Part shown: positions 1 to 64,000 of the stretch, in pieces
Numbering within the stretch: the first letter of the stretch is position 1
Layout: the number at the start of each line of letters is the position of its first letter
Origin: Chloroflexota bacterium
GTDB taxonomy: Bacteria; Chloroflexota; Limnocylindria; Limnocylindrales; CSP1-4
Direction of reading: 5' to 3'
NCBI GenBank assembly: GCA_003141245.1
Contig: PLLE01000039.1
Coordinates: 10,575 to 74,574 of the forward strand
DNA length: 64,000 bases
Translations under genes and position numbers: made by a program
The notes under the pieces: model-generated
What the model saw: only the letters and a program-made list of their open reading frames with translations
Told to the model about the DNA's origin: nothing
Database searches by the model: none

Positions 1-803
1 TCGGCGATGGTGCGAGCGCGATTGCTCGAGATGGCGAAACCGATGCCGGGCGCGCTGCCGCCGATTTGCGGATCGGAGGCGGCCAGCGTCGGGATGCCGA
101 CCACATGGCCCGCAAGATCGACGAGGGCCCCGCCGCTGTTGCCGGGATTTATCGCCGCGCTCGTTTGGATGACGTCGGGCAGGGCGTTGCCGCCCGGCTC
201 CGCGACCGATCGGCCGAGGGCGCTGACGATGCCTTCGGTCACGCTTGACTGGAGGCCGAGCGGGTTGCCCATGGCCAGTACGAAGTCGCCGACGGCGAGC
301 TGCGACGAGTCCCCGAAGATGGCCGGGGTCAAGCCCGGAGCGCTGATCTTGATGACCGCGATGTCGTCCGGAGTGAAGCTGCCGACCAGCGTCCCGGTGT
401 AGACCTTGCCGCTGGACAGAGTCACTTTGAACGTCTTGGAGTTGCCGACCACATGAGAATTGGTGACGATGTGCCCGGCCGTGTCGTAGATCACGCCGGA
501 CCCGAGGCCCTGGTCGGTCTCGATGACAACGACGGCCGGCGTGAGCTTCTTGATGACCGAGACCATCTGCGACTGCAGAGCGTCGGCGCCGGCGGAGGAA
601 CTGCCGTCGGAAGAGGTGGTCGGCGCCGGAGTGGCCGTGGCGGTGAAAAGGCCGGCCGGAATCGTGCTCGGGTTCGCGACGACGATGCCAGTCGGGAGGA
701 CGCCCAGCGGCGGGTTGGACGATACGTTGTTGGACGACCCGCATGCCGCCGCGACCAGAGCCACGGCGAGAAAAAGACCGAGCGGGGCGGCAACGTGGCG
801 CAT
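1..803 (-). CDS. HtrA/DegP-like trypsin-like serine protease, putative lipoprotein, partial (runs off left edge)
   Basis: Reverse-strand translation from ATG at 803: [26 protein letters not shown] (lipobox), then [44 protein letters not shown]... and [26 protein letters not shown]. Missing from the ORF track because it has no stop inside the window. Confidence 0.9.
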
Positions 804-940
804 GATGGGACGTCGCGGCTCAACCACTTGTGGAAACCTCCTGTGCTCCGTCCGCACGCGGGGCGGGATGTAACAGGAGGGATCTTTGAACCGCGCCCTG
901 AAGTGAGTCTGAATATCCCACCGTCCGGGTCCGATCATCC

Positions 941-1555
941 TCAGTCGGAGGCGGTGTCCCCTGTGCCGGCCGTCTCGACACCCTCGGCGCCTTCTCCATC
1001 TTCGGCGACACCGAAGCAGAACGACTCGAAGACATACAGCCGGGTCGAGCGATCGCGCCAGGCGTCACCGGGCAAACCAGCCTTGCGACAGGCGGCCTCC
1101 AGCATCTGCTCGGCACCCCAGCCCATCTCCGCCGCGACCTGTGGCAGCAGGAGTGCCCGGCATCCGCCCCGCTCCACCACGACGCCGTGCCGGCCGACCA
1201 CGAACTGGCGGGCGTCGGGGATTTGCGCCGGGGGCTCCAGCACGGAGATCTCGAGGTCGATCTCGGGCAGCTCCGACGCCGCGACCGGCAGGAAGCGCGG
1301 GTCGTCCCGAGCGGCGGCGATCGCCGAATCACGGACGTTGATCCAGAGCGGCATCTCGTACCGCATCATCCCGATGCAGCCTCGCAGCTGGCCGCCCTCG
1401 TGGAGGGTAACGAATGCCGCGGCGGGAGCCAGCAAGTTGGGCGTCAGGTCGCCCTCGTCCACCATGGGTCCAGGACCGCGGGTGGCTGCCGCCTCTATGG
1501 CGGCGCGCGCCAGATCGAGGAGTCGCTTGCGCTCCGATTGTTCGAGCTTGTGCAT
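941..1555 (-). CDS. amrA: AmmeMemoRadiSam system protein A (AMMECR1 family)
   Basis: [23 protein letters not shown]...[62 protein letters not shown] is characteristic of AMMECR1. Confidence 0.9.
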
Positions 1556-1727
1556 CGGCAGTTCGTCGCCTCCAGACAGCAGGCTAGGCGGCCGCGCAGG
1601 CAGCGCCAGAGTCGAATGGCGCGTTTCCGTCAGTCCGTCGCGGAAGCCGGGTTCGATGCCGGAAGGGCCATGTTGCATTCGCCGGGTCGAAGCAACGCGG
1701 GTTCGTCGCCCATTGGAGGTCGGAGGA

Positions 1728-1887
1728 ATGGCCCAGATCAAGAGCGGCGCGCACGGCGATGGCGCCCTGACACCCACCCGCGCCGACAAGTTCAGCTTCG
1801 GGCTCTGGACCGTGGGCAACTCCGGCCGCGATCAGTTCGGCGAAGCGACCCGCGCGCGCCCCGATCCCAACGATTCGGTCCGCCGGC
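1728..1887 (+). pseudogene. xylA: xylose isomerase 5' fragment (about 53 codons), truncated
   Basis: [53 protein letters not shown] matches the N-terminus of the intact xylA at 25724. The match ends abruptly at 1887, next to IS21-like sequence. RBS ggagg upstream. Confidence 0.85.
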
Positions 1888-2170
1888 GTGGCTTGCCGGC
1901 TCGGGCATACCGGCGGGCGGTTCGCCAGTCGAGGCCGAACTCGCGGGCGAGAGCGGCGATCGACCAGCCGTGATCGTGGAGTACGTGCAGTTCCATCCAG
2001 GTTTCCTCAGACTGCATGGCGTCCCTTCTGTCGAGGGTGTTGAGCTAGACACTCGCAGCCTCGCAGGAGGGACACCGTATTTCCGGACCCAAACGAAAAG
2101 CCCTCGGGTCACCCCGAGGGCCTCTGCACTTTTCGTGCTCAACTCCCTGCAGTTTTCGTGCTCACCCACA
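1888..2170 (-). mobile_element. istA: IS21-family remnant: IstA N-terminus plus terminal repeats, truncated by the xylA junction
   Basis: Minus strand: TGTGGGTGAGCACGAAAACTGCAGGGAGTTGAGCACGAAAAGTGCAG (two tandem TGAGCACGAAAA.TGCAG repeats, IS21-like end), then [45 protein letters not shown] (IstA N-terminal HTH), which fuses into antisense xylA. Confidence 0.75.
2100..2121 (-). terminator. Hairpin plus T-tract at the IS21 end, reading toward istA
   Basis: GCCCTCGGG-TCAC-CCCGAGGGC, 9-bp stem, followed on the minus strand by TTTTCGTTT. Confidence 0.55.
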
Positions 2171-2455
2171 ATCGCGCGGGTCACGGCAGTTCTTGTACCC
2201 CGCGGGCTCCTCAGAGAGGCCCTGTGCCGGCACCATTGCACGCGCCGCCGCTTGACAAGGAGCAGTTGATCGTCCAGAACTCCTCGTGGCAAGAGGATTT
2301 GAACCCGCCGTTCGAAGGAGGGCCACGCCATCGTGCGGCCGACGGCTGCCGGTCGAACAGGTCCTCGTTCAGGGCTGGCCGCGCCCAAACCGCCGCCCCG
2401 TCGGGAGGGTGGCCCGGGCCGAAGCCCGTGAGGTCAGAGGCTCGGCTCGATCGGA

Positions 2456-3403
2456 CTACGCTCGATCGAGTAGGGGTGCGACCTCGCCAACGAATCGCTC
2501 GAGCGTCTCGACGTCGTACGGTGCCGGCTGCTCCGAGATGATGGTCCTGAAACCGAGGCCGATGAACGGACGCAATCGATCCGCGATCGCTTCGGGCGTT
2601 CCTGCCCATTCCGCGAAGCCTTGGGGCACGCCCGAAGCTGGCGTGCCGTTGTGGGCCATGGCCGCTTTCCAGACCCGCTCGGCTTCGGCCTCCGAGTCGC
2701 GCAGGGTCAATTGGACCCTCAGCGTGAACTCGATCTCTGCGATGTCTCGGCCGACCGCCGCGCAATGGTCCCGCAGGATCGCGATCTTGTGCGCAAGCAC
2801 ATCGACCGGCTCAGCCGCGTTCCACATGTCGGCGTATCTGGCGACCGTGCGGAGCGTCTTTCGTTCCCCCGTACCCCCGATGAGGATCGGCACCTTGTGC
2901 ACTGGCATGGGCCGCTGCACGAGATCGCGGAACGCATACCTGGCGCCAGGCCCGGCTGTGACCGACTCGCCGCGGAGCAGCTGGCTGATCGCGCCGACTG
3001 ATTCGTCCAGCCAGTCGAGGCGCTGGCCGAAGCCGGTTCCGAAGTCCAGGCCGAACGCCTCGTGCTCGACGTCGAACCAGGCCGCGCCAAGGCCCATGAT
3101 CGCCCGACCATTCGAGATGTGGTCAATGGTCGCGATCGATTTGGCCACCAGGCCCGGATTGCGGAATGTGTTGGCCCCAACGAGAAGACCGAGTCCGACA
3201 TGATCCGTCGCAACCGCCCATGCGGCGAGAGATGTGTAGGCTTCGAAGGCCGGTTGACGGGGATCCCCGAAGATGGCGTAGAGATGGTCCCAGGCCCACA
3301 GATGGTCGTATCCGAGCCGGTCGACGCGGCACGCGGCATCGAGCTGTCCGGGCCAGTCGGTGGCCTGACCCCAGAGCATGATCCCGAGCTTTAGATCTGC
3401 CAT
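2456..3403 (-). CDS. LLM-class (F420-dependent type) flavin oxidoreductase
   Basis: MADLKLGIMLWGQATDWPGQLDAACRVDRLGYDHLWAWDHLYAIFG...GLGLLVGANTFRNPGLVAKSIATIDHISNGRAIMGLGAAW; luciferase-like fold motifs. Confidence 0.88.
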   Translation of the reverse strand: MADLKLGIMLWGQATDWPGQLDAACRVDRLGYDHLWAWDHLYAIFGDPRQPAFEAYTSLAAWAVATDHVGLGLLVGANTFRNPGLVAKSIATIDHISNGRAIMGLGAAWFDVEHEAFGLDFGTGFGQRLDWLDESVGAISQLLRGESVTAGPGARYAFRDLVQRPMPVHKVPILIGGTGERKTLRTVARYADMWNAAEPVDVLAHKIAILRDHCAAVGRDIAEIEFTLRVQLTLRDSEAEAERVWKAAMAHNGTPASGVPQGFAEWAGTPEAIADRLRPFIGLGFRTIISEQPAPYDVETLERFVGEVAPLLDRA

Positions 3404-3585
3404 GCTTCCAGTACTCTTGAATTGGTCTCGAATCCCACACGCATGGTAGCTGAGGGGACCCAGTCGTTTGGCCCGGCCGGTCGTCGGACCTAACGACATA
3501 TGAGGTGAATGACCACCCAATCTTTGCGACGTTACGTGGCCGCATGGGATTGGGTGGTCGTTGCTTACGCCGGATCCGGTTCTGG

Positions 3586-4029
3586 CTACGAGCCGAGGGA
3601 CACGGCCTCGGCCGGCGGAATGACGCCGATCGTCAGAAGTACGCAGGCGAATAGGCGCGTGTCTGCCGTCGCGATGACGAGCGCGACGTCGGTCGACTTG
3701 GTGGCCTCGTAGAAGCTCGTTCGGTCGATGAGCGCGACGGGCACGTTGGCAGGCAAGAGCGCCCGGATCGGCGCGTGGGCTTCGGGCGCCACCGGAGTGC
3801 CGTTGTCCATCAGGCTCACCGATTCGATCGGGATTGACGGCGCGACGGCCGCGAGCACGTCGGTCACCGACATCTTGCCGGGCGAGAGATTCAGGTAGAT
3901 GACCGGCGCGCCCGGGAACGGCGTGGTGCCATGGGGGAAGTTGCCGTCGCTGATCAGGATGGTAGACCCATGGCCTGCCTCCCCCAGCGCCTGAAGAATG
4001 CCTGGGTGCAACAGCTTCGAGCGGAGCAC
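3586..4029 (-). CDS. RbsD/FucU family sugar pyranase/mutarotase
   Basis: GTG start after AAGGAGG; VLRSKLLHPGILQALGEAGHGSTILISDGNFPHGTTPFPGAPVIYLNLSPGKMSVTDVLAAVAP. Confidence 0.82.
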   Translation of the reverse strand: MLRSKLLHPGILQALGEAGHGSTILISDGNFPHGTTPFPGAPVIYLNLSPGKMSVTDVLAAVAPSIPIESVSLMDNGTPVAPEAHAPIRALLPANVPVALIDRTSFYEATKSTDVALVIATADTRLFACVLLTIGVIPPAEAVSLGS

Positions 4030-4081
4030 GATCAATTCCTCCTTGAGATGTTCGGCAACGGCCCGGTCAGCGGGCCGAACT

Positions 4082-5287
4082 TCATCGCGGTGCCTTCGGC
4101 TGGCCGGGCACGTCGACCCAGCGACCCAGGCGCGAACTCTCGGCGACGGCTTCGCCCAAGAGCATTTCGTAGTGCCCGTCGGCGAAGGTCGCATAAGGCG
4201 GTCGCTCGGCCGGGCGGCCGGCAACGACATCGGCGTAGACGGCCCGGAAGGCCGCCCCGAACGTGTCACCGAAGCCTTCGACATGACCGGCTGGCAGAGC
4301 CGCCGCCAGGCGTCCTGCGGGCTTCATGAGGCCCGGATTGCGCATCAGGACTTCGTTCGCCTGGTCGCGGTGACCGAGCCAGAGATGGTCCGGCGTCTCG
4401 GAATCCCAGGCCGCTGCGGCGACCGAGCCATCGATCTCCCACTGCAGCGAGTTCTTCCGGCCGGCGCTGATCTGCGAGAGCACCACCGAGCCGCGAGCGC
4501 CGTTGGCGAAGCGCAGCATGATCGACGCCACGTCTTCGGTCGTGATCTTGCGCTCGACGGTGTCGGTACTGCGCACCGTGGAGAAGGCCTCGACCGCGCC
4601 CTTCGGCTCGAAGCGGGTGGAGATGAAGTTCGTCATGTCGGCCATGACCGCCACGACCGGCTGACCGACGAGGAATGTCGTGAGGTCGAGCCAGTGCATG
4701 CCGATGTCGGCGACTGCACGAAGCGAACCGTTCTTGGACGTATCCAGCCGCCAGCTCCAGTCGGTGTCGTACAGCAGCCAGTCCTGGAGATAATGACCCG
4801 TCACGAAGCGTGGGTCGCCGAGGCCCCCGTCGGCGATGAGTTCCCGGACGTGCTGGTGAAGGGGGTAAAAGCGAATGTTGAAGTTGACAGCGTTGACCAG
4901 GCCCGTCTCGGCGGCGAGGGCCACGAGCCCGGCCGAGTCTGCGGAGGTCATAGCTAGTGGCTTCTCGCAGATCACATGCTTGCCGGCAGACAGGATCTGC
5001 CTCGCCTGCTCGACGTGGAGGTGGTTCGGCGAGGTCACATGGACGATGTCGACGGACGGGTCTGCGAGGATCGCTTCGAGGGATGGATAGGCGCGCGCGA
5101 CGCCGAGCGCCTTCGCCTTGGCCTCGCCATGTTCCGGCGTGATTTCGAGGATGCCGCGCACCTGGACGCCGATCCGCCGCAGTTGCTCTACGTGGACGGT
5201 GCCGATGAAACCCGTGCCGATAACGGCCGCGCCGACGTCGGCGAGCCTCCTCGTGCCGGGGCCGTCGTGTTCGTCAATCGGAGTCAC
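4082..5287 (-). CDS. Gfo/Idh/MocA family NAD(P)-dependent oxidoreductase
   Basis: VGAAVIGTGFIGTVHVEQLRRIGVQVRGI...SLEAILADPSVDIVHVTSPNHLHVEQARQILSAGKHVICEKPLAM. Confidence 0.92.
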   Translation of the reverse strand: MTPIDEHDGPGTRRLADVGAAVIGTGFIGTVHVEQLRRIGVQVRGILEITPEHGEAKAKALGVARAYPSLEAILADPSVDIVHVTSPNHLHVEQARQILSAGKHVICEKPLAMTSADSAGLVALAAETGLVNAVNFNIRFYPLHQHVRELIADGGLGDPRFVTGHYLQDWLLYDTDWSWRLDTSKNGSLRAVADIGMHWLDLTTFLVGQPVVAVMADMTNFISTRFEPKGAVEAFSTVRSTDTVERKITTEDVASIMLRFANGARGSVVLSQISAGRKNSLQWEIDGSVAAAAWDSETPDHLWLGHRDQANEVLMRNPGLMKPAGRLAAALPAGHVEGFGDTFGAAFRAVYADVVAGRPAERPPYATFADGHYEMLLGEAVAESSRLGRWVDVPGQPKAPR

Positions 5288-5332
5288 TAGGGAGTCTCCT
5301 TCCTCTTGTTCTCGTCCGTGAGCGTTTCTGGC

Positions 5333-6124
5333 TCACGGCGCAAATGCGAGTTCGCCGCTCGTGGAACTCGCGCTTCGCACGAACTCAAGCGCGGGACCAC
5401 CCTCAGCGCTGAAACTCTTCCATCGGCACTCCACAGATACGGTTCCGCTGTACCCGAGATGATTGAGATAGACGAAGAAGTCCCAGAGGTCGAGACCGCG
5501 CGACCCCGGGTACGACCGGCCCTCGTCACACACCTGCACGTGTCTCAGTAGACCCTGGGTCTCAAGGAGGTGCCAGAAGGGCTCCGATTCCATGTTCATG
5601 TGGTAGGCGTCCGCCAGAACCCCGACGGAGGGGAGGCCGATGGCTTGGGCGTGCTCGACGGCCTCCTCGAGCGTGTGGAGGAAGTTGGTTTCGGTTCGAT
5701 TGATTGCCTCCAACGCGACGGTCATACCGTGACGATCGGCCGCCTCGGCAGTTAGGCGCGCGAAAGATCTGAACTGCTCAACCCCTTGAGCTCGGGGGAA
5801 ACCCATGGGTATCCGCCGTGCGGGCCCGCTGCCCAGAACGAAGACGGATCCGCCGAGCGACGCGGCGCGCTCGGCCGCAACGGTCACGTAGCGCCTCAGT
5901 CGGTCCAGGTCGACTGCCGGGCCCACGAACGGAAGAGTGGGCGGGACGAGGAAGTTGAAGGCCAGGGCCGGGATGCCAGCGGCCACAATTGCGCGAGCGG
6001 TCTGGGCGAACTCTGAGGCGGGGCTCTCTGGACAGAGGTCGGCAACCGGGATCTCGACGTAGTCGTAGCCCATCTCCGCCGCGAGTGCGGCGGATGCGGC
6101 GGGGACGCAGCAGCCAAATCGCAC
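5333..6124 (-). CDS. sugar phosphate isomerase/epimerase-like TIM-barrel protein
   Basis: GTG start with GGGAG; RFGCCVPAASAALAAEMGYDYVEIPVADL...GMTVALEAINRTETNFLHTLEEAVEHAQAIGLPSVGVLADAYHMN...HVQVCDEGRSYPGS. Confidence 0.85.
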   Translation of the reverse strand: MRFGCCVPAASAALAAEMGYDYVEIPVADLCPESPASEFAQTARAIVAAGIPALAFNFLVPPTLPFVGPAVDLDRLRRYVTVAAERAASLGGSVFVLGSGPARRIPMGFPRAQGVEQFRSFARLTAEAADRHGMTVALEAINRTETNFLHTLEEAVEHAQAIGLPSVGVLADAYHMNMESEPFWHLLETQGLLRHVQVCDEGRSYPGSRGLDLWDFFVYLNHLGYSGTVSVECRWKSFSAEGGPALEFVRSASSTSGELAFAP

Positions 6125-6256
6125 GACAGTCTCCCGACCAGATGGTCTCCGCTGCGGGTTAGTCACGTGCCTCCGAACAGACGGCGCAGAGCAGCTCCGC
6201 AAGCTTGGGGATCGCGTCGCCTGCCCGGAGAAGCCCAATCATGGGCACGCCTTTGC

Positions 6257-7411
6257 TCAAGAACGCCCGCTCCCCGTCGGTCGGTCTGCCCGGGCCGATG
6301 GCTCCTCGGCGCCCGTTGCCCGGGCTCTCTCGGTTTGGACCCGAGCCTGCCTCCTGCGAGGACGACGGGCCCCTTCGGTAGTGTTGCGAAGGAGCAGCTT
6401 GGTCGGCAGAACCTGCCGCGTGGGCACGAATATCTCCGACCCAAGTTGCTTGAGCAGCAATCGGACCGCCTGGCGTCCGATCTCATCAATGTGTTGGTCA
6501 ACGCTGGTGAGGCTCATTACTGGCGACGCCGCAACTGCCGTCCCGTCGAACCCGGCGAGGGCCATGTCAGCGGGCATGCGCAGGCTCCGCCGAATGAGCA
6601 CTTCCATTGCACCGAGGGCAACCGCGTCGTTGATGGCGATGATCGCAGTGAGACCGCAACCCTCATCCAGCCACTTCTTCACGGCCCGCTCTCCGCTGGT
6701 CTTGGAGAACTCCCCTTGCACCACGAACCCCTTGGCATCCGCGACCTCGTCCATGGCTTGGGTGAAACCCCGGAGTCTCTCCGTGGCGTTCCCCGCAAAT
6801 GACGGCCCTCCGATGAACCCGATTCTCCGGTGGCCGCTCGAAAGCAAGTGACGGGTCAGCTCGGCTGCCCCACCGAAGTTGTCCGACACGACGTAGCTGA
6901 CCGATTCGTCCACCGGCGGTCGGTTGACAAATACGACACGGCGGTGGTCGCCGAGGACTGACAGCACGATGGCCTCGTCCCGCCCGACTGCGGCGTGGAT
7001 CACGCCATCGAGTCCCTGACAGAGAAGGCGCGTCAGATGGCGGTTCGTCTCGGCGATCCGATCGTCCGTGTTGCAGATCACGACCGTATAGCCGGCCTTT
7101 GCCGCCTCCTGCTCGATGCTCTTCGCGAGCTGGGGGTAGAAGGGGTTGGTGATGTCGCTGACAAGGAGCGCGAGCAAGTGCGTCTCCCCGGAGACAAGCG
7201 CCCGGGCGATCTGGGACGGCCTGTACTGCAGGGCCTCTATCGCCGCCTGCACTTTGGTCCGTGTCTCCGATCGAACGTCCACGTGCTCACGGATGACCCG
7301 TGACACCGTCGAGACGGAAACCCCCGCCGCGCCTGCGACATCAACGATCGTTGCTCGCGAGGACGCTCGCCTACCCAAGCTGCCTCCACTCTGATGACGC
7401 GTCCCAGCCAA
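6257..7411 (-). CDS. LacI family transcriptional regulator
   Basis: ATIVDVAGAAGVSVSTVSRVIREHVDVRSETRTKVQAAIEALQYRPSQIARAL plus a periplasmic-binding-like effector domain. Confidence 0.92.
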   Translation of the reverse strand: MAGTRHQSGGSLGRRASSRATIVDVAGAAGVSVSTVSRVIREHVDVRSETRTKVQAAIEALQYRPSQIARALVSGETHLLALLVSDITNPFYPQLAKSIEQEAAKAGYTVVICNTDDRIAETNRHLTRLLCQGLDGVIHAAVGRDEAIVLSVLGDHRRVVFVNRPPVDESVSYVVSDNFGGAAELTRHLLSSGHRRIGFIGGPSFAGNATERLRGFTQAMDEVADAKGFVVQGEFSKTSGERAVKKWLDEGCGLTAIIAINDAVALGAMEVLIRRSLRMPADMALAGFDGTAVAASPVMSLTSVDQHIDEIGRQAVRLLLKQLGSEIFVPTRQVLPTKLLLRNTTEGARRPRRRQARVQTERARATGAEEPSARADRPTGSGRS

Positions 7412-7510
7412 AGGACCAGCCGCGCCCCTCCAGCTTCCATGGCACCGAACGACGGCCGTCTTGAACGACCCACTTCAAGGTTTCCGGGCGAGCGGAGGCC
7501 CGGTCGCCCG

Positions 7511-8272
7511 TCATTGGGATGCAATCAGCGTGACCGGGCGATCCCGGAATACGCTGTGGTCATGAGACGGCAGCAACAGCGAGGTTCGAGCCCTCATCAA
7601 ATCCAAGGAATCCATCGCTGCATCGACATCAGTATGGTACCCGGGCGGTACATCTAGCTCGATGTTCTCGTAGGTCATCATGGCGTCGCCAGTGATGCAA
7701 TACGTGCCAGATCCCGTCCGGACGAGGACGGCCTGCGAGCCCGGCGTGTGGCCGGGAACAGGAAGGAGTGTGACGCCGGGGACGACCTCGTGTTGACCGC
7801 GCACAGTCGTGAGGTTAGGGACCAGATACGAAGGGAGATGCGGCCAGCCGCTGCCGGGGCTGAGGTAGCCTACCCGGAAACTCCGCCCGGGAGCGATTGC
7901 GTACCGAAGCTCGGCCTCCTGCACGACGACACGAGCTTCGGGGAACAGAGCGCAGTTGCCGCAATGGTCCCAGTGCAGGTGCGTCAGGATGACCCACTCA
8001 ACGTCCTTGGGCGCCACGCCGGCGGCCTTGAGAGCATTCTCCGGTATCTGTTCCCGACTTCGCTCGAAGGATTCTCCAAAGAACTCGTATGGCTTCAGCT
8101 GCGGGTCGACGCTCGTATCGACGACTATGGTGGTGGGGCCTTCCAGCAGCCACATTACTCGTGGGATGCTGACCGGCTCGCCGCAATGCCGCAGATACGT
8201 CCGTATGGATCCCTCGATGGTGGAGGTTCCTGTATCGAGTGCCTTAATGCTCCAGGTAGCCTCTTCGGTCAT
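7511..8272 (-). CDS. MBL-fold metallo-hydrolase (N-acyl homoserine lactonase-like)
   Basis: VEWVILTHLHWDHCGNCALFPEARVVVQEAE...PVPGHTPGSQAVLVRT...ITGDAMMTYEN. Confidence 0.87.
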   Translation of the reverse strand: MTEEATWSIKALDTGTSTIEGSIRTYLRHCGEPVSIPRVMWLLEGPTTIVVDTSVDPQLKPYEFFGESFERSREQIPENALKAAGVAPKDVEWVILTHLHWDHCGNCALFPEARVVVQEAELRYAIAPGRSFRVGYLSPGSGWPHLPSYLVPNLTTVRGQHEVVPGVTLLPVPGHTPGSQAVLVRTGSGTYCITGDAMMTYENIELDVPPGYHTDVDAAMDSLDLMRARTSLLLPSHDHSVFRDRPVTLIASQ

Positions 8273-8465
8273 CTCAACTCACCCTCCTACGCGGCAGGGC
8301 TCGAACCCCGACCGCGAGTAGTTCACTCTAGTTGATGTATCGAGCGTCCATGGGCGCGAGGAGCACGCAGCGTCGGCGACGTTTTCGATCAGGGCTGCTC
8401 TCAGCATCCGTCTGCAATGGCGGTGGTCGACGCGGCACTCGTCAGTGCAATTCACCTGCGGTTGC

Positions 8466-9707
8466 TCATGCAACGGCTGCTCCCAGTTGCCGCCCGCGGC
8501 TCTGGCGCCGCCGCAGGATGGTGTCGAGTGAGACGGCGAGCAGGACGATGACACCCTGCACCATGTACTTGACCGGTTGATCGCTGTTCATTAGGTTGAG
8601 GCCGTTGGCCACGCCGGCCATGATGAGCGCCCCGACCAGGGCGGACCACACGGTCCCCCGGCCGCCGAACAGACTCGTACCGCCGATAACGGCGGCGCCG
8701 ATCGCCTCGAGCAGCAGAGTCCCGCCGCCGGTGAGCGTGCCCGCTGACCCGTTGTAAGAGGCGGCGAAGAGGCCACCGACCGCCGCAAAGAAGCCTGAGA
8801 CGGCGAACGCGGCGAGCCGAATTCGTTTCACCTGGACACCGGCCCGGCGGGCCGCCTCAGCGTTGCCGCCGACGGCGAAGAGGTGTCGACCCGGGCTCGT
8901 GTGCATTGTGATCCACCAGGTGACGACCAGGAGCCCGATCAGGATGAGGAATGGCATGGGGATGCCGCGGTAGGCGTTGAAGATGGCTACGGCACCGACG
9001 ACCAACACGGTGACTGCGATCGGAAGGCCGAAAGACCTCACCGCCACCTCGCCACGCGCGTAGCGCACCAGCGTGGTGGCCACCACGGCGACAGTGACGA
9101 TCGCTGCCAGGATCCATCCGACTGATGGGGGAACCTGCGTATTTGTCAGCGCCGCCACGTTTGGGTCGAAGATACTCAGCGTTCCGTCCGGCCCAAGAAT
9201 GTACAGCTGCAGCCCGAGAAAGCCCATATTGCCTGCCAGGGTGACCACGAAGGCCGGGATCCCCAGCCAGGCGATCCACCATCCCTGGAAGGCCCCCAAG
9301 GCCGTACCGCAGACGAGCATGACCAAGATGGCGAGCAGCCAGGGCACGTGACCGTTCGTGATCAGGACGCCGAGGATCGCGCAGGTCATTCCCGACAGCG
9401 AGCCGAGGGACAGGTCGATGTCGCCGAGGAGCAGCACGAAGATCTCGCCGAGGGCAATGATGGCAACCAACGTGGCCTGCACCGCGAGATTGCTCAGGTT
9501 CCCTGGGGTGAGGAAATACTCCGACCGCGACTGGAAGAAGATAGCGATGATCAGCAGGCTGGCGACCGCCGGCATGGCTGTGCCTCGCGACAGCGCCACT
9601 GACAGCCCTCGTGTAGCCAAGCTCATCATCCGATCCGTTGGGCGCGCAGGGTCGCGTGGTGGGATCTCATCCAACGGGCGCACGCCGGGGGTAACGGGCT
9701 CGCTCAT
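8466..9707 (-). CDS. CUT2-type sugar ABC transporter permease (XylH/RbsC-like)
   Basis: YFLTPGNLSNLAVQATLVAIIALGEIFVLLLGDIDLSLGSLSGMTCAILG...VGGNAEAARRAGVQVKRIRLAAFAVSGFFAAVGGL. Confidence 0.92.
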   Translation of the reverse strand: MSEPVTPGVRPLDEIPPRDPARPTDRMMSLATRGLSVALSRGTAMPAVASLLIIAIFFQSRSEYFLTPGNLSNLAVQATLVAIIALGEIFVLLLGDIDLSLGSLSGMTCAILGVLITNGHVPWLLAILVMLVCGTALGAFQGWWIAWLGIPAFVVTLAGNMGFLGLQLYILGPDGTLSIFDPNVAALTNTQVPPSVGWILAAIVTVAVVATTLVRYARGEVAVRSFGLPIAVTVLVVGAVAIFNAYRGIPMPFLILIGLLVVTWWITMHTSPGRHLFAVGGNAEAARRAGVQVKRIRLAAFAVSGFFAAVGGLFAASYNGSAGTLTGGGTLLLEAIGAAVIGGTSLFGGRGTVWSALVGALIMAGVANGLNLMNSDQPVKYMVQGVIVLLAVSLDTILRRRQSRGRQLGAAVA

Positions 9708-9780
9708 GGTCTCGCATCCAGTTCCTGATGACAGGCTTGGAGGGCTTCCGCGGGTTCGTTCACCGTAGTCTTCTCCACCT

Positions 9781-10641
9781 TCATGACGCCTTTCCCATGA
9801 TCGCCTTGACGACCGCCTCGTGGGTAGTGCTTGACGTGCGGAAGACCGCACCGACCTTTCCCAGGTGGAGCACTACGATCCGGTCCGCGACCTCAAAGAC
9901 CTGCCGCATGTTGTGAGTGATGATCAGGATTGCGGTCCCCTGCGCCCGCAGCCGCCGCACCAACTCAATGACGTTGTGAGCCTCTTTGAGCCCCAGAGAG
10001 GCAGTGGGCTCATCAAACAGCAGGATGGGGCAGTTATCGAGCGTAGCCCGAGCGACCGCAACGGTCTGCCGCTGGCCGCCCGAAAGCTGGGCCACTAGAG
10101 CTCTGCTGTCGGGGATCGTCCCTATGCCGAGCTCCGAGAGCACCGCCGCTGTGCGCTGCCTCATCGCGCCAAAGTCCACCCGGCGCAGCGGCCCGACCCC
10201 GCGAAACAGCTCCCGTCCCAGGAAGAGGTTCTCGACCACGTCCAGGTTGTCGGCGAGCGCGAGATCCTGATAGATGGTGCGGATGCCGCAGGCGGCCGCG
10301 TCGTTCGTGGAACGGACCACGACGCGTTCCCCGTTAACGTAGAGCGCGCCTTCGTCCGGGGCGATAACCCCGGAGATCACCTTTATCAGCGTGCTCTTGC
10401 CCGCTCCATTGTCGCCGACGAGCGCGACCACCTCGCCATGGTGTACTGACAAACTGACGCCGACGAGCGCCTGCACCAGGCCGAAAGACTTGGACACACC
10501 CTCCACGCGCAGCGCTTCGCCGCGGTCCACGGCCTCCTCGCCGCTCGGCATCGCAGCCTGCTCCCCCACCGCAATAGGGGCCGCCTGTTGCCCTGACCCG
10601 AAGGGGCCAGGCCCGACATCTCGGACTTCGCTCACCATCAT
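9781..10641 (-). CDS. sugar ABC transporter ATP-binding protein, single domain (copy 2)
   Basis: GDNGAGKST Walker A, LSGGQRQ signature, ILLFDEP Walker B. Confidence 0.93.
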   Translation of the reverse strand: MMVSEVRDVGPGPFGSGQQAAPIAVGEQAAMPSGEEAVDRGEALRVEGVSKSFGLVQALVGVSLSVHHGEVVALVGDNGAGKSTLIKVISGVIAPDEGALYVNGERVVVRSTNDAAACGIRTIYQDLALADNLDVVENLFLGRELFRGVGPLRRVDFGAMRQRTAAVLSELGIGTIPDSRALVAQLSGGQRQTVAVARATLDNCPILLFDEPTASLGLKEAHNVIELVRRLRAQGTAILIITHNMRQVFEVADRIVVLHLGKVGAVFRTSSTTHEAVVKAIMGKAS

Positions 10642-11453
10642 GCGACTCCCATGACCGCGCTGACGACCGCCTCGGGTGTGGTATCGGCCCGGCGCAGTAT
10701 CGCGCCGACCTTACCGAGATGCAGCACCACGATCCGGTCGGCGACCTCGAAGATCTCCTCAATGTTCTGGGAAACGATCACGATCGCAGTCCCCTGTGCC
10801 CTTAGCCGCAGAACTAGCTGCATGACCCGGTGAACCTGGGCGACACCAAGGCCCGCGGTCGGCTCGTCGAGCACGACAATTGGGTACTTCTCCAGCGTGG
10901 CCCGAGCGACACTGACACTCTGCCGCTGGCCGCCCGACATCTTTTCCACCGGAGCTCTGATGTCGGCGATAGTGGTGATGCCAAGGTCCGACATCGCTGC
11001 CGAGGTCCGCTGCTGCATGGAAGCGAAGTCGAGACGGAGTAACGGCCCGACCCCGTGGGATAGCTCTCGCCCCAGGAACAGGTTCTCCACGACGGACAGG
11101 TTGTCGGCAAGGGTGTGTTCCTGGTGGACGGTGCGGATTCCGAACAGCGCTGCGTCGTTCGTGGAGCGGATGGCCACGCGTTCTCCGCGAACGTAGAACT
11201 CACCCTCGTCTGGTGCGACTACTCCCGCAATGATGTCCACGAGGGTGCTCTTGCCCGCCCCGTTGTCCCCGACGAGAGCGACTACCTCCCCGGCGTCGAC
11301 CGACATGCTCACCCGGTCCAGCGCCTGTACGCCGCCATACCACTTGGTGACATCCACTACCCGCAGGGCCTCTCCCCCGCCCGGCGGATCGCCGGGCGGG
11401 GGAGAGGCAGGCCGCCGCTTTGGAAAGCGGCGGCCTGCGCCTCCATTTAGCAT
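10638..11453 (-). CDS. sugar ABC transporter ATP-binding protein, single domain (copy 1); start uncertain, may begin downstream of the hairpins at about 11365
   Basis: GDNGAGKST, MSGGQRQ, VVLDEP; strongly similar to the neighbouring ATPase. Confidence 0.9.
   Translation of the reverse strand: MLNGGAGRRFPKRRPASPPPGDPPGGGEALRVVDVTKWYGGVQALDRVSMSVDAGEVVALVGDNGAGKSTLVDIIAGVVAPDEGEFYVRGERVAIRSTNDAALFGIRTVHQEHTLADNLSVVENLFLGRELSHGVGPLLRLDFASMQQRTSAAMSDLGITTIADIRAPVEKMSGGQRQSVSVARATLEKYPIVVLDEPTAGLGVAQVHRVMQLVLRLRAQGTAIVIVSQNIEEIFEVADRIVVLHLGKVGAILRRADTTPEAVVSAVMGVA
11368..11438 (-). repeat. Back-to-back perfect hairpins between the solute-binding protein and ATPase genes
   Basis: 11368-11408: 19-bp perfect stem, 3-nt loop (GCCTCTCCCCCGCCCGGCG-GAT-CGCCGGGCGGGGGAGAGGC). 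11407-11438: 15-bp perfect stem, 2-nt loop (GCAGGCCGCCGCTTT-GG-AAAGCGGCGGCCTGC). Confidence 0.9.
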
Positions 11454-12652
11454 GGCCCCGTCCCGGCGGCAATGCCCTGGCATAGCGCTGTCTTGTCTAT
11501 GGACTTAACATCGATCAACATCTGCATGTTGGTCTTGTCGATAATGATCGACGGCACTGCCTTCGTCGGGACGCCGCTGGACGTGGTTCCGGTGAAGTAG
11601 CTCGCCGGCGGTGTCTGACCTGTCAAAATCATGACGGTCAGCTCAGCTGTGTACTGGGCCTGATTGTCAAACGACCGCCACGCGCTCATGGTCTGCAATC
11701 CCTTTAGGATCAGTTGATCACTAGCGAGACTGGCGTCGACGCCCGTTACCGGGACTTTTCCGGCGAGCCCGACGGTCTGCAGGGCGCCGATGGCGCCCTG
11801 GGCTGTGGAGTCGTTGGCGGTCAGAACTCCCTGCACGTTGTTGTGGGCCGCCGTGAGGATCGCGTCCATCTCCGCGTGGGCCTTGACTGTATCCCAGCCA
11901 GGAGTCCAGACGTCCCCTACCATCTTGCGAGCCCCGGAGTCGAACAGCGGCTTGAGCACGCTCATGTATCCGTCGTGTTCGAGGTGCGCAAAGGAGTCGT
12001 CTGTCGAGCCGGCGATGACGGCGATCGTGTCGCCGTCCTTGGTTTGGGCGACCATCCACGTGCCCAGCGCAACGCCGATCTCATGAGGATCGGCGCCGAC
12101 CATGTACTTGACCGGAGAGTTGGGGATCTCACGTGTATAGGCGATGACGGAGGCGTTGGCATCTTGGGCAGCCGACACGATCTTGCCCGCCTGCGTCCCG
12201 TCCACCGACGCCACTGCGAGAACCTTGGCTCCCTGAGTCAGCGCGGCCTGCGCCTGGGCGAGCTGATTCTGAGGGTCGCCGGTGGCGTTGAGTACGAGGA
12301 CCTTGACGTTCGGGGCCAGCGCTTTCATCCAGGTCTGGAAGGAAACCGCGTCCTGGCTGAGCCAGTGCGAGTCGGTGTTATCCGGCACCATGAACGCGAC
12401 CGTGCCTGTCACGTCCGAGGGGACCATGGATGAGCCTGGCACGGGCGAGGGGGCCACGACCGAGGGGGCCACGACCGAGGGGGCCACGACCGAGGGGGCC
12501 ACGACCGAGGGGGCCACGACCGAGGGGGCCACGACCGGGGCTGTGGGGGTCGCGACCGATGAGCTGCACCCGCCTACCACGGCGCTGACCAGCAACCCAA
12601 TCGCGGCTAGGGTGAGCGCCTTAGGCCGTGGGCGCACGTTCATTCTGTTCAT
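11447..12652 (-). CDS. sugar ABC transporter substrate-binding lipoprotein (ribose/xylose-binding type)
   Basis: MNRMNVRPRPKALTLAAIGLLVSAVVGGCSSS lipobox; VAFMVPDNTDSHWLSQDAVSFQTWMKALAPNVKVLVLNATGDPQNQLAQAQAALTQGAKVLAVASVDG. Confidence 0.9.
   Translation of the reverse strand: MNRMNVRPRPKALTLAAIGLLVSAVVGGCSSSVATPTAPVVAPSVVAPSVVAPSVVAPSVVAPSVVAPSPVPGSSMVPSDVTGTVAFMVPDNTDSHWLSQDAVSFQTWMKALAPNVKVLVLNATGDPQNQLAQAQAALTQGAKVLAVASVDGTQAGKIVSAAQDANASVIAYTREIPNSPVKYMVGADPHEIGVALGTWMVAQTKDGDTIAVIAGSTDDSFAHLEHDGYMSVLKPLFDSGARKMVGDVWTPGWDTVKAHAEMDAILTAAHNNVQGVLTANDSTAQGAIGALQTVGLAGKVPVTGVDASLASDQLILKGLQTMSAWRSFDNQAQYTAELTVMILTGQTPPASYFTGTTSSGVPTKAVPSIIIDKTNMQMLIDVKSIDKTALCQGIAAGTGPC
12447..12536. repeat. 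15-bp tandem repeat, 6 perfect copies, inside the substrate-binding protein gene
   Basis: (GAGGGGGCCACGACC)x6, encoding the (VVAPS)n linker just after the lipobox. Confidence 0.95.
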
Positions 12653-12852
12653 GTCAACCTCTATCTGATGGCGATGAAACGCTGAACACGTTTGCGGCAT
12701 TCCTGGGTCAACCTCCTTCGACCTCCTTGTGGGAAAGCCGAGATCGACGCGGCTGGCGGATCGAATGAACGTCGCCGCCGCGTCACGCTTGCTCGGCGAG
12801 GGCTCCCTTGAGCAGGCCATCTGTTTCACTCTCCAACCGACATGTCCGAGTC

Positions 12853-13836
12853 CTACGGCAGCAGAATCGCGTGCGACGCGTGGCCCGCGGTGGTCCGTTC
12901 CTCGAGGAGTGCCTGGACCTGGTCGGCGACTCTCGCCGCCGACAGGCCGTACAGCTCCAGCAACTGGTCGTTGGATGCCGACTCCCCGTACACGTCTTGG
13001 AGCCCGAGCCGCTTGACAATGGTCGGGCGATGCTCCGATAGGGTTTCGGTGACCGCGCCGCCGAGGCCGCCGATCACGGTTCCTTCCTCGACGGTGACGA
13101 CCATCCGCGTCCGATCTGCCGCCGCCACGATCGCTGGCACGTCGAGCGGCTTGAGGGTCGGGACGTGGAGGACGTGGGCCTGAATGCCCCGCGCCGCCAG
13201 GAGGCCCGCGGCATCCACGACGCGTGGGGTCTGGGTTCCGGTGCTGACGAGAGTGACGTCTCCGCCTTCGCGGACCACGACAGCTCGACCGGGTGCGAAT
13301 GCATACGTTTCGTCGAACAGGCGCTGGGTCGCGTCGCGGACGAGCCGGACGTAGACCGGGCCGTTGTAGCTGGCTGCCCATCGCAGGACCTGACCTGCCT
13401 CGACGTCATCTGCGGGGGCTACGGTCACCATGCCGGGCATAGCCCGCATGATCGATAGGTCGTCCACGATCAGATGTGTCTTGCCCGCGGTCCCGGTGAA
13501 GAGACCGGCATAGCCGCCGCAGATCTTGACGTTCAGACCTGTCTGTGCGATGAGGACGCGAATCTGGTCGAGCGGGCGGACTACGGCGAAGGCGACGAAC
13601 GTGCTGACGAACGGCACGAAACCAGTCGTGGCCAGCCCGGCTGCCACGCCGAGCATGTTCTGCTCGGCGATGCCCATCTGGAGAAAGCGCTCCGGATAGG
13701 CCTTCGCGAAGATATCCGCCTTGGTCGAGCTCCCGGTGTCGGCATCGAGCATGACGATCCGTGGATCGTGGGCGGCCAGCTCGGTGACCGTCTGGCCGAA
13801 GACCTCACGCAACGCGCGGCCCATCGGAAGGGTCAT
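12853..13836 (-). CDS. transketolase C-terminal subunit (split transketolase)
   Basis: MGRALREVFGQTVTELAAHDPRIVMLDADTGSSTKADIFAKAYPERFLQMGIAEQNMLGVAAGLATTGFVPFVSTFVAF. Confidence 0.93.
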   Translation of the reverse strand: MTLPMGRALREVFGQTVTELAAHDPRIVMLDADTGSSTKADIFAKAYPERFLQMGIAEQNMLGVAAGLATTGFVPFVSTFVAFAVVRPLDQIRVLIAQTGLNVKICGGYAGLFTGTAGKTHLIVDDLSIMRAMPGMVTVAPADDVEAGQVLRWAASYNGPVYVRLVRDATQRLFDETYAFAPGRAVVVREGGDVTLVSTGTQTPRVVDAAGLLAARGIQAHVLHVPTLKPLDVPAIVAAADRTRMVVTVEEGTVIGGLGGAVTETLSEHRPTIVKRLGLQDVYGESASNDQLLELYGLSAARVADQVQALLEERTTAGHASHAILLP

Positions 13837-14717
13837 GCCGCGCCTCCTGCCGGGATGGTGATGGGCTCGCCGAGCTCGGCCATTGCCGTGGCGAACTCAT
13901 CGGCGGTCATCGTTCGGGTGTGCCAGTAGTAGCGGCCCTCCATGAAGGAGACGCCACGCCCCTTGATCGTGTTGGCGATGATCGCGACGGGCCGGCCATC
14001 ACCGACCGTCGCCTCCTCCAACACGCGGACGACGGCCGCCATGTCGTGGCCGTCGACCTCGAGGACGCGCCAGCCGAAAGCGGACCATTTCGCCACCAGC
14101 TCGCCGGGCCTGGCGGGCGGCAATCGGTCATCGGGTCCGGCGCCCGGCCAGCCGTACTGCTGCAGCTTGTTGTGGTCCACGATGACGATCAGGTTGTCGA
14201 GGCCATAGCGAGGAGCAAGGAAGGCGGCCTCCCAGACCTCTCCCTCCTGGCACTCGCCGTCGCCGAGCATGACGAAAGTTCGCGCGTCGCGACCGGCGAG
14301 ACGGCACCCGAGGGCGATGCCGATGCCCGCCGAGATGCCCATCCCAAGCGAGCCCGTGGACATGTCGAGGCAGGGCAGGCGGGTCATGTCAGGGTGGCCC
14401 TGCAGTCTGGAACCGAGCGAGTCGAAGGTCAGCAGCTCCTCGACTGGGAAGTACCCACGCACAGCCAGGGCGGCGTACAGGCCGATCGACGAATGACCCT
14501 TCGAGAGGACGAAGCGATCGCGATCGGGCCAGTCCGGCTCGTCGGGGCGGATGCGCATGATGTGGAAGTAGAGGGCCGCCAGGATGTCCGCGGCGGACAG
14601 TGGTCCGCCGAGGTGGCCGGCCTTGGCCGCGTTGACGCCGCGGATGACGCCGACGCGGATGCGTCGCGCAACGTCCTCCAGGCGGGTGAGATCGGCCGCG
14701 GCCATGGTCTCAGCCAT
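13833..14717 (-). CDS. transketolase N-terminal subunit (split transketolase, TPP-binding)
   Basis: VIRGVNAAKAGHLGGPLSAADILAALYFHIMRIRPDEPDWPDRDRFVLSKGHSSIGLYAALA...MLGDGECQEGEVWEAA; 4-nt overlap with the C subunit. Confidence 0.93.
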   Translation of the reverse strand: MAETMAAADLTRLEDVARRIRVGVIRGVNAAKAGHLGGPLSAADILAALYFHIMRIRPDEPDWPDRDRFVLSKGHSSIGLYAALAVRGYFPVEELLTFDSLGSRLQGHPDMTRLPCLDMSTGSLGMGISAGIGIALGCRLAGRDARTFVMLGDGECQEGEVWEAAFLAPRYGLDNLIVIVDHNKLQQYGWPGAGPDDRLPPARPGELVAKWSAFGWRVLEVDGHDMAAVVRVLEEATVGDGRPVAIIANTIKGRGVSFMEGRYYWHTRTMTADEFATAMAELGEPITIPAGGAA

Positions 14718-14718
14718 A

Positions 14719-15111
14719 TCAGGCGCCCTGCCCACCGTGGCCGCGTTCGTAGCCGTCCGGCACGATGGGGGGGCCGAAGACGCACACCATCTCGAGCGGC
14801 TCCGGGCCGTCCGACTCGGTGGCGTGATGGGTTCCGATGGGAATGAAGACGGCGACCCCGGGCTCCAGGTCCGCGGTCGCCTCGGGCGTCACCAGCCGGC
14901 CGTGGCCGGAGACGACGTACACGGTCTCTTCTTCGGCTTCATGCACGTGGCCGGCCGGCTTGGAGCCGGGCGGGAACACCGAGACGCTGACCGTTAGGTG
15001 CCGCGCTGAACTGTTCTCGGGCCCGATGTAGAGGAACCAGTCGCGTCCGGGAAGCGGATAATGCTTGGCCTCCGACCGCCGAACCGCCTTCAATACGACA
15101 GGTTCCTTCAC
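14719..15111 (-). CDS. cupin domain protein
   Basis: SVSVFPPGSKPAGHVHEAEEETVYVVSGHGRLVTPEATADLEPGVAVFIPIGTHHATES. Confidence 0.85.
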   Translation of the reverse strand: MKEPVVLKAVRRSEAKHYPLPGRDWFLYIGPENSSARHLTVSVSVFPPGSKPAGHVHEAEEETVYVVSGHGRLVTPEATADLEPGVAVFIPIGTHHATESDGPEPLEMVCVFGPPIVPDGYERGHGGQGA

Positions 15112-15292
15112 GTCACCGACCCATCTTTGCAGTAGAGCGCCGGACTAGACGCTCATCGCCACGCGCCTTGTACGCGCAGACTACCTGGAGCGTTCTTAGG
15201 GCCGATGGCCCGTAACTGGTCGCCGCCGAGGAGGTGGTGGACCTGAGCCTCTCGCCGTTGTCGGTCGATACCTTCTCGCTTGCGGCATTGAT

Positions 15293-15310
15293 AACGGTAC
15301 CGGTAACGTT
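15293..15310. promoter_or_regulatory. Near-perfect 18-bp palindrome, candidate LacI-family operator
   Basis: AACGGTACC|GGTAACGTT, 8 of 9 symmetric positions, in the divergent intergenic region between the cupin operon and mmsA. Confidence 0.5.
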
Positions 15311-15583
15311 CCTAGAAGGGCCGAATGTCACATTCCTCATGGAACCCTCGGCTCTGGCGGGTCGAACCGTACCCAGAGCTCACTTAGGGTCGACGACTGA
15401 ATTCGTCCACAATCCGCGGACCGTTAGCGCCGGGGCGCCGTCGATGACACGAGATCAACGCAAATCCACCGCTGGTGAGCACTGAGACGAGTTGCAGAAG
15501 GACTTCGCGATCGTCGACCGCAGGATCGACCAGCTGTCCGAAGTGATCGCTGGAAGGCACCTACTGAATCCAAGGAGAGAACA

Positions 15584-17134
15584 GTGACTTCCCCGACTAC
15601 CCAGCTCCCCGGCCCGGCGGACGCCTCCAACCGGCCTCTACCGATCCTGAGCCACTGGATCGACGGCCAGCCAGTCGAGGTCCTTCCCGAGCACACGGGA
15701 CCCGTCTACGACCCGTCCACCGGCTCCGTCATCGCCCGGGTTCCGCGCGGTGGAGCGGCCGAGGTCGACGCTGCCGTCGCCGCCGCCAAGCGGGCGTTTC
15801 CGAGCTGGCGCGACACCCCGCTCATGGCTCGCAGCCAGATCTTCTTCGCCTTTCGAGATCTCGTGTATCGCCACCGCAAGGAGCTCGCGGCGCTGATCAC
15901 GCGTGACCACGGCAAGACGTTTCCGGACGCACTCGGCGAGGTCATGCGCGGCCTCGAGACGGTCGAGTTCGCCTGCGGGCTGCCCATCCACCTGGCGGGC
16001 CTGAACACTCCGAATGTCTCGACCAGGGTCGACGCGCACACGATCCGCCAGCCGCTCGGCGTGGCCGCGGGGATCACCCCGTTCAACTTCCCGGTAATGG
16101 TCCCTATGTGGATCTACCCGATCGCGCTCGCGTGCGGGAACACGTTCGTGTGGAAGCCCTCCTCGCACACGCCGGGCGCGACGCAACTCCAGGCCGAGCT
16201 GTGGAAGGAGGCCGGGCTGCCGGACGGCGTCTTCAACGTCGTCTACGGCGGCCGCGAGGCGGTCAAGGCGATCCTCGAGCACCCAGGCATCGATGCCATC
16301 CAGTTCGTCGGGTCGACCCCGGTCGGCCGCTACGTCTATGAGACGGGCGTGAAGAACGGTAAGCGCGTCGGCGCGTACACAGGCGCCAAGAACGCCATGC
16401 TCGTTCTCCCCGACGCAGACATGGAGCTGGCGGCCGATGCTGCCGTCGCGTCTGGCTACGGCTCGGCCGGCGAGCGTTGTATGGCCCAGACCCTGATCAT
16501 CGCCATCGGCGACGCCGCCGATCGGTTGCTGCCGCTCATGGCGGAGCGGATCGGCAAGCTCAAGATCGGCGCAGGCATGGAGCCGGACGTCGACATGGGT
16601 CCCGTCTACTCGGCCGAGCACCGCGCCTCCGTCGTCGAATGGATCGACAAGGGCGTGGCCGAGGGCGCCGAACTCGTCCACGACGGCCGCTCGTTCCACG
16701 TGACCGAGCATCCGGACGGCTACTTTCTGGGCGTGACCCTCTTCGACCACGTAACGCCACAGATGGAGATCTACCGCGAGGAGATCTTCGGGCCCGTGCT
16801 CGGCATCGTCCGAGCCACGACATACGACGAAGCATTGTCGATGATCAACGGCCATCAGTATGGCAACGGCACCGCGATCTTCACCGCCGACGGCGGGGCG
16901 GCTCGCCGCTTCGAGCTTGAGGTGGACGTTCCGATGATCGGGATCAATGTACCCATTCCCGTGCCGGCGGGCTACCTTTCGTTCGGCGGCACGCGCGGCT
17001 CGGCCTTCGGCGACCTCAAGATGCGGGGCGAAGATGGCGTCCGCTTCTTCACCCAGCAGAAGATGGTCACGGTCCGCTGGCCGGAGCCAGGCCGCCGGGA
17101 AGCCCTCAGCCTGGTCTTCCCTGGCAATCGCTAG
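15584..17134 (+). CDS. mmsA: CoA-acylating methylmalonate-semialdehyde dehydrogenase
   Basis: VYDPSTGSVIARVPRGGAAEVDAAVAAAKRAFPSWRDTP...GITPFNFPVMVPMWIYPIALACGNTFVWKPS...GSAGERCMAQ...VPIPVPAGYLSFGGTRGSAFGDLKMRGEDGVRFFTQQK. Confidence 0.93.
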   Translation: MTSPTTQLPGPADASNRPLPILSHWIDGQPVEVLPEHTGPVYDPSTGSVIARVPRGGAAEVDAAVAAAKRAFPSWRDTPLMARSQIFFAFRDLVYRHRKELAALITRDHGKTFPDALGEVMRGLETVEFACGLPIHLAGLNTPNVSTRVDAHTIRQPLGVAAGITPFNFPVMVPMWIYPIALACGNTFVWKPSSHTPGATQLQAELWKEAGLPDGVFNVVYGGREAVKAILEHPGIDAIQFVGSTPVGRYVYETGVKNGKRVGAYTGAKNAMLVLPDADMELAADAAVASGYGSAGERCMAQTLIIAIGDAADRLLPLMAERIGKLKIGAGMEPDVDMGPVYSAEHRASVVEWIDKGVAEGAELVHDGRSFHVTEHPDGYFLGVTLFDHVTPQMEIYREEIFGPVLGIVRATTYDEALSMINGHQYGNGTAIFTADGGAARRFELEVDVPMIGINVPIPVPAGYLSFGGTRGSAFGDLKMRGEDGVRFFTQQKMVTVRWPEPGRREALSLVFPGNR

Positions 17135-17382
17135 AGCAGGTGACCTTTGGCCCGGACGCTCCACCTGCAGGCCGTGAACGTGGACAACCGGCGCGAGTCT
17201 TCCTGGCGGGATCTATGGCTTCCAGGCCTACCGTCATTGGATGACGTCGAGCGGCGGAACCTTAGCGACCCAATTCCGGGCCCATTCGATCCGCGCGGGC
17301 TCCGGGCCCGCGCTAACAATCGGGGACCATACCCGACTTGTCGTGCGAGGCGAGACGGGCGAGCCAAGAACAGGAGGAATAG

Positions 17383-18159
17383 ATGTTCGAGTTGACCGGA
17401 AGACGCGCTGTCATTACGGGCATCTCCCGAGGAATCGGCCAGGCCGCCGCAATTGCCCTTGCCAAGGCAGGCGCCGACGTAGCGGGTTTGTACCAAACCG
17501 ACGGCGAAGGAGCTGAGACTACCCGGCAGGCCATCGAGGCATCCGGGAGACGAGCTCTGATAATGCGAGGCAGCACGGCAGACTCGGCGACTGTCGACGA
17601 GCTGGCGGCATCGGTTGCAGAACAATGGGGCGGCATCGACATCTGGATCAACAATGCCGCGCGACTGCTGGTGCGGCCGATACTGTCGATGACCGATGCA
17701 GACTGGCATGAGCTGCTGTCGGTCAATCTATTCGGGTACATCTACGGTTGTCGTGCGGCGGCACGGCAGATGACGTCCCAACGCAGTGGCCGCATCATAA
17801 ATGTCACATCAATCGTCGACGTTCAGCCGTCCAGCAATATGTCGGCATACATCTGCGCAAAGGGCGGCATTGTCGCCTTGACCAAGGAGTTGGCCCTGGA
17901 GCTGGCTCCGTTTGGAATCACCGTCAACGCGATCGCTCCGGGAGCGACCGACACGCCACTGAACCTCAAGGCGCATACGCCCGAAGTCAGACGCGTCTAT
18001 AACTCACGCATCGCTCTGGGTCGGTACGCGACTTCGGAAGATATTGCCGATCCAATTGTCTTCCTCGCGTCAGACGCTGCGCGGTACATGACCGGCCACG
18101 AACTACTAGTCGATGGAGGTATGGCCATCAATGGAACGGTCGGGCATGCTCTCTCCTAG
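17383..18159 (+). CDS. SDR family NAD(P)-dependent oxidoreductase
   Basis: AVITGISRGIGQAAA, WINNAARL, SAYICAKGGIVALTKELALEL. Confidence 0.93.
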   Translation: MFELTGRRAVITGISRGIGQAAAIALAKAGADVAGLYQTDGEGAETTRQAIEASGRRALIMRGSTADSATVDELAASVAEQWGGIDIWINNAARLLVRPILSMTDADWHELLSVNLFGYIYGCRAAARQMTSQRSGRIINVTSIVDVQPSSNMSAYICAKGGIVALTKELALELAPFGITVNAIAPGATDTPLNLKAHTPEVRRVYNSRIALGRYATSEDIADPIVFLASDAARYMTGHELLVDGGMAINGTVGHALS

Positions 18160-18737
18160 TAGCTCGGGGCCGGCTAGCTAGCGGTCCGGCTGACTAGAGT
18201 CGAATGGCGCGTTTCTGCCGGGCCTGCGTTCGAAGCTGCGGAAGGCCGCGGGGCCGGAGCGACTGCGAACTCCGGACAAGCTGTTCCGCCCGCCTCCCAC
18301 GACTTGAATGCCATGCCGGAAATGCTATGCTACATTCGAATGCATCCTGCAGTCTCGGTTTGTCGGACCAGCTTGTCCAGCGGGAAGGCGCCTGTGACGG
18401 AAGCCGTCGTAGTCGAGAACCAGCCGCTCGACACGATTTCGCGCCGTCTCAACGGCTGCTTTGCCGAACCTTTGGGCCAGTGCTGCTATGGTGGGTTGGG
18501 GATCGGGGTCGGCGTCGGCCCGATCGCCGCCAACATCCGGGCAGCAATGACTGTTCCGTCGAGCTGGCTGCTGAAGACAGACTCGCTCGGCGCCGTCAGC
18601 GACCCAGCCAACGCAGGGCGAGTGTCGCCGAGGCATCTGGCCGGGGACGACTGTCGGGCCGGACGATGCACCGTCACGTTGCCGCCGCACTCGACGGCAA
18701 CGATCGAGTTCGCCGCAAACGGAGCAGATCGAGACTG

Positions 18738-19952
18738 ATGGAAGCCAAGAGTCCGAGACGCAGTTCCACCGCATCCCACCGGGATGCCGCCAAGCGAGTG
18801 GCCGGGTCGACCGATCCCGCCGGTCAGAGGGGCGCCGACTCCCGATCGCAAGACGGCAACAGCCGGGGCCCGGCCGGGGCGGGGCGTCCGGCCGTTGCCG
18901 GGCATCCCACGCACATCCCGACGATGCAGGATATCGCCGACGCCAGCGGCGTCTCGCAGAGCACCGTCTCTCGGGTTCTCACGGGCGCCCCTAACCTAAT
19001 CCCGATCGGCCCGGCGACGCGGGAGCGAATCCTCGAAGTCGCACGCCAGATGCGGTATCGCCCGAACCCGCTGGCCCGCGGCCTGCGCGGCGCCCACACG
19101 ATGCTCCTGGGCGTGATCGTGCGCGAGATCACAGACCCGTTCTTCGCGGGCGCCGTCGACGCCATCTCCACCGCCGCCAACCGACGTGGCTACAACGTGG
19201 TCCTGGGCGATGCCCACGGCCGAACCGACGAGGCCATTGCCCTGCGCGCCGTCCTCGAGACGCGCCATTGCGATGCAATCGTGCTCCTTGGAGACACGAG
19301 CGATCAACCCCGTCTCATGGAGGATCTGCGAGATACCAGCTTCGCGGTCGTTGGCATGTGGCAGGGCACGTCCTCGATGTCCGGCATTTCGATCATCGGC
19401 GTGGACAACAAGTTCGGCGTGGATCTCCTGATGGATCACCTGCTCGGGCTCGGTCATCGCAAGATCGCGTTCATCGGCGGCGTCTTCGTCGAGGGCCGCC
19501 TGATCGGCGACATCGGGGAGCGAAGGGTGGCATTCCTGGAGCGTGCGGCGGCGGAGGGCCTCGAGACACCCGACGAGTTCGTTCGCGACGCGCGGAACAC
19601 GCTGGGCGGCGGAGCGGGAGCCCTCAAGGCGCTGATGGCGCTTCCGGAACGCCCCACCGCCATCGTCGCCTCGACCGACGTCCTAGCCATCGGCGCGCTT
19701 CATGCCGCCTGCCACATCGGCCTGGACGTGCCCGGCGAGATCTCCATCGTCGGCTTCGACGACCTGCCGATGGCCGAGTACACGACACCCGCCTTGACCA
19801 CGATCCACATGCCGATGGCGGAGATGGCGGAAGCGGGGGTGAAGGCGGCCGTCGGCGAGGACGGAGATTGCGAACCGATGACTCTCCAGCTCTTCAAGCC
19901 GGCGATCGTCGTCCGAGAGTCGTCCGGACCCGCCCCGGATCGCGGCGGATGA
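18738..19952 (+). CDS. LacI family transcriptional regulator
   Basis: TMQDIADASGVSQSTVSRVLTGAPNLIPIGPATRERILEVARQMRYRPNPLARGLRGAHTMLLGVIVREITDPFFAGAVDAI. Confidence 0.92.
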   Translation: MEAKSPRRSSTASHRDAAKRVAGSTDPAGQRGADSRSQDGNSRGPAGAGRPAVAGHPTHIPTMQDIADASGVSQSTVSRVLTGAPNLIPIGPATRERILEVARQMRYRPNPLARGLRGAHTMLLGVIVREITDPFFAGAVDAISTAANRRGYNVVLGDAHGRTDEAIALRAVLETRHCDAIVLLGDTSDQPRLMEDLRDTSFAVVGMWQGTSSMSGISIIGVDNKFGVDLLMDHLLGLGHRKIAFIGGVFVEGRLIGDIGERRVAFLERAAAEGLETPDEFVRDARNTLGGGAGALKALMALPERPTAIVASTDVLAIGALHAACHIGLDVPGEISIVGFDDLPMAEYTTPALTTIHMPMAEMAEAGVKAAVGEDGDCEPMTLQLFKPAIVVRESSGPAPDRGG

Positions 19953-20116
19953 GTCACGACTTTCCCAGGGAAGCCGCGCTGAGCAGCCGTTCGGACCAAC
20001 CCGTGACCGCGCTCCGACCGGTAAGGCCGGGCGCGATTATGCTATCGCGCGAGGAAATGCCCGAGCCGAAGGCAGGCGAGGTGCTGATCCGGTCGGCGAG
20101 ATCGAAGACGTCGTGA
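19949..20116 (+). pseudogene. Truncated zinc-type (GroES-like) dehydrogenase N-terminus
   Basis: ATGA overlap with the LacI stop; MSHDFPREAALSSRSDQPVTALRPVRPGAIMLSREEMPEPKAGEVLIRSARSKTS*. The PEPKAGEVLIR motif is typical of medium-chain dehydrogenase N-termini, but the ORF stops after 55 aa. Confidence 0.5.
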
Positions 20117-20178
20117 ATTGTCATGGCTGATCAGGAAGATGCCGACGCCCTCGTTCCCGGCTATCGGAACGTTGGTCA

Positions 20179-22179
20179 TCAGAAGGCGATAGGGACGTCC
20201 GAGCCCTCCCGGACGAAGACGGGGATGTGCTCAAGAGGTGCGTCGGCGTGGACGGTCAAGCCGCCAGAGTGCCGGACGCCAGTCCAGGCGTCGACCCACG
20301 CGCCAGGCGGCAGGTATACGTCGCGAGCTCGGACGCCTGCTTCGGTGATTGGAGCCACCAGGACATCCGGGCCGAGCATAAACTCGTCGTCGGTCAGCCA
20401 CGACTGTGCGTCTTCCGGGTAGTCAACGAACAGAGGCCGCATCGGCGGAAGGCCCTCTTCGTGCGCCTTTCGCATCTGGTCCATGAGATAGGGTCGTATC
20501 CGCTCCCGGAGAATGAGCACGTCCCGGATGATCTCGTAGGCTTCCTCTCCGAACGCCCAGACCTCGTTGGCGCCACCGGTCATGTCCGCCCCGAACGCCT
20601 CCCGCGGTGCGCGATCGCCGTGGAGTCGGAAGAGAGGGCAGAAGACGCCATACTGGAACCATCTGACGACCAGTTCGCGGTACTCGGGCGACGTCGGGTC
20701 CCCGCCGTGGAAGCCGCCTATGTCAGTGGTCCACCAGGGAATACCTGACATGGCGATATTGAGACCGGCTCGAACCTGGCGACGCAGCGCGTCGAAGGTC
20801 GCTGGGATGTCCCCTGACCAAACCGCGGCGCCGTACTTCTGGCTGCCCGCCCAAGCAGATCGGCAGAGTGAAATGACGTCGTCCTCACCTGCCTCATGCA
20901 TTCCATCGTAGAAGCCTCGGGCGTGCATCTGCGGGTAGATGTTCAGGATCTCGTCGCCGTCGCCGGCATGGAACCGGAGGACCGACGGGTGGACGGGCCG
21001 AAGTTCCGGCTCGCAGGCATCGAGCCACCACACTTTGATGCCCAGATCGAAGTAGTTCTGCTTGATCTTCGACCACAGAAACGCCCGCGCTTCGGGGTTC
21101 GTGGCATCGTAGTGGGCGACTCCGAACGGCTTGGGCATGCCCCGATCAGGGAAGGTCGAGGTGTAGGGCAACCCCTGCTGAACACCGACGAGAAGGCCCC
21201 GCTCCGCCATCTCGTCCCAGTTCTCGCTGAACGGGCTAACCAACGGCCAGACCGACACCATGACTCGGACGCCGAGCTCGCGCAGCTCATCGACCATGGC
21301 CTTCGGGTCTGGCCAATCGGCAGGATCGAATTTCCAGTTACCTACCTGGATCCAGTGGAAGAAGTCGATGACGATGACCGACAGGGGCAAACCACGACGC
21401 TTGTACTCGCGCGCGACAGCGAGCAATTCATCCTGGGTCCGGTACCTCAACTTGCTCTGCCAGAACCCGCTCGCCCATTCGGGAAGAACCGGTGCGTGGC
21501 CCGTCGCGTCGGCGTAGTGGCGCATGATCTGGGCCGGGTCACCCGCTGTGATCCAGTAGTCGATCTGGCGGCTCGCGTCGGCCACCCATCGAGTGCGGTT
21601 CTCGGCAAGCTCGACGTGACCGACCGCGGGGTTGTTCCACAAGAAGCCGTATCCGCGGCTCGAAACGAGGAACGGTATGCAGACGTCGGAGTTGCGCTGC
21701 AACAGGTCGAGCGTCAGTCCCTTTTGGTCGAGCCTTCCGTGAGGATGCTGCCCGAGACCGTAGATGCGTTCGTCATCGTACGCACGGAAGTGCTGCTCGA
21801 TCTTGGCGCGGCCGCCCCCGAGCGAATAGAAGACACGCGCGCCGGGCCACCAGAAATGACCCCTCTGCTCGCCGAGCAGCTCTCGCCCGGTTGCGGCATC
21901 CTCGAACCGGACCAGGAGCACATCTCCGCCATCGCCGATGTCTTTCATGACGACGGCGGCGATCGCTCCGTTGGTCAACCGCGCGCCAGTCTCGCCGATC
22001 TCAAAGTGCGCTTCCGACGTGAGCTCCACAGGCCGCTCGTCCAAGGCCCCGGGCAGCCCGTCGAGAATGCGGTCCCAGCCGGCGCGGACCCGAATGCTGT
22101 CAGCCCCCCAGGGCTCGATACGCAAGATCTCGTGCTCTGACCTGAATTCGAGGCCATCTCCGACGCGCTGAACAAGCAT
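20179..22179 (-). CDS. glycoside hydrolase family 31 (alpha-xylosidase/alpha-glucosidase-like)
   Basis: YGLGQHPHGRLDQKG, GFWQSKLRYRTQDELLAVAREYKRRGLPLSVIVIDFFHW, KVWWLDACEPE, SGIPWWTTDIGGFHGG, PLFRLHGDRAPREAF. Confidence 0.93.
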   Translation of the reverse strand: MLVQRVGDGLEFRSEHEILRIEPWGADSIRVRAGWDRILDGLPGALDERPVELTSEAHFEIGETGARLTNGAIAAVVMKDIGDGGDVLLVRFEDAATGRELLGEQRGHFWWPGARVFYSLGGGRAKIEQHFRAYDDERIYGLGQHPHGRLDQKGLTLDLLQRNSDVCIPFLVSSRGYGFLWNNPAVGHVELAENRTRWVADASRQIDYWITAGDPAQIMRHYADATGHAPVLPEWASGFWQSKLRYRTQDELLAVAREYKRRGLPLSVIVIDFFHWIQVGNWKFDPADWPDPKAMVDELRELGVRVMVSVWPLVSPFSENWDEMAERGLLVGVQQGLPYTSTFPDRGMPKPFGVAHYDATNPEARAFLWSKIKQNYFDLGIKVWWLDACEPELRPVHPSVLRFHAGDGDEILNIYPQMHARGFYDGMHEAGEDDVISLCRSAWAGSQKYGAAVWSGDIPATFDALRRQVRAGLNIAMSGIPWWTTDIGGFHGGDPTSPEYRELVVRWFQYGVFCPLFRLHGDRAPREAFGADMTGGANEVWAFGEEAYEIIRDVLILRERIRPYLMDQMRKAHEEGLPPMRPLFVDYPEDAQSWLTDDEFMLGPDVLVAPITEAGVRARDVYLPPGAWVDAWTGVRHSGGLTVHADAPLEHIPVFVREGSDVPIAF

Positions 22180-22230
22180 TGGGTTTGTGCTCCCGCTTGG
22201 TGTGGACAGTTATCGCGTGTGCACAACCGC

Positions 22231-22258
22231 GCGGAGCGGCGCCACGGCTCCGCTCCGC
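22231..22258. terminator. Intercistronic hairpin between the CUT1 permease and GH31 genes
   Basis: GCGGAGCGG...CCGCTCCGC, 9-bp stem, 10-nt loop. Confidence 0.4.
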
Positions 22259-22273
22259 AGTTCTCGTCTTGCG

Positions 22274-23143
22274 CTATTCCTTGAGCGCGCCCGCCGTGAT
22301 ACCAGCTGCGACGTAGCGCTGAGCGATTGCCACCAAGAACGCCGCGGGAATGACGGCTATCACGGCCGTGGCCATGATAGACGGCCACTGTACCGAGGAG
22401 AAACCGATGAACCGGTAGATGCCCACGGTGATCGGCACGTGGTCGGGGTTGTTGTTGAGGATGAGAGCGAACAGGAAGTCACCCCAGCCGAAGAGGAACG
22501 AAAAGAGGCTGGCGGTGATCAATGCCGTCCGACTCAGCGGAACGTATATGGACCGGAAGATCCGGAGCTGGCCAGCGCCATCCACCTTTGCGGCCTCCGA
22601 CAGCTCACCGGGAATCCCGATCATGAAGGCGCGCATGATGATGATTGCGAAGGGAACGGCGATAGTCGAGTCGGCGAGTATCACTGCCTGATACGAGTTG
22701 AGCAGCCCGAGGCTGCTGAAGGCCGAGTAGAGCGAGTTGGCGATTACGAACCCGGGAGCCATCTGGGCCAGGATCAGACTGAACAGAAGGAGCGAGCCAA
22801 TCCGAGCCCTGAAGGTTGCGAGCGCATAGGCGGCTGGGGTCGCCACGAGCATCGTGACTACGACCGTGCCCAGAGCATAGATGAAACTGGATTGGATGTA
22901 TCCACCAGCGGTCGAAAGAGCATTCCTATACGCATCCAGCGTTGGATTCGGCGGGATGAACGGTGGCGGAGTCTGAAGAATCTCCATCTGGTTCATGAAA
23001 GAGAGGTTCACGATCCAGTAGAGCGGGAAGAGCATGAACCCAGTTATGAGTATGCCCGCCGCTGTCCAGCCGACCGTCTTGAGCCGCGGCCGTAACGACT
23101 TGGTATGTCGCGAGCGCGCCGGGATTGGTGTGCTGCCGCTCAT
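22274..23143 (-). CDS. carbohydrate ABC transporter permease (MalG-like)
   Basis: YWIVNLSFMNQMEILQTPPPFIPPNPTLDAYRNAL...IPGELSEAAKVDGAGQLRIFRSIYVPLSRTALITASLFSFLFGWGDFLFALIL (EAA loop). Confidence 0.93.
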   Translation of the reverse strand: MSGSTPIPARSRHTKSLRPRLKTVGWTAAGILITGFMLFPLYWIVNLSFMNQMEILQTPPPFIPPNPTLDAYRNALSTAGGYIQSSFIYALGTVVVTMLVATPAAYALATFRARIGSLLLFSLILAQMAPGFVIANSLYSAFSSLGLLNSYQAVILADSTIAVPFAIIIMRAFMIGIPGELSEAAKVDGAGQLRIFRSIYVPLSRTALITASLFSFLFGWGDFLFALILNNNPDHVPITVGIYRFIGFSSVQWPSIMATAVIAVIPAAFLVAIAQRYVAAGITAGALKE

Positions 23144-24108
23144 GAGGCCGTTTCCCTATTTTCGCGGTATGCGTAGCGCAAATACAGCATGCCGAAGGCG
23201 AAAACGACTACTAGGAGGATGTCGCCTGCAGCCGCTCCGAGACCGAAGTCGAACCCGTTCGTGAACCCAAGACTGTAGGCCCACGTGTTCAGAGTCTGAC
23301 TCGTGTTGGCCGGTCCCCCTCGTGTGATCGACATGATCACGTCGAACACCTTCAGCGTGTACACCAGTCCGAGGAGCAGCACCACCGTCGACACGGGACG
23401 TAGGAGCGGCCATGTAATGTACCGGAACCCTTGCCATGCGGATGCACCGTCGATCGAGGCCGCCTCGTAGAGGACGCGGGGGATCGCCTGAAGCCCTCCG
23501 TAGAGGATCACCATGTTGAACGGGATACCAATCCAGATATTCGCGATCAACACGGATATGAGTGACAGGTGGGGATCAGTAAGCCAAGAGATCTGGCCCT
23601 GGTATCCCAACGAGTGGATGGCGAAATTGATGACGCCGGTGTCCTGGTCGAAAAGGCGAACCCAGATTGCACCCGAAACGAGAACAGGAGCCAGCCACGG
23701 AACCAGGATCAAAGCTCGCAAGATGCTGTTGAGCGGGAACTTGTGCTGGTAGAAAAGGGCGATCAAGAGGCCCAGGGTGAACTGGAAGAACAGCGACCCG
23801 ACCGTAAACCAGACTGTGTTGGTTACGGCGGGCCAGAATTCCGGGTTGTTCACCAGGCGCTTGAAGTTGTCCAGCCCGATGAAGGGGGCCTCGCCGGTGA
23901 CGAACGTCTTGAGCGTGTACTTCTCAAGGCTCATCAGGAAGTTGAAGGCGATCGGGTATACGTAGAAGGCCAAGACATACACGAGCGCCGGCAGGAGAAA
24001 CAGTAGACCAACGATCCGCTCGCGTCGCCAGCGCCGCAGCCGTCGAGGCTGATGAGAGACGGGCGCGGCCGCCTTCGCAGCCGCGCCCGTCTCGACGACA
24101 CGCGTCAT
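23140..24108 (-). CDS. sugar ABC transporter permease (MalF-like)
   Basis: LFLLPALVYVLAFYVYPIAFNFLMSLEKYTLKTF...IPRVLYEAASIDGASAWQGFRYITWPLLRPVSTVVLLLGLVYTLKVFDVIMSITRGGP. Confidence 0.93.
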   Translation of the reverse strand: MTRVVETGAAAKAAAPVSHQPRRLRRWRRERIVGLLFLLPALVYVLAFYVYPIAFNFLMSLEKYTLKTFVTGEAPFIGLDNFKRLVNNPEFWPAVTNTVWFTVGSLFFQFTLGLLIALFYQHKFPLNSILRALILVPWLAPVLVSGAIWVRLFDQDTGVINFAIHSLGYQGQISWLTDPHLSLISVLIANIWIGIPFNMVILYGGLQAIPRVLYEAASIDGASAWQGFRYITWPLLRPVSTVVLLLGLVYTLKVFDVIMSITRGGPANTSQTLNTWAYSLGFTNGFDFGLGAAAGDILLVVVFAFGMLYLRYAYRENRETAS

Positions 24109-24130
24109 AGTCGCGCCGTCACGGTCACTC

Positions 24131-25447
24131 TCAGCTTCCCGCCAACGCGGCAGCGGCCGCTTGCTGGGCTGCTGTCAGGGCGTCCTGAGGTGACTTGGCG
24201 CCACTCAATGCTGCCTGGATTGCCGTCCACAGTGGCTGAGACACCTTGCTGTAGTTCGGTCCAAGGTTAGCAGGTGGGCCAGTTCGCGACCGCTCCGCAG
24301 CGGCAGCGGTAACAAAGGACGCCATGTTGGGATCGGCCGTAGCTGCTTGCGCGGCAACGGTCTGGCGGGATGGAATGTACGCCTGAAGCGTCGCCCATTC
24401 CGCCATCTCCTTGTCTGACAGCAGGCAGTTGACGACCTTGCCCGCAGCCGCGGAGGTGGCCGCGTCAGAGTTGACCGGGATGGTCGCCACTTCGCCACCC
24501 ATAGGGCCCGGAGCAGCGCCGCCGTTAGGCTGGGGGATGGGCACTATGCCGAAGTTGATCTTGGACTTCTCGAGTGTGGAGAGGTTCCAGACGCCGTTCT
24601 GTTCCATCGCGGTCTTGCCCGCTTCGAACTGGCTCTCGACATCTGCCTGAGTCCACTGAACCACGGACTTGGAAGCGGACCCGCTGTTGACGAGGTCTGT
24701 CCAGAACTGCAGCGCCTGAACGGCTTGAGGCGAGTCGAGCTTCGAGAGATCTCCGCCCGCGCCCCAGAGCCACGGCTCGAATTGCCAGCTTCCTTCCTCG
24801 GTCGCCGGCGCCGAGAATGCCATGCCGTAGACGCCGCTCTTGGTCAGCGCCTTGGCAGCGGCCGTGACCTCGGCCCAGGTCGTGGGCGGCTTCACGCCGG
24901 CCGCTGTGAACATGTCCTTGTTGTAGAACAGGGCCATGCCGTTGATACCAGGAGCGATGCCGTAGACCTTGCCCTTGTAGGTGCCGGCATCGATCAAGTT
25001 CTGGTACAGCCCGGTGAGGTCGACTCCGTAGTCGGTCAGCGGTGCCAGAGCACCCGTGTCTGCGATTTGCTGGAGATCGGGGTTGTCGATCATCAGCACG
25101 TTCGGCAGCTGCTTTTGCTGTGCGGCGAGTATGACCTTGTTGATCAACTCGTCACGCGGAAACGACTGTCGCTTGATCGTGATGCCGGTCGACGCGGTGC
25201 ACTCGTCGAGCACCGTCTGCCACTGCTTTGTCTGTGGATCGACGTTCTGGTAATCCCACTCCGTGACAGTCGTCGCGGCAGCTACGGACGGCACTGGTGT
25301 TGCCGTCGGCGTCCCTGGTGTCGGCGTCCCTGTTGTCGGCGTCCCTGTTGTCGGCGTCCCTGCCGGTGTTGGGGTCGTGCCACTCGAGCTGCACGCAGCC
25401 ACGAGCAGCACGACTGCCCCAATCGCGGTCAGCCTGTTAACCCGCAT
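24131..25447 (-). CDS. extracellular solute-binding lipoprotein (CUT1 family)
   Basis: MRVNRLTAIGAVVLLVAACSSSGTTPTPAG lipobox; VTEWDYQNVDPQTKQWQTVLDECTASTGITIKRQSFPRDELINKVILAAQQKQLPNVLMIDNPDLQQIADTGALAPL. Confidence 0.92.
   Translation of the reverse strand: MRVNRLTAIGAVVLLVAACSSSGTTPTPAGTPTTGTPTTGTPTPGTPTATPVPSVAAATTVTEWDYQNVDPQTKQWQTVLDECTASTGITIKRQSFPRDELINKVILAAQQKQLPNVLMIDNPDLQQIADTGALAPLTDYGVDLTGLYQNLIDAGTYKGKVYGIAPGINGMALFYNKDMFTAAGVKPPTTWAEVTAAAKALTKSGVYGMAFSAPATEEGSWQFEPWLWGAGGDLSKLDSPQAVQALQFWTDLVNSGSASKSVVQWTQADVESQFEAGKTAMEQNGVWNLSTLEKSKINFGIVPIPQPNGGAAPGPMGGEVATIPVNSDAATSAAAGKVVNCLLSDKEMAEWATLQAYIPSRQTVAAQAATADPNMASFVTAAAAERSRTGPPANLGPNYSKVSQPLWTAIQAALSGAKSPQDALTAAQQAAAAALAGS
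25305..25364. repeat. 15-bp tandem repeat, 4 copies, in the solute-binding protein linker
   Basis: (GTCGGCGTCCCTGKT)n, encoding GTPTTGTPTTGTPTPGTPT. Confidence 0.9.
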
Positions 25448-25464
25448 GTGCTTCCTGCCTTCCT

Positions 25465-25482
25465 ATACTCCAGTCAGAGTAT
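25465..25482. promoter_or_regulatory. Inverted repeat ATACTC-N6-GAGTAT upstream of the CUT1 solute-binding protein gene
   Basis: 6-bp perfect arms 18 bp upstream of the ATG (25447) on the minus strand. Confidence 0.4.
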
Positions 25483-25621
25483 TCCCCCTTGAATTGGGCC
25501 CGGTGTTCCGACTGGCTACCTCCTCCGCTCCTCGACAAGTTACCTGCATCATTGGCCAGACTCGCCGAAGCGCCTACTGGCGCCGCCAGGATCGGCCCGG
25601 ACGAGTGAATACATATGTAGC

Positions 25622-25687
25622 ATACGATTGCAGACCCGTCAAGGGTTTGATACGATTGCCGCCGAAGGATAACCAACATACGATTGC
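25622..25687. promoter_or_regulatory. Three ATACGATTGC direct repeats at exact 28-bp spacing upstream of xylA
   Basis: ATACGATTGC at 25622-25631, 25650-25659 and 25678-25687; a TACATATGTA palindrome lies just upstream at about 25610. Confidence 0.7.
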
Positions 25688-25723
25688 ATGGCTCGCATAC
25701 GCAGCCATTAAGGAGGTCAGAGC

Positions 25724-26917
25724 ATGGTCCAACTCCAAAGCCGGGGCGTCGAGGAGACGAGCCTCCAGCCCCGCCCAGAACACAAGTTCAGCTTTGGACT
25801 CTGGACCGTGGGCAACTCCGGCCGCGATCAGTTCGGCGAAGCGACCCGCGCGCGCCTCGATCCCAACGATTCGGTCCGCCGGCTCGCCGAGCTCGGTGCC
25901 TTCGGCATCTCCCTGCACGACAACGACCTCGTCCCCTTCGACGCCACCCCGGCAGACCGCGACGCAATCGTCGCCCGCTTTCGCAAGACCCTCGCTGAGA
26001 CCGGCATGGTCGTATCCATGGCGACGACCAACCTGTTCGGCCATCCCGTCTTCAAGGACGGCGCCTTCACCAGCAACGACCGCGCCGTGCGCCGCTACGC
26101 AATCGCCAAGACGATGCGCGCGATCGACCTCGGGGCCGAGCTTGGCGCGCCGGTGTACGACTTCTGGGGCGGGCGCGAAGGGGTCGAAGCCATGGCAGCC
26201 AAACCGCCCGCCGATGCCCTCGATCGATACCGCGAGGCGATCGACTTCCTGTGCGGCTACGTCCTCGATCGCAAGTACCCAATGCGCTTTGTCATCGAGC
26301 CCAAGCCGAACGAACCGCGGGGCGACGCTTTCCTGCCCACGGTTGGCCACGCCCTGGCTTTCATCGGCATGCTCGAGCATCCCGAGATGGTCGGCGTCAA
26401 CCCCGAGACCGCCCACGAGACGATGTCCGGCCTGAGCTTCTACCACGCGGTCGCCCAGGCTATCTGGCAGGGCAAGCTCTTCCACATCGATCTCAACGGC
26501 CAGAAGATCGGCCGCTACGACCAGGACCTCCGTTTCGGCTCGGAGGGGCTCAAGGACGCCTTCTTCCTGGTCAAGCTGCTCGAGGAGTCCGGGTACGACG
26601 GCCCCCGGCATTTCGACGCTCATGCATATCGCAACGAAGATGCGGAGGGCGTGTGGGACTTCGCCGCGGGGTGCATGCGGACGTATCTCATCCTGCGCGA
26701 GAAGGCAAAGGCCTTCGCCGCCGACAAGGAGATACAAGCCGCTCTGGCCGAAGCGTCGGTTGCGGAGCTTGCCGAACCGACGGTGGGGTCGTATTCGCCC
26801 GCAGCCGCGGCCGCACTGCGAGCGCACCCCGGCGATCCCGACGCCCTGGCGATCCGCGGCTACCACAACGAGCGCCTCGACCAGCTGGTCATGGAACTGC
26901 TGATGGGTGCACGCTAA
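25724..26917 (+). CDS. xylA: xylose isomerase
   Basis: [55 protein letters not shown]...[32 protein letters not shown]...DFWGGREG...[26 protein letters not shown]. Confidence 0.95.
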
Positions 26918-26978
26918 GCCTTGCGGCCAGGCCGTGGGGCGGGTCGCCGTCGCCGATACTCGGGCAGCGGAGGTGTGA

Positions 26979-28430
26979 ATGAAGACACTCATCGCCGGCG
27001 TCGACTGCTCGACCCAGTCGACCAAGGTCGTCGTAGTCGACTTGGAAACCGGCGAGATCGTCGCGACCGGCCGTGCTCAGCACGCCGTGACCGGAACGGG
27101 CGGAGCGCGCGAGACCCATCCCGACGTCTGGTGGGAGGCGCTCTGCCACGCCCTCGCCCAGACCGGCCACGCCAACCGGATCGCCGCGATCTCCGTCGCG
27201 GGGCAGCAGCACGGCCTCGTCTGCCTTGATGCCGCGGGCCGGCCGCTGCGGCCGGCGATGCTCTGGAACGACACTCGCTCCGCCTCCGATGCGATCGGCC
27301 TGCTCGAGGCGCTGGGCGGCGCCACCGCGTGGGCCGCCCGGATCGGAGTCGTGCCGGTCGCCTCGTTCACCGCGTCGAAATGGGCCTGGGTTCGTCGGCG
27401 CGAACCGGGCGTCGCAGCCAGGACAGCGGCGATCCGTCTACCGCACGACTACCTGACGGAGCGGCTCGCAGGGGTGGGCGTGACCGATCGAGGCGACGCG
27501 TCGGGCACGGGCTGGTGGTCCACCGCAACCGAGAGCTACTCGACCGAGGTCCTTGGGCTCGCGAGCATCGAGCTGCCAGTGGAGTTCCTGCCCCGGGTGG
27601 CGAAGTCGACCGAAGCCGCGGGCGCGGTCACTCCGGCGGCGGCGCTCGCGACCGGGTTGCCAACCGGCGCGCTGGTCGGCCCCGGCACCGGAGACAACAT
27701 GAGCGCTGCCCTGGGGTTGGGGCTCGGGCCCGGAACGCCCGTCATCAGCCTGGGCACATCCGGCACGGCATACATGGTGTCGGGGACGAGGATCGCCGAT
27801 CCATCGGGCGATGTCGCCGGATTCGCCGACGCCTCCGGCCGCTTTCTGCCCCTCGCCTGCACGCTCAACTGCACTCTGGCGGTCGACCGGATGGCAGAGT
27901 GGCTCAGGCTCGATCGAGACGACGTGGTCCCGAGCCGTGGCGTCGTGACTCTCCCCTACTTCGACGGTGAGCGCACGCCGAACGTGCCCGACGCATCCGC
28001 CGCGGTTCTGGGACTGCGCCACGACACGGATCCACGGTCGATTCTCATGGCCACCTACGAGGGAGCGGTGATCGGGCTTCTGGACGCACTCGAGACGATC
28101 GACCGGTGCTCGTCGGGTATCGATCCCGAGGCGGCACTCGTCTTGATCGGTGGTGGCGCTCGGAGCGAAACCTGGCAGCGCGTGGTTCAGCGTCTCTCCG
28201 GCCGGGCCATCTCCATACCGAGGTCCACCGAGCTCGTGGCCATCGGCGCCGCCGTCCAGGCCGCTGCCATGCTTGGCGGCCAGGACTTGCAGGAAGTCGC
28301 TTCGCGCTGGCACACGAGCACCGGTACGCTGCTGGAGCCGATGCCGCGTGACATGGAAACGATTTCGCGTCATCGTGCCGTCCGTCAACTCGCGCTCGAT
28401 GCTGTGCGGAGCCCTCGGAGCAAGCGATGA
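26979..28430 (+). CDS. xylB: xylulokinase
   Basis: LIAGVDCSTQSTKVVVVDLETGEIVATG...ISVAGQQHGLVCLDAAGRPLRPAMLWNDTRS...VGPGTGDNMSAALGLGLGPGTPVISLGTSGTAY. Confidence 0.93.
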   Translation: MKTLIAGVDCSTQSTKVVVVDLETGEIVATGRAQHAVTGTGGARETHPDVWWEALCHALAQTGHANRIAAISVAGQQHGLVCLDAAGRPLRPAMLWNDTRSASDAIGLLEALGGATAWAARIGVVPVASFTASKWAWVRRREPGVAARTAAIRLPHDYLTERLAGVGVTDRGDASGTGWWSTATESYSTEVLGLASIELPVEFLPRVAKSTEAAGAVTPAAALATGLPTGALVGPGTGDNMSAALGLGLGPGTPVISLGTSGTAYMVSGTRIADPSGDVAGFADASGRFLPLACTLNCTLAVDRMAEWLRLDRDDVVPSRGVVTLPYFDGERTPNVPDASAAVLGLRHDTDPRSILMATYEGAVIGLLDALETIDRCSSGIDPEAALVLIGGGARSETWQRVVQRLSGRAISIPRSTELVAIGAAVQAAAMLGGQDLQEVASRWHTSTGTLLEPMPRDMETISRHRAVRQLALDAVRSPRSKR

Positions 28431-28534
28431 TCGTCTCGACGGCTTTCGAAGGCGAGCCTTCTGCGGGCAGCTGAGGCCGTTCGGCCCTTTCGCCCGGAGG
28501 TCGACCGAATCCAGCATGGCGCCAAGGAGCCGCC

Positions 28535-29665
28535 GTGCGACCGATATCCCATCGACCTGCCGACTCTCGGCCAGGGCCCTCCGGCCCCGCGTCCGCGCGC
28601 TCGGCGTCCGCGCGCTCGGCATCCGCAAGTCCGGCCATCCTCGGGCTGCCTGAGTCCGACGGCGCCGTCCGATGCGTGGCCTGCGCCCACCGTTGCCTGA
28701 TCCGGCCCGGCCGAGCGGGGATCTGCCGCGTCCGCGAGAACCGCGACGGTCGGCTCGTGACCCTGGTCTTCGGCGAGGCCGTCGCCGCGAACGCCGACCC
28801 GATCGAGAAGAAGCCGCTCTTCCACGTCTACCCGGGCAGCTTCGCCTTCTCGATCGCGGCCCGCGGCTGCAACTTCCACTGCCCGCATTGCCAGAACTGG
28901 ACCATCTCGCAGGCCGAGCGCGACGGCCTCTCGGCTCCGGCATTCCAGCTGCCACCCAAGGCTGTGGTGGCCAGGGCCCTCGCCGCCGGTTCGCGCAGCA
29001 TCGCCTACACCTACACCGAGCCGACGGTGTTCATCGAATACGTCGTGGAGACGGCGCGGCTGGCCGCTCAAGCGGGGCTCGCCAACGTGCTGGTGACGAA
29101 CGGATACCAGACCCCCGAGGCGCTCGACGTTCTGGCGCCGCTGGTCCAGGCCGCCAACGTCGACCTCAAGTCGTTCGACGATCGCTTCTATCGCAAGGTG
29201 CTCGGCGCCCGCCTCGCCCCGGTTCTCGCTTCGCTCGCGGGCATGCGTCAGCGCGGCATCTGGGTGGAAGTGACCACGCTCCTGATCCCCGGTCTCAACG
29301 ACGACCCCGAAGAGTTGTCCATGCTGGCGTCCTGGATCGCCGCCGAGATGGGGGCCGAGACGCCCTGGCACGTCAGCCGCTTCTTTCCCACGTACCGGCT
29401 GACGGACCTCGACCCGACCCCCGTGGCCACGATCGAGCGAGCGGTCGCGATCGGCCGGGCGGCGGGGCTACGCCACGTCTACTCGGGCAATCTCGCCGAG
29501 GGGGACGAGGACACCCGCTGCGCAGATTGCGGCGAGACGCTGATCCGGCGGCGAGGGTTCCGGTCGGTCCGGGCGGCGCTGGTCGGCGGCCGGTGCGCGC
29601 GCTGCGGCCACTCTCTGGCGGGGGTCGGGCTGGACGAGTGGGGCCAGTCGGGGGCCGTCTCGTGA
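28535..29665 (+). CDS. amrS: AmmeMemoRadiSam system radical SAM enzyme
   Basis: VRCVACAHRCLIRPGRAGICRVRENRDGRL...PLFHVYPGSFAFSIAARGCNFHCPHCQNWTISQ (CX3CX2C); exact start uncertain. Confidence 0.93.
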   Translation: MRPISHRPADSRPGPSGPASARSASARSASASPAILGLPESDGAVRCVACAHRCLIRPGRAGICRVRENRDGRLVTLVFGEAVAANADPIEKKPLFHVYPGSFAFSIAARGCNFHCPHCQNWTISQAERDGLSAPAFQLPPKAVVARALAAGSRSIAYTYTEPTVFIEYVVETARLAAQAGLANVLVTNGYQTPEALDVLAPLVQAANVDLKSFDDRFYRKVLGARLAPVLASLAGMRQRGIWVEVTTLLIPGLNDDPEELSMLASWIAAEMGAETPWHVSRFFPTYRLTDLDPTPVATIERAVAIGRAAGLRHVYSGNLAEGDEDTRCADCGETLIRRRGFRSVRAALVGGRCARCGHSLAGVGLDEWGQSGAVS

Positions 29666-30561
29666 GCCCGCCGCCTCAGCCTCCTTCTCTGCTGCCGTCG
29701 TCGAGGCCGACGGCCGTGGCCGGAACCTTCTACCCCGCGGAGCCCGACCGTTTGGCGAGGCTCGTGGAGACGCTCCTGGCCGGAGCGGCCAAGGTGCCGC
29801 GCCCGGAGGTCCTGGACCCGGCGGCCGTCGTGGGCGCACTCGTGCCGCACGCAGGCCTGGTCTTCTCGGGCGCCGTGGCGGCCCTGAGCTGGAGGCTCGC
29901 GGGCGAGATCGCGCCGTCGACGGTCGTCCTGGCCGGCACCGACCATCAGGCCTGGGCCGCGGGGGTCGGGGTCTGGACGGGCGGCCCGTGGCGGACGCCG
30001 CTCGGAGACGTCGGCGTGGACCGCGAGCTCGGCCGGCGCATCGTCGGCCTTGGCCCGCCCTTCGAGGCCGACGACAACGCCCACCTGACGGAGCACTCAA
30101 TCGAGGTCCAGCTGCCGCTGCTGGTGCGGGCCTGTCCCGGGGCGCGGATAGTGCCGCTCGCCGTCAGCCCGCGCCTGGAGAGTCACGCGGAAGCCGGCGC
30201 CCTGCTGGGTCGGATGCTGGCCGAGCTTCGAGCGGCCGGCGAGCGAATCCTTATCGTCGCCAGCTCGGACTTCGCCCACTACCCGCCGGCTCGCGTATGC
30301 GAGGAAGTGGATGACCGCCTGCTCGGGCCGCTCCTCGTCCTCGACGGTGACGCGCTCGGCAAGCTCGATCGAGCGCTCGACGGAATGAACCTGCCGGGCC
30401 TCGTGTGCGGGATGTGCGGCATCGATCCGACCCGGTTCGTTCTGTCGGCCGTCGCGGAGATGGGCGCCACACGCGGCTTGCTCCTCGGCAAGGCCACTTC
30501 GGCGGATGCCGGGGGCGATCCGCGCAGAACCGTCGGCTATGCCGCGGCGGCCTTCGTCTGA
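29662..30561 (+). CDS. amrB: AmmeMemoRadiSam system protein B (Memo family)
   Basis: GTG start overlapping the amrS stop; RPTAVAGTFYPAEPDRLARLVETLL...VGALVPHAGLVFSGAVAA...AHLTEHSIEVQLPLL...IVASSDFAHYPP. Confidence 0.92.
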   Translation: MSPPPQPPSLLPSSRPTAVAGTFYPAEPDRLARLVETLLAGAAKVPRPEVLDPAAVVGALVPHAGLVFSGAVAALSWRLAGEIAPSTVVLAGTDHQAWAAGVGVWTGGPWRTPLGDVGVDRELGRRIVGLGPPFEADDNAHLTEHSIEVQLPLLVRACPGARIVPLAVSPRLESHAEAGALLGRMLAELRAAGERILIVASSDFAHYPPARVCEEVDDRLLGPLLVLDGDALGKLDRALDGMNLPGLVCGMCGIDPTRFVLSAVAEMGATRGLLLGKATSADAGGDPRRTVGYAAAAFV

Positions 30562-30601
30562 ACGTCGTGGTGAGAGTGCGGGCGTTTGCTACGCTTCGCC
30601 G

Positions 30602-31243
30602 ATGACGGTCGATTCGGAGTATTGGTCGCGGTACTACGAGGTCACGGTCGAACGACCGGCCTGGCAGACAGTCGGCATCGCCATTGCGCGGTTCAGGGCC
30701 GAGGACAACGCTGCCGCCGGATCCGGCCGCGAGCGCCGCCCACACCGGGAGCGACTGGCCGTGGATCTGGGCTGCGGCGCCGGTCGCGACGCGCGAGAGC
30801 TGCTGCGGGCCCGATGGCGCGTGATCGCCATCGACCGCGAACCGGCGGCCCTTCAGGTACTCGCCGCCGCCGCCGGCCCCGACCTTGGCGCGCGCCTGGA
30901 GACCCGCGTCGAGGACCTGGCGACGGTCGAGATACCGCCCTGCGATCTGGTCAACGCCAGCCTGTGCCTGCCGTTCCTGGCTCCCGAGCCGTTCGCGGCG
31001 ACGTGGGGTCGGATCGTGTCGGCCCTCGGGCCGGGTGCGCGCCTCTCGGCAATGCTCTTCGGCGATCGCGACGAATCGGCCTCGGACCCGACGATGACGT
31101 GCCTCCCACCCGAGCAGATCGAGGCGGGCCTCGACGGGTTCGAGATCGAACACTGGCTCGTCAAGGAAGAGGAGACCCAGACCGCGCTCGGAGAACCGCG
31201 CCATCTGCACCTGATCGAAGTCGTCGCCCGCAAGATCGGTTAG
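30602..31243 (+). CDS. class I SAM-dependent methyltransferase
   Basis: LAVDLGCGAGRDARELLRARWRVIAIDREPAALQVLAA. Confidence 0.85.
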   Translation: MTVDSEYWSRYYEVTVERPAWQTVGIAIARFRAEDNAAAGSGRERRPHRERLAVDLGCGAGRDARELLRARWRVIAIDREPAALQVLAAAAGPDLGARLETRVEDLATVEIPPCDLVNASLCLPFLAPEPFAATWGRIVSALGPGARLSAMLFGDRDESASDPTMTCLPPEQIEAGLDGFEIEHWLVKEEETQTALGEPRHLHLIEVVARKIG

Positions 31244-31517
31244 CTCCGACCGGTTGCGCCCGACGGAAAACCCATCGATCTGAGGCGCAGGGGGAGCTCG
31301 ACGGCATTACTCTCAATCTATTCGTATGATCTCCATCCCCGCCCTCGCTCGGGATCATCGCGAGAAAGGCTAAGTCGGCGGCTCGGCCGCGCGCGGCGTG
31401 AGGGTCCGCGAGGGACTCATCCTTCCTTCGACACCCGTTCACGAATCCTGCACAACTCGAGTTCAACCTGAACGCAGTGCCGGCGACAAGCTTCCGGGCA
31501 ACACGCAAGGAGTACCA

Positions 31518-33230
31518 ATGACAGCCGAGACCGCCGTGCGGCCAGCGGCACACCCAGCCATCGAAGTGGATTCTCGAGCTCGGTTCGAGATTCTCGGAGC
31601 GATCATGCTCGCCCTGTTCCTGGGTGCCCTCGACCAGACCATCGTTGGACCGGTCCTGCCGAAGATCTCGACGCAGCTCAACGGCGTCGACTTCTACACC
31701 TGGGTCGTGACCGCCTATCTCGTGACCAGCACGGCGGCGATCCCGGTCTACGGCAAGCTGTCGGACTACTTCGGCCGCAAGCCGATGCTCCTGGTCGGCA
31801 TCAGCCTGTTCCTGGTGGGCTCCGTGCTCTCCGGACTGAGCCAGACCATGTGGCAGCTGATCCTCTTTCGGGGGGTCCAGGGCCTCGGCGCCGGCGCTCT
31901 CTTCCCGATTTCCCTGGCGGTCATCGGCGACCTCTTCACGCCGGCCGAACGCGGCAAGTATCAAGGCCTCTTCGGCGCCGTCTTCGGTGTTGCCTTCCTG
32001 GTCGGCCCGTTCCTGGGCGGCATCCTGACCGATACCCTCTCCTGGCACTGGATCTTCTTCGTCAACGTGCCCGTCGGGCTCGTCTCGCTGTATCTCATCG
32101 TCAAGCTGCTGCCCATGGTGCGCACGCCAGGCGTCCAGTTCACGCTCGACATCCCGGGCCTGATCACCTTCATCGGCGCCGTGGTGCCCGTCCTGATCGC
32201 CCTGACGCTCGCGGAGAACGGCAACTGGGGCGATCCCTACGTGCTAGGCGGGTTCGCCGTCGGCTTTGTCTTCCTGCTGGCCTTCCTCGTGGCCGAGGCC
32301 AAGGCCAAGGATCCGATGATCCCGCTGGACCTCTTCCGCAATCGAACCTTCGCCGTTTCGGCGGTCGCCACTTTCCTGGCCGTCTTCGGCTTCTCGACGC
32401 TGATCATCTTCCTGCCGCTCTGGTTCCAGATCGTCCAGGGGGCGAGCACGACGGCATCCGGCTACCTGCTCTTCCCGTTCCTCTTCGGGCTGATCGTCAG
32501 CTCGATCGCGGCAGGCCAGATCGTCAGCCGAACCGGGCACTACAAGGTGCTGATCTCCGGCTCGATGGCGGTGATGGCGATCGGGCTGGCTCTCTTCATT
32601 AACCTTCGAGCCGAGACGCCGACACTGGTCATGTGGACGTGGATGCTCATTGCCGGCCTCGGCGTGGGACCGACGATGGCGATCTTCACGCTCATAGTCC
32701 AGAACGACGTCTCGTTCGAGATGCTCGGGACCGCGACCAGCGACCTGACGCTGTTCCGCCAGATCGGGACCTCGGTCGGCCTGACGATGGCCTTCACGCT
32801 CTTCCGCAACAACCTTACATGGGGCCTGATCCACGACTCGATCGTCGGGGCGGGCGCGCCGGCCGCAGCCGTCCCCGTCGCCACTCCGCCGCAGTTCGAT
32901 GTCGGCAAGCTGGTGTCAGTCGGAGGGTCGCCAATCGACGCCTTCGCCGGGATTCCCAATGCATTCGTCGGCTTCTACACGACCGGGTTTCACGAGGCCT
33001 TCTCGATCGCGATCGCCAACTGCGTGTGGCTCGGAGTCATCGCGGCCGTGCTCGCCTTCCTTACCACTTTGGCTCTCAAGGAGAAGCCGCTTCGGTCGCA
33101 CTTCCATACCGAGCAGGCGGCTCGCGCCGGGGTGCGGACGATACCCAGCGGACGGGCGGCCGAGGGAGCCGAATTGCCGGCTGGCCCCTTTGGATCGCTC
33201 GATAGCGCTCGGGAGCGGCCCGGTCGCTAG
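31518..33230 (+). CDS. MFS transporter, DHA2/EmrB-QacA type
   Basis: ALFLGALDQTIVGPVLPKISTQLNG...YTWVVTAYLVTSTAAIPVYGKLSDYFGRKPMLLVGISLFLVGSVLSGLSQTMWQLILFRGVQGLGAGALFPIS. Confidence 0.94.
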   Translation: MTAETAVRPAAHPAIEVDSRARFEILGAIMLALFLGALDQTIVGPVLPKISTQLNGVDFYTWVVTAYLVTSTAAIPVYGKLSDYFGRKPMLLVGISLFLVGSVLSGLSQTMWQLILFRGVQGLGAGALFPISLAVIGDLFTPAERGKYQGLFGAVFGVAFLVGPFLGGILTDTLSWHWIFFVNVPVGLVSLYLIVKLLPMVRTPGVQFTLDIPGLITFIGAVVPVLIALTLAENGNWGDPYVLGGFAVGFVFLLAFLVAEAKAKDPMIPLDLFRNRTFAVSAVATFLAVFGFSTLIIFLPLWFQIVQGASTTASGYLLFPFLFGLIVSSIAAGQIVSRTGHYKVLISGSMAVMAIGLALFINLRAETPTLVMWTWMLIAGLGVGPTMAIFTLIVQNDVSFEMLGTATSDLTLFRQIGTSVGLTMAFTLFRNNLTWGLIHDSIVGAGAPAAAVPVATPPQFDVGKLVSVGGSPIDAFAGIPNAFVGFYTTGFHEAFSIAIANCVWLGVIAAVLAFLTTLALKEKPLRSHFHTEQAARAGVRTIPSGRAAEGAELPAGPFGSLDSARERPGR

Positions 33231-33784
33231 CTCGTGGGCCAGCGCTCCTCGAAAACGACTTCGTTGCGCGGCATCCGAGCGGTGCCCGGCGCCGATTTGG
33301 GTGCGCGCGCCGCTTCGCTCGGATCTCCGAGCGCCACGATCGTCCGCACCAGGCGACCCTCTGGGATTGCGAGGATGGAGTCGATCCTGGCGCGCGCATC
33401 GGGCAGGATCCAGGTGATACCGGCGCCTAGACCGAGGAGCGACGCGGCGACGAGGATACGTTCCGCCGCGCGCCCCTCGTCGTAGGCATGGGAAACCGCT
33501 CCACCGGCCTCGTCGGGCAGGACTATGGCGATCGCCGCGGTCGCCGTCAACAGCGCCCTCGTCTGCGGCAGCGCGGCGTCGGCCAGGCGACGGATCGTGT
33601 CGCGCTCTCGGATCACGATGAAACGCCACGGCTGCGTGTTCTGGCTGCTGCCGGACCAGCGGGCCACATCCGCTATGGCGTCGAGGTCGGCGGGAGCAAT
33701 CGGTCGGTCGCTGAAGTCGCGGATCTGACGAACGCGGACGAGCGGGCGGACCCGATCGGCGGCGAAATTGGAGAGGTCGTTCAT
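33227..33784 (-). CDS. nitroreductase family protein
   Basis: RVRQIRDFSDRPIAPADLDAIADVARWSGSSQNTQPWRFIVI...LVAASLLGLGAGITWI. Confidence 0.88.
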   Translation of the reverse strand: MNDLSNFAADRVRPLVRVRQIRDFSDRPIAPADLDAIADVARWSGSSQNTQPWRFIVIRERDTIRRLADAALPQTRALLTATAAIAIVLPDEAGGAVSHAYDEGRAAERILVAASLLGLGAGITWILPDARARIDSILAIPEGRLVRTIVALGDPSEAARAPKSAPGTARMPRNEVVFEERWPTS

Positions 33785-33867
33785 CGGGGCACGCCTGTCT
33801 GGGGTACGGTCCGGGCCATAGATGGCGCCGTCTGCACCCAGGTTACGACGCCCGACAAGACGCCAGC

Positions 33868-33899
33868 GTCTCCCGGTCTCCCGGTCTCCCGGTCTCCCG
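33868..33899. repeat. 8-bp tandem repeat GTCTCCCG x4
   Basis: Four perfect copies in the intergenic region between the nitroreductase and phosphoesterase genes. Confidence 0.95.
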
Positions 33900-33958
33900 G
33901 AGCGGACGACCGCCGCCCGGATCTTGCGTGCGAGCCGCGTCCGGCGATACTTCGAGCC

Positions 33959-34975
33959 ATGAACCGCGCGAAATCGAACTGGGCGATCTGTCTTCTCTCG
34001 GTCGCACTGGTTGCCGTGGCTTGCGGGTCACCGACGACATCGACTCTTCCGCTATCCAGTGCCACCCCTGCCCCAACCTCGGCGCTCCAGACGGCGATCC
34101 CGTCGCCGTCGCTCGGCTCAACCTCTACGGCCCCGGCTACCGGGTCTTCGGCCTCACCTTCGCTGGCGGCGACCCCGACCAACGGCATTCCGGCGTTCCG
34201 GCACATCTACGTGATCATCATGGAGAACCAGGAGTACGGGAGCATCGTCGGCTCGAAGCAGGCTCCGTACCTGAATTCGCTGATCGCCCGCTACGGCCTG
34301 GCGACCAACTTCTACGCCGAGACGCACCCGTCGGAGCCCAACTACATCGCCCTGACTTCGGGCGGGCTGCAGGGCACGAACAGCGACGGCTACTACAACC
34401 TGAGCGCCCCGAATCTGTTCGATCAGATCGAAGCCGCCGGCAAGACGTGGCATGTCTACGCCCAGGACTATCCGGGCGGATGCTTCGCAGGCTCCCTCTA
34501 TGCCGGCGCCGCCGACGGCCCGGGCGCCGCCGGCGAGTATGCCCGCAAGCACAATCCGGCGATCAGCTACGCGAGCATCGTCCACGACCCGGCCCGCTGC
34601 GCCCGCATCACGCATTTGGCCGGATTCGATCCGGCGGCCGCCGATTTCGAGTTCATCGTTCCGAACCAGATCAACGACATGCACAGCAGCTCGGTCGCCG
34701 CGGGTGATGCCTTCCTCAAGGTGTTCGTGCCGCAGATCACGCAGAGCGCCGCGTTCACGGATTCGGTCGTCTTCATCACCTGGGACGAAGGTTCCCCCTC
34801 GATCAGCGGCGGCGGTCACATCGCCACGCTCGCGATCAGCCCGGGGATGACGCCCGGGGCCCGCTTCGGCGGTGCGGCAACTCACTATTCGATGCTGCGC
34901 ACGATCGAGCTGGCCTGGAACCTGCCGCTCCTCGGCGAGGCCGCCACGGCCTCAACGATCGCGCTCCCTTACTGA
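33959..34975 (+). CDS. phosphoesterase-family (PLC/acid phosphatase-like) lipoprotein
   Basis: Lipobox ALVAVACGSP; HIYVIIMENQEYGSIVGSKQAPYLNSLIARYGLATNFYAETHPSEPNYIALTSGGLQG...VFITWDEG. Confidence 0.9.
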   Translation: MNRAKSNWAICLLSVALVAVACGSPTTSTLPLSSATPAPTSALQTAIPSPSLGSTSTAPATGSSASPSLAATPTNGIPAFRHIYVIIMENQEYGSIVGSKQAPYLNSLIARYGLATNFYAETHPSEPNYIALTSGGLQGTNSDGYYNLSAPNLFDQIEAAGKTWHVYAQDYPGGCFAGSLYAGAADGPGAAGEYARKHNPAISYASIVHDPARCARITHLAGFDPAAADFEFIVPNQINDMHSSSVAAGDAFLKVFVPQITQSAAFTDSVVFITWDEGSPSISGGGHIATLAISPGMTPGARFGGAATHYSMLRTIELAWNLPLLGEAATASTIALPY

Positions 34976-35034
34976 GCGGCCGCAGCGGTGGTGCCGTGCG
35001 GATACCGGAACGCCACCGAGAGGATGTGCACAAG

Positions 35035-35403
35035 ATGGCGAGTAGGTCGACTGCAAGCTCCATCGACGAGTACATCGCCGGATTCCCCGCTGAGACCCGG
35101 AAGATGCTGGAAGAGCTGCGAGTCCTCATCAAGGCGTCAGCGCCCGGCGCGACCGAGACGATCAGCTATGCAATCCCCACGTTCGACCTGAACGGGCATC
35201 TGGTGCACTTCGCAGGCTACGAGAAGCACGTAGGATTCTATCCGACGGGGAGCGGAGTTGAGACATTCAAGGAAGAGCTCAGGCCCTACAAGAGCGGGAA
35301 GGGTTCGGTGCAGTTCCCTCTTGGCCAACCGATCCCGACGGGCTTGATCCGCCAGATCGTCGAGTTTCGGGTCTCAGAGAACACGCGCCGGGCCAAGAAG
35401 TAG
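35035..35403 (+). CDS. DUF1801/YdhG-like (iron chaperone-like) protein
   Basis: SIDEYIAGFPAETRKMLEELRVLIKASAPGATETISYAIPTFDLNGHLVHFAGYEKHVGFYPTG. Confidence 0.87.
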   Translation: MASRSTASSIDEYIAGFPAETRKMLEELRVLIKASAPGATETISYAIPTFDLNGHLVHFAGYEKHVGFYPTGSGVETFKEELRPYKSGKGSVQFPLGQPIPTGLIRQIVEFRVSENTRRAKK

Positions 35404-35644
35404 CCGCGGCACAATCCGGACGGCTACTACGCATCGACATGATGGCCAGTTGGGGTGGATTGCGCCAGTAGCTCCGGCTCGTGCCGCCAGCGGACGCCGA
35501 CCCATCTGAAGTAGAGGCCGGAAGGAGCGCCGGCATCCGTGCGGCCGATCCACGCCACGGCATGGAGCTTCCACTGGTCATGCGACCTCCCGCGCGGCAT
35601 CATTCCCCGCGAGGGCAGGATCGAGTAGCGGAGGTCGAGAGCCT

Positions 35645-37300
<1,656 letters not shown>

Positions 37301-37395
37301 GACTTCGAGGCCCTTGGGGCGTCGCGGCCCTTGGGGCGTCGCGGCCGTCACCGCGGCCTGGAGGGTGACACGCAGGCGTCTGCGGTCGGCGACTT

Positions 37396-38514
37396 TCAGA
37401 TGCCGAGCACCGACTCGGGCGTCACGTACGGCAATCCGTGCGCCCTGGCGACGGCGTCGTAGGTCACGCTCCCGCAGCAGACGTTCAGCCCGTCGCGCAG
37501 GTGGCAGTCGTCCGCCAGCGCCCCGCGCCAGCCCTTGTCGGCGAGGGCCATGATGAACGGCAGCGTGGCGTTGTTGAGGGCGAACGTGGAGGTAAACGCC
37601 ACCGCCCCGGGCATGTTCGTGACGCAGTAGTGGACCACGCCGTCGACGACGTAGGTGGGGTTCGAGTGGGTCGTGGGCCGCGACGTCTCGAAGCAGCCTC
37701 CCTGGTCAATCGAAACGTCGACGACCACGGAGCCGCGCCGCATGGCGCGGACCATCTCTCTGGTGACTAGCCGCGGCGCCGTGCCACCCGGCAGCAGCAC
37801 CGCGCCGATCACCAGGTCCGCGGTCAGGACGCTTTCCTCCACGGCATCCGTGGTGGCATATCGGGTCTTGAGCGCCGGCGCGAAGGCCAGATCCAGTTCC
37901 TTGAGCCGCGGCAGCGACCTGTCGATCACCGTCACGTCGGCCTCGAGGCCGAGCGCCATGCGCAGGGCATTCATGCCCACCACACCCCCGCCCAGCACGA
38001 CAACCTTGGCGGGCGGCACTCCGGGGACGCCTCCGAGCAGAACCCCGCGCCCGCCCGCCTCCTTCTCGAGGGCATGGGCGCCGGCCTGGATCGACATCCT
38101 GCCCGCGACCTCGCTCATCGGGGCGAGCAGCGGCAGGCCGCCTCGCTCATCCGTGACCGTCTCGTAGGCGATCGCCACGCAGCCCGCCTTCAGCAGCGCC
38201 TGGGTCTGCGCGGCATCGGGGGCGAGGTGCAGGTAGGTGAATAGGACCTGCCCCTCGCGCAGCATCGAAATCTCGGACGGCTGCGGCTCCTTTACTTTGA
38301 CCACGAGCTCGGCGCGACCGAAGACCTCCGCTGCCGTTGGGACGATCTCGGCCCCGGCGGCTCGATAGTGCTCGTCGTCGAGGTCGATCGCCTCGCCGGC
38401 ACCGGCCTGGGCGACGACCTTGTGGCCGTGGGAGACAAGCTCCCGCACGGCGCTCGGCGTCAGACCGACACGGAACTCGTTGTCTTTGATCTCGCGGGGC
38501 ACACCGACAAGCAT
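37396..38514 (-). CDS. ald: alanine dehydrogenase
   Basis: [57 protein letters not shown]...[29 protein letters not shown]. Confidence 0.96.
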
Positions 38515-38667
38515 CTCGACCTCTCCGGGCGATCCCGCCACTCACTTTGGGGCACCCGGGGGGTGCGCTTTGCACGCGTCCGTTCGAGCGGTGCTGACTC
38601 ACCCGGGAGCCGTTTCCGGAATTCTCTCACTTGCCGCCGATCCTGCCCGCGTTCGGGTGGTCGCCTA

Positions 38668-40416
38668 TCACGTTGCGCGATATGGCAGATAGTCCGGGAA
38701 CCACATGGCCGAGTCGACCGCGTCGAAGACCTCCTCGTCGCGGTAGAGCCGACCCACTCCGCAGTCGCGGCTCTGGCACACCACTTTGGCCGCGATCTGG
38801 CGAGAGACCTGCCGCAGGTCCGACACGGCCGGGTAGAGCGCGCCAAGCGCGAGCCGCTCGGGCGAGACCATCGCGGCCAGAGTCCGGGCCGCGAGCAGGA
38901 ACATCTCGTCGGTGATCTCGCGAGCCTCGGCGACGATCGCCCCGAGTCCCACGCCGGGGAAGATGAAGACGTTGTTGGCCTGGCCGATGACATGGGTGGT
39001 GCCACCCAGAGTGACCGGCTCGAACGGGCTGCCGGTCGCGATGAGGGCGCGCCCTTCCGTCCAGGCCAAGATCACCTCGGGGATCGCCTCCGTCTTTGCC
39101 GTCGGGTTCGAGAGCGGGAAGATGACCGGTCTGGCGGCATGGGCGGCCATCTCGCGAATCGCCACCTCGGTGAACACGCCGGGCACGCCGCTCGTGCCGA
39201 TGAGAATCGTTGGCTGCACTTTCGCGATCACGCCCGCCAGATCGACCCGACCGGTGGCCGCCAGACCTGTGAAGCCGTAGGAGGCCATTTCGGCCGCTCC
39301 CAGCGCGAACTCGCGTTTGTCGTCGTCGAGCTGGTCGCGATCGGCAAAGACCAGGCCTTTGGTGTCGACGGTCACGATGGATCTCCTGGCGGCGGCGGCG
39401 TCCAGGCCCTCCGCCATCATCGCCGTACGCACCAACCGGGCGATGCCGATGCCGGCCGCGCCGGCCCCGAGGAAGACGAACCGCTGCTCGCTCAACGGCC
39501 TCTTGAGCTCGCGAACGGCCGCCAGGATCCCGGCCAGGACCACGGCACCGGTACCCTGGATGTCGTCGTTGAAGCTCGTGATGCGGTGGCGGTAACGATC
39601 CAGAATCCGAATCGCGTTGTGCTGCTTGAAGTCCTCCCACTGAAGGACCGCCCGCGGGCAGACGTCCAGGATCGCGCCCACGAAGGATTCCAGGAAATCG
39701 TCGTACGCGGCTCCGCGCAGCCGGCGCTGGCGGTAGCCGACGTACAGCGGATCCGCCAGCAGATCTTCGTTGTCGGTGCCCACGTCCAGCGAGACCGGCA
39801 AGGTATGGGCCGGGTAGATCCCCGCGCCGGCGGTGTACAGGGCGAGCTTGCCGACCGGGATGCCCATGCCGCCGGCTCCCTGGTCTCCCAGGCCGAGGAT
39901 TCGTTCGTTGTCCGTGGCGACGATCAGCCGCACGTCCTCGACCCCGACGCCGGTGCTGGAGAGCTCGGGGCGGGCGTTGCGCAGCAGATCCGGGATTCGA
40001 TCCTGATCGGCCGGCGTGATCCACAGGCCCCGAGGCCGCCGCATGATGTGGCTGAAGGTCTGGCAGGCGCGGCCGACGGTCGGGGTGTAGACGATCGGCA
40101 GGAACTCCTCGAGATTCTCGATCAGGACCCGATAGAACAGCGTCTCGTTGCGGTCCTGCAGCGAAGACAGGCCGATGTAGCGCTCCAGGTCGTCGTTCTT
40201 GCAGCGGATGTGCTCGAGCTCGAGGCTGACCTGCTCTTCGATCGTGGCCACCCTCGGTGGCAGCAATCCGCGCAGGCCGAATACCTCGCGCTCGCTCTCG
40301 TCGAAGCCGATGTCCTTGTTCAGGAGGGGCTTCTCCAGGAGCTCGGCGCCGTTGTGCGGTACCTGCAGAATGCCGGATGGACGAAGGCTCTTGACTGAAC
40401 GTGGAAGCTGTCGCAT
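38668..40416 (-). CDS. NAD-dependent malic enzyme
   Basis: LLNKDIGFDESEREVFGLRGLLPPRVATIEEQ...FLPIVYTPTVGRACQTFSHIMRRPRGLWI...ATDNERILGLGDQGAGGMGIPVGKLALYTAGAGIYPAHTLPVSLDVGTDNE. Confidence 0.96.
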   Translation of the reverse strand: MRQLPRSVKSLRPSGILQVPHNGAELLEKPLLNKDIGFDESEREVFGLRGLLPPRVATIEEQVSLELEHIRCKNDDLERYIGLSSLQDRNETLFYRVLIENLEEFLPIVYTPTVGRACQTFSHIMRRPRGLWITPADQDRIPDLLRNARPELSSTGVGVEDVRLIVATDNERILGLGDQGAGGMGIPVGKLALYTAGAGIYPAHTLPVSLDVGTDNEDLLADPLYVGYRQRRLRGAAYDDFLESFVGAILDVCPRAVLQWEDFKQHNAIRILDRYRHRITSFNDDIQGTGAVVLAGILAAVRELKRPLSEQRFVFLGAGAAGIGIARLVRTAMMAEGLDAAAARRSIVTVDTKGLVFADRDQLDDDKREFALGAAEMASYGFTGLAATGRVDLAGVIAKVQPTILIGTSGVPGVFTEVAIREMAAHAARPVIFPLSNPTAKTEAIPEVILAWTEGRALIATGSPFEPVTLGGTTHVIGQANNVFIFPGVGLGAIVAEAREITDEMFLLAARTLAAMVSPERLALGALYPAVSDLRQVSRQIAAKVVCQSRDCGVGRLYRDEEVFDAVDSAMWFPDYLPYRAT

Positions 40417-40492
40417 GGGGCCAGCATCGACCTGCCGGCGCACGCGTGCAATACCCCTTTCGGCCCTTTCACTCAGACGGCGATTAGGCGAG

Positions 40493-41413
40493 CTACGCGC
40501 AGGGACCCTCTTCGCCCGGAACCAGGACACGCACCTTGAGGGAGTCCTTGACCTTCGCGCTGTCGACGAAGCGCGTCAGCTGGTTCTGAGCCTGGATCAC
40601 CGGCATGAGCTTGGCCAGGTCGGCCCCCGAGACGACGCCGCAGCGGTTGCTGTCGTTGCCCAGCGCGGTCCCGAACGCAGAGAACGGCGTGGAGAGCGGC
40701 CACGCGACTTCATTCGGGGTGATGCCGCTGGCCGGCTCCGAAGGAGGCGCCGCCAGAACGGCCACGCGTTCCGGTTCATACGGAGCGGAGCTGCCCAGCT
40801 CGGCCGACAGCCACGCGTCCAGATCCGACAGTTTCTGCCAGAAGGCGGCGAAGGCGCCATCCGTGCCCGGGACGGGGATGCAACGGCAGCGGCTCAGGGC
40901 ATCCGGATCGCCGGTCAGATCGTAGGTTTTCCCGTCGACGATCAGCTGGATGTGGCCGAGGACCGCGCCAGCCACCGCCTGGTCGGCGAAATCGGACTTG
41001 GTGCCGAGCAGTCCCTGCTTGAGCGCCTCGGCCACGATGGCGTCGATCCCTTTGGCGCTGACGGTCCGAACCGACGGACCGATCCACAGCGGACTGGGAT
41101 AGATGGCCGGCACGGCAACCCTGCCGTCGATGAACTTGCCGTCGGAGATGGTCACGACCGGCAGCCAATCGAACGTGTTCTGCGGAGCAAGCGCCTGGGT
41201 TTGCCAGGCTCGCAGGTAGAAGCCGCTCGCCGACGAGGAGTCGCTGGGGCCGGCGGACGGCGAGGCGGAGGTCGAGCCCGAGGGCGATCCGCCCGGAGTC
41301 GAGCTGCCCGCCCCGCCCGCGCCGGTGACGCAGCCGGCAACGAGGATGGAGATGGCCAGCGCGCCCGCCAGGCGCGCAGGATGGAGCGACGAGTTGACCG
41401 AAGGCGATGACAT
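40493..41413 (-). CDS. hypothetical lipoprotein
   Basis: Signal peptide with lipobox ISILVAGCVTG, Ser/Gly-rich linker, then an about 240-aa globular region; no family recognised. Confidence 0.75.
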   Translation of the reverse strand: MSSPSVNSSLHPARLAGALAISILVAGCVTGAGGAGSSTPGGSPSGSTSASPSAGPSDSSSASGFYLRAWQTQALAPQNTFDWLPVVTISDGKFIDGRVAVPAIYPSPLWIGPSVRTVSAKGIDAIVAEALKQGLLGTKSDFADQAVAGAVLGHIQLIVDGKTYDLTGDPDALSRCRCIPVPGTDGAFAAFWQKLSDLDAWLSAELGSSAPYEPERVAVLAAPPSEPASGITPNEVAWPLSTPFSAFGTALGNDSNRCGVVSGADLAKLMPVIQAQNQLTRFVDSAKVKDSLKVRVLVPGEEGPCA

Positions 41414-41519
41414 CTGTGGTCCCCTTGAATGCGAACGTGCCGATTATCCACCACCATGACGCCGAATCTCGACGGCCGGTTCCGTGGCCGGGGCCCTGGC
41501 CACGGGTTCCGGCGCCCGG

Positions 41520-42725
41520 CTAGTCCTCGATGACCGCCTTGACGGCACCGACCACGTACGGAAGGTTGGCCGACGTGAGCCCGGCGACGTTGATGCGGCC
41601 TTTGCCGACGACGTAGACCGCGAAGTCGTCGCGCAGCCGAGCCACCTGGTCGGCCGAGAGACCGAGCAGTGCGAACATGCCGCGCTGGCGCTGGATCGGA
41701 TCCCAGTGGCCCGGAACGCCGGCGTCGACGAGGGCCTTCACCAGGGCCGCGCGATTGCCGAGGATGCGGTTGCGCATTCCCGCCAGGTCCACTTCCCACT
41801 GCGCCCGCAGAGCCGGGTCGGTCAGGATCGTCTCGACGATGTCGCCGCCGTGAGCCGGCGGATTCGAGTAGTTAGACCGAATCGCGATCTTGAGGTGGCT
41901 CAGCGCCGAGCCGGCCCGCGAGGGATCGGCCGCGACGATCGTCAACGCGCCCACCCGTTCGTTGTACAGGGCGAAGTTCTTGGAGAAGCTCGAGCAGATG
42001 AGGAACTCCAGGCCGGGGCGCGCCAGGCCGACCAGCCAGTCGGCGTCCTCGCGCAGCCCGAAACCGAAGCCCTGATAGGCGAAATCGACGATGGGCACGA
42101 GCTCACGGTCGGCAACGATCTCCGCGACGGCCGCCCACGTCTCGGCGTCCGGATCCACTCCGCTCGGGTTGTGGCACGAGCCGTGCAACAGGACCACGTC
42201 GCCCGGCGCCGCCGACCGGAGCGAGCCGAGCATCCTGCTCACGTCGATGCCGCGCCCCGACTCGTCCAGGTACGGATAGGTCCGCAGCGCGAAGCCGGCC
42301 ATCGAGAAGAGCTGCGGGTGGTTCGGCCAGGTCGGATCGCTGAGCCAGATCGTCTTGGACGACCCGGTCTGGAGCAGGAAGTCCGCGGCTACGCGAAGGG
42401 CCCCGGTCCCCCCCGGGGTCTGCGCCGTGGCGGATCGGCCGCTCTCCACGATCTCGTGGTCCGGCCCGAAGATGAGGTCGCGGACCGCGTTCTTGTAGCC
42501 GGGGCGCCCGTCGATCGGCAGATAGCCCTTCGACCCGGCCTTCGCCAGCAGCCGGCGTTCGGCCTCCAGAACCGACGCGATGACGGGCGTGATGCCTGTG
42601 TCGTCCACGTAGACGCCGACCGAGAGGTTCACCTTGTGGGGCCGCGCGTCGGCGCGGAACGTCTCGGTCAAGCCGAGGATAGGGTCCGGCGGGGCGGGTG
42701 TCAGGGAACGGAGCGGCAGGGCCAC
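41520..42725 (-). CDS. aromatic amino acid/aspartate aminotransferase (TyrB/AspC-like)
   Basis: DPILGLTETFRADARPHKVNLSVGVYVDDTGITPVIASVLEAERRL...LLHGSCHNPSGVDPD...IVDFAYQGFGFG...CSSFSKNFALYNERVGAL. Confidence 0.94.
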   Translation of the reverse strand: MALPLRSLTPAPPDPILGLTETFRADARPHKVNLSVGVYVDDTGITPVIASVLEAERRLLAKAGSKGYLPIDGRPGYKNAVRDLIFGPDHEIVESGRSATAQTPGGTGALRVAADFLLQTGSSKTIWLSDPTWPNHPQLFSMAGFALRTYPYLDESGRGIDVSRMLGSLRSAAPGDVVLLHGSCHNPSGVDPDAETWAAVAEIVADRELVPIVDFAYQGFGFGLREDADWLVGLARPGLEFLICSSFSKNFALYNERVGALTIVAADPSRAGSALSHLKIAIRSNYSNPPAHGGDIVETILTDPALRAQWEVDLAGMRNRILGNRAALVKALVDAGVPGHWDPIQRQRGMFALLGLSADQVARLRDDFAVYVVGKGRINVAGLTSANLPYVVGAVKAVIED

Positions 42726-42967
42726 GGGGAGGTTCCTTGAATGGTGGGGCAGCATGCGAGGGCCACCAAACGATACAGGCACGGCGACGAATGCGATCGA
42801 CCGAGTCGCGACATCGCGCACTGCCCGGCCCTCCCGTCCGGCGGCCCTTTCAGGATTTCTCAAGGGTTGCGGTGCGACAAGTGCAGCGGCGGGACGCGAC
42901 CGGTCCCTTCTCCAGGCCGCGTCCAGATCTCCCGCCGATGGGCGGGCAGTAACGAGAGGTACTTCGA

Positions 42968-43978
42968 ATGGCGGTTTCTCACTCACGCTGGCGTCTCATC
43001 GTCCCAATCGGCGCGCTTGTCTTCGCGGGCGTGGCTTCTGTCGCTTTTGCAATGGGCGTTGCCTCGGGCGGCTCGCCTTCCGCTCTCGCCGCGCAGGCGA
43101 CGACCATTCCGGGTCACCCCGAATTCGGACCCGGCTGGTTCGCTCCCGGCGGATTCCGCGGCATGGACGGTCAGGTCGCGATCGCGATCACGAAGATCGA
43201 CGGCAGCATGCTCTCGCTCCAGACGACCGACGGCTGGACCCGGACGATCGACGCGACCGGCGCCACCGTCAGCAAGGGCGGACAGACGATCGCCCTCGTT
43301 GACCTCAAAGTTGGCGATCAGATCAGCTTCCGTGAATCCCGCCAGGCGGATGGCACCTACGGGATCACGACGATCCAGGTTCTCGCGCCGACTGCGTCAG
43401 GGACGGTCACGGCCGTCGGCTCCGCCTCGGTGACGATCGCTCAATCCGACGGCTCTTCGAAGACGCTCACGTTGACGGGATCGACGACCTACGCCGAGGC
43501 CGGCGCCTCGGTTTCCATGAGCGCGCTGATCGTCGGCGACCGGATCTCGGCTCAGGGCACGGTCGACTCGGCCGGGAACTTCACGGCGACGGCCGTGACA
43601 ATCGCGCCGGAATCCATCCAGGGAACCGTCGCCAGCAAGACGACCACGACGATCGTCGTCACGACGACGGCGGGCAAGACGGTCACGGTCGACGTCTCCT
43701 TGGCGACCAAGTACTCGGTGCGCGGCGTGTCGGCTCCGACGCTCGCCAACGTCACTGTGGGTGACCGACTCACGGCCCAGGGCACGCTCAATTCCGATGG
43801 CTCGCTCGCCGCGACCGTGGTGCAGGCATCCGCCAACGACCAGCCCGGCTTCGGCGGGAACGGCCCGGGTGGCGGCTTTGGCCCGGGTGGCGGCATTGGC
43901 CGTGGCGGCGGCTTCGGCGGGCGGAACTCCAAGCCGATCGCGGCGCCATCGACCAGCGCTTCGGGTTCAAGCACCTAG
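42968..43978 (+). CDS. DUF5666-like secreted beta-repeat protein
   Basis: Signal peptide; repeated units VTAVGSASVTIAQSDGSSKTLTLTGSTTY...VGDRISAQGTVDSAGNFTATAVTI; Gly-rich C-terminus. Confidence 0.75.
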   Translation: MAVSHSRWRLIVPIGALVFAGVASVAFAMGVASGGSPSALAAQATTIPGHPEFGPGWFAPGGFRGMDGQVAIAITKIDGSMLSLQTTDGWTRTIDATGATVSKGGQTIALVDLKVGDQISFRESRQADGTYGITTIQVLAPTASGTVTAVGSASVTIAQSDGSSKTLTLTGSTTYAEAGASVSMSALIVGDRISAQGTVDSAGNFTATAVTIAPESIQGTVASKTTTTIVVTTTAGKTVTVDVSLATKYSVRGVSAPTLANVTVGDRLTAQGTLNSDGSLAATVVQASANDQPGFGGNGPGGGFGPGGGIGRGGGFGGRNSKPIAAPSTSASGSST

Positions 43979-44033
43979 AGGCCCCCGTTTCGCCGGCGCA
44001 TGCCGGGGTCCGAATCAGAACTCTCCGCTCCCA

Positions 44034-44066
44034 GACGCCCTCCCGATCTCCCTCCGGGAGGGCGTC
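44034..44066. terminator. Intergenic hairpin between convergent genes
   Basis: GACGCCCTCCCG...CGGGAGGGCGTC, 12-bp perfect stem, 9-nt loop, no clear T-tract. Confidence 0.5.
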
Positions 44067-44125
44067 GGCTATCCGCTCCGGTTCCATCGAACCGTGAAGA
44101 CGCTGTCCGCCGCGCCTCGAGCCCG

Positions 44126-44509
44126 TCAGCCGCGCTTCACGATCGTCCGGACGACGCTTCGAAGGACGAGCAGCGCGACGATGCCGGTCAGGCAGCCGAG
44201 AAGAACGGACCGATCCGCGTCCACGGCCGGAACCCAGCTCACTTCGCCGTTCTTGAGCACGTAGGTCCCCGCGGGAGTGGCCGACCAGGCTCCGCCCCCA
44301 CCCCGGCCGGCGGGCAGCGCAGCCGGCACCGCGGTCCCACCCGCCTCGGACGCGTCCTCGGCCGAGGACGCGTTCTCGCCGCCGCCAAACACTCCCCGGA
44401 CGCTGGCGACTGGGATTATCAGGACCCCTTCTCGATCGATCGATTCACCGAAGACCCGCCGCACCGAGGCGCTGTCCGTGATGCCGCCGGCCAGTTCTCG
44501 CAGCGCCAT
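44126..44509 (-). CDS. GerW/YtfJ-like sporulation family protein
   Basis: ITDSASVRRVFGESIDREGVLIIPVASVRGVFGGGENASS...GGGGAWSATPAGTYVLKNGEVSWVPAVDADR. Confidence 0.75.
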   Translation of the reverse strand: MALRELAGGITDSASVRRVFGESIDREGVLIIPVASVRGVFGGGENASSAEDASEAGGTAVPAALPAGRGGGGAWSATPAGTYVLKNGEVSWVPAVDADRSVLLGCLTGIVALLVLRSVVRTIVKRG

Positions 44510-44615
44510 AGCTCGCCTCCTGCAGGATTGAGGATCGCTCGTCCGCCGCTCGATCGGGCGGACTCTTCGGCTCGATGATGGCAGGATGGAGCGCAGCGTT
44601 GAAGGGATCATTTTG

Positions 44616-44738
44616 ATGGCCGAGTTCGAGTAGTTGCTCGATGAGTTCCTGCGCGAGGAATACGAGGAGTCGCCGGTCAACGCCAGCGATCTCGGGCGGA
44701 TCGAGTACGACGACTCCGGCAGCCGTCAGCCAGCCTGA
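44616..44738 (+). pseudogene. Possible N-terminal remnant of a DUF885-type protein
   Basis: MAEFE*LLDEFLREEYEESPVNASDLGRIEYDDSGSRQPA*: in-frame TAG at codon 6 and early stop; resembles DUF885 N-termini. Confidence 0.35.
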
Positions 44739-45502
44739 AGAGCATCCACGATCTCGTAGCCGAGGCGGGCACGCAGTCTCCCTAGGGCCATGAGGACGGG
44801 CGTGCCCAGGGCCACGACCGCGATGGCATCGCCGATGGCGCGGAAGGCGTCCCAGGTTACGGACGTGGTGATGTAGTAGCGGCCGAACTGGGCGAGCGTG
44901 TCCACGGCCGGAAGACCGGGCGTCCAGCCGATGTTCTCGACGCCGCGATAGAAGGCGACCCAGCCCCAGATGTCGGTCAGAGCGCCATAGGCGAAGCCGG
45001 TCACGATCGCGACTCCGACGAGGACGGCCAGATCGAGCCTGCCCGGCAGCCACGACCTGCGATCCGCCCGGAGGCGCCGCACGACCGAACCGGCGAGACC
45101 GGCCGACGCGCCGACCCATCCGACGGCGAAGGTCTCGTATGGCAGCCACGGCCCGATCCCGCCCGTGACCAGCGCCGAAACCAGCAGCGAGAAGGCGCCC
45201 ACGAGAAACCCGTACGAGGCGCCGAACTCGTAGCCGGCGGCCAGGACCAGGAAGAAGATGGGGCTGAAGCCGCCGACGCCGTTGACCATCGCCAGGCGAA
45301 GCGCGGCATCGATCGCGGCGAGAGCCGCCAGTAGCGCAAGCCTCCCGGAATCGAGGCGGCGGGCGCCGGCCTCCATCAGCCCGAGCGATGCCACGGCGCC
45401 CAAGGTGACGGCCAGGGCAGGCACCTCCGGCGGCAGCCCGAGGCCGAGGAACGGCCAGATGAACAGAAGGATCCCGGCGATCGAGACGGCGGCAATGCTC
45501 AT
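44726..45502 (-). CDS. ECF transporter S component (likely cobalamin/CbrT type)
   Basis: About 7 TM segments, NGVGGFSPIFFLVLAAGYEFGASYGFLVGAFSLLVSALVTGGIGPWLPYETFAVGWVG; last gene of the riboswitch-linked ECF operon. Confidence 0.82.
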   Translation of the reverse strand: MSIAAVSIAGILLFIWPFLGLGLPPEVPALAVTLGAVASLGLMEAGARRLDSGRLALLAALAAIDAALRLAMVNGVGGFSPIFFLVLAAGYEFGASYGFLVGAFSLLVSALVTGGIGPWLPYETFAVGWVGASAGLAGSVVRRLRADRRSWLPGRLDLAVLVGVAIVTGFAYGALTDIWGWVAFYRGVENIGWTPGLPAVDTLAQFGRYYITTSVTWDAFRAIGDAIAVVALGTPVLMALGRLRARLGYEIVDALQAG

Positions 45503-46941
45503 CGGTGGTCCCCGCTGAGTGACGCTTCGGCCAGTTCCGTGACGCGGCCCGGCGCCAGCTCCGTGGCGCGGCCCGGCGCCAGCTCCGTGACGCGGCCGCC
45601 GCGCAGCTCGAAAGTTCGATCCGCCAGTTCCGCGACCAAGTCCGTGTCGTGCGTGGCCAGGACCACCGCGGATCCCCGATCAGTCAGGGCGCGGACGGCA
45701 GCGGCGAGCGAGCGGCGAGCGGCGAGGTCCATGCCGCGTGTCGGCTCGTCGAGCAGGACCAGGGTCGGGGAGCCGGCGAGGGTCGCGGCCAGCGCAGCCC
45801 GCTGCCGCTCGCCGGAGCTCAAGTCTCGCGGGTAGCGGTCGGCGAGGTGGCCAAGGCCGAAGGCCGCCAACATCGTCTCCGGCTCCTCGTCACCGCCGGT
45901 GCGGCGGAGAGTCAGGGCAACTTCGGCCCTGACCGTCGGCAGGTGGAGAAGCGCGCCGGGGTTCTGGGGCAGGTACGCCGTTCGGCCCACGGGGCGCCGC
46001 ACCGTGCCCGCCAGCGGAGGGAGCAGCCCGGCCAGCGTCCGAAGCAGCGTCGTCTTGCCGGAGCCGTTCGGGCCGAGCAGCGCCACGACCTCGCCCGCCG
46101 CCCCCGCCAGAGAGACGTCATCCAGGACGGCCTCGCGCGCCGGGTCGGCCGGGCCCGCGGAGACCTCGCGCAGCTCCCATGCGGGCTCCCCGGAGCCGAA
46201 CGACCGCTGGGCATGGGCGGGTCGTGGACTCGGCAGCGCCCCAGCGACTCCGGCCGTGACCCGGCCGCCCTCCACGATCAGCACCCGGTCCGCGGCGGGG
46301 CCGAGGGTCTCCAGGCGATGCTCCGCGACGACGACGGCCCGTCCCTCCGCCGCCAGACCGCGACACGCGGCCAGCACCGCGGCCGCTCCCTCCGGGTCGA
46401 GCTGCGACGTGGGTTCGTCCAGGGCCACGAGCTGCGGCCGAAGGACCAGGACCGCAGCCAGCTGCACCCGTTGACGTTCCCCGCCGGAGAGCGTCGCGAG
46501 CCGCCGCCCGCGCAGCCCTTCGATGCTCAGCCCGGCGAGCGCCTCGTCGACGCGGTCGTGCATCTCAGCGCGAGGCAACCCCAGGTTCTCCAGGCCGAAG
46601 GCGATCTCGCGCTCGACCGAGCCGTAGACCGACTGCGTCTCGACGTCCTGGAAGACCAGACCGACGCGCTGGGCAAGCCGCGGGATCGGCGTCCGAAACG
46701 GATCCATGCCGGCGACCTCGGCGCGGCCGGAGACGCGCCCGCCGTGGAACTGCGGCACCAGGCCGTCGAAGAGGCGCAGCAGCGTCGACTTGCCGCCGCC
46801 CGACTCCCCGGCAACCAGCGTCAGGCCGGGCCCGATCTCCAGGTCGACCGCGCGCAGCGAAGGCTCGCTCTGGTTCGGATACCAGTAGCTGACGCGATCG
46901 AAGCGGGCGATCGAACCGGCGGTAGTGGGCGACGCGGTCAT
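45499..46941 (-). CDS. ECF transporter energizing ATPase, two fused ABC domains (EcfA-EcfA')
   Basis: Two Walker A motifs (AGESGGGKST, GPNGSGKTT), two signatures (LSGGERQRVQ, LSSGERQRAA), Q-loops; C-terminal RVTELA repeats. Confidence 0.94.
   Translation of the reverse strand: MTASPTTAGSIARFDRVSYWYPNQSEPSLRAVDLEIGPGLTLVAGESGGGKSTLLRLFDGLVPQFHGGRVSGRAEVAGMDPFRTPIPRLAQRVGLVFQDVETQSVYGSVEREIAFGLENLGLPRAEMHDRVDEALAGLSIEGLRGRRLATLSGGERQRVQLAAVLVLRPQLVALDEPTSQLDPEGAAAVLAACRGLAAEGRAVVVAEHRLETLGPAADRVLIVEGGRVTAGVAGALPSPRPAHAQRSFGSGEPAWELREVSAGPADPAREAVLDDVSLAGAAGEVVALLGPNGSGKTTLLRTLAGLLPPLAGTVRRPVGRTAYLPQNPGALLHLPTVRAEVALTLRRTGGDEEPETMLAAFGLGHLADRYPRDLSSGERQRAALAATLAGSPTLVLLDEPTRGMDLAARRSLAAAVRALTDRGSAVVLATHDTDLVAELADRTFELRGGRVTELAPGRATELAPGRVTELAEASLSGDHR
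45531..45601. repeat. About 24-bp imperfect tandem repeat (3 copies) at the 3' end of the ECF ATPase gene
   Basis: CCAGCTCCGTGACGCGGCCCGGCG-like units, encoding (RVTELAPG)n. Confidence 0.85.
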
Positions 46942-47846
46942 TTCGGGCGCCCCCGAAGGGCCGGCAGCGCCAGCGCCAGGCAGCTCGCCACGAGCACCGG
47001 GTGGATTGGCGGCATCGCCAGCGTCGGGTATGGATACCAGTCCACCGCCACGCCGACGATCCGCATGCCGACGAAGAGCGCGGCCGCACCGACGGCAGAG
47101 ACGACGACCGCGAGGTCCCACGGCGCCCAGGCCGAGCCGGCGTAGCTCGTCCGCCGACCGGCGCCGAAGGCACGCGCCTCCATCGCCTCGGCCAGCAGGA
47201 CCGAATCCTCGATCGCCGTCAGGACCACTGGCACTAGGACTTCGTTCCAGGAGCGAATCCCGCGGGGCCGCCAGCCGCGCATTCGTTGGGCATCGCTGAC
47301 CGCCGTGAAGGTTCGCCCGAAACCCGAGACGAGATTGAGCGAGGTGGCCACCGCGATCCCGGTCCGCTCCAGCGAGGCCGGCATCGCGTCGACGACATCG
47401 TGGGGCTCGAGGACCAATGAGAGCGGGGCCACGGCCAGCAGAGCGGCGACGAGCCCGAGCCCGAGCGCACCGCCGAACGCCAGCGACTCCAGCGTCAGCG
47501 GCCCACCCACGAGCGGCAGCCCGTCGGGCAGACGCGCGAACACGTCGGCGCCGGTGTGGCTGGCCAGGAGGTTGATGAGCGCGGCCAGAGCAGCGGCCAG
47601 CGTCACGGCCACCGCGAGCGGCCGCAGCCGGCGCTCCGGCGGCAGCCACGTCAGCAGGACGTTGAGCGCGATCAGCGCCACGAGTCCGCGATACACGGGG
47701 TTGTCCGTGACGAGGGCGACGGTGACCGCGGCGAGCGACCAGACGAGCCAGGCGCGCGGATGCAGGTCGGCCCGGACGGCGACGGGTGGCACGGCGACCG
47801 AGCCCGGCACCGCGGCCGAGCCTGGCGCGGCGGCTGTGACGGTCAC
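46938..47846 (-). CDS. ECF transporter T component (EcfT)
   Basis: GTG start; HPRAWLVWSLAAVTVALVTDNPVYRGLVALIALNVLLTW...SLNLVSGFGRTFTAVSDAQRMRGWRP...EAMEARAFGAGRRTSY (AR[AG] coupling motifs). Confidence 0.92.
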   Translation of the reverse strand: MTVTAAAPGSAAVPGSVAVPPVAVRADLHPRAWLVWSLAAVTVALVTDNPVYRGLVALIALNVLLTWLPPERRLRPLAVAVTLAAALAALINLLASHTGADVFARLPDGLPLVGGPLTLESLAFGGALGLGLVAALLAVAPLSLVLEPHDVVDAMPASLERTGIAVATSLNLVSGFGRTFTAVSDAQRMRGWRPRGIRSWNEVLVPVVLTAIEDSVLLAEAMEARAFGAGRRTSYAGSAWAPWDLAVVVSAVGAAALFVGMRIVGVAVDWYPYPTLAMPPIHPVLVASCLALALPALRGRPK

Positions 47847-48574
47847 GGACCTGGGCGCCGGCCGGCGACGGCTCGCAGGATCGCGAGCCCGGCCAGTCCC
47901 CCGCCGACCACAGCCGCTGCAAGCAGGCCCAGGTCCACGCCCCCGGACGGCGTCGGAGCCGGCGTCTCGTGGCGCGGGGTTGCGCCGGCAGTGGCTCCGG
48001 CCGATGCCGTGGCGCCGACAATTCCTACCGTCGGCGTCGCGGAAGAGGCGCTCGGTCGGCCGGGCGCCGCGCTGCCGAGCGTGGTCTGTGAGGGCGGCGC
48101 GGCGCACACCCCAGCGGGCGACGGCGGCGCGGCCGGGACCCCCGAGGCTGGCACGTAACGGAATCCTTCCGCGTCGCCGTCGTGGAGGGCCAGGGCGGAG
48201 ATGCCCACGTTGGCGAGCTGCCACGACCCGCCGGCTTGGGCGACGAAGACGGCCCAGTAGCGGTCCGTTCCGGGGCACTCGGCGTACCGCGCCGGCTCCC
48301 CGTCGAGGGCGCAGGCGGCGTCGCCGAAGTCGCCGAAGCTCTGGCTCGACCAGCCGATCCCAGAGAGGGTCAGCAGCTGCTCGCCGGAGATGGCGTCCGT
48401 GTCGAAGGCGACGCAGCGCGTCACGGTCGAGCCGTCGGCGTGCTCCACGACCAGGGCTGCGCTGTGCGACCCCGAGGCGGCGCACGGCGAGGCGGCGGGG
48501 GTTCCCGGCGCGAGCGAAGCGAGCGCCGCCAGCGCCGCGGCGATGGGCAGGATCAGCGCGATGCGTCGCAACAT
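47843..48574 (-). CDS. secreted protein with C-terminal TM anchor, ECF/B12 operon-associated
   Basis: Signal peptide MLRRIALILPIAAALAALASLAPGTPAASP; single domain (SAALVVEHADGSTVTRCVAFDTDAISGEQLLTLSG...), Pro/Thr linker, C-terminal TM GLLAAAVVGGGLAGLAILRAVAGRR; translationally coupled to ecfT. Confidence 0.8.
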   Translation of the reverse strand: MLRRIALILPIAAALAALASLAPGTPAASPCAASGSHSAALVVEHADGSTVTRCVAFDTDAISGEQLLTLSGIGWSSQSFGDFGDAACALDGEPARYAECPGTDRYWAVFVAQAGGSWQLANVGISALALHDGDAEGFRYVPASGVPAAPPSPAGVCAAPPSQTTLGSAAPGRPSASSATPTVGIVGATASAGATAGATPRHETPAPTPSGGVDLGLLAAAVVGGGLAGLAILRAVAGRRPGP

Positions 48575-48768
48575 CGCCTCCCCAGCCGGGCCATCGGAGC
48601 CCATCCGCCGCCCAGCACGACCACGAGGCCGCGGAGGTATCGGAGAGCGGCAGTTGCCCGCTCCGAATCGGTGGCTGTGGCAGCCGAGGTAGGGAGAGTC
48701 GCTGTCGAACCGAGCGGCAACGTGAGGAGGGTCGCCAGTATCGCGCTGGCGACGACCGGTCTTCGCAT
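48553..48768 (-). CDS. small secreted ORF (71 aa), possibly a truncated prenyltransferase/squalene-oxidase-repeat-like protein
   Basis: SD GGAGG upstream of ATG; MRRPVVASAILATLLTLPLGSTATLPTSAATATDSERATAALRYLRGLVVVLGGG...; overlaps the next gene start by 22 nt. Confidence 0.5.
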   Translation of the reverse strand: MRRPVVASAILATLLTLPLGSTATLPTSAATATDSERATAALRYLRGLVVVLGGGWAPMARLGRRCCDASR

Positions 48769-48859
48769 TCTTCCTCCGGCGGCATTGCCCGCCTGCCGGA
48801 GGGGACCTCGCCGCCGGAGGCCTCCCATCCGATCCGCGCAGGTGGGTGACGTGCGCCGT

Positions 48860-49012
48860 TCGGTCAGGTCTCCTGGCTCGCGGATCATCGCTGCTGGCCG
48901 CCTTCCCGGGCTTTGGGCCCCGTGGCATGTGGCCAGCCGCTCCTCGCTCACAGTTGCGCGACAGCGCCGGTTTCGCACCGGCTTCCCTGATACGAGCGGC
49001 TCTATTCGTGAT
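48860..49012 (-). ncRNA. Cobalamin (B12) riboswitch
   Basis: Minus strand: TATCAGGGAAGCCGGTGCGAAACCGGCGCTGTCGCGCAACTGTGA...GCCACATGCCACGGG...GGGAAGGCGGCC...GCGAGCCAGGAGACCTGACC; matches the classical B12-box architecture. Confidence 0.93.
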
Positions 49013-49237
49013 GGCATGCGGAGGTTACAGCGCCAGGCGTCTGCGCGTTACGGCGGCTGGTGCGGATGCCCGTCTCGGCGGGCATATGGCAGCCTGGCGA
49101 TGCCAACGCCGAAGCCGATCGGGCGGTTCACGCTGAGCCGGAGATCGTCGATTCGGCTGTTCGAAGACATCGTTCTGCTGTTACGCTCTTCGCCGTTCTG
49201 GCGCTCGGGTTGCCACCAGCGCCGCAAAGAGGCCGGA

Positions 49238-49879
49238 GTGAGTCGATCCATTGGCACCGGAGATCGAGGCACGGTCACTACGCTTGCATCCAGGTCCGAA
49301 GGCACGCTGATCCAACCGCTGGCGCGGATCAACACGCCGACGCCGAAGAACGTGGCGGTCTTCGCGCTTTCGCTGCTGCTGTGGCCGACGGCCGTCGCGA
49401 TCGCAGTGGCACTGCTGACTCGAAGCATCGACCTCCGGGTGTGGCTCGTTCTCGCCGCCGCGTGGTCCATGGTCGAGTTCTGGCTTCGCAACCCGCACCA
49501 GGTGACGCTCGAGCGGCAGGCATCCGAATCGGCCGGCAGCGACGGCTACGACCTGCGCGTTCGAAGCTGGGGGTCGATCCTGCTGCGGTCACCCGGCGAA
49601 ACGATCGCCCTGGGGCCCGACAGCCGGCTGGTTCGAAACGTCGGCGTCGTCGATTGTTCGACGGGTCGCCTGCGCGAGCTGCGCATCTATCGCTGGCAAT
49701 TCGCGGAACTGGTCCGCGCCTTCGAACAGGCCGGCTTCGAGCTGCACGACGAGTGCGTTGTCAAGGCGCGCCGTCCATCTAAGGTCGGCCGGTGGAACCT
49801 GGCCGCGCTATTGGGTGTGGCGATCGTCGGCGCGGCCCTCGTCGGCGCCGCCGCTCTGTTCGTCGCAACTCATGGCTGA
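49238..49879 (+). CDS. membrane protein of unknown function (PH-like central region)
   Basis: TM segments VAVFALSLLLWPTAVAIAVALLTRSIDLRVWLVLAAAW and a C-terminal TM; start (GTG) uncertain. Confidence 0.65.
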   Translation: MSRSIGTGDRGTVTTLASRSEGTLIQPLARINTPTPKNVAVFALSLLLWPTAVAIAVALLTRSIDLRVWLVLAAAWSMVEFWLRNPHQVTLERQASESAGSDGYDLRVRSWGSILLRSPGETIALGPDSRLVRNVGVVDCSTGRLRELRIYRWQFAELVRAFEQAGFELHDECVVKARRPSKVGRWNLAALLGVAIVGAALVGAAALFVATHG

Positions 49880-49885
49880 CTCCCT

Positions 49886-51130
49886 CTAGAGCGAGGCCCG
49901 CAGGATCCCGGCGATCTCGTCGTCGGTGAGCACGATCGGGTTGGTCTTCATGCTGCTGCCGCGCGAGTCGGCGACGATGGCCGGGATCTCGACCTCGCCG
50001 ATGCCGTAGACCGAAAGGCGCGGGACGGAGAGTCGGGCACGCCATTCTTCCAGCAGCGCGACCAGCGCCGCGCGCGCCGTCGCATCGTCGTTCATCGTCG
50101 TTGAGTCGTGGCCGGTCAGCAGCCGGCCCAGAAACGCGTAACCCTCGAGTGCCGCGTTCGCCGGTTCTCGCTCTTCGAGCGCCGTCACGTTGACTCGCGT
50201 CGCAGCGGCGAGCGTCGCCCCGCACGCCACTCCGTGCGGAATCGGGAACAACGCCCCGAGCGGCGAGGCGACTCCATGGACGGCGCCCAATCCCGTCTGA
50301 GCCAGGCAGATCCCAGAGCAGAGCGCCGCCGTCGCCATCCGAGCGCGGCCGTCGGCAGCCGCGTCGCCACCTCCGCGCCCCGCGACCGCCTCCTCGTACC
50401 AGAGCACGAGCCCTTCGCGTGCCGCGACCAGGCCGGCGTGCGCCATCGCCCGCGACGTAGGGTTGGCCCGCGTGGAGACGTAGGACTCAAGCAGTTGCGT
50501 CAGCGCGTCCATGCCGTTAGCGGCGATCAGCTCCGGCGGGCAGCTCCGCAGCAGGTCCGGATCGACGATCGCTACGCGGGCGATCAGGGCCTCGTCGCGG
50601 AAGGAACGCTTGAAGCCGCCCGGACCGCGAACGCTGAGGACGGCGTTCTTGGTAGCCTCGCTGCCTGTCCCGGCAGTCGTCGGAACGGCCACGAAGGGCA
50701 CGGCCGGACCCAAGTACGGCAGCCCCGGCCCGATACCCTCGAGATGATCCATCACCGAATTGCCCGGGATCAGCAGGCCGGCGACCGCCTTGGCGGTGTC
50801 GAGCACGCTGCCGCCGCCGATACCGACGACCACGTCCACCTGCCCGCGCCCGCGCCCTTGCCCGCTCCCCCGGACGCGCGCGACGATTCTGTCGATCAGC
50901 GTCGGCGAGGGCTCGCCCGAAACGCCTTCGACCTCGAATTCGACGCCGGCGGCAGACAGGCTCGCGCCGATGCGAACCCAGTCGTCGCCCCCGGTGAAAC
51001 CCGGTTGTCGAACCACCACCAGGGCGCGCCGCCCGAATCGGCGGGCGATCCGTGGCAACTCGGCGACCTTCCCGGGACCGGCAACGATCTCCGGCAGCCG
51101 CATCGTCGAGACGTACTCGAAGCCTTCCAT
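49886..51130 (-). CDS. iron-containing alcohol dehydrogenase
   Basis: VDVVVGIGGGSVLDTAKAVAGLL...VPFVAVPTTAGTGSEATKNAVLSV...MDALTQLLESYVSTRANP...HGVASPLGALFPIPHGVACG. Confidence 0.95.
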   Translation of the reverse strand: MEGFEYVSTMRLPEIVAGPGKVAELPRIARRFGRRALVVVRQPGFTGGDDWVRIGASLSAAGVEFEVEGVSGEPSPTLIDRIVARVRGSGQGRGRGQVDVVVGIGGGSVLDTAKAVAGLLIPGNSVMDHLEGIGPGLPYLGPAVPFVAVPTTAGTGSEATKNAVLSVRGPGGFKRSFRDEALIARVAIVDPDLLRSCPPELIAANGMDALTQLLESYVSTRANPTSRAMAHAGLVAAREGLVLWYEEAVAGRGGGDAAADGRARMATAALCSGICLAQTGLGAVHGVASPLGALFPIPHGVACGATLAAATRVNVTALEEREPANAALEGYAFLGRLLTGHDSTTMNDDATARAALVALLEEWRARLSVPRLSVYGIGEVEIPAIVADSRGSSMKTNPIVLTDDEIAGILRASL

Positions 51131-51137
51131 CGTCCCG

Positions 51138-51449
51138 CTACTTGCCCGCCTCGGACGCCGCGGGGAAGAGGCCGTCGTACCGGACCCCGACTCGTGGCTC
51201 GGCCATCCAGTCGGCCGCTATATCGCGCCAGGCCAGGTAGTGGGGCGTCTCCTTGTGCGCCTTCGCCGAGGCTTCGTCCTCATAGGCCTCATAGACCACG
51301 AAACGGGTCTGATCGTCGACCGACTGAAGGATGTCGAAGCGGAGGTTGCCCGGCTCCCGAACCGAGCCCTCGTGATTCATTCGGATCGACTCGATGAAGT
51401 CGGCCACGTGTTCCGGCTTTACGTGGACGTTGACCAGGGTCACGTACAT
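51138..51449 (-). CDS. antibiotic biosynthesis monooxygenase (ABM) domain protein
   Basis: MYVTLVNVHVKPEHVADFIESIRMNHEGSVREPGNLRFDILQSVDDQTRFVVYEAYEDEASAKAHKETPHYLAWRD. Confidence 0.93.
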   Translation of the reverse strand: MYVTLVNVHVKPEHVADFIESIRMNHEGSVREPGNLRFDILQSVDDQTRFVVYEAYEDEASAKAHKETPHYLAWRDIAADWMAEPRVGVRYDGLFPAASEAGK

Positions 51450-51528
51450 GGCTCCTCCCTGTGATGGCGCGCGGCATCCGCGATGCCTCAATCATCGGGC
51501 ATCGGTCGAGAAGTGACGCGAACACGAC

Positions 51529-52671
51529 CTACGAGGCAGAGGGGACGAGCGGCGGGGGCGGAGTCAGCGTCTGCCAGACGATCTGGGCGATCATCATCGT
51601 TTCGATCGGGCTGCACCCCACACCGGGACAGACCGCCAGGACGCGCGGCTGCTCGACCCGCGCCACGACTATCTGGTCGCGCAGCGAATCCGGCAGGTCG
51701 ACATTGGTGCCGACCTTGACGCCATCGAGCATCCAGTAGCCGCAGGCTGGCGGGTTCGCGACAGTTGCCGCCGGCAATGCCGAAGGACAAGGTGACACGT
51801 CCAGCGTGAGCTTGCCGCCGAACAGGAATGTCAACGATGTCGAAAGGTTCGAGGCTCGATAGACCTTTTCTCCGCCGATCGCCGTGGGCACGCCATCTGG
51901 CCCGATCTGGACGGCGCCCGTGTAACTCGAGCCGGCCGACGGCCCGGTAACCTCGGACGAGGCCGCGTCCCCGGAGGTCGGCGGGGCGACCGACGGTGTC
52001 GGGCTGACCTGGAAGGTGGCGCCCCGCCAGACCACCGCTTCGACGACGACGCCGGCCTGGCACTGCGCCCGGACGCCTGCCGGACACTGGGCCGCCAGCG
52101 GGTCGTTCACGTGGACTCGAGCCACGACCATCTCATCGTTCGGCTCGTCGATGTTGCTCTCGGGGGCGACCTGGAGGCCGTCGATCGTGCGCAGGTAGCA
52201 GTACGGGATCAGCTGCTGCTCGGCGGCCGATTTGTCGACCGGCATCGGGCAGGGCGGGACAAACTCCGGCTTGGTGAACGGACCACCCAGCAGGAAGCTG
52301 CCAGAGAGACTCGCGAACGAGGCCTGGTCTGCCGCGCGGTAGACATGCTGGCCATCGATCTGCGTCGGGATGCCGTCGCTGCCTGGGCTGACGCCACTCG
52401 ATCCCGGGGCGGGAGCCACCGGCGCGGCGCTAGGGATCAGCAGCGGCGAGCCGACGATCGCGACCAGCAGGATCGCAGCGATCCCCACCGGGACCGCCAA
52501 GAGACGCGGCCAAGTGTGGCGCGTTCTCCCCTTCTCGGCCGCGCCGCGCGGGTGGAGACGGAGGGCTGGATAGTCGCGCTCCGCGCGGTCCAGCTCCGTC
52601 GCGAATCGGCTGGCCAGCCGCTCCTCGAGTCTGTCGTTGGCGGAAGCGCCACCACTCTCGTCAATCTTCAT
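51529..52671 (-). CDS. single-pass membrane protein with duplicated four-Cys extracytoplasmic domain; candidate partner of the adjacent sigma factor
   Basis: N-terminal cytoplasmic about 65 aa, TM LLAVPVGIAAILLVAIVGSPLLI, then two homologous segments (DGIPTQIDGQHVYRA... and DGVPTAIGGEKVYRA...). Overlaps the sigma gene stop. Confidence 0.8.
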   Translation of the reverse strand: MKIDESGGASANDRLEERLASRFATELDRAERDYPALRLHPRGAAEKGRTRHTWPRLLAVPVGIAAILLVAIVGSPLLIPSAAPVAPAPGSSGVSPGSDGIPTQIDGQHVYRAADQASFASLSGSFLLGGPFTKPEFVPPCPMPVDKSAAEQQLIPYCYLRTIDGLQVAPESNIDEPNDEMVVARVHVNDPLAAQCPAGVRAQCQAGVVVEAVVWRGATFQVSPTPSVAPPTSGDAASSEVTGPSAGSSYTGAVQIGPDGVPTAIGGEKVYRASNLSTSLTFLFGGKLTLDVSPCPSALPAATVANPPACGYWMLDGVKVGTNVDLPDSLRDQIVVARVEQPRVLAVCPGVGCSPIETMMIAQIVWQTLTPPPPLVPSAS

Positions 52672-53218
52672 CGAGCCACTCCCGGAGTCGCGCCAGCCCG
52701 GTTTTGAGCCGGGCCTTAGCTGTGTTCTCCGTGATGCCGAGGGCATCGGCCGTTTCGCGCACGGAGAGTCCGACCATGTGGTGGAGGACCACGGCGGCTC
52801 GGATCGGGCGCGACAGGCGCCTGAGCGCCTCGTCGAGATCGATCGATTCGGAACTCTCCGGGCCGCCCATCGGCAGTTCGTGGACCTCCGGGTCAAGCCG
52901 AATCGTCCGACGCAGACGCCGAACGACCCGCAGCGCCTCGCGCGTCTGGACGGTCAGGAGCCAGACCCGAATCGCCCGCGAGTCCCGGATCGTCGGCGCT
53001 GCACGCAGCGCCCGCTCAAAGGTCGTCTGAACCAGATCCTCGGCCTCGGCTTCGTCCCGGGCGATTGCCCGAGCCGCGGCCAGAAGCAACGGGCCGTGGA
53101 CGTGCAGCGTGGCGATCCACTCCGCAGTCGGTGCCAGCGCCGGCACGGGGCGCGAGGCGCGCGGCCCGGAGACTCGGTCCTCGTCGTTCCTGTCGAGTGT
53201 TCCCGTGATGACCCTCAC
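52661..53218 (-). CDS. RNA polymerase sigma factor, ECF/sigma-70 family
   Basis: LLLAAARAIARDEAEAEDLVQTTFERALRA...LRRLSRPIRAAVVLHHMVGLSVRETADALGITENTAKARLKTGLARLREWL. Confidence 0.92.
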   Translation of the reverse strand: MRVITGTLDRNDEDRVSGPRASRPVPALAPTAEWIATLHVHGPLLLAAARAIARDEAEAEDLVQTTFERALRAAPTIRDSRAIRVWLLTVQTREALRVVRRLRRTIRLDPEVHELPMGGPESSESIDLDEALRRLSRPIRAAVVLHHMVGLSVRETADALGITENTAKARLKTGLARLREWLDED

Positions 53219-53609
53219 ATCACATAAGAGGCATTAGCCGGCCGAATCGGGTATCGGCGTGGCTCAGTCTGGATCGGACCCGTCGCCAGCGCCAGATCGG
53301 CAGGCGATTTCCGGGCCCGTGCTCGCCGCTACTCGATTCCTCCAGCCTATTGGTGCGGGCATTCCTATGGAGCTTCCGCCACGCGAGAAGACCTGCCGAC
53401 GCGTCCACGCGTCCGATTCCACGCTTGGCGACAGCCAGGGAGGAGGGAGAGAGTGGCCAAAGCGGCGGGCGATCTTCCATAACAGTGCTGGGAGCATTTA
53501 TCCGGAAGAACAGAGTCCGAACCCGGGCCGGGCCGGAGCGGAACCGGTCGACTCGGGGCGAGCCTGACCCTCGCTGCGCCCGCCGGTCCGCCGGACCTGG
53601 CGCGCCCAT

Positions 53610-54194
53610 TCAGTGCCGTGCCCGCTGCCCACCAAGCGTCAGCTCGAACCAGATAGCCCTTGCGGAGTCCAACAGGTTCTCCTGTATGCGGCGGATCGAC
53701 TCACGATAGGCCGGCCAGATCGCCAGCTCGAGCGCCTCCGCGGGAGGAACCCAGCGCATCGCGTCGTGCTCGTGCGAGAGCGCGGGCTCCGCGCCGGCGC
53801 GGACGCGCACGGCGAAGATGGCGCTCGTGACGATCGCCGCGACCGACGGCGCGTGGAACTGGTTGACCTGGTCCAGGTCGAAGAAGCCCTCGATCTCGGC
53901 CGCCCCGAAGCCGGTCTCCTCTTGCAGCTCTCGCAACGCCCCTGCTGCGATCGATTCGCCTTCCTCGAGCGAGCCCGACACGCACTGCCACAGGCCGGGC
54001 AGGACGATCTTGCTCGGCGAGCGCCGCAGCATCAGGATCTCGGCGCTGGTTTCCGGCGCCGCGACCTGGGTTTCGGGCCCCTGACGCCGTCCAATCGGCC
54101 CCGGCACCAACCCGGCCGCAGTCGGCAGGCCGGCCCTTTCGGTCCGGAAGATCCAGACCTCGACCAGGTCCGGGCGAAATGGACTCACCGACAC
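53610..54194 (-). CDS. NUDIX hydrolase
   Basis: GLWQCVSGSLEEGESIAAGALRELQEETGFGAAEI (Nudix box). Confidence 0.93.
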   Translation of the reverse strand: MSVSPFRPDLVEVWIFRTERAGLPTAAGLVPGPIGRRQGPETQVAAPETSAEILMLRRSPSKIVLPGLWQCVSGSLEEGESIAAGALRELQEETGFGAAEIEGFFDLDQVNQFHAPSVAAIVTSAIFAVRVRAGAEPALSHEHDAMRWVPPAEALELAIWPAYRESIRRIQENLLDSARAIWFELTLGGQRARH

Positions 54195-54212
54195 CCCCGA
54201 CCCGCGGGCCAG

Positions 54213-54566
54213 CTAGATCCGCTCGAACCGATCGACCGGGAGGACGAAGACAACCGCCCCGCCGACCTCCACCTCGAGCGGGTACGGCAGGAAGAACTCG
54301 CCCGGCTCCATGATCGGCGGGATGGGGCTGACGGTCTGAGTGCGCGAGTGGCAATTATCGCGGACGAGACCGACGATCTCCTCGACCTTATCGTCCTCGA
54401 CGCCCAAGAGGACCGTCGCGTTCGACTGCTTCAGGAAACCCCCGGAGCTGTGCAGCCACGTGGCCCGATGCTCGCGTTTGAGCAGGGCGTCGATGAGGAC
54501 CCGAGCGTCCTCGTTGTGAACGACGACAACGACGAGCTTCACGGACGCGAGTATAGGCGGACCCAT
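54213..54566 (-). CDS. cyclic-di-AMP receptor (PII-like, DUF970)
   Basis: VKLVVVVVHNEDARVLIDALLKREHRATWLHSSGGFLKQSNATVLLGVEDDKVEEIVGLVRDNCHSRTQ...PYPLEVEVGGAVVFVLPVDRFER. Confidence 0.88.
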   Translation of the reverse strand: MGPPILASVKLVVVVVHNEDARVLIDALLKREHRATWLHSSGGFLKQSNATVLLGVEDDKVEEIVGLVRDNCHSRTQTVSPIPPIMEPGEFFLPYPLEVEVGGAVVFVLPVDRFERI

Positions 54567-54952
54567 ACGGCCGGACGCCTTCCTTCGCGCAATGTAGCGC
54601 GCACGGCGAGCGCGTGGCGAGGGCGGCGCGGGCGGCGTGACCGGAGCGCCGACGCGAGCGCCGGCTCGAGTGACGCCGAAACCGCCGTCCGTGTGGATCG
54701 CCAAGCCCGGATCCGCCGATCAAGCGCCGCAGACCGCCGGGCCGACGAGCGAAGGCCAAGGCGGCGACGAGCACCGCATCGAGCGTACTCGGAGGGTGCG
54801 TGAGCGAGGCACACAGCATCCAACGGAGGAATGCGCCGGCTGACCGAGCGAGATGCAAGCGGCGATCGGTGGATACGGGCTTAGGTATCGCCGTTCGGCA
54901 GACGGGGCCTTACAATCCCAGGGGGTTTCACGTCGACGCGCAGGGAGGATCC

Positions 54953-55987
54953 GTGTCGAGAGAACGATCGCGCCACGAACGATCGGGCAGCGAACTCTTC
55001 GCGGCCGCTGCCGCCGCAGTCGCCCGCAGCGACGATCTCGACGACGCCCTGGCCGAGCTGCTCGGCCTCGCCGGAGAGCACCTCGGGGCGAGCATCGGGG
55101 TCGCCTACATCCTGGACCCCGACCACGACGAGCTGGAGCTGGCGGTCACGTTCGGGATCGCGAAGCAAGTCGCCGCCGACGCCAGCTCGGTCAAGTCCGC
55201 GACCGAGAGCGACAACCCGCTGGCCGAAGTCACTCGGTCGAGGCATACGCTGGAGGTCGACGACGCGAGCCATCTCCCCGTACTGCGCGGCGCCACGACT
55301 GCCCTGCTGCTCCCCCTCGTCGTGAGGAGGGACGGCATCGAGGTGTCGCTCGGGACGATCGGGCTTGGATTTGCCGGGCCGCTCCCGAGTCGCGAGATGC
55401 TCGAGAGCGCGGAGCCGCTGGCCGATCTGGCGGCCGTGGCCGTGGAACGGGCCCTCGCCCTCTCGCTGGGCTCGGAGCGTGCCGAGTGGTTCGACCGCCT
55501 GGCCCACACCGATCCGCTCACCGGGCTGGCCAACCGCCGCACCCTCGATCGGCTTCTCGAGCTGGAAGTGGCTCGCGCCGGCCGCCAGGGAGTGGCTCTG
55601 AGCATCGCCCTTTTCGAGGTCGACCACTTCGAGGAGATCCAGCGGGCCGGCGGCAACGCGGCGGGCGACGAGGTGCTGCGCCACGTAGCTCAGGTCTTCG
55701 CCGAGTCCGTCCGTCTCGTGGACACAGTGGCCCGGTACGGCGGCGACCAATTCATGATCCTTGCGCCCGGTCCGGACGGCCTGATCGTGACCGAGCGGCT
55801 GGTTCGGGGTGTCGCCGCCCTACCGCCGGTGGGGAACAAGTCGATCACCGTTTCGGCGGGGATCGCCGGCTTCCCGCTGGACGGGCGCACTCCCGATGAG
55901 CTGCTCGAGATCGTCGAGCGGGCGATGCAGGCCGCAAGCGATGCGGGTGGCGGGCGACTGGTCGCACCGACGCCGGCCAAAGGGTAG
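54953..55987 (+). CDS. GAF-GGDEF domain protein with GGDQF signature
   Basis: GTG start with GGGAGG; GAF-like N-terminus; HTDPLTGLANRRTLDRLLE...ALFEVDHFEEIQRAGGNAAGDEVLRHVAQVF...RYGGDQFMILAPG. Confidence 0.9.
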   Translation: MSRERSRHERSGSELFAAAAAAVARSDDLDDALAELLGLAGEHLGASIGVAYILDPDHDELELAVTFGIAKQVAADASSVKSATESDNPLAEVTRSRHTLEVDDASHLPVLRGATTALLLPLVVRRDGIEVSLGTIGLGFAGPLPSREMLESAEPLADLAAVAVERALALSLGSERAEWFDRLAHTDPLTGLANRRTLDRLLELEVARAGRQGVALSIALFEVDHFEEIQRAGGNAAGDEVLRHVAQVFAESVRLVDTVARYGGDQFMILAPGPDGLIVTERLVRGVAALPPVGNKSITVSAGIAGFPLDGRTPDELLEIVERAMQAASDAGGGRLVAPTPAKG

Positions 55988-56023
55988 GCGGGCGGCGCGG
56001 GCGGCGCGTGACGCCCGGGCGAC

Positions 56024-56905
56024 CTAGACCGTCGGGGGCGCCGCGGGAGTTGGCCAGAGCGAGATGGTGCCGGTCACAATCGTGGGGCCGGTCGGCTTGG
56101 CCACGTCGCTGTTCGGCTCGCGGCAAACCTGGAGCCACAGCGTGGCCCATGTGGGGACGTTGTCCATCTCGAGATACCCCTCGCCCACGTCACTCACGGT
56201 GAACGACCCGGCCTTGGTGGAGGCGCCACTGTCGGCGCTGAACCAGACCATGTAGACCTCGTCGTTTGTCGTGGGAGCGAGTCCGTGCAGGTTTACGATG
56301 ACATGCCCGCTGGGCAAAAGGACCGCGTCGCCAGCGCCCGTGTTCGCGCCTTGGGGAATGAGCACCGCGGAGCGTGCCCCCGGCTGAGCCATGGCATGGT
56401 AGACGGCGTTGGCGTGAGCTTTGGACGTGTTGTACTTGGCCAGGTCGCCTTGGACCGCCACCGCATATCCGACGAGCCCGACGATCGCCACGGCGGCCGC
56501 GACACGGGAGAACCAGACGGCCGTCCGGCGCGTGCGCAGGGCGCGGGCAGAAGCCAGGGAGATCACTCTCCCTGCGCGAGTCGGCTCCACGACCGTCAGC
56601 ACCGGGGCCGTCTCCGGCTTGGCCCTGGCCGGCGCGGCCGTGACCGGGACGGGGGCCTCGGATCGGCGAGTCGCCAGATCCGCCCGGGCAGCGGCCAACA
56701 CAGCGGCGCGGAGGCGCGCCGACGGCGCGACCGGCTCGAGCGAGCCGCCGAGATAGGGCAGCACGCCACCCAGTTCGCGCACCTCGGGATGTGGCTTGGA
56801 GCAACCCTCGAGGTGCTCGCGGACGGCGGACATTTCGGCCGGGTCCAGGGCACCCAGAACGAAGCCGGAGGTCAGGTCACGAACACGATCGCAAGAGATG
56901 GCCAT
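56024..56905 (-). CDS. anti-sigma factor (RskA-like)
   Basis: MAISCDRVRDLTSGFVLGALDPAEMSAVREHLEGC zinc-finger-like region; TM; C-terminal ANAVYHAMAQPGARSAVLI...NDEVYMVWF. Confidence 0.88.
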   Translation of the reverse strand: MAISCDRVRDLTSGFVLGALDPAEMSAVREHLEGCSKPHPEVRELGGVLPYLGGSLEPVAPSARLRAAVLAAARADLATRRSEAPVPVTAAPARAKPETAPVLTVVEPTRAGRVISLASARALRTRRTAVWFSRVAAAVAIVGLVGYAVAVQGDLAKYNTSKAHANAVYHAMAQPGARSAVLIPQGANTGAGDAVLLPSGHVIVNLHGLAPTTNDEVYMVWFSADSGASTKAGSFTVSDVGEGYLEMDNVPTWATLWLQVCREPNSDVAKPTGPTIVTGTISLWPTPAAPPTV

Positions 56906-56906
56906 C

Positions 56907-57593
56907 TCAGCCCTCGCCTTCCGGGGCGCGGATTGGGAGCGTGACGGCTCCGGCGGCCCGCAATGCCGGGCCCATCCCGTCGAACCTCTCGGCAACATCC
57001 ACCAGTTCGTGCCGCAGAGAGACCAGGCCCAGCCGCATCCGGCTCTTGACAGTGCCGAGCGGGGCGCCCGTCTTCGTCGCGATTTCGCGCTGCGTCAGGC
57101 CGTCGAAGTAGGCCAGCTCGATCGCCTCGCGCTGCGCTTCGGGCAGCTTCGCCAGGGCATGGCGAATCTGCTCGGCGTCCAGGCGCCCAGCCACTTCGGG
57201 CCAGATGTCGGGGATTGTCAGGGCGGCGGGAAGCGGCTCCTCCGTTTCGTCGGCGATCGCCACGCCGTTCTTGCGACGGCGCATGGAGTCGATGGCGCGG
57301 TGGCGGACGATCGCCAGCAGCCAGCCCCGGACGCTGCCCTTGTCCTCGGCGTATCGGCCGGCGTTGCGCCACAACCCCAGGAACGAATCCTGCACGACAT
57401 CCTCGGCCAGCCCCGTCTCGGTCGTGATCCGCAGGGCAAGCGCGTACGCCATCGTGTGATAGCGGTCGTATAGGGTTTCGAGTCCGCCGATCTCTCCGGC
57501 GGCGACCTGCCGCATCAACTGGGCCTCCGATTGACCCTCCGAGGGGCCTTCGGGCGTGACCGTAGGCGGGGGCACTGCCACTTGGTCCCTCAC
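56907..57593 (-). CDS. RNA polymerase sigma factor (SigK-like ECF)
   Basis: GLETLYDRYHTMAYALALRITTETGLAEDVVQDSFLGLWRNAGRY...LPEAQREAIELAYFDGLTQREIATKTGAPLGTVKSRMRLGLVSLRHEL. Confidence 0.93.
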   Translation of the reverse strand: MRDQVAVPPPTVTPEGPSEGQSEAQLMRQVAAGEIGGLETLYDRYHTMAYALALRITTETGLAEDVVQDSFLGLWRNAGRYAEDKGSVRGWLLAIVRHRAIDSMRRRKNGVAIADETEEPLPAALTIPDIWPEVAGRLDAEQIRHALAKLPEAQREAIELAYFDGLTQREIATKTGAPLGTVKSRMRLGLVSLRHELVDVAERFDGMGPALRAAGAVTLPIRAPEGEG

Positions 57594-58330
57594 TTTTCCA
57601 TTCGCAGCGAACCGCGTTCCGGTTCACTCGCGAGAGGCGAGGAGGCATTGGCAGCGTACTCGGCGTTGCGCGGCGTCAACTCATCGTGGCGGCTTAGTCG
57701 CGGCCAGAGGGCCTCGAAGATGGCTGCCTCGATCGCGTCGGCCGTCTGGCTACCGTCGATGACGACAAATCGGCCCGGCTCGGCGGCGGCGAGGGCCAGG
57801 AATCCGTCCCTGACGCGGCGGTGGAACTCCACGTCGGCCCGCTCCTCGAAGCGAGTGATCTCGTCGGCCTGCTTGCGTCGCAGACCGTCTTCCACGGGCA
57901 GGTCGATCAGGAACGTGAGATCCGGGCGGAGGTCGCCGACCGCGAAACGCATCAGCGCGCGAAGGGCATCGAGAGATTGACCGGCGCCGTATCCCTGGTA
58001 CGCGAGGGTGGAGTCGCCGAAGCGGTCGCAGATGACGACCTCGCCACGCTCCAGCGCAGGCTCGATGACCTCCGCGGCCAGCTGAGCCCGGGCGGCGTTG
58101 AAGAGCAGGGCGTCCGCCGCCGGCACCGGAGCGAGCTCGGGGGCGTGGAGCAGGATCTGGCGGACTTCCTCGCCCAGAGCCGTCCCGCCCGGTTCGCGGG
58201 TCACCACGCAGTGGCGGCCGGAGGCGTTCAGCCTGGCAGCCAGTCGCTGGGCCTGGGTTGACTTGCCGGAACCCTCGGGCCCCTCGAGGGTCAAGAAGAA
58301 GCCGCGTCGGCGGCCGCCGTCGAGGTGCAT
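57590..58330 (-). CDS. tmk: dTMP kinase
   Basis: FFLTLEGPEGSGKSTQAQRLAARLNASGRHCVVTREPGGTALGEEVRQILL...VICDRFGDSTLAYQGYGAG. Confidence 0.95.
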   Translation of the reverse strand: MHLDGGRRRGFFLTLEGPEGSGKSTQAQRLAARLNASGRHCVVTREPGGTALGEEVRQILLHAPELAPVPAADALLFNAARAQLAAEVIEPALERGEVVICDRFGDSTLAYQGYGAGQSLDALRALMRFAVGDLRPDLTFLIDLPVEDGLRRKQADEITRFEERADVEFHRRVRDGFLALAAAEPGRFVVIDGSQTADAIEAAIFEALWPRLSRHDELTPRNAEYAANASSPLASEPERGSLRMEK

Positions 58331-58431
58331 TCGACGAGTCTAGCCGAGCCGCGAGCAGCCGAGAGCCCGCCGGGGATGGCGCGGCCCATGGCGCGACACT
58401 GGCGTCCGACGCGCATTTGCGTCGCGCCGGC

Positions 58432-60753
58432 TCAGGGGTAAAGGCGGACCCGGCGGTATGGCTCTCGGCCGCGGGAGCGCGAGATCAGGTTTGCGCGCTC
58501 GGCCATCTGGTGCTGCAGGCGACGGATGTAGGCGTTCTGGGGCGAGAGCTCGACCGGCTCGACGTTGTGGATGACCATGCCGATCGCCTCCTCGGCCTCG
58601 CGCAATGCCGCCTCGCGCGGGTCGACCTCGAGCGAGAAGATCGAAGTCAGGCTCGCCTCCATCTGGACGATGGTGTTGCTCTTCAGCACGTAGATCGGCA
58701 GTCCGCGGTCCTCGGCTTCGCGCAGAGCCGTGGTCTTCTGCCGGTACTCGCTTTTGAGCGTCATCACGACGTCGGCCTCGTCCGGGTCGCGGGCGATGAT
58801 GACCGGCAGCTGAAGCTCCTTGATCGCCTGCTCGAGACGCTTGCGGTTGATGCCGTGCGGCAGCACGCGAAGCGTCGGCAGGATCGAACCCGCATCGCTG
58901 ATTCGAACCACGGGGCCGACGTCTTCGTCGTCGGCGGCTTCTCGGCCCGCCCGAGCTCGGACCACGTCGGCCACGGCCTCGTCGTCCTCGCCCAGCTCGT
59001 CCCGGAGATCTTCGCGATCGAGGTCGGCTTCCGACCCGGCTTCCGACCCGGCCGGCACTCTCGGCGAGTCCGCCACACGGGTGGCGCCGGGAGACGTGCC
59101 GGAAGCCGCGAGCGGCTCATCTTCTTCGTCCACGCCCTCGGCGCGGTAGTCGTTGAGCGCGCGCGTTGCCTGCTGAGCCCACGAACGCTGCCGCTCCAGC
59201 TCGCGCACTTCGCGGGCACGCGGCTCGGGCACCGGCAGCGGTCCCCGCTCAATCGGGCCGCGATCGGCTATCTCACCAACATGGAACGGCAAGCCTGGGG
59301 GCTCATGACCAGGGGCCCTCGGCGGAGCCGAGAACCGTTCCCCGGGGAGCGCCCGCAAGCCCGGCGCGCCTCCTTCCAGAGCGCCCCCGACGGGCGCGCC
59401 CCATTCCGGCGCGCCAATTCCCGGCGCGCCTCCGCCGGGCCGGCCCTGGCCAGGCCCTCCGCTCGAGGTCCCGCCGTTGCCGCTCGCCCTTTCGCCGCCC
59501 CGCGTCCGCCGCGCGCCGCGGACAGGCGTCCGCCATCCGCCCCCAGCCCCGGGCCGATACCCCGGCCGTGCCCCTCCCCGATCCATCTCGTGCCAGTCGG
59601 ACGGAGCGTGGTATGAACCCGAGCCGAGCCAGCCCGGCTCCGTTCGCCAGCCCGGCCCGGCGCCGACGAGACCTGCGAAGCGGTCGCTGCCGAAGCGGTC
59701 GCTCGTCATCGCGTCGCGCGGCGACGGCTTGGGCCGCGTCTGCGAGCGATGCACGCCGCCCTCGTCGCGCCAGCGCAATTCGGCCGAGATCGGATCGCCG
59801 CGCAGCAGCGCATCCACGGTCTCGGCCACGTCGGAGTGGACGGTCACCTTCTCTCGATCGAGGATCTCGACGATGACGTCGAAGGTGGGCGGGGCCTTGC
59901 GCTCCAGGACGCTCTTCTGCGAACGGCGGCGCCGCGCTTCCTCGTCGCCGAGGGTGACCGTCTGGATCCCGCCGATCAGGTCGGTCAGCGTCGGGTTGAG
60001 CATCAGGTTGTCGAGGTTGTTGCCGTGAGCGGTGCCGATCAGCTGCACGCCCCGCTCGGCGATCGTCCGGGCGGCCTGAGCCTCGAGCTCCGTCCCGATC
60101 TCGTCGATGACGATGACCTCGGGCATGTGGTTCTCGACCGCCTCGATCATGACCTCGTGCTGGAGCGACGGCGTTCGGACCTGCATTCGCCGTGCTCGGC
60201 CGATCGCCGGGTGCGGGATGTCGCCGTCGCCGGCGATCTCGTTCGAGGTGTCCACGACCACGACCCGCTTGCCCTGGTCGTCGGCCAGGACGCGGGCGGC
60301 CTCGCGCAGCATCGTCGTCTTGCCGATGCCGGGCCGGCCCATGATCAGGATCGACTTCCCGGACTCGACGAAGTCGTTGATGATCTCGATCGTGCCGTAG
60401 ACCGCGCGGCCGATCCGGCAAGTCAGCCCGACGATCTTGCCGGTCCGGTTGCGGAGGGCGCTGATTCGATGAAGCGTCCGTTCGATGCCGGCGCGGTTAT
60501 CGTCGCCGAAGGTGCCGATATGGTCGACGACGTACTTTATGTCGGCCTCGGTGATCTCACGTTCCAGCAGCGTCACCTCGCTCGCCGTTGAGCGCGCCTC
60601 GGGCCGACGCCCGAGATCCATGATGACTTCGATCAGCTGGTCGGGATCCGTCAGGGCATGCACTGCCTCGACCACGTCGGGTGGAAGGGCCCCAAGGAGC
60701 AGATCCAGATCGTCGATCGACTCCCGCCGACGGTGCCCGCCCTGATCAGCCAC
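58432..60753 (-). CDS. R3H domain-containing AAA ATPase, SpoIIIAA-like single-stranded nucleic-acid binding protein
   Basis: LLGALPPDVVEAVHAL...ISALRNRTGKIVGLTCRIGRAVYGTIEIINDFVESGKSILIMGRPGIGKTTMLREAARVLADDQGKRVVVVDTSNEIAGDGDIPHPAIGRARRMQV; low-complexity Gly/Pro middle; C-terminal R3H-like NVEPVELSPQNAYIRRLQHQMAE. Confidence 0.93.
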   Translation of the reverse strand: MADQGGHRRRESIDDLDLLLGALPPDVVEAVHALTDPDQLIEVIMDLGRRPEARSTASEVTLLEREITEADIKYVVDHIGTFGDDNRAGIERTLHRISALRNRTGKIVGLTCRIGRAVYGTIEIINDFVESGKSILIMGRPGIGKTTMLREAARVLADDQGKRVVVVDTSNEIAGDGDIPHPAIGRARRMQVRTPSLQHEVMIEAVENHMPEVIVIDEIGTELEAQAARTIAERGVQLIGTAHGNNLDNLMLNPTLTDLIGGIQTVTLGDEEARRRRSQKSVLERKAPPTFDVIVEILDREKVTVHSDVAETVDALLRGDPISAELRWRDEGGVHRSQTRPKPSPRDAMTSDRFGSDRFAGLVGAGPGWRTEPGWLGSGSYHAPSDWHEMDRGGARPGYRPGAGGGWRTPVRGARRTRGGERASGNGGTSSGGPGQGRPGGGAPGIGAPEWGAPVGGALEGGAPGLRALPGERFSAPPRAPGHEPPGLPFHVGEIADRGPIERGPLPVPEPRAREVRELERQRSWAQQATRALNDYRAEGVDEEDEPLAASGTSPGATRVADSPRVPAGSEAGSEADLDREDLRDELGEDDEAVADVVRARAGREAADDEDVGPVVRISDAGSILPTLRVLPHGINRKRLEQAIKELQLPVIIARDPDEADVVMTLKSEYRQKTTALREAEDRGLPIYVLKSNTIVQMEASLTSIFSLEVDPREAALREAEEAIGMVIHNVEPVELSPQNAYIRRLQHQMAERANLISRSRGREPYRRVRLYP

Positions 60754-60774
60754 GTCTTCTCCTGTGCTTTCGGG

Positions 60775-61806
60775 CTAGCGTACAGCCGGGACGAGAGCGG
60801 GTTCGGCGACGCGGACGACGGCCTCTTTCATGAGGAGCGTAACCGTGACCAGGCTCGCAAAACCCGCCTCCTCGAGGCGGCGATCGATCGGTGATTCATA
60901 GGTCCGAACCGGGGCGAGAACGCCATTGTCCGGGCAGCTGCCCCCCCTCTCGATCCGGGCGCCGATGAGGCCCAGACCGAAGTCGACGATCGGATCCACG
61001 TCCGCACCGGGCCGGGCGAGGATCTTGAGGTAGTGGGGCTGCTCTTCGCGCGCCACCCCGACCTGCAACAGGGCTGAGAGCACGCCCGGCCCGTCGTCCT
61101 GGGCCTCCTGGACGTACGCCTCCACGTCGGCAAACCGCAGGATCGGCGCCAGGCTGGAGCGAGGCACGCGCGTCGTCGATCCCTGCCGCTCCCAGTCGCT
61201 GAGGCGGTACGACTCCAGTCGCATCACCGGCTGCGGGGTGACCGAGGCGTAGAGGCGAGCCAGCGGCAACGCGTCCAGTGGCTGGCACGGCCGGATGCCT
61301 GCGGAACGGGTCTTCTCGTCGGGCCAGGCGTGGGGCAGCTTCATCCCGGCGCCGCGGAACAGCAGCCACTCCTGACCGTAGCGGGCGAAGCCGGCCTGCA
61401 TGAAGAGCTCGACGTTTCCCTGGCCGTCGGCGCAGGCGACGTGGAACCGGAAGGCGCCGCGCTTAGTCCCATCCCGCAGCAGGTGCTGGACGAGCCGATA
61501 GCGCGTGTCGCCCGAATCGCCCGAGCCGATGGCGTCGAGCTCCACGATCGTCATCTCGTCACGCGAGGCGTCGCGCTCCACGCGCAGCAGGCCCGAGATC
61601 CGCCGCTCGTCTTCGTAAACGAAAAGCAGGTCGTTGGGCCGGAAGGCGCCGAGCGGCAATCGGAAGAGGCTGAAGACGCCGATCCGCGGGCCGCTGACCG
61701 GCAGGCCGAGCGAGCGCGCGTCGACGTGCTCCTGCTGCGAGAGCCGGGAGAGCTCGCCCAGGGCGGCGAGATCGGTCAGGCGAGCGAGACGGACGCGACC
61801 GCTCAC
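60775..61806 (-). CDS. GNAT-like/uncharacterised protein
   Basis: GTG start overlapping the pdxT stop; VRLARLTDLAALGELSRLSQQEHV...FVYEDERRISGLLRVERDASRDEMTIVELDAIG; GNAT-like by eye. Confidence 0.65.
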   Translation of the reverse strand: MSGRVRLARLTDLAALGELSRLSQQEHVDARSLGLPVSGPRIGVFSLFRLPLGAFRPNDLLFVYEDERRISGLLRVERDASRDEMTIVELDAIGSGDSGDTRYRLVQHLLRDGTKRGAFRFHVACADGQGNVELFMQAGFARYGQEWLLFRGAGMKLPHAWPDEKTRSAGIRPCQPLDALPLARLYASVTPQPVMRLESYRLSDWERQGSTTRVPRSSLAPILRFADVEAYVQEAQDDGPGVLSALLQVGVAREEQPHYLKILARPGADVDPIVDFGLGLIGARIERGGSCPDNGVLAPVRTYESPIDRRLEEAGFASLVTVTLLMKEAVVRVAEPALVPAVR

Positions 61807-62444
61807 GTCACCTCCCCGAACGACCACGGCTCGGTGCCGGCAGCTTCCGTGCCCTCGCCGGGTTCCGCGTACTCCGCGGCCATGGTGGCCACGAGCCGGT
61901 GAATCCGGGTCTCGCCGGCCAGCTCGGGATGGAACGCGATGGCGATGACGTTGCGCTGGCGCACGGCCACGACGCGCTGGTCGGGGAGGCGGGCGAGAAC
62001 CTCCACCCCGGGGCCTACGCGCTCGATGATCGGAGCCCGGATGAAGATGGCGTGGACCGGCCGATCGCCGAGGATCGGCATAGCCAGGTCGGTCTCGAAC
62101 GAGTCGAGCTGGCGCCCAAAGGCGTTGCGCTCGACGGTCACGTCGAGCAGCGGGAAGACGGGCTCGTCGCCGCCGGCAATCTCCATGGCCACGATGATCA
62201 TCCCTGCGCAGGTGCCGAGGATCGGGGCCCCCGACCTTGCCAGGGCCATGATCGGCTCTCGCAGGCCCCAGCGAGCGACGAGCTTGCGCATCGTCGTGCT
62301 CTCGCCGCCCGGCAGGATCAGGCCGGAGATCCCCTCCAGGTCTTCGGGCAGACGCACGGGAACGGGCTCTACGCCGATCGCGCGAAGGATCTGGATGTGC
62401 TCGATGACGGCGCCGTGGAGCGCCAGTACGCCAATCTTCATCAT
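61803..62444 (-). CDS. pdxT: pyridoxal 5'-phosphate synthase glutaminase subunit
   Basis: KIGVLALHGAVIEHIQILRAIGVEPVPVRLPEDLEGISGLILPGGESTTMRKL...GTCAGMIIVA. Confidence 0.97.
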   Translation of the reverse strand: MMKIGVLALHGAVIEHIQILRAIGVEPVPVRLPEDLEGISGLILPGGESTTMRKLVARWGLREPIMALARSGAPILGTCAGMIIVAMEIAGGDEPVFPLLDVTVERNAFGRQLDSFETDLAMPILGDRPVHAIFIRAPIIERVGPGVEVLARLPDQRVVAVRQRNVIAIAFHPELAGETRIHRLVATMAAEYAEPGEGTEAAGTEPWSFGEVT

Positions 62445-62509
62445 GCGCTCCGGGTTCGCGTCGGTCCCGTTGGACCGCGCGTCCCGCTACGCCGAGCTAC
62501 CACGCCGGG

Positions 62510-63397
62510 CTACCAGCCCCGGACCGCCAGACGCTCCGCCTCTGGGATCGTGGCCGCCGCGATGCCGCGCATCGGGCTGCCAAGACCCTTCGAAACCTCG
62601 GCGATGATCTTGGGGTTGTCGAAGTGAAGCGTGGCTTGAACGATCGCCTCGGCGGTCTTCCTGGGGTTCTCGCTCTTGAAGATGCCCGACCCCACGAAGA
62701 CACCCTCCGCGCCGAGCTGCATCGCCAGGGCCGCGTCGGCCGGGATGGCGATGCCGCCGGCCACGAAGTTGACGACCGGCAGCCTGCCCTCCGCCGCGAC
62801 CTGCTTGACCAGGTCGTAGGGAGCGTCCATCTCCTTCGCGGCGACGAAGAGCTCGTCCTCGCGCATCGACTGCAGGCGACGGATCTCGGACATCAGGATC
62901 CGGATGTGGCGAACGGCCTCGACGATGTCGCCGGTGCCGGCTTCGCCCTTGGTCCGGATCATCGCCGCGCCCTCGTTGATTCGGCGAAGCGCCTCCCCGA
63001 GATTCCGGCAGCCGCACACGAACGGCACCTTGAAGGCGTGCTTGTCGATGTGGTTGGTTTCGTCGGCGGGCGTGAGTACCTCCGACTCGTCGATGTAGTC
63101 GACGCCAAGCGCCTCGAGAACCTGGGCCTCGACGAAATGACCGATCCGAGCCTTGGCCATGACCGGGATGCTGACCGCCGCCATGATCCCCTCGATCATC
63201 TCGGGATCGCTCATGCGGGCCACGCCGCCTGCCGCCCGAATGTCGGACGGGACGCGCTCGAGGGCCATGACGGCACACGCGCCGGCGTCCTCGGCGATCT
63301 TGGCGTGCTCAGGCGTAACGACGTCCATGATGACGCCGCCTTTGAGCATCTGGGCGAGGCCTTTCTTCGTGGCCCAGGTGGAGGTCTCGGCGGTCAT
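62510..63397 (-). CDS. pdxS: pyridoxal 5'-phosphate synthase lyase subunit
   Basis: [103 protein letters not shown]. Confidence 0.98.
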
Positions 63398-63593
63398 TTG
63401 ATCCCATTTCTTTCTGCGGCGGGGGGTGCGGGCGTGCTCCAATGAGGCGACGGCCCGCGCCGCGCTGCCGAATTATACCCGGGCACCCTGGACGACCGGC
63501 CAGGAGCCCCCCGGGGCCGTCTGGTGGTAGGGTTTCGCGACCGCCACGAAGGAGCCGCGGCCTGACCGGAGAGGCGAATCGCCATGACTTACG

Positions 63594-64000
63594 TCGACGG
63601 CTACGTCGTGCTGCTGCCGGCGATCCCGGTCGCGGTGTGGATCCTGCGACGACGGGCGGATCGGCGATGGACGTTGCTCGCGCTGCTGGCGCTGGCACAC
63701 GCGACCGCGGTCGTGGTCCTGACCCTCTTCCCGGTGCCGATCGCCGGTCAGGACTTCTACCGCCAGACCAGGGGCATCAGCGGCGACAACGTGGTGCCGT
63801 TCGCGACGATCGTCTGGCAGCTGAGCAACCTCACCTGGAACACCATCCGACAGCTCTCGGGCAACGTCCTGCTGCTCACACCGCTCGGCGTGTACGGCCC
63901 GGCTCTCTGGCCGGCACTGCGCGATTGGCGCCGCTTCCTGGTCGTGGCCCTGGCCATCGGGGTCGCCATCGAGCTGGCCCAATTCGCCGGGTCGCTCACG
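63594..64000 (+). CDS. VanZ-like family protein, partial (runs off right edge)
   Basis: MTYVDGYVVLLPAIPVAVWILRRRADRRWTLLALLALAHATAVVVLTLFPVPIAG...NVVPFATI...QLSGNVLLLTPLGVYGPALWPALRDWRRFLVVALAIGVAIELAQ. Not in the ORF track because there is no stop in the window. Confidence 0.85.

Follow-up and report, generated by a model that had tools for sequence, protein, structure and literature searches.

Putative divergent promoter and operator module for xylose use, probably run by an autoregulated LacI-family repressor, in an uncultured Chloroflexi genome

What is the role of three identical ten-base words that are placed at equal steps ahead of a xylose isomerase gene? In the 64,000-nucleotide stretch of Chloroflexota DNA analysed here (the window), ATACGATTGC occurred in three exact copies at 25622–25631, 25650–25659 and 25678–25687, 28 bp apart, as described in the initial annotation, which took the regular spacing to imply co-operative binding of one regulator. 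No further copy was found in the 64-kb window at ≤1 mismatch, and exact matching throughout the 2.54-Mb genome returned these three copies only (reversed control = 0). Among the exact 10-mers of the window, no other set of three is both non-tandem and equally spaced, and none arose in 60 simulations of the window under a first-order Markov model. Tandem duplication was rejected as the origin of the copies, since their flanks have no sequence in common, and a reading of 25400–25800 as an RNA element or riboswitch was ruled out by the absence of Rfam matches there (0 at E ≤ 1). Instead, we favour, with a probability of roughly three in four, a divergent module of promoters and operators that serves xylose use and would be run by an autoregulated LacI-family repressor encoded at 18924–19952.

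The repeats lie between divergently oriented genes, which agrees with their earlier placement. The genes concerned were as follows.

18924–19952, plus strand: LacI-family regulator LacI_2, the putative cognate repressor (PF00356 and PF13377).
20179–22179, minus strand: GH31 glycosidase, alpha-xylosidase-like.
22274–24108, minus strand: two ABC-transporter permeases (PF00528).
24131–25447, minus strand: sugar-binding lipoprotein of the divergent ABC transporter.
25710–25716, plus strand: ribosome-binding site AAGGAGG of xylA.
25724–26917, plus strand: xylA, xylose isomerase of the TIGR02631 type (NCBIfam 584.9 bits, cut-off 447).
26979–28430, plus strand: xylB, xylulokinase (TIGR01312 439 bits, cut-off 380).

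The LacI_2 gene is located just past the GH31 gene; its helix-turn-helix (HTH) and sugar-binding domains were detected in 18204–19952 with a domain start near 18924; the actual N-terminus could be slightly further upstream. Many relatives of xylA were found outside Chloroflexi, e.g., in actinobacteria at 60–72% identity, and inter-phylum transfer of the gene is possible. The group to which this genome belongs within Chloroflexi is known from fen and soil metagenomes. Elsewhere in the window, the sugar-binding protein has a TPTTG linker behind its lipoprotein signal, encoded by 15-bp repeats at 25305–25345, and a tandem repeat at 12446–12510 comprises about four copies of the 15-bp unit CGAGGGGGCCACGAC.

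Upstream regions of xylA were compared among 12 genomes of the same genus (xylA proteins 76–92% identical), and this promoter alignment, which had been suggested as a check on the repeats, bore out copies 1 and 3 but not copy 2, which was present in no relative. The block common to the relatives consists of ATACCTATGTAGCATACGCATGC, then GTCAAG at 16–20 bases from where copy 1 begins, followed by TTG[CA]TG, 17 bases and TACGAT-TGC. Copy 1 makes up the right-hand part of a conserved box in which mean column conservation was 0.96, as against 0.48 and 0.54 in the flanks; because box sites were gathered by a pattern search with ≤2 mismatches followed by an exact-core filter, invariance of the core is inflated. 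The 2-mismatch search added just one variant site. The box, searched as CNTATGTAGCATACG, was present in 12 of 177 genomes of the class (reversed-control matches = 0), namely in 12 of 12 genus genomes with this xylA and in none of the remaining 165 class genomes (within the genus, 0 of the other 9), and these 12 are exactly the genomes that hold both this xylA and an orthologue of LacI_2. Conservation alongside the orthologous regulator and its targets was therefore seen for the box and not for copy 2. In some relatives, second copies of the box were observed upstream of CUT2-type sugar transporters (L131:10456, L136:14690, L138:425 and L140:3631), so the regulon would be larger there.

Within the box, copy 1 forms the CG-centred palindrome GCATAC|GATTGC at 25620–25631 (candidate operator 1), which was the best even palindrome available (4.88 of 6 pairs); copies 2 and 3 are poorer palindromes (2–4 of 6 pairs). 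The half-site of PurR-like proteins is GCAnnC. LacI-family operators are usually CG-centred even palindromes (PMC4052901). The odd palindrome TATG-TAG-CATA also fits the box (4.06 of 6) and the invariant part of the box reaches to the left of copy 1, so the binding register is ambiguous. The perfect palindrome TACATATGTA, previously annotated ahead of the repeats, was indeed seen at 25610–25619, with a symmetry that is perfect in this species alone (TACCTATGTA in relatives, TACGTATGTA in one).

Orthologues of LacI_2 (64–87% identity) were found in all 12 genomes with the box, whereas the best LacI matches in the other 9 genus genomes reached only about 30% identity, and 11 of the 12 carry the gene close to xylA on one contig. 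In 13 aligned orthologous sequences, the HTH motif SQSTVSRV and the hinge YRPNPLARGLRG were invariant; NCBIfam equivalog scores for LacI_2 were far under the cut-off. The box core ATGTAGCATA occurred twice genome-wide, once in the xylA box and once upstream of the LacI_2 gene itself, at the following site.

18317–18345, minus strand: second box-core site upstream of LacI_2, GCATTCGAATGTAGCATAGCATTTCCG, conserved in L132, L133 and L142.

This site was within background in a 15-letter weight-matrix scan of the 64-kb window (scores 11–12, ranked about sixth), but the exact core does separate it from background. In L142, the core site is immediately followed by a GH51 arabinofuranosidase gene and then by lacI; here, a remnant of the GH51 gene (18394–18732) lies between the candidate operator and lacI, and its tblastn pieces correspond to residues 1–34 and 438–507 of the intact L142 gene, indicating that the middle of the gene was deleted. 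A genome-wide LacI regulon was also sought through GCATACGNNTGC and rejected, as counts in genomes with and without LacI_2 were close to the reversed control, xylose loci aside, and the short word alone is thus uninformative. Co-occurrence with the box, the core ahead of lacI and the conserved helix and hinge together point to LacI_2 as the likely repressor of the xylA/transporter divergon, and the core upstream of its own gene suggests, in silico, autoregulation. The single-regulator reading of the initial annotation hence survives in part: the divergon has its cis-regulatory DNA here, and its likely regulator is one of the LacI proteins that the window encodes, but co-operativity does not follow from the spacing.

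The candidate regulatory elements between the two transcription units were as follows.

25609–25631, plus strand: conserved box ATACATATGTAGCATACGATTGC (consensus ATACCTATGTAGCATACGCATGC, GCATACCTATGTAGCATACGCATGC in relatives), kept across genus genomes with xylA.
25614–25619, minus strand: candidate -10 of the divergent promoter, TACATA, from sequence and spacing (3 of 6 to consensus).
25637–25642, minus strand: putative -35 of the divergent transporter promoter, TTGACG, from conservation of GTCAAG.
25648–25659, plus strand: copy 2, TGATACGATTGC, species-specific, with its TTGC starting the xylA -35.
25656–25661, plus strand: putative -35 of the xylA promoter, TTGCCG (TTGCTG, TTGATG or TTGCGG at that place in relatives).
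25676–25687, plus strand: copy 3, ACATACGATTGC, with the -10 TACGAT at 25679–25684 and an overlapping candidate operator 3.

Copy 3 was kept 56–58 bp downstream of copy 1 in relatives, although it was degraded in L133 and L139, where the box is present. TTGNNN occurred exactly 17 bp before TA[CG]GAT at 10 sites in relatives, and copy 3 was therefore read as the xylA -10. As in a sigma-70-type promoter, a conserved -35 and -10 were found at copies 2 and 3 with a fixed spacer within 16–18 bp; their hexamers are weak and match the consensus at 7–8 of 12 positions, which explains why a consensus promoter scanner detected no promoter. For the leftward promoter, every box flanked on that side by a divergent transporter contained GTCAAG (14 of 14), and neither of the two boxes lacking such a transporter did (L135 and L139). 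The distance from the leftward TTGAC of GTCAAG to TACATA was 17–18 bp in most loci, with a 17-bp spacer here, and candidate operator 1 falls in this spacer. At the position of copy 2, relatives mostly have GGACTTG[CA]TGAC, and copy 2 itself may be a weak third operator or a -35 variant. Because the repeat word contains both the TTGC of a -35 and the TACGAT of a -10, a 17-bp spacer results in 28 bp between copies 2 and 3, and the 56-bp distance from copy 1 to copy 3 then leaves an equal 28-bp step from copy 1 to copy 2. The even spacing is thus mostly set by the positions of promoter parts.

The same geometry would suit a reading in which copies 2 and 3 are core-promoter elements only, belonging to two chained promoters, with LacI_2 acting on the upstream box alone. 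In both successive pairs of copies, TTGC lies at an exact 17-bp spacing from the next TACGAT, and the conserved part at copy 3 coincides with the -35 and -10. We nevertheless regard this as unlikely, because conservation around copy 3 extends to TGC after the -10, to GGCA before it and to a large part of the spacer, and its whole word is like copy 1, none of which a core promoter needs. A more elaborate proposal, which we hold to be quite unlikely, is that the word serves as operator, -10 and -35 at once, the three copies at 28 bp forming chained promoters on which one LacI repressor would cover all helix faces, with copy 2 as a recently gained additional operator and the box as two overlapping LacI sites at a distance of 13 bp. 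The box gave a hint of such a 13-bp double operator, with centres 4 and 17, but symmetry at the lacI site gave no support to it; 13 bp is a known peak of LacI-site distances whose binding mode is unexplained (PMC4052901).

That the copies are three iterons, bound co-operatively by one regulator through their regular spacing, appears decidedly improbable, even though their exact identity and equal 28-bp steps are not expected by chance. Copies 1 and 3 alone are conserved and lie in different promoter elements, the middle copy is unconserved, the distance between copies 1 and 3 varies from 56 to 58 bp, and 28 bp corresponds to about 2.7 helical turns, which is off helical phase and outside the 13/22/32-bp peaks of LacI sites (PMC4052901). 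Control by another regulator, whether LacI_1 (6257–7411), which is also encoded in the window, a ROK-type XylR of the kind often used by xylose operons elsewhere (PMC12285236), or an activator, is the most improbable, as tblastn with LacI_1 gave matches of about 26–34% in the box loci, nearly all of them on the LacI_2 genes themselves (hence no orthologue there), the search of L142 for other regulators turned up a MarR protein, some 7 kb away from the box, and no ROK gene, and LacI_2 alone tracks the box and has the core upstream.

For the favoured LacI_2 module, the following mechanism can be proposed. Without inducer, the LacI_2 dimer would occupy two sites: operator 1 (copy 1), which adjoins and enters the leftward transporter promoter, and operator 3 (copy 3), which covers the xylA -10. 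Both transcription units would then be off; the inducer, probably xylose or a xylo-oligosaccharide, would free LacI_2. In this species, a third copy would have appeared at the xylA -35; the repeat word combines a -10-like part (TACGAT) with a -35-like part (TTGC). Here, we infer binding, repression, the inducer and the role of copy 2.

The initial annotation had also drawn a contrast between two xylA starts, as it found no repeat upstream of a truncated xylA. Indeed, no copy of ATACGATTGC was present near the xylA fragment at 1728–1889, but this second xylA start is a gene remnant: its bases encode 54 residues before the frame enters unrelated sequence, and a 102-bp stretch (1786–1887) is 97% identical to the xylA of the window. 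The missing repeats are thus uninformative on regulation and provide no test of differential control. At 1728–2080, the 5' remnant is joined to sequence resembling the end of an insertion element, and it looks like a short recent duplication or recombination.

Comparison among genomes thus lends good support to a predicted pair of regulator and operator by which uncultured soil Chloroflexi would control xylose use, and the locus illustrates that what look like iterons can be copies of an operator word that interlocks with the geometry of a promoter. It also offers natural variants, i.e., the copy 2 gained in this species, the loss of the -35 where the divergent transporter is absent, and possible 13-bp overlapping operators.

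The type of module, a divergent LacI-type operator/promoter, is already known, and copy 2 is its sole unusual element. As in the local sugar regulons of the LacI family (RegPrecise-type divergons; Ravcheev et al. 2014, PMC4052901), candidate operators, of which copy 1 may be an even palindrome with the CG centre usual there, precede sugar catabolism and transport operons, with tandem sites, predicted autoregulation, which is common in such regulons but not universal, and a regulator gene that adjoins its targets; however, the distances here are 28 bp and 56–58 bp where 13/22/32 are usual, the candidate operator 3 is merged with a -10, and in one species a third copy lies on the -35. LacI-type control of pentose and xylan genes is likewise found in Caldicellulosiruptorales (XynR; PMC12285236), although xylose genes there are under the ROK protein XylR, whereas xylA here is apparently under a LacI-family protein. 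The nearest solved structures to LacI_2 by sequence are CcpA/PurR-type LacI proteins (PDB 1zvv, 1rzr and 2pua), from which LacI_2 differs in being a local regulator.
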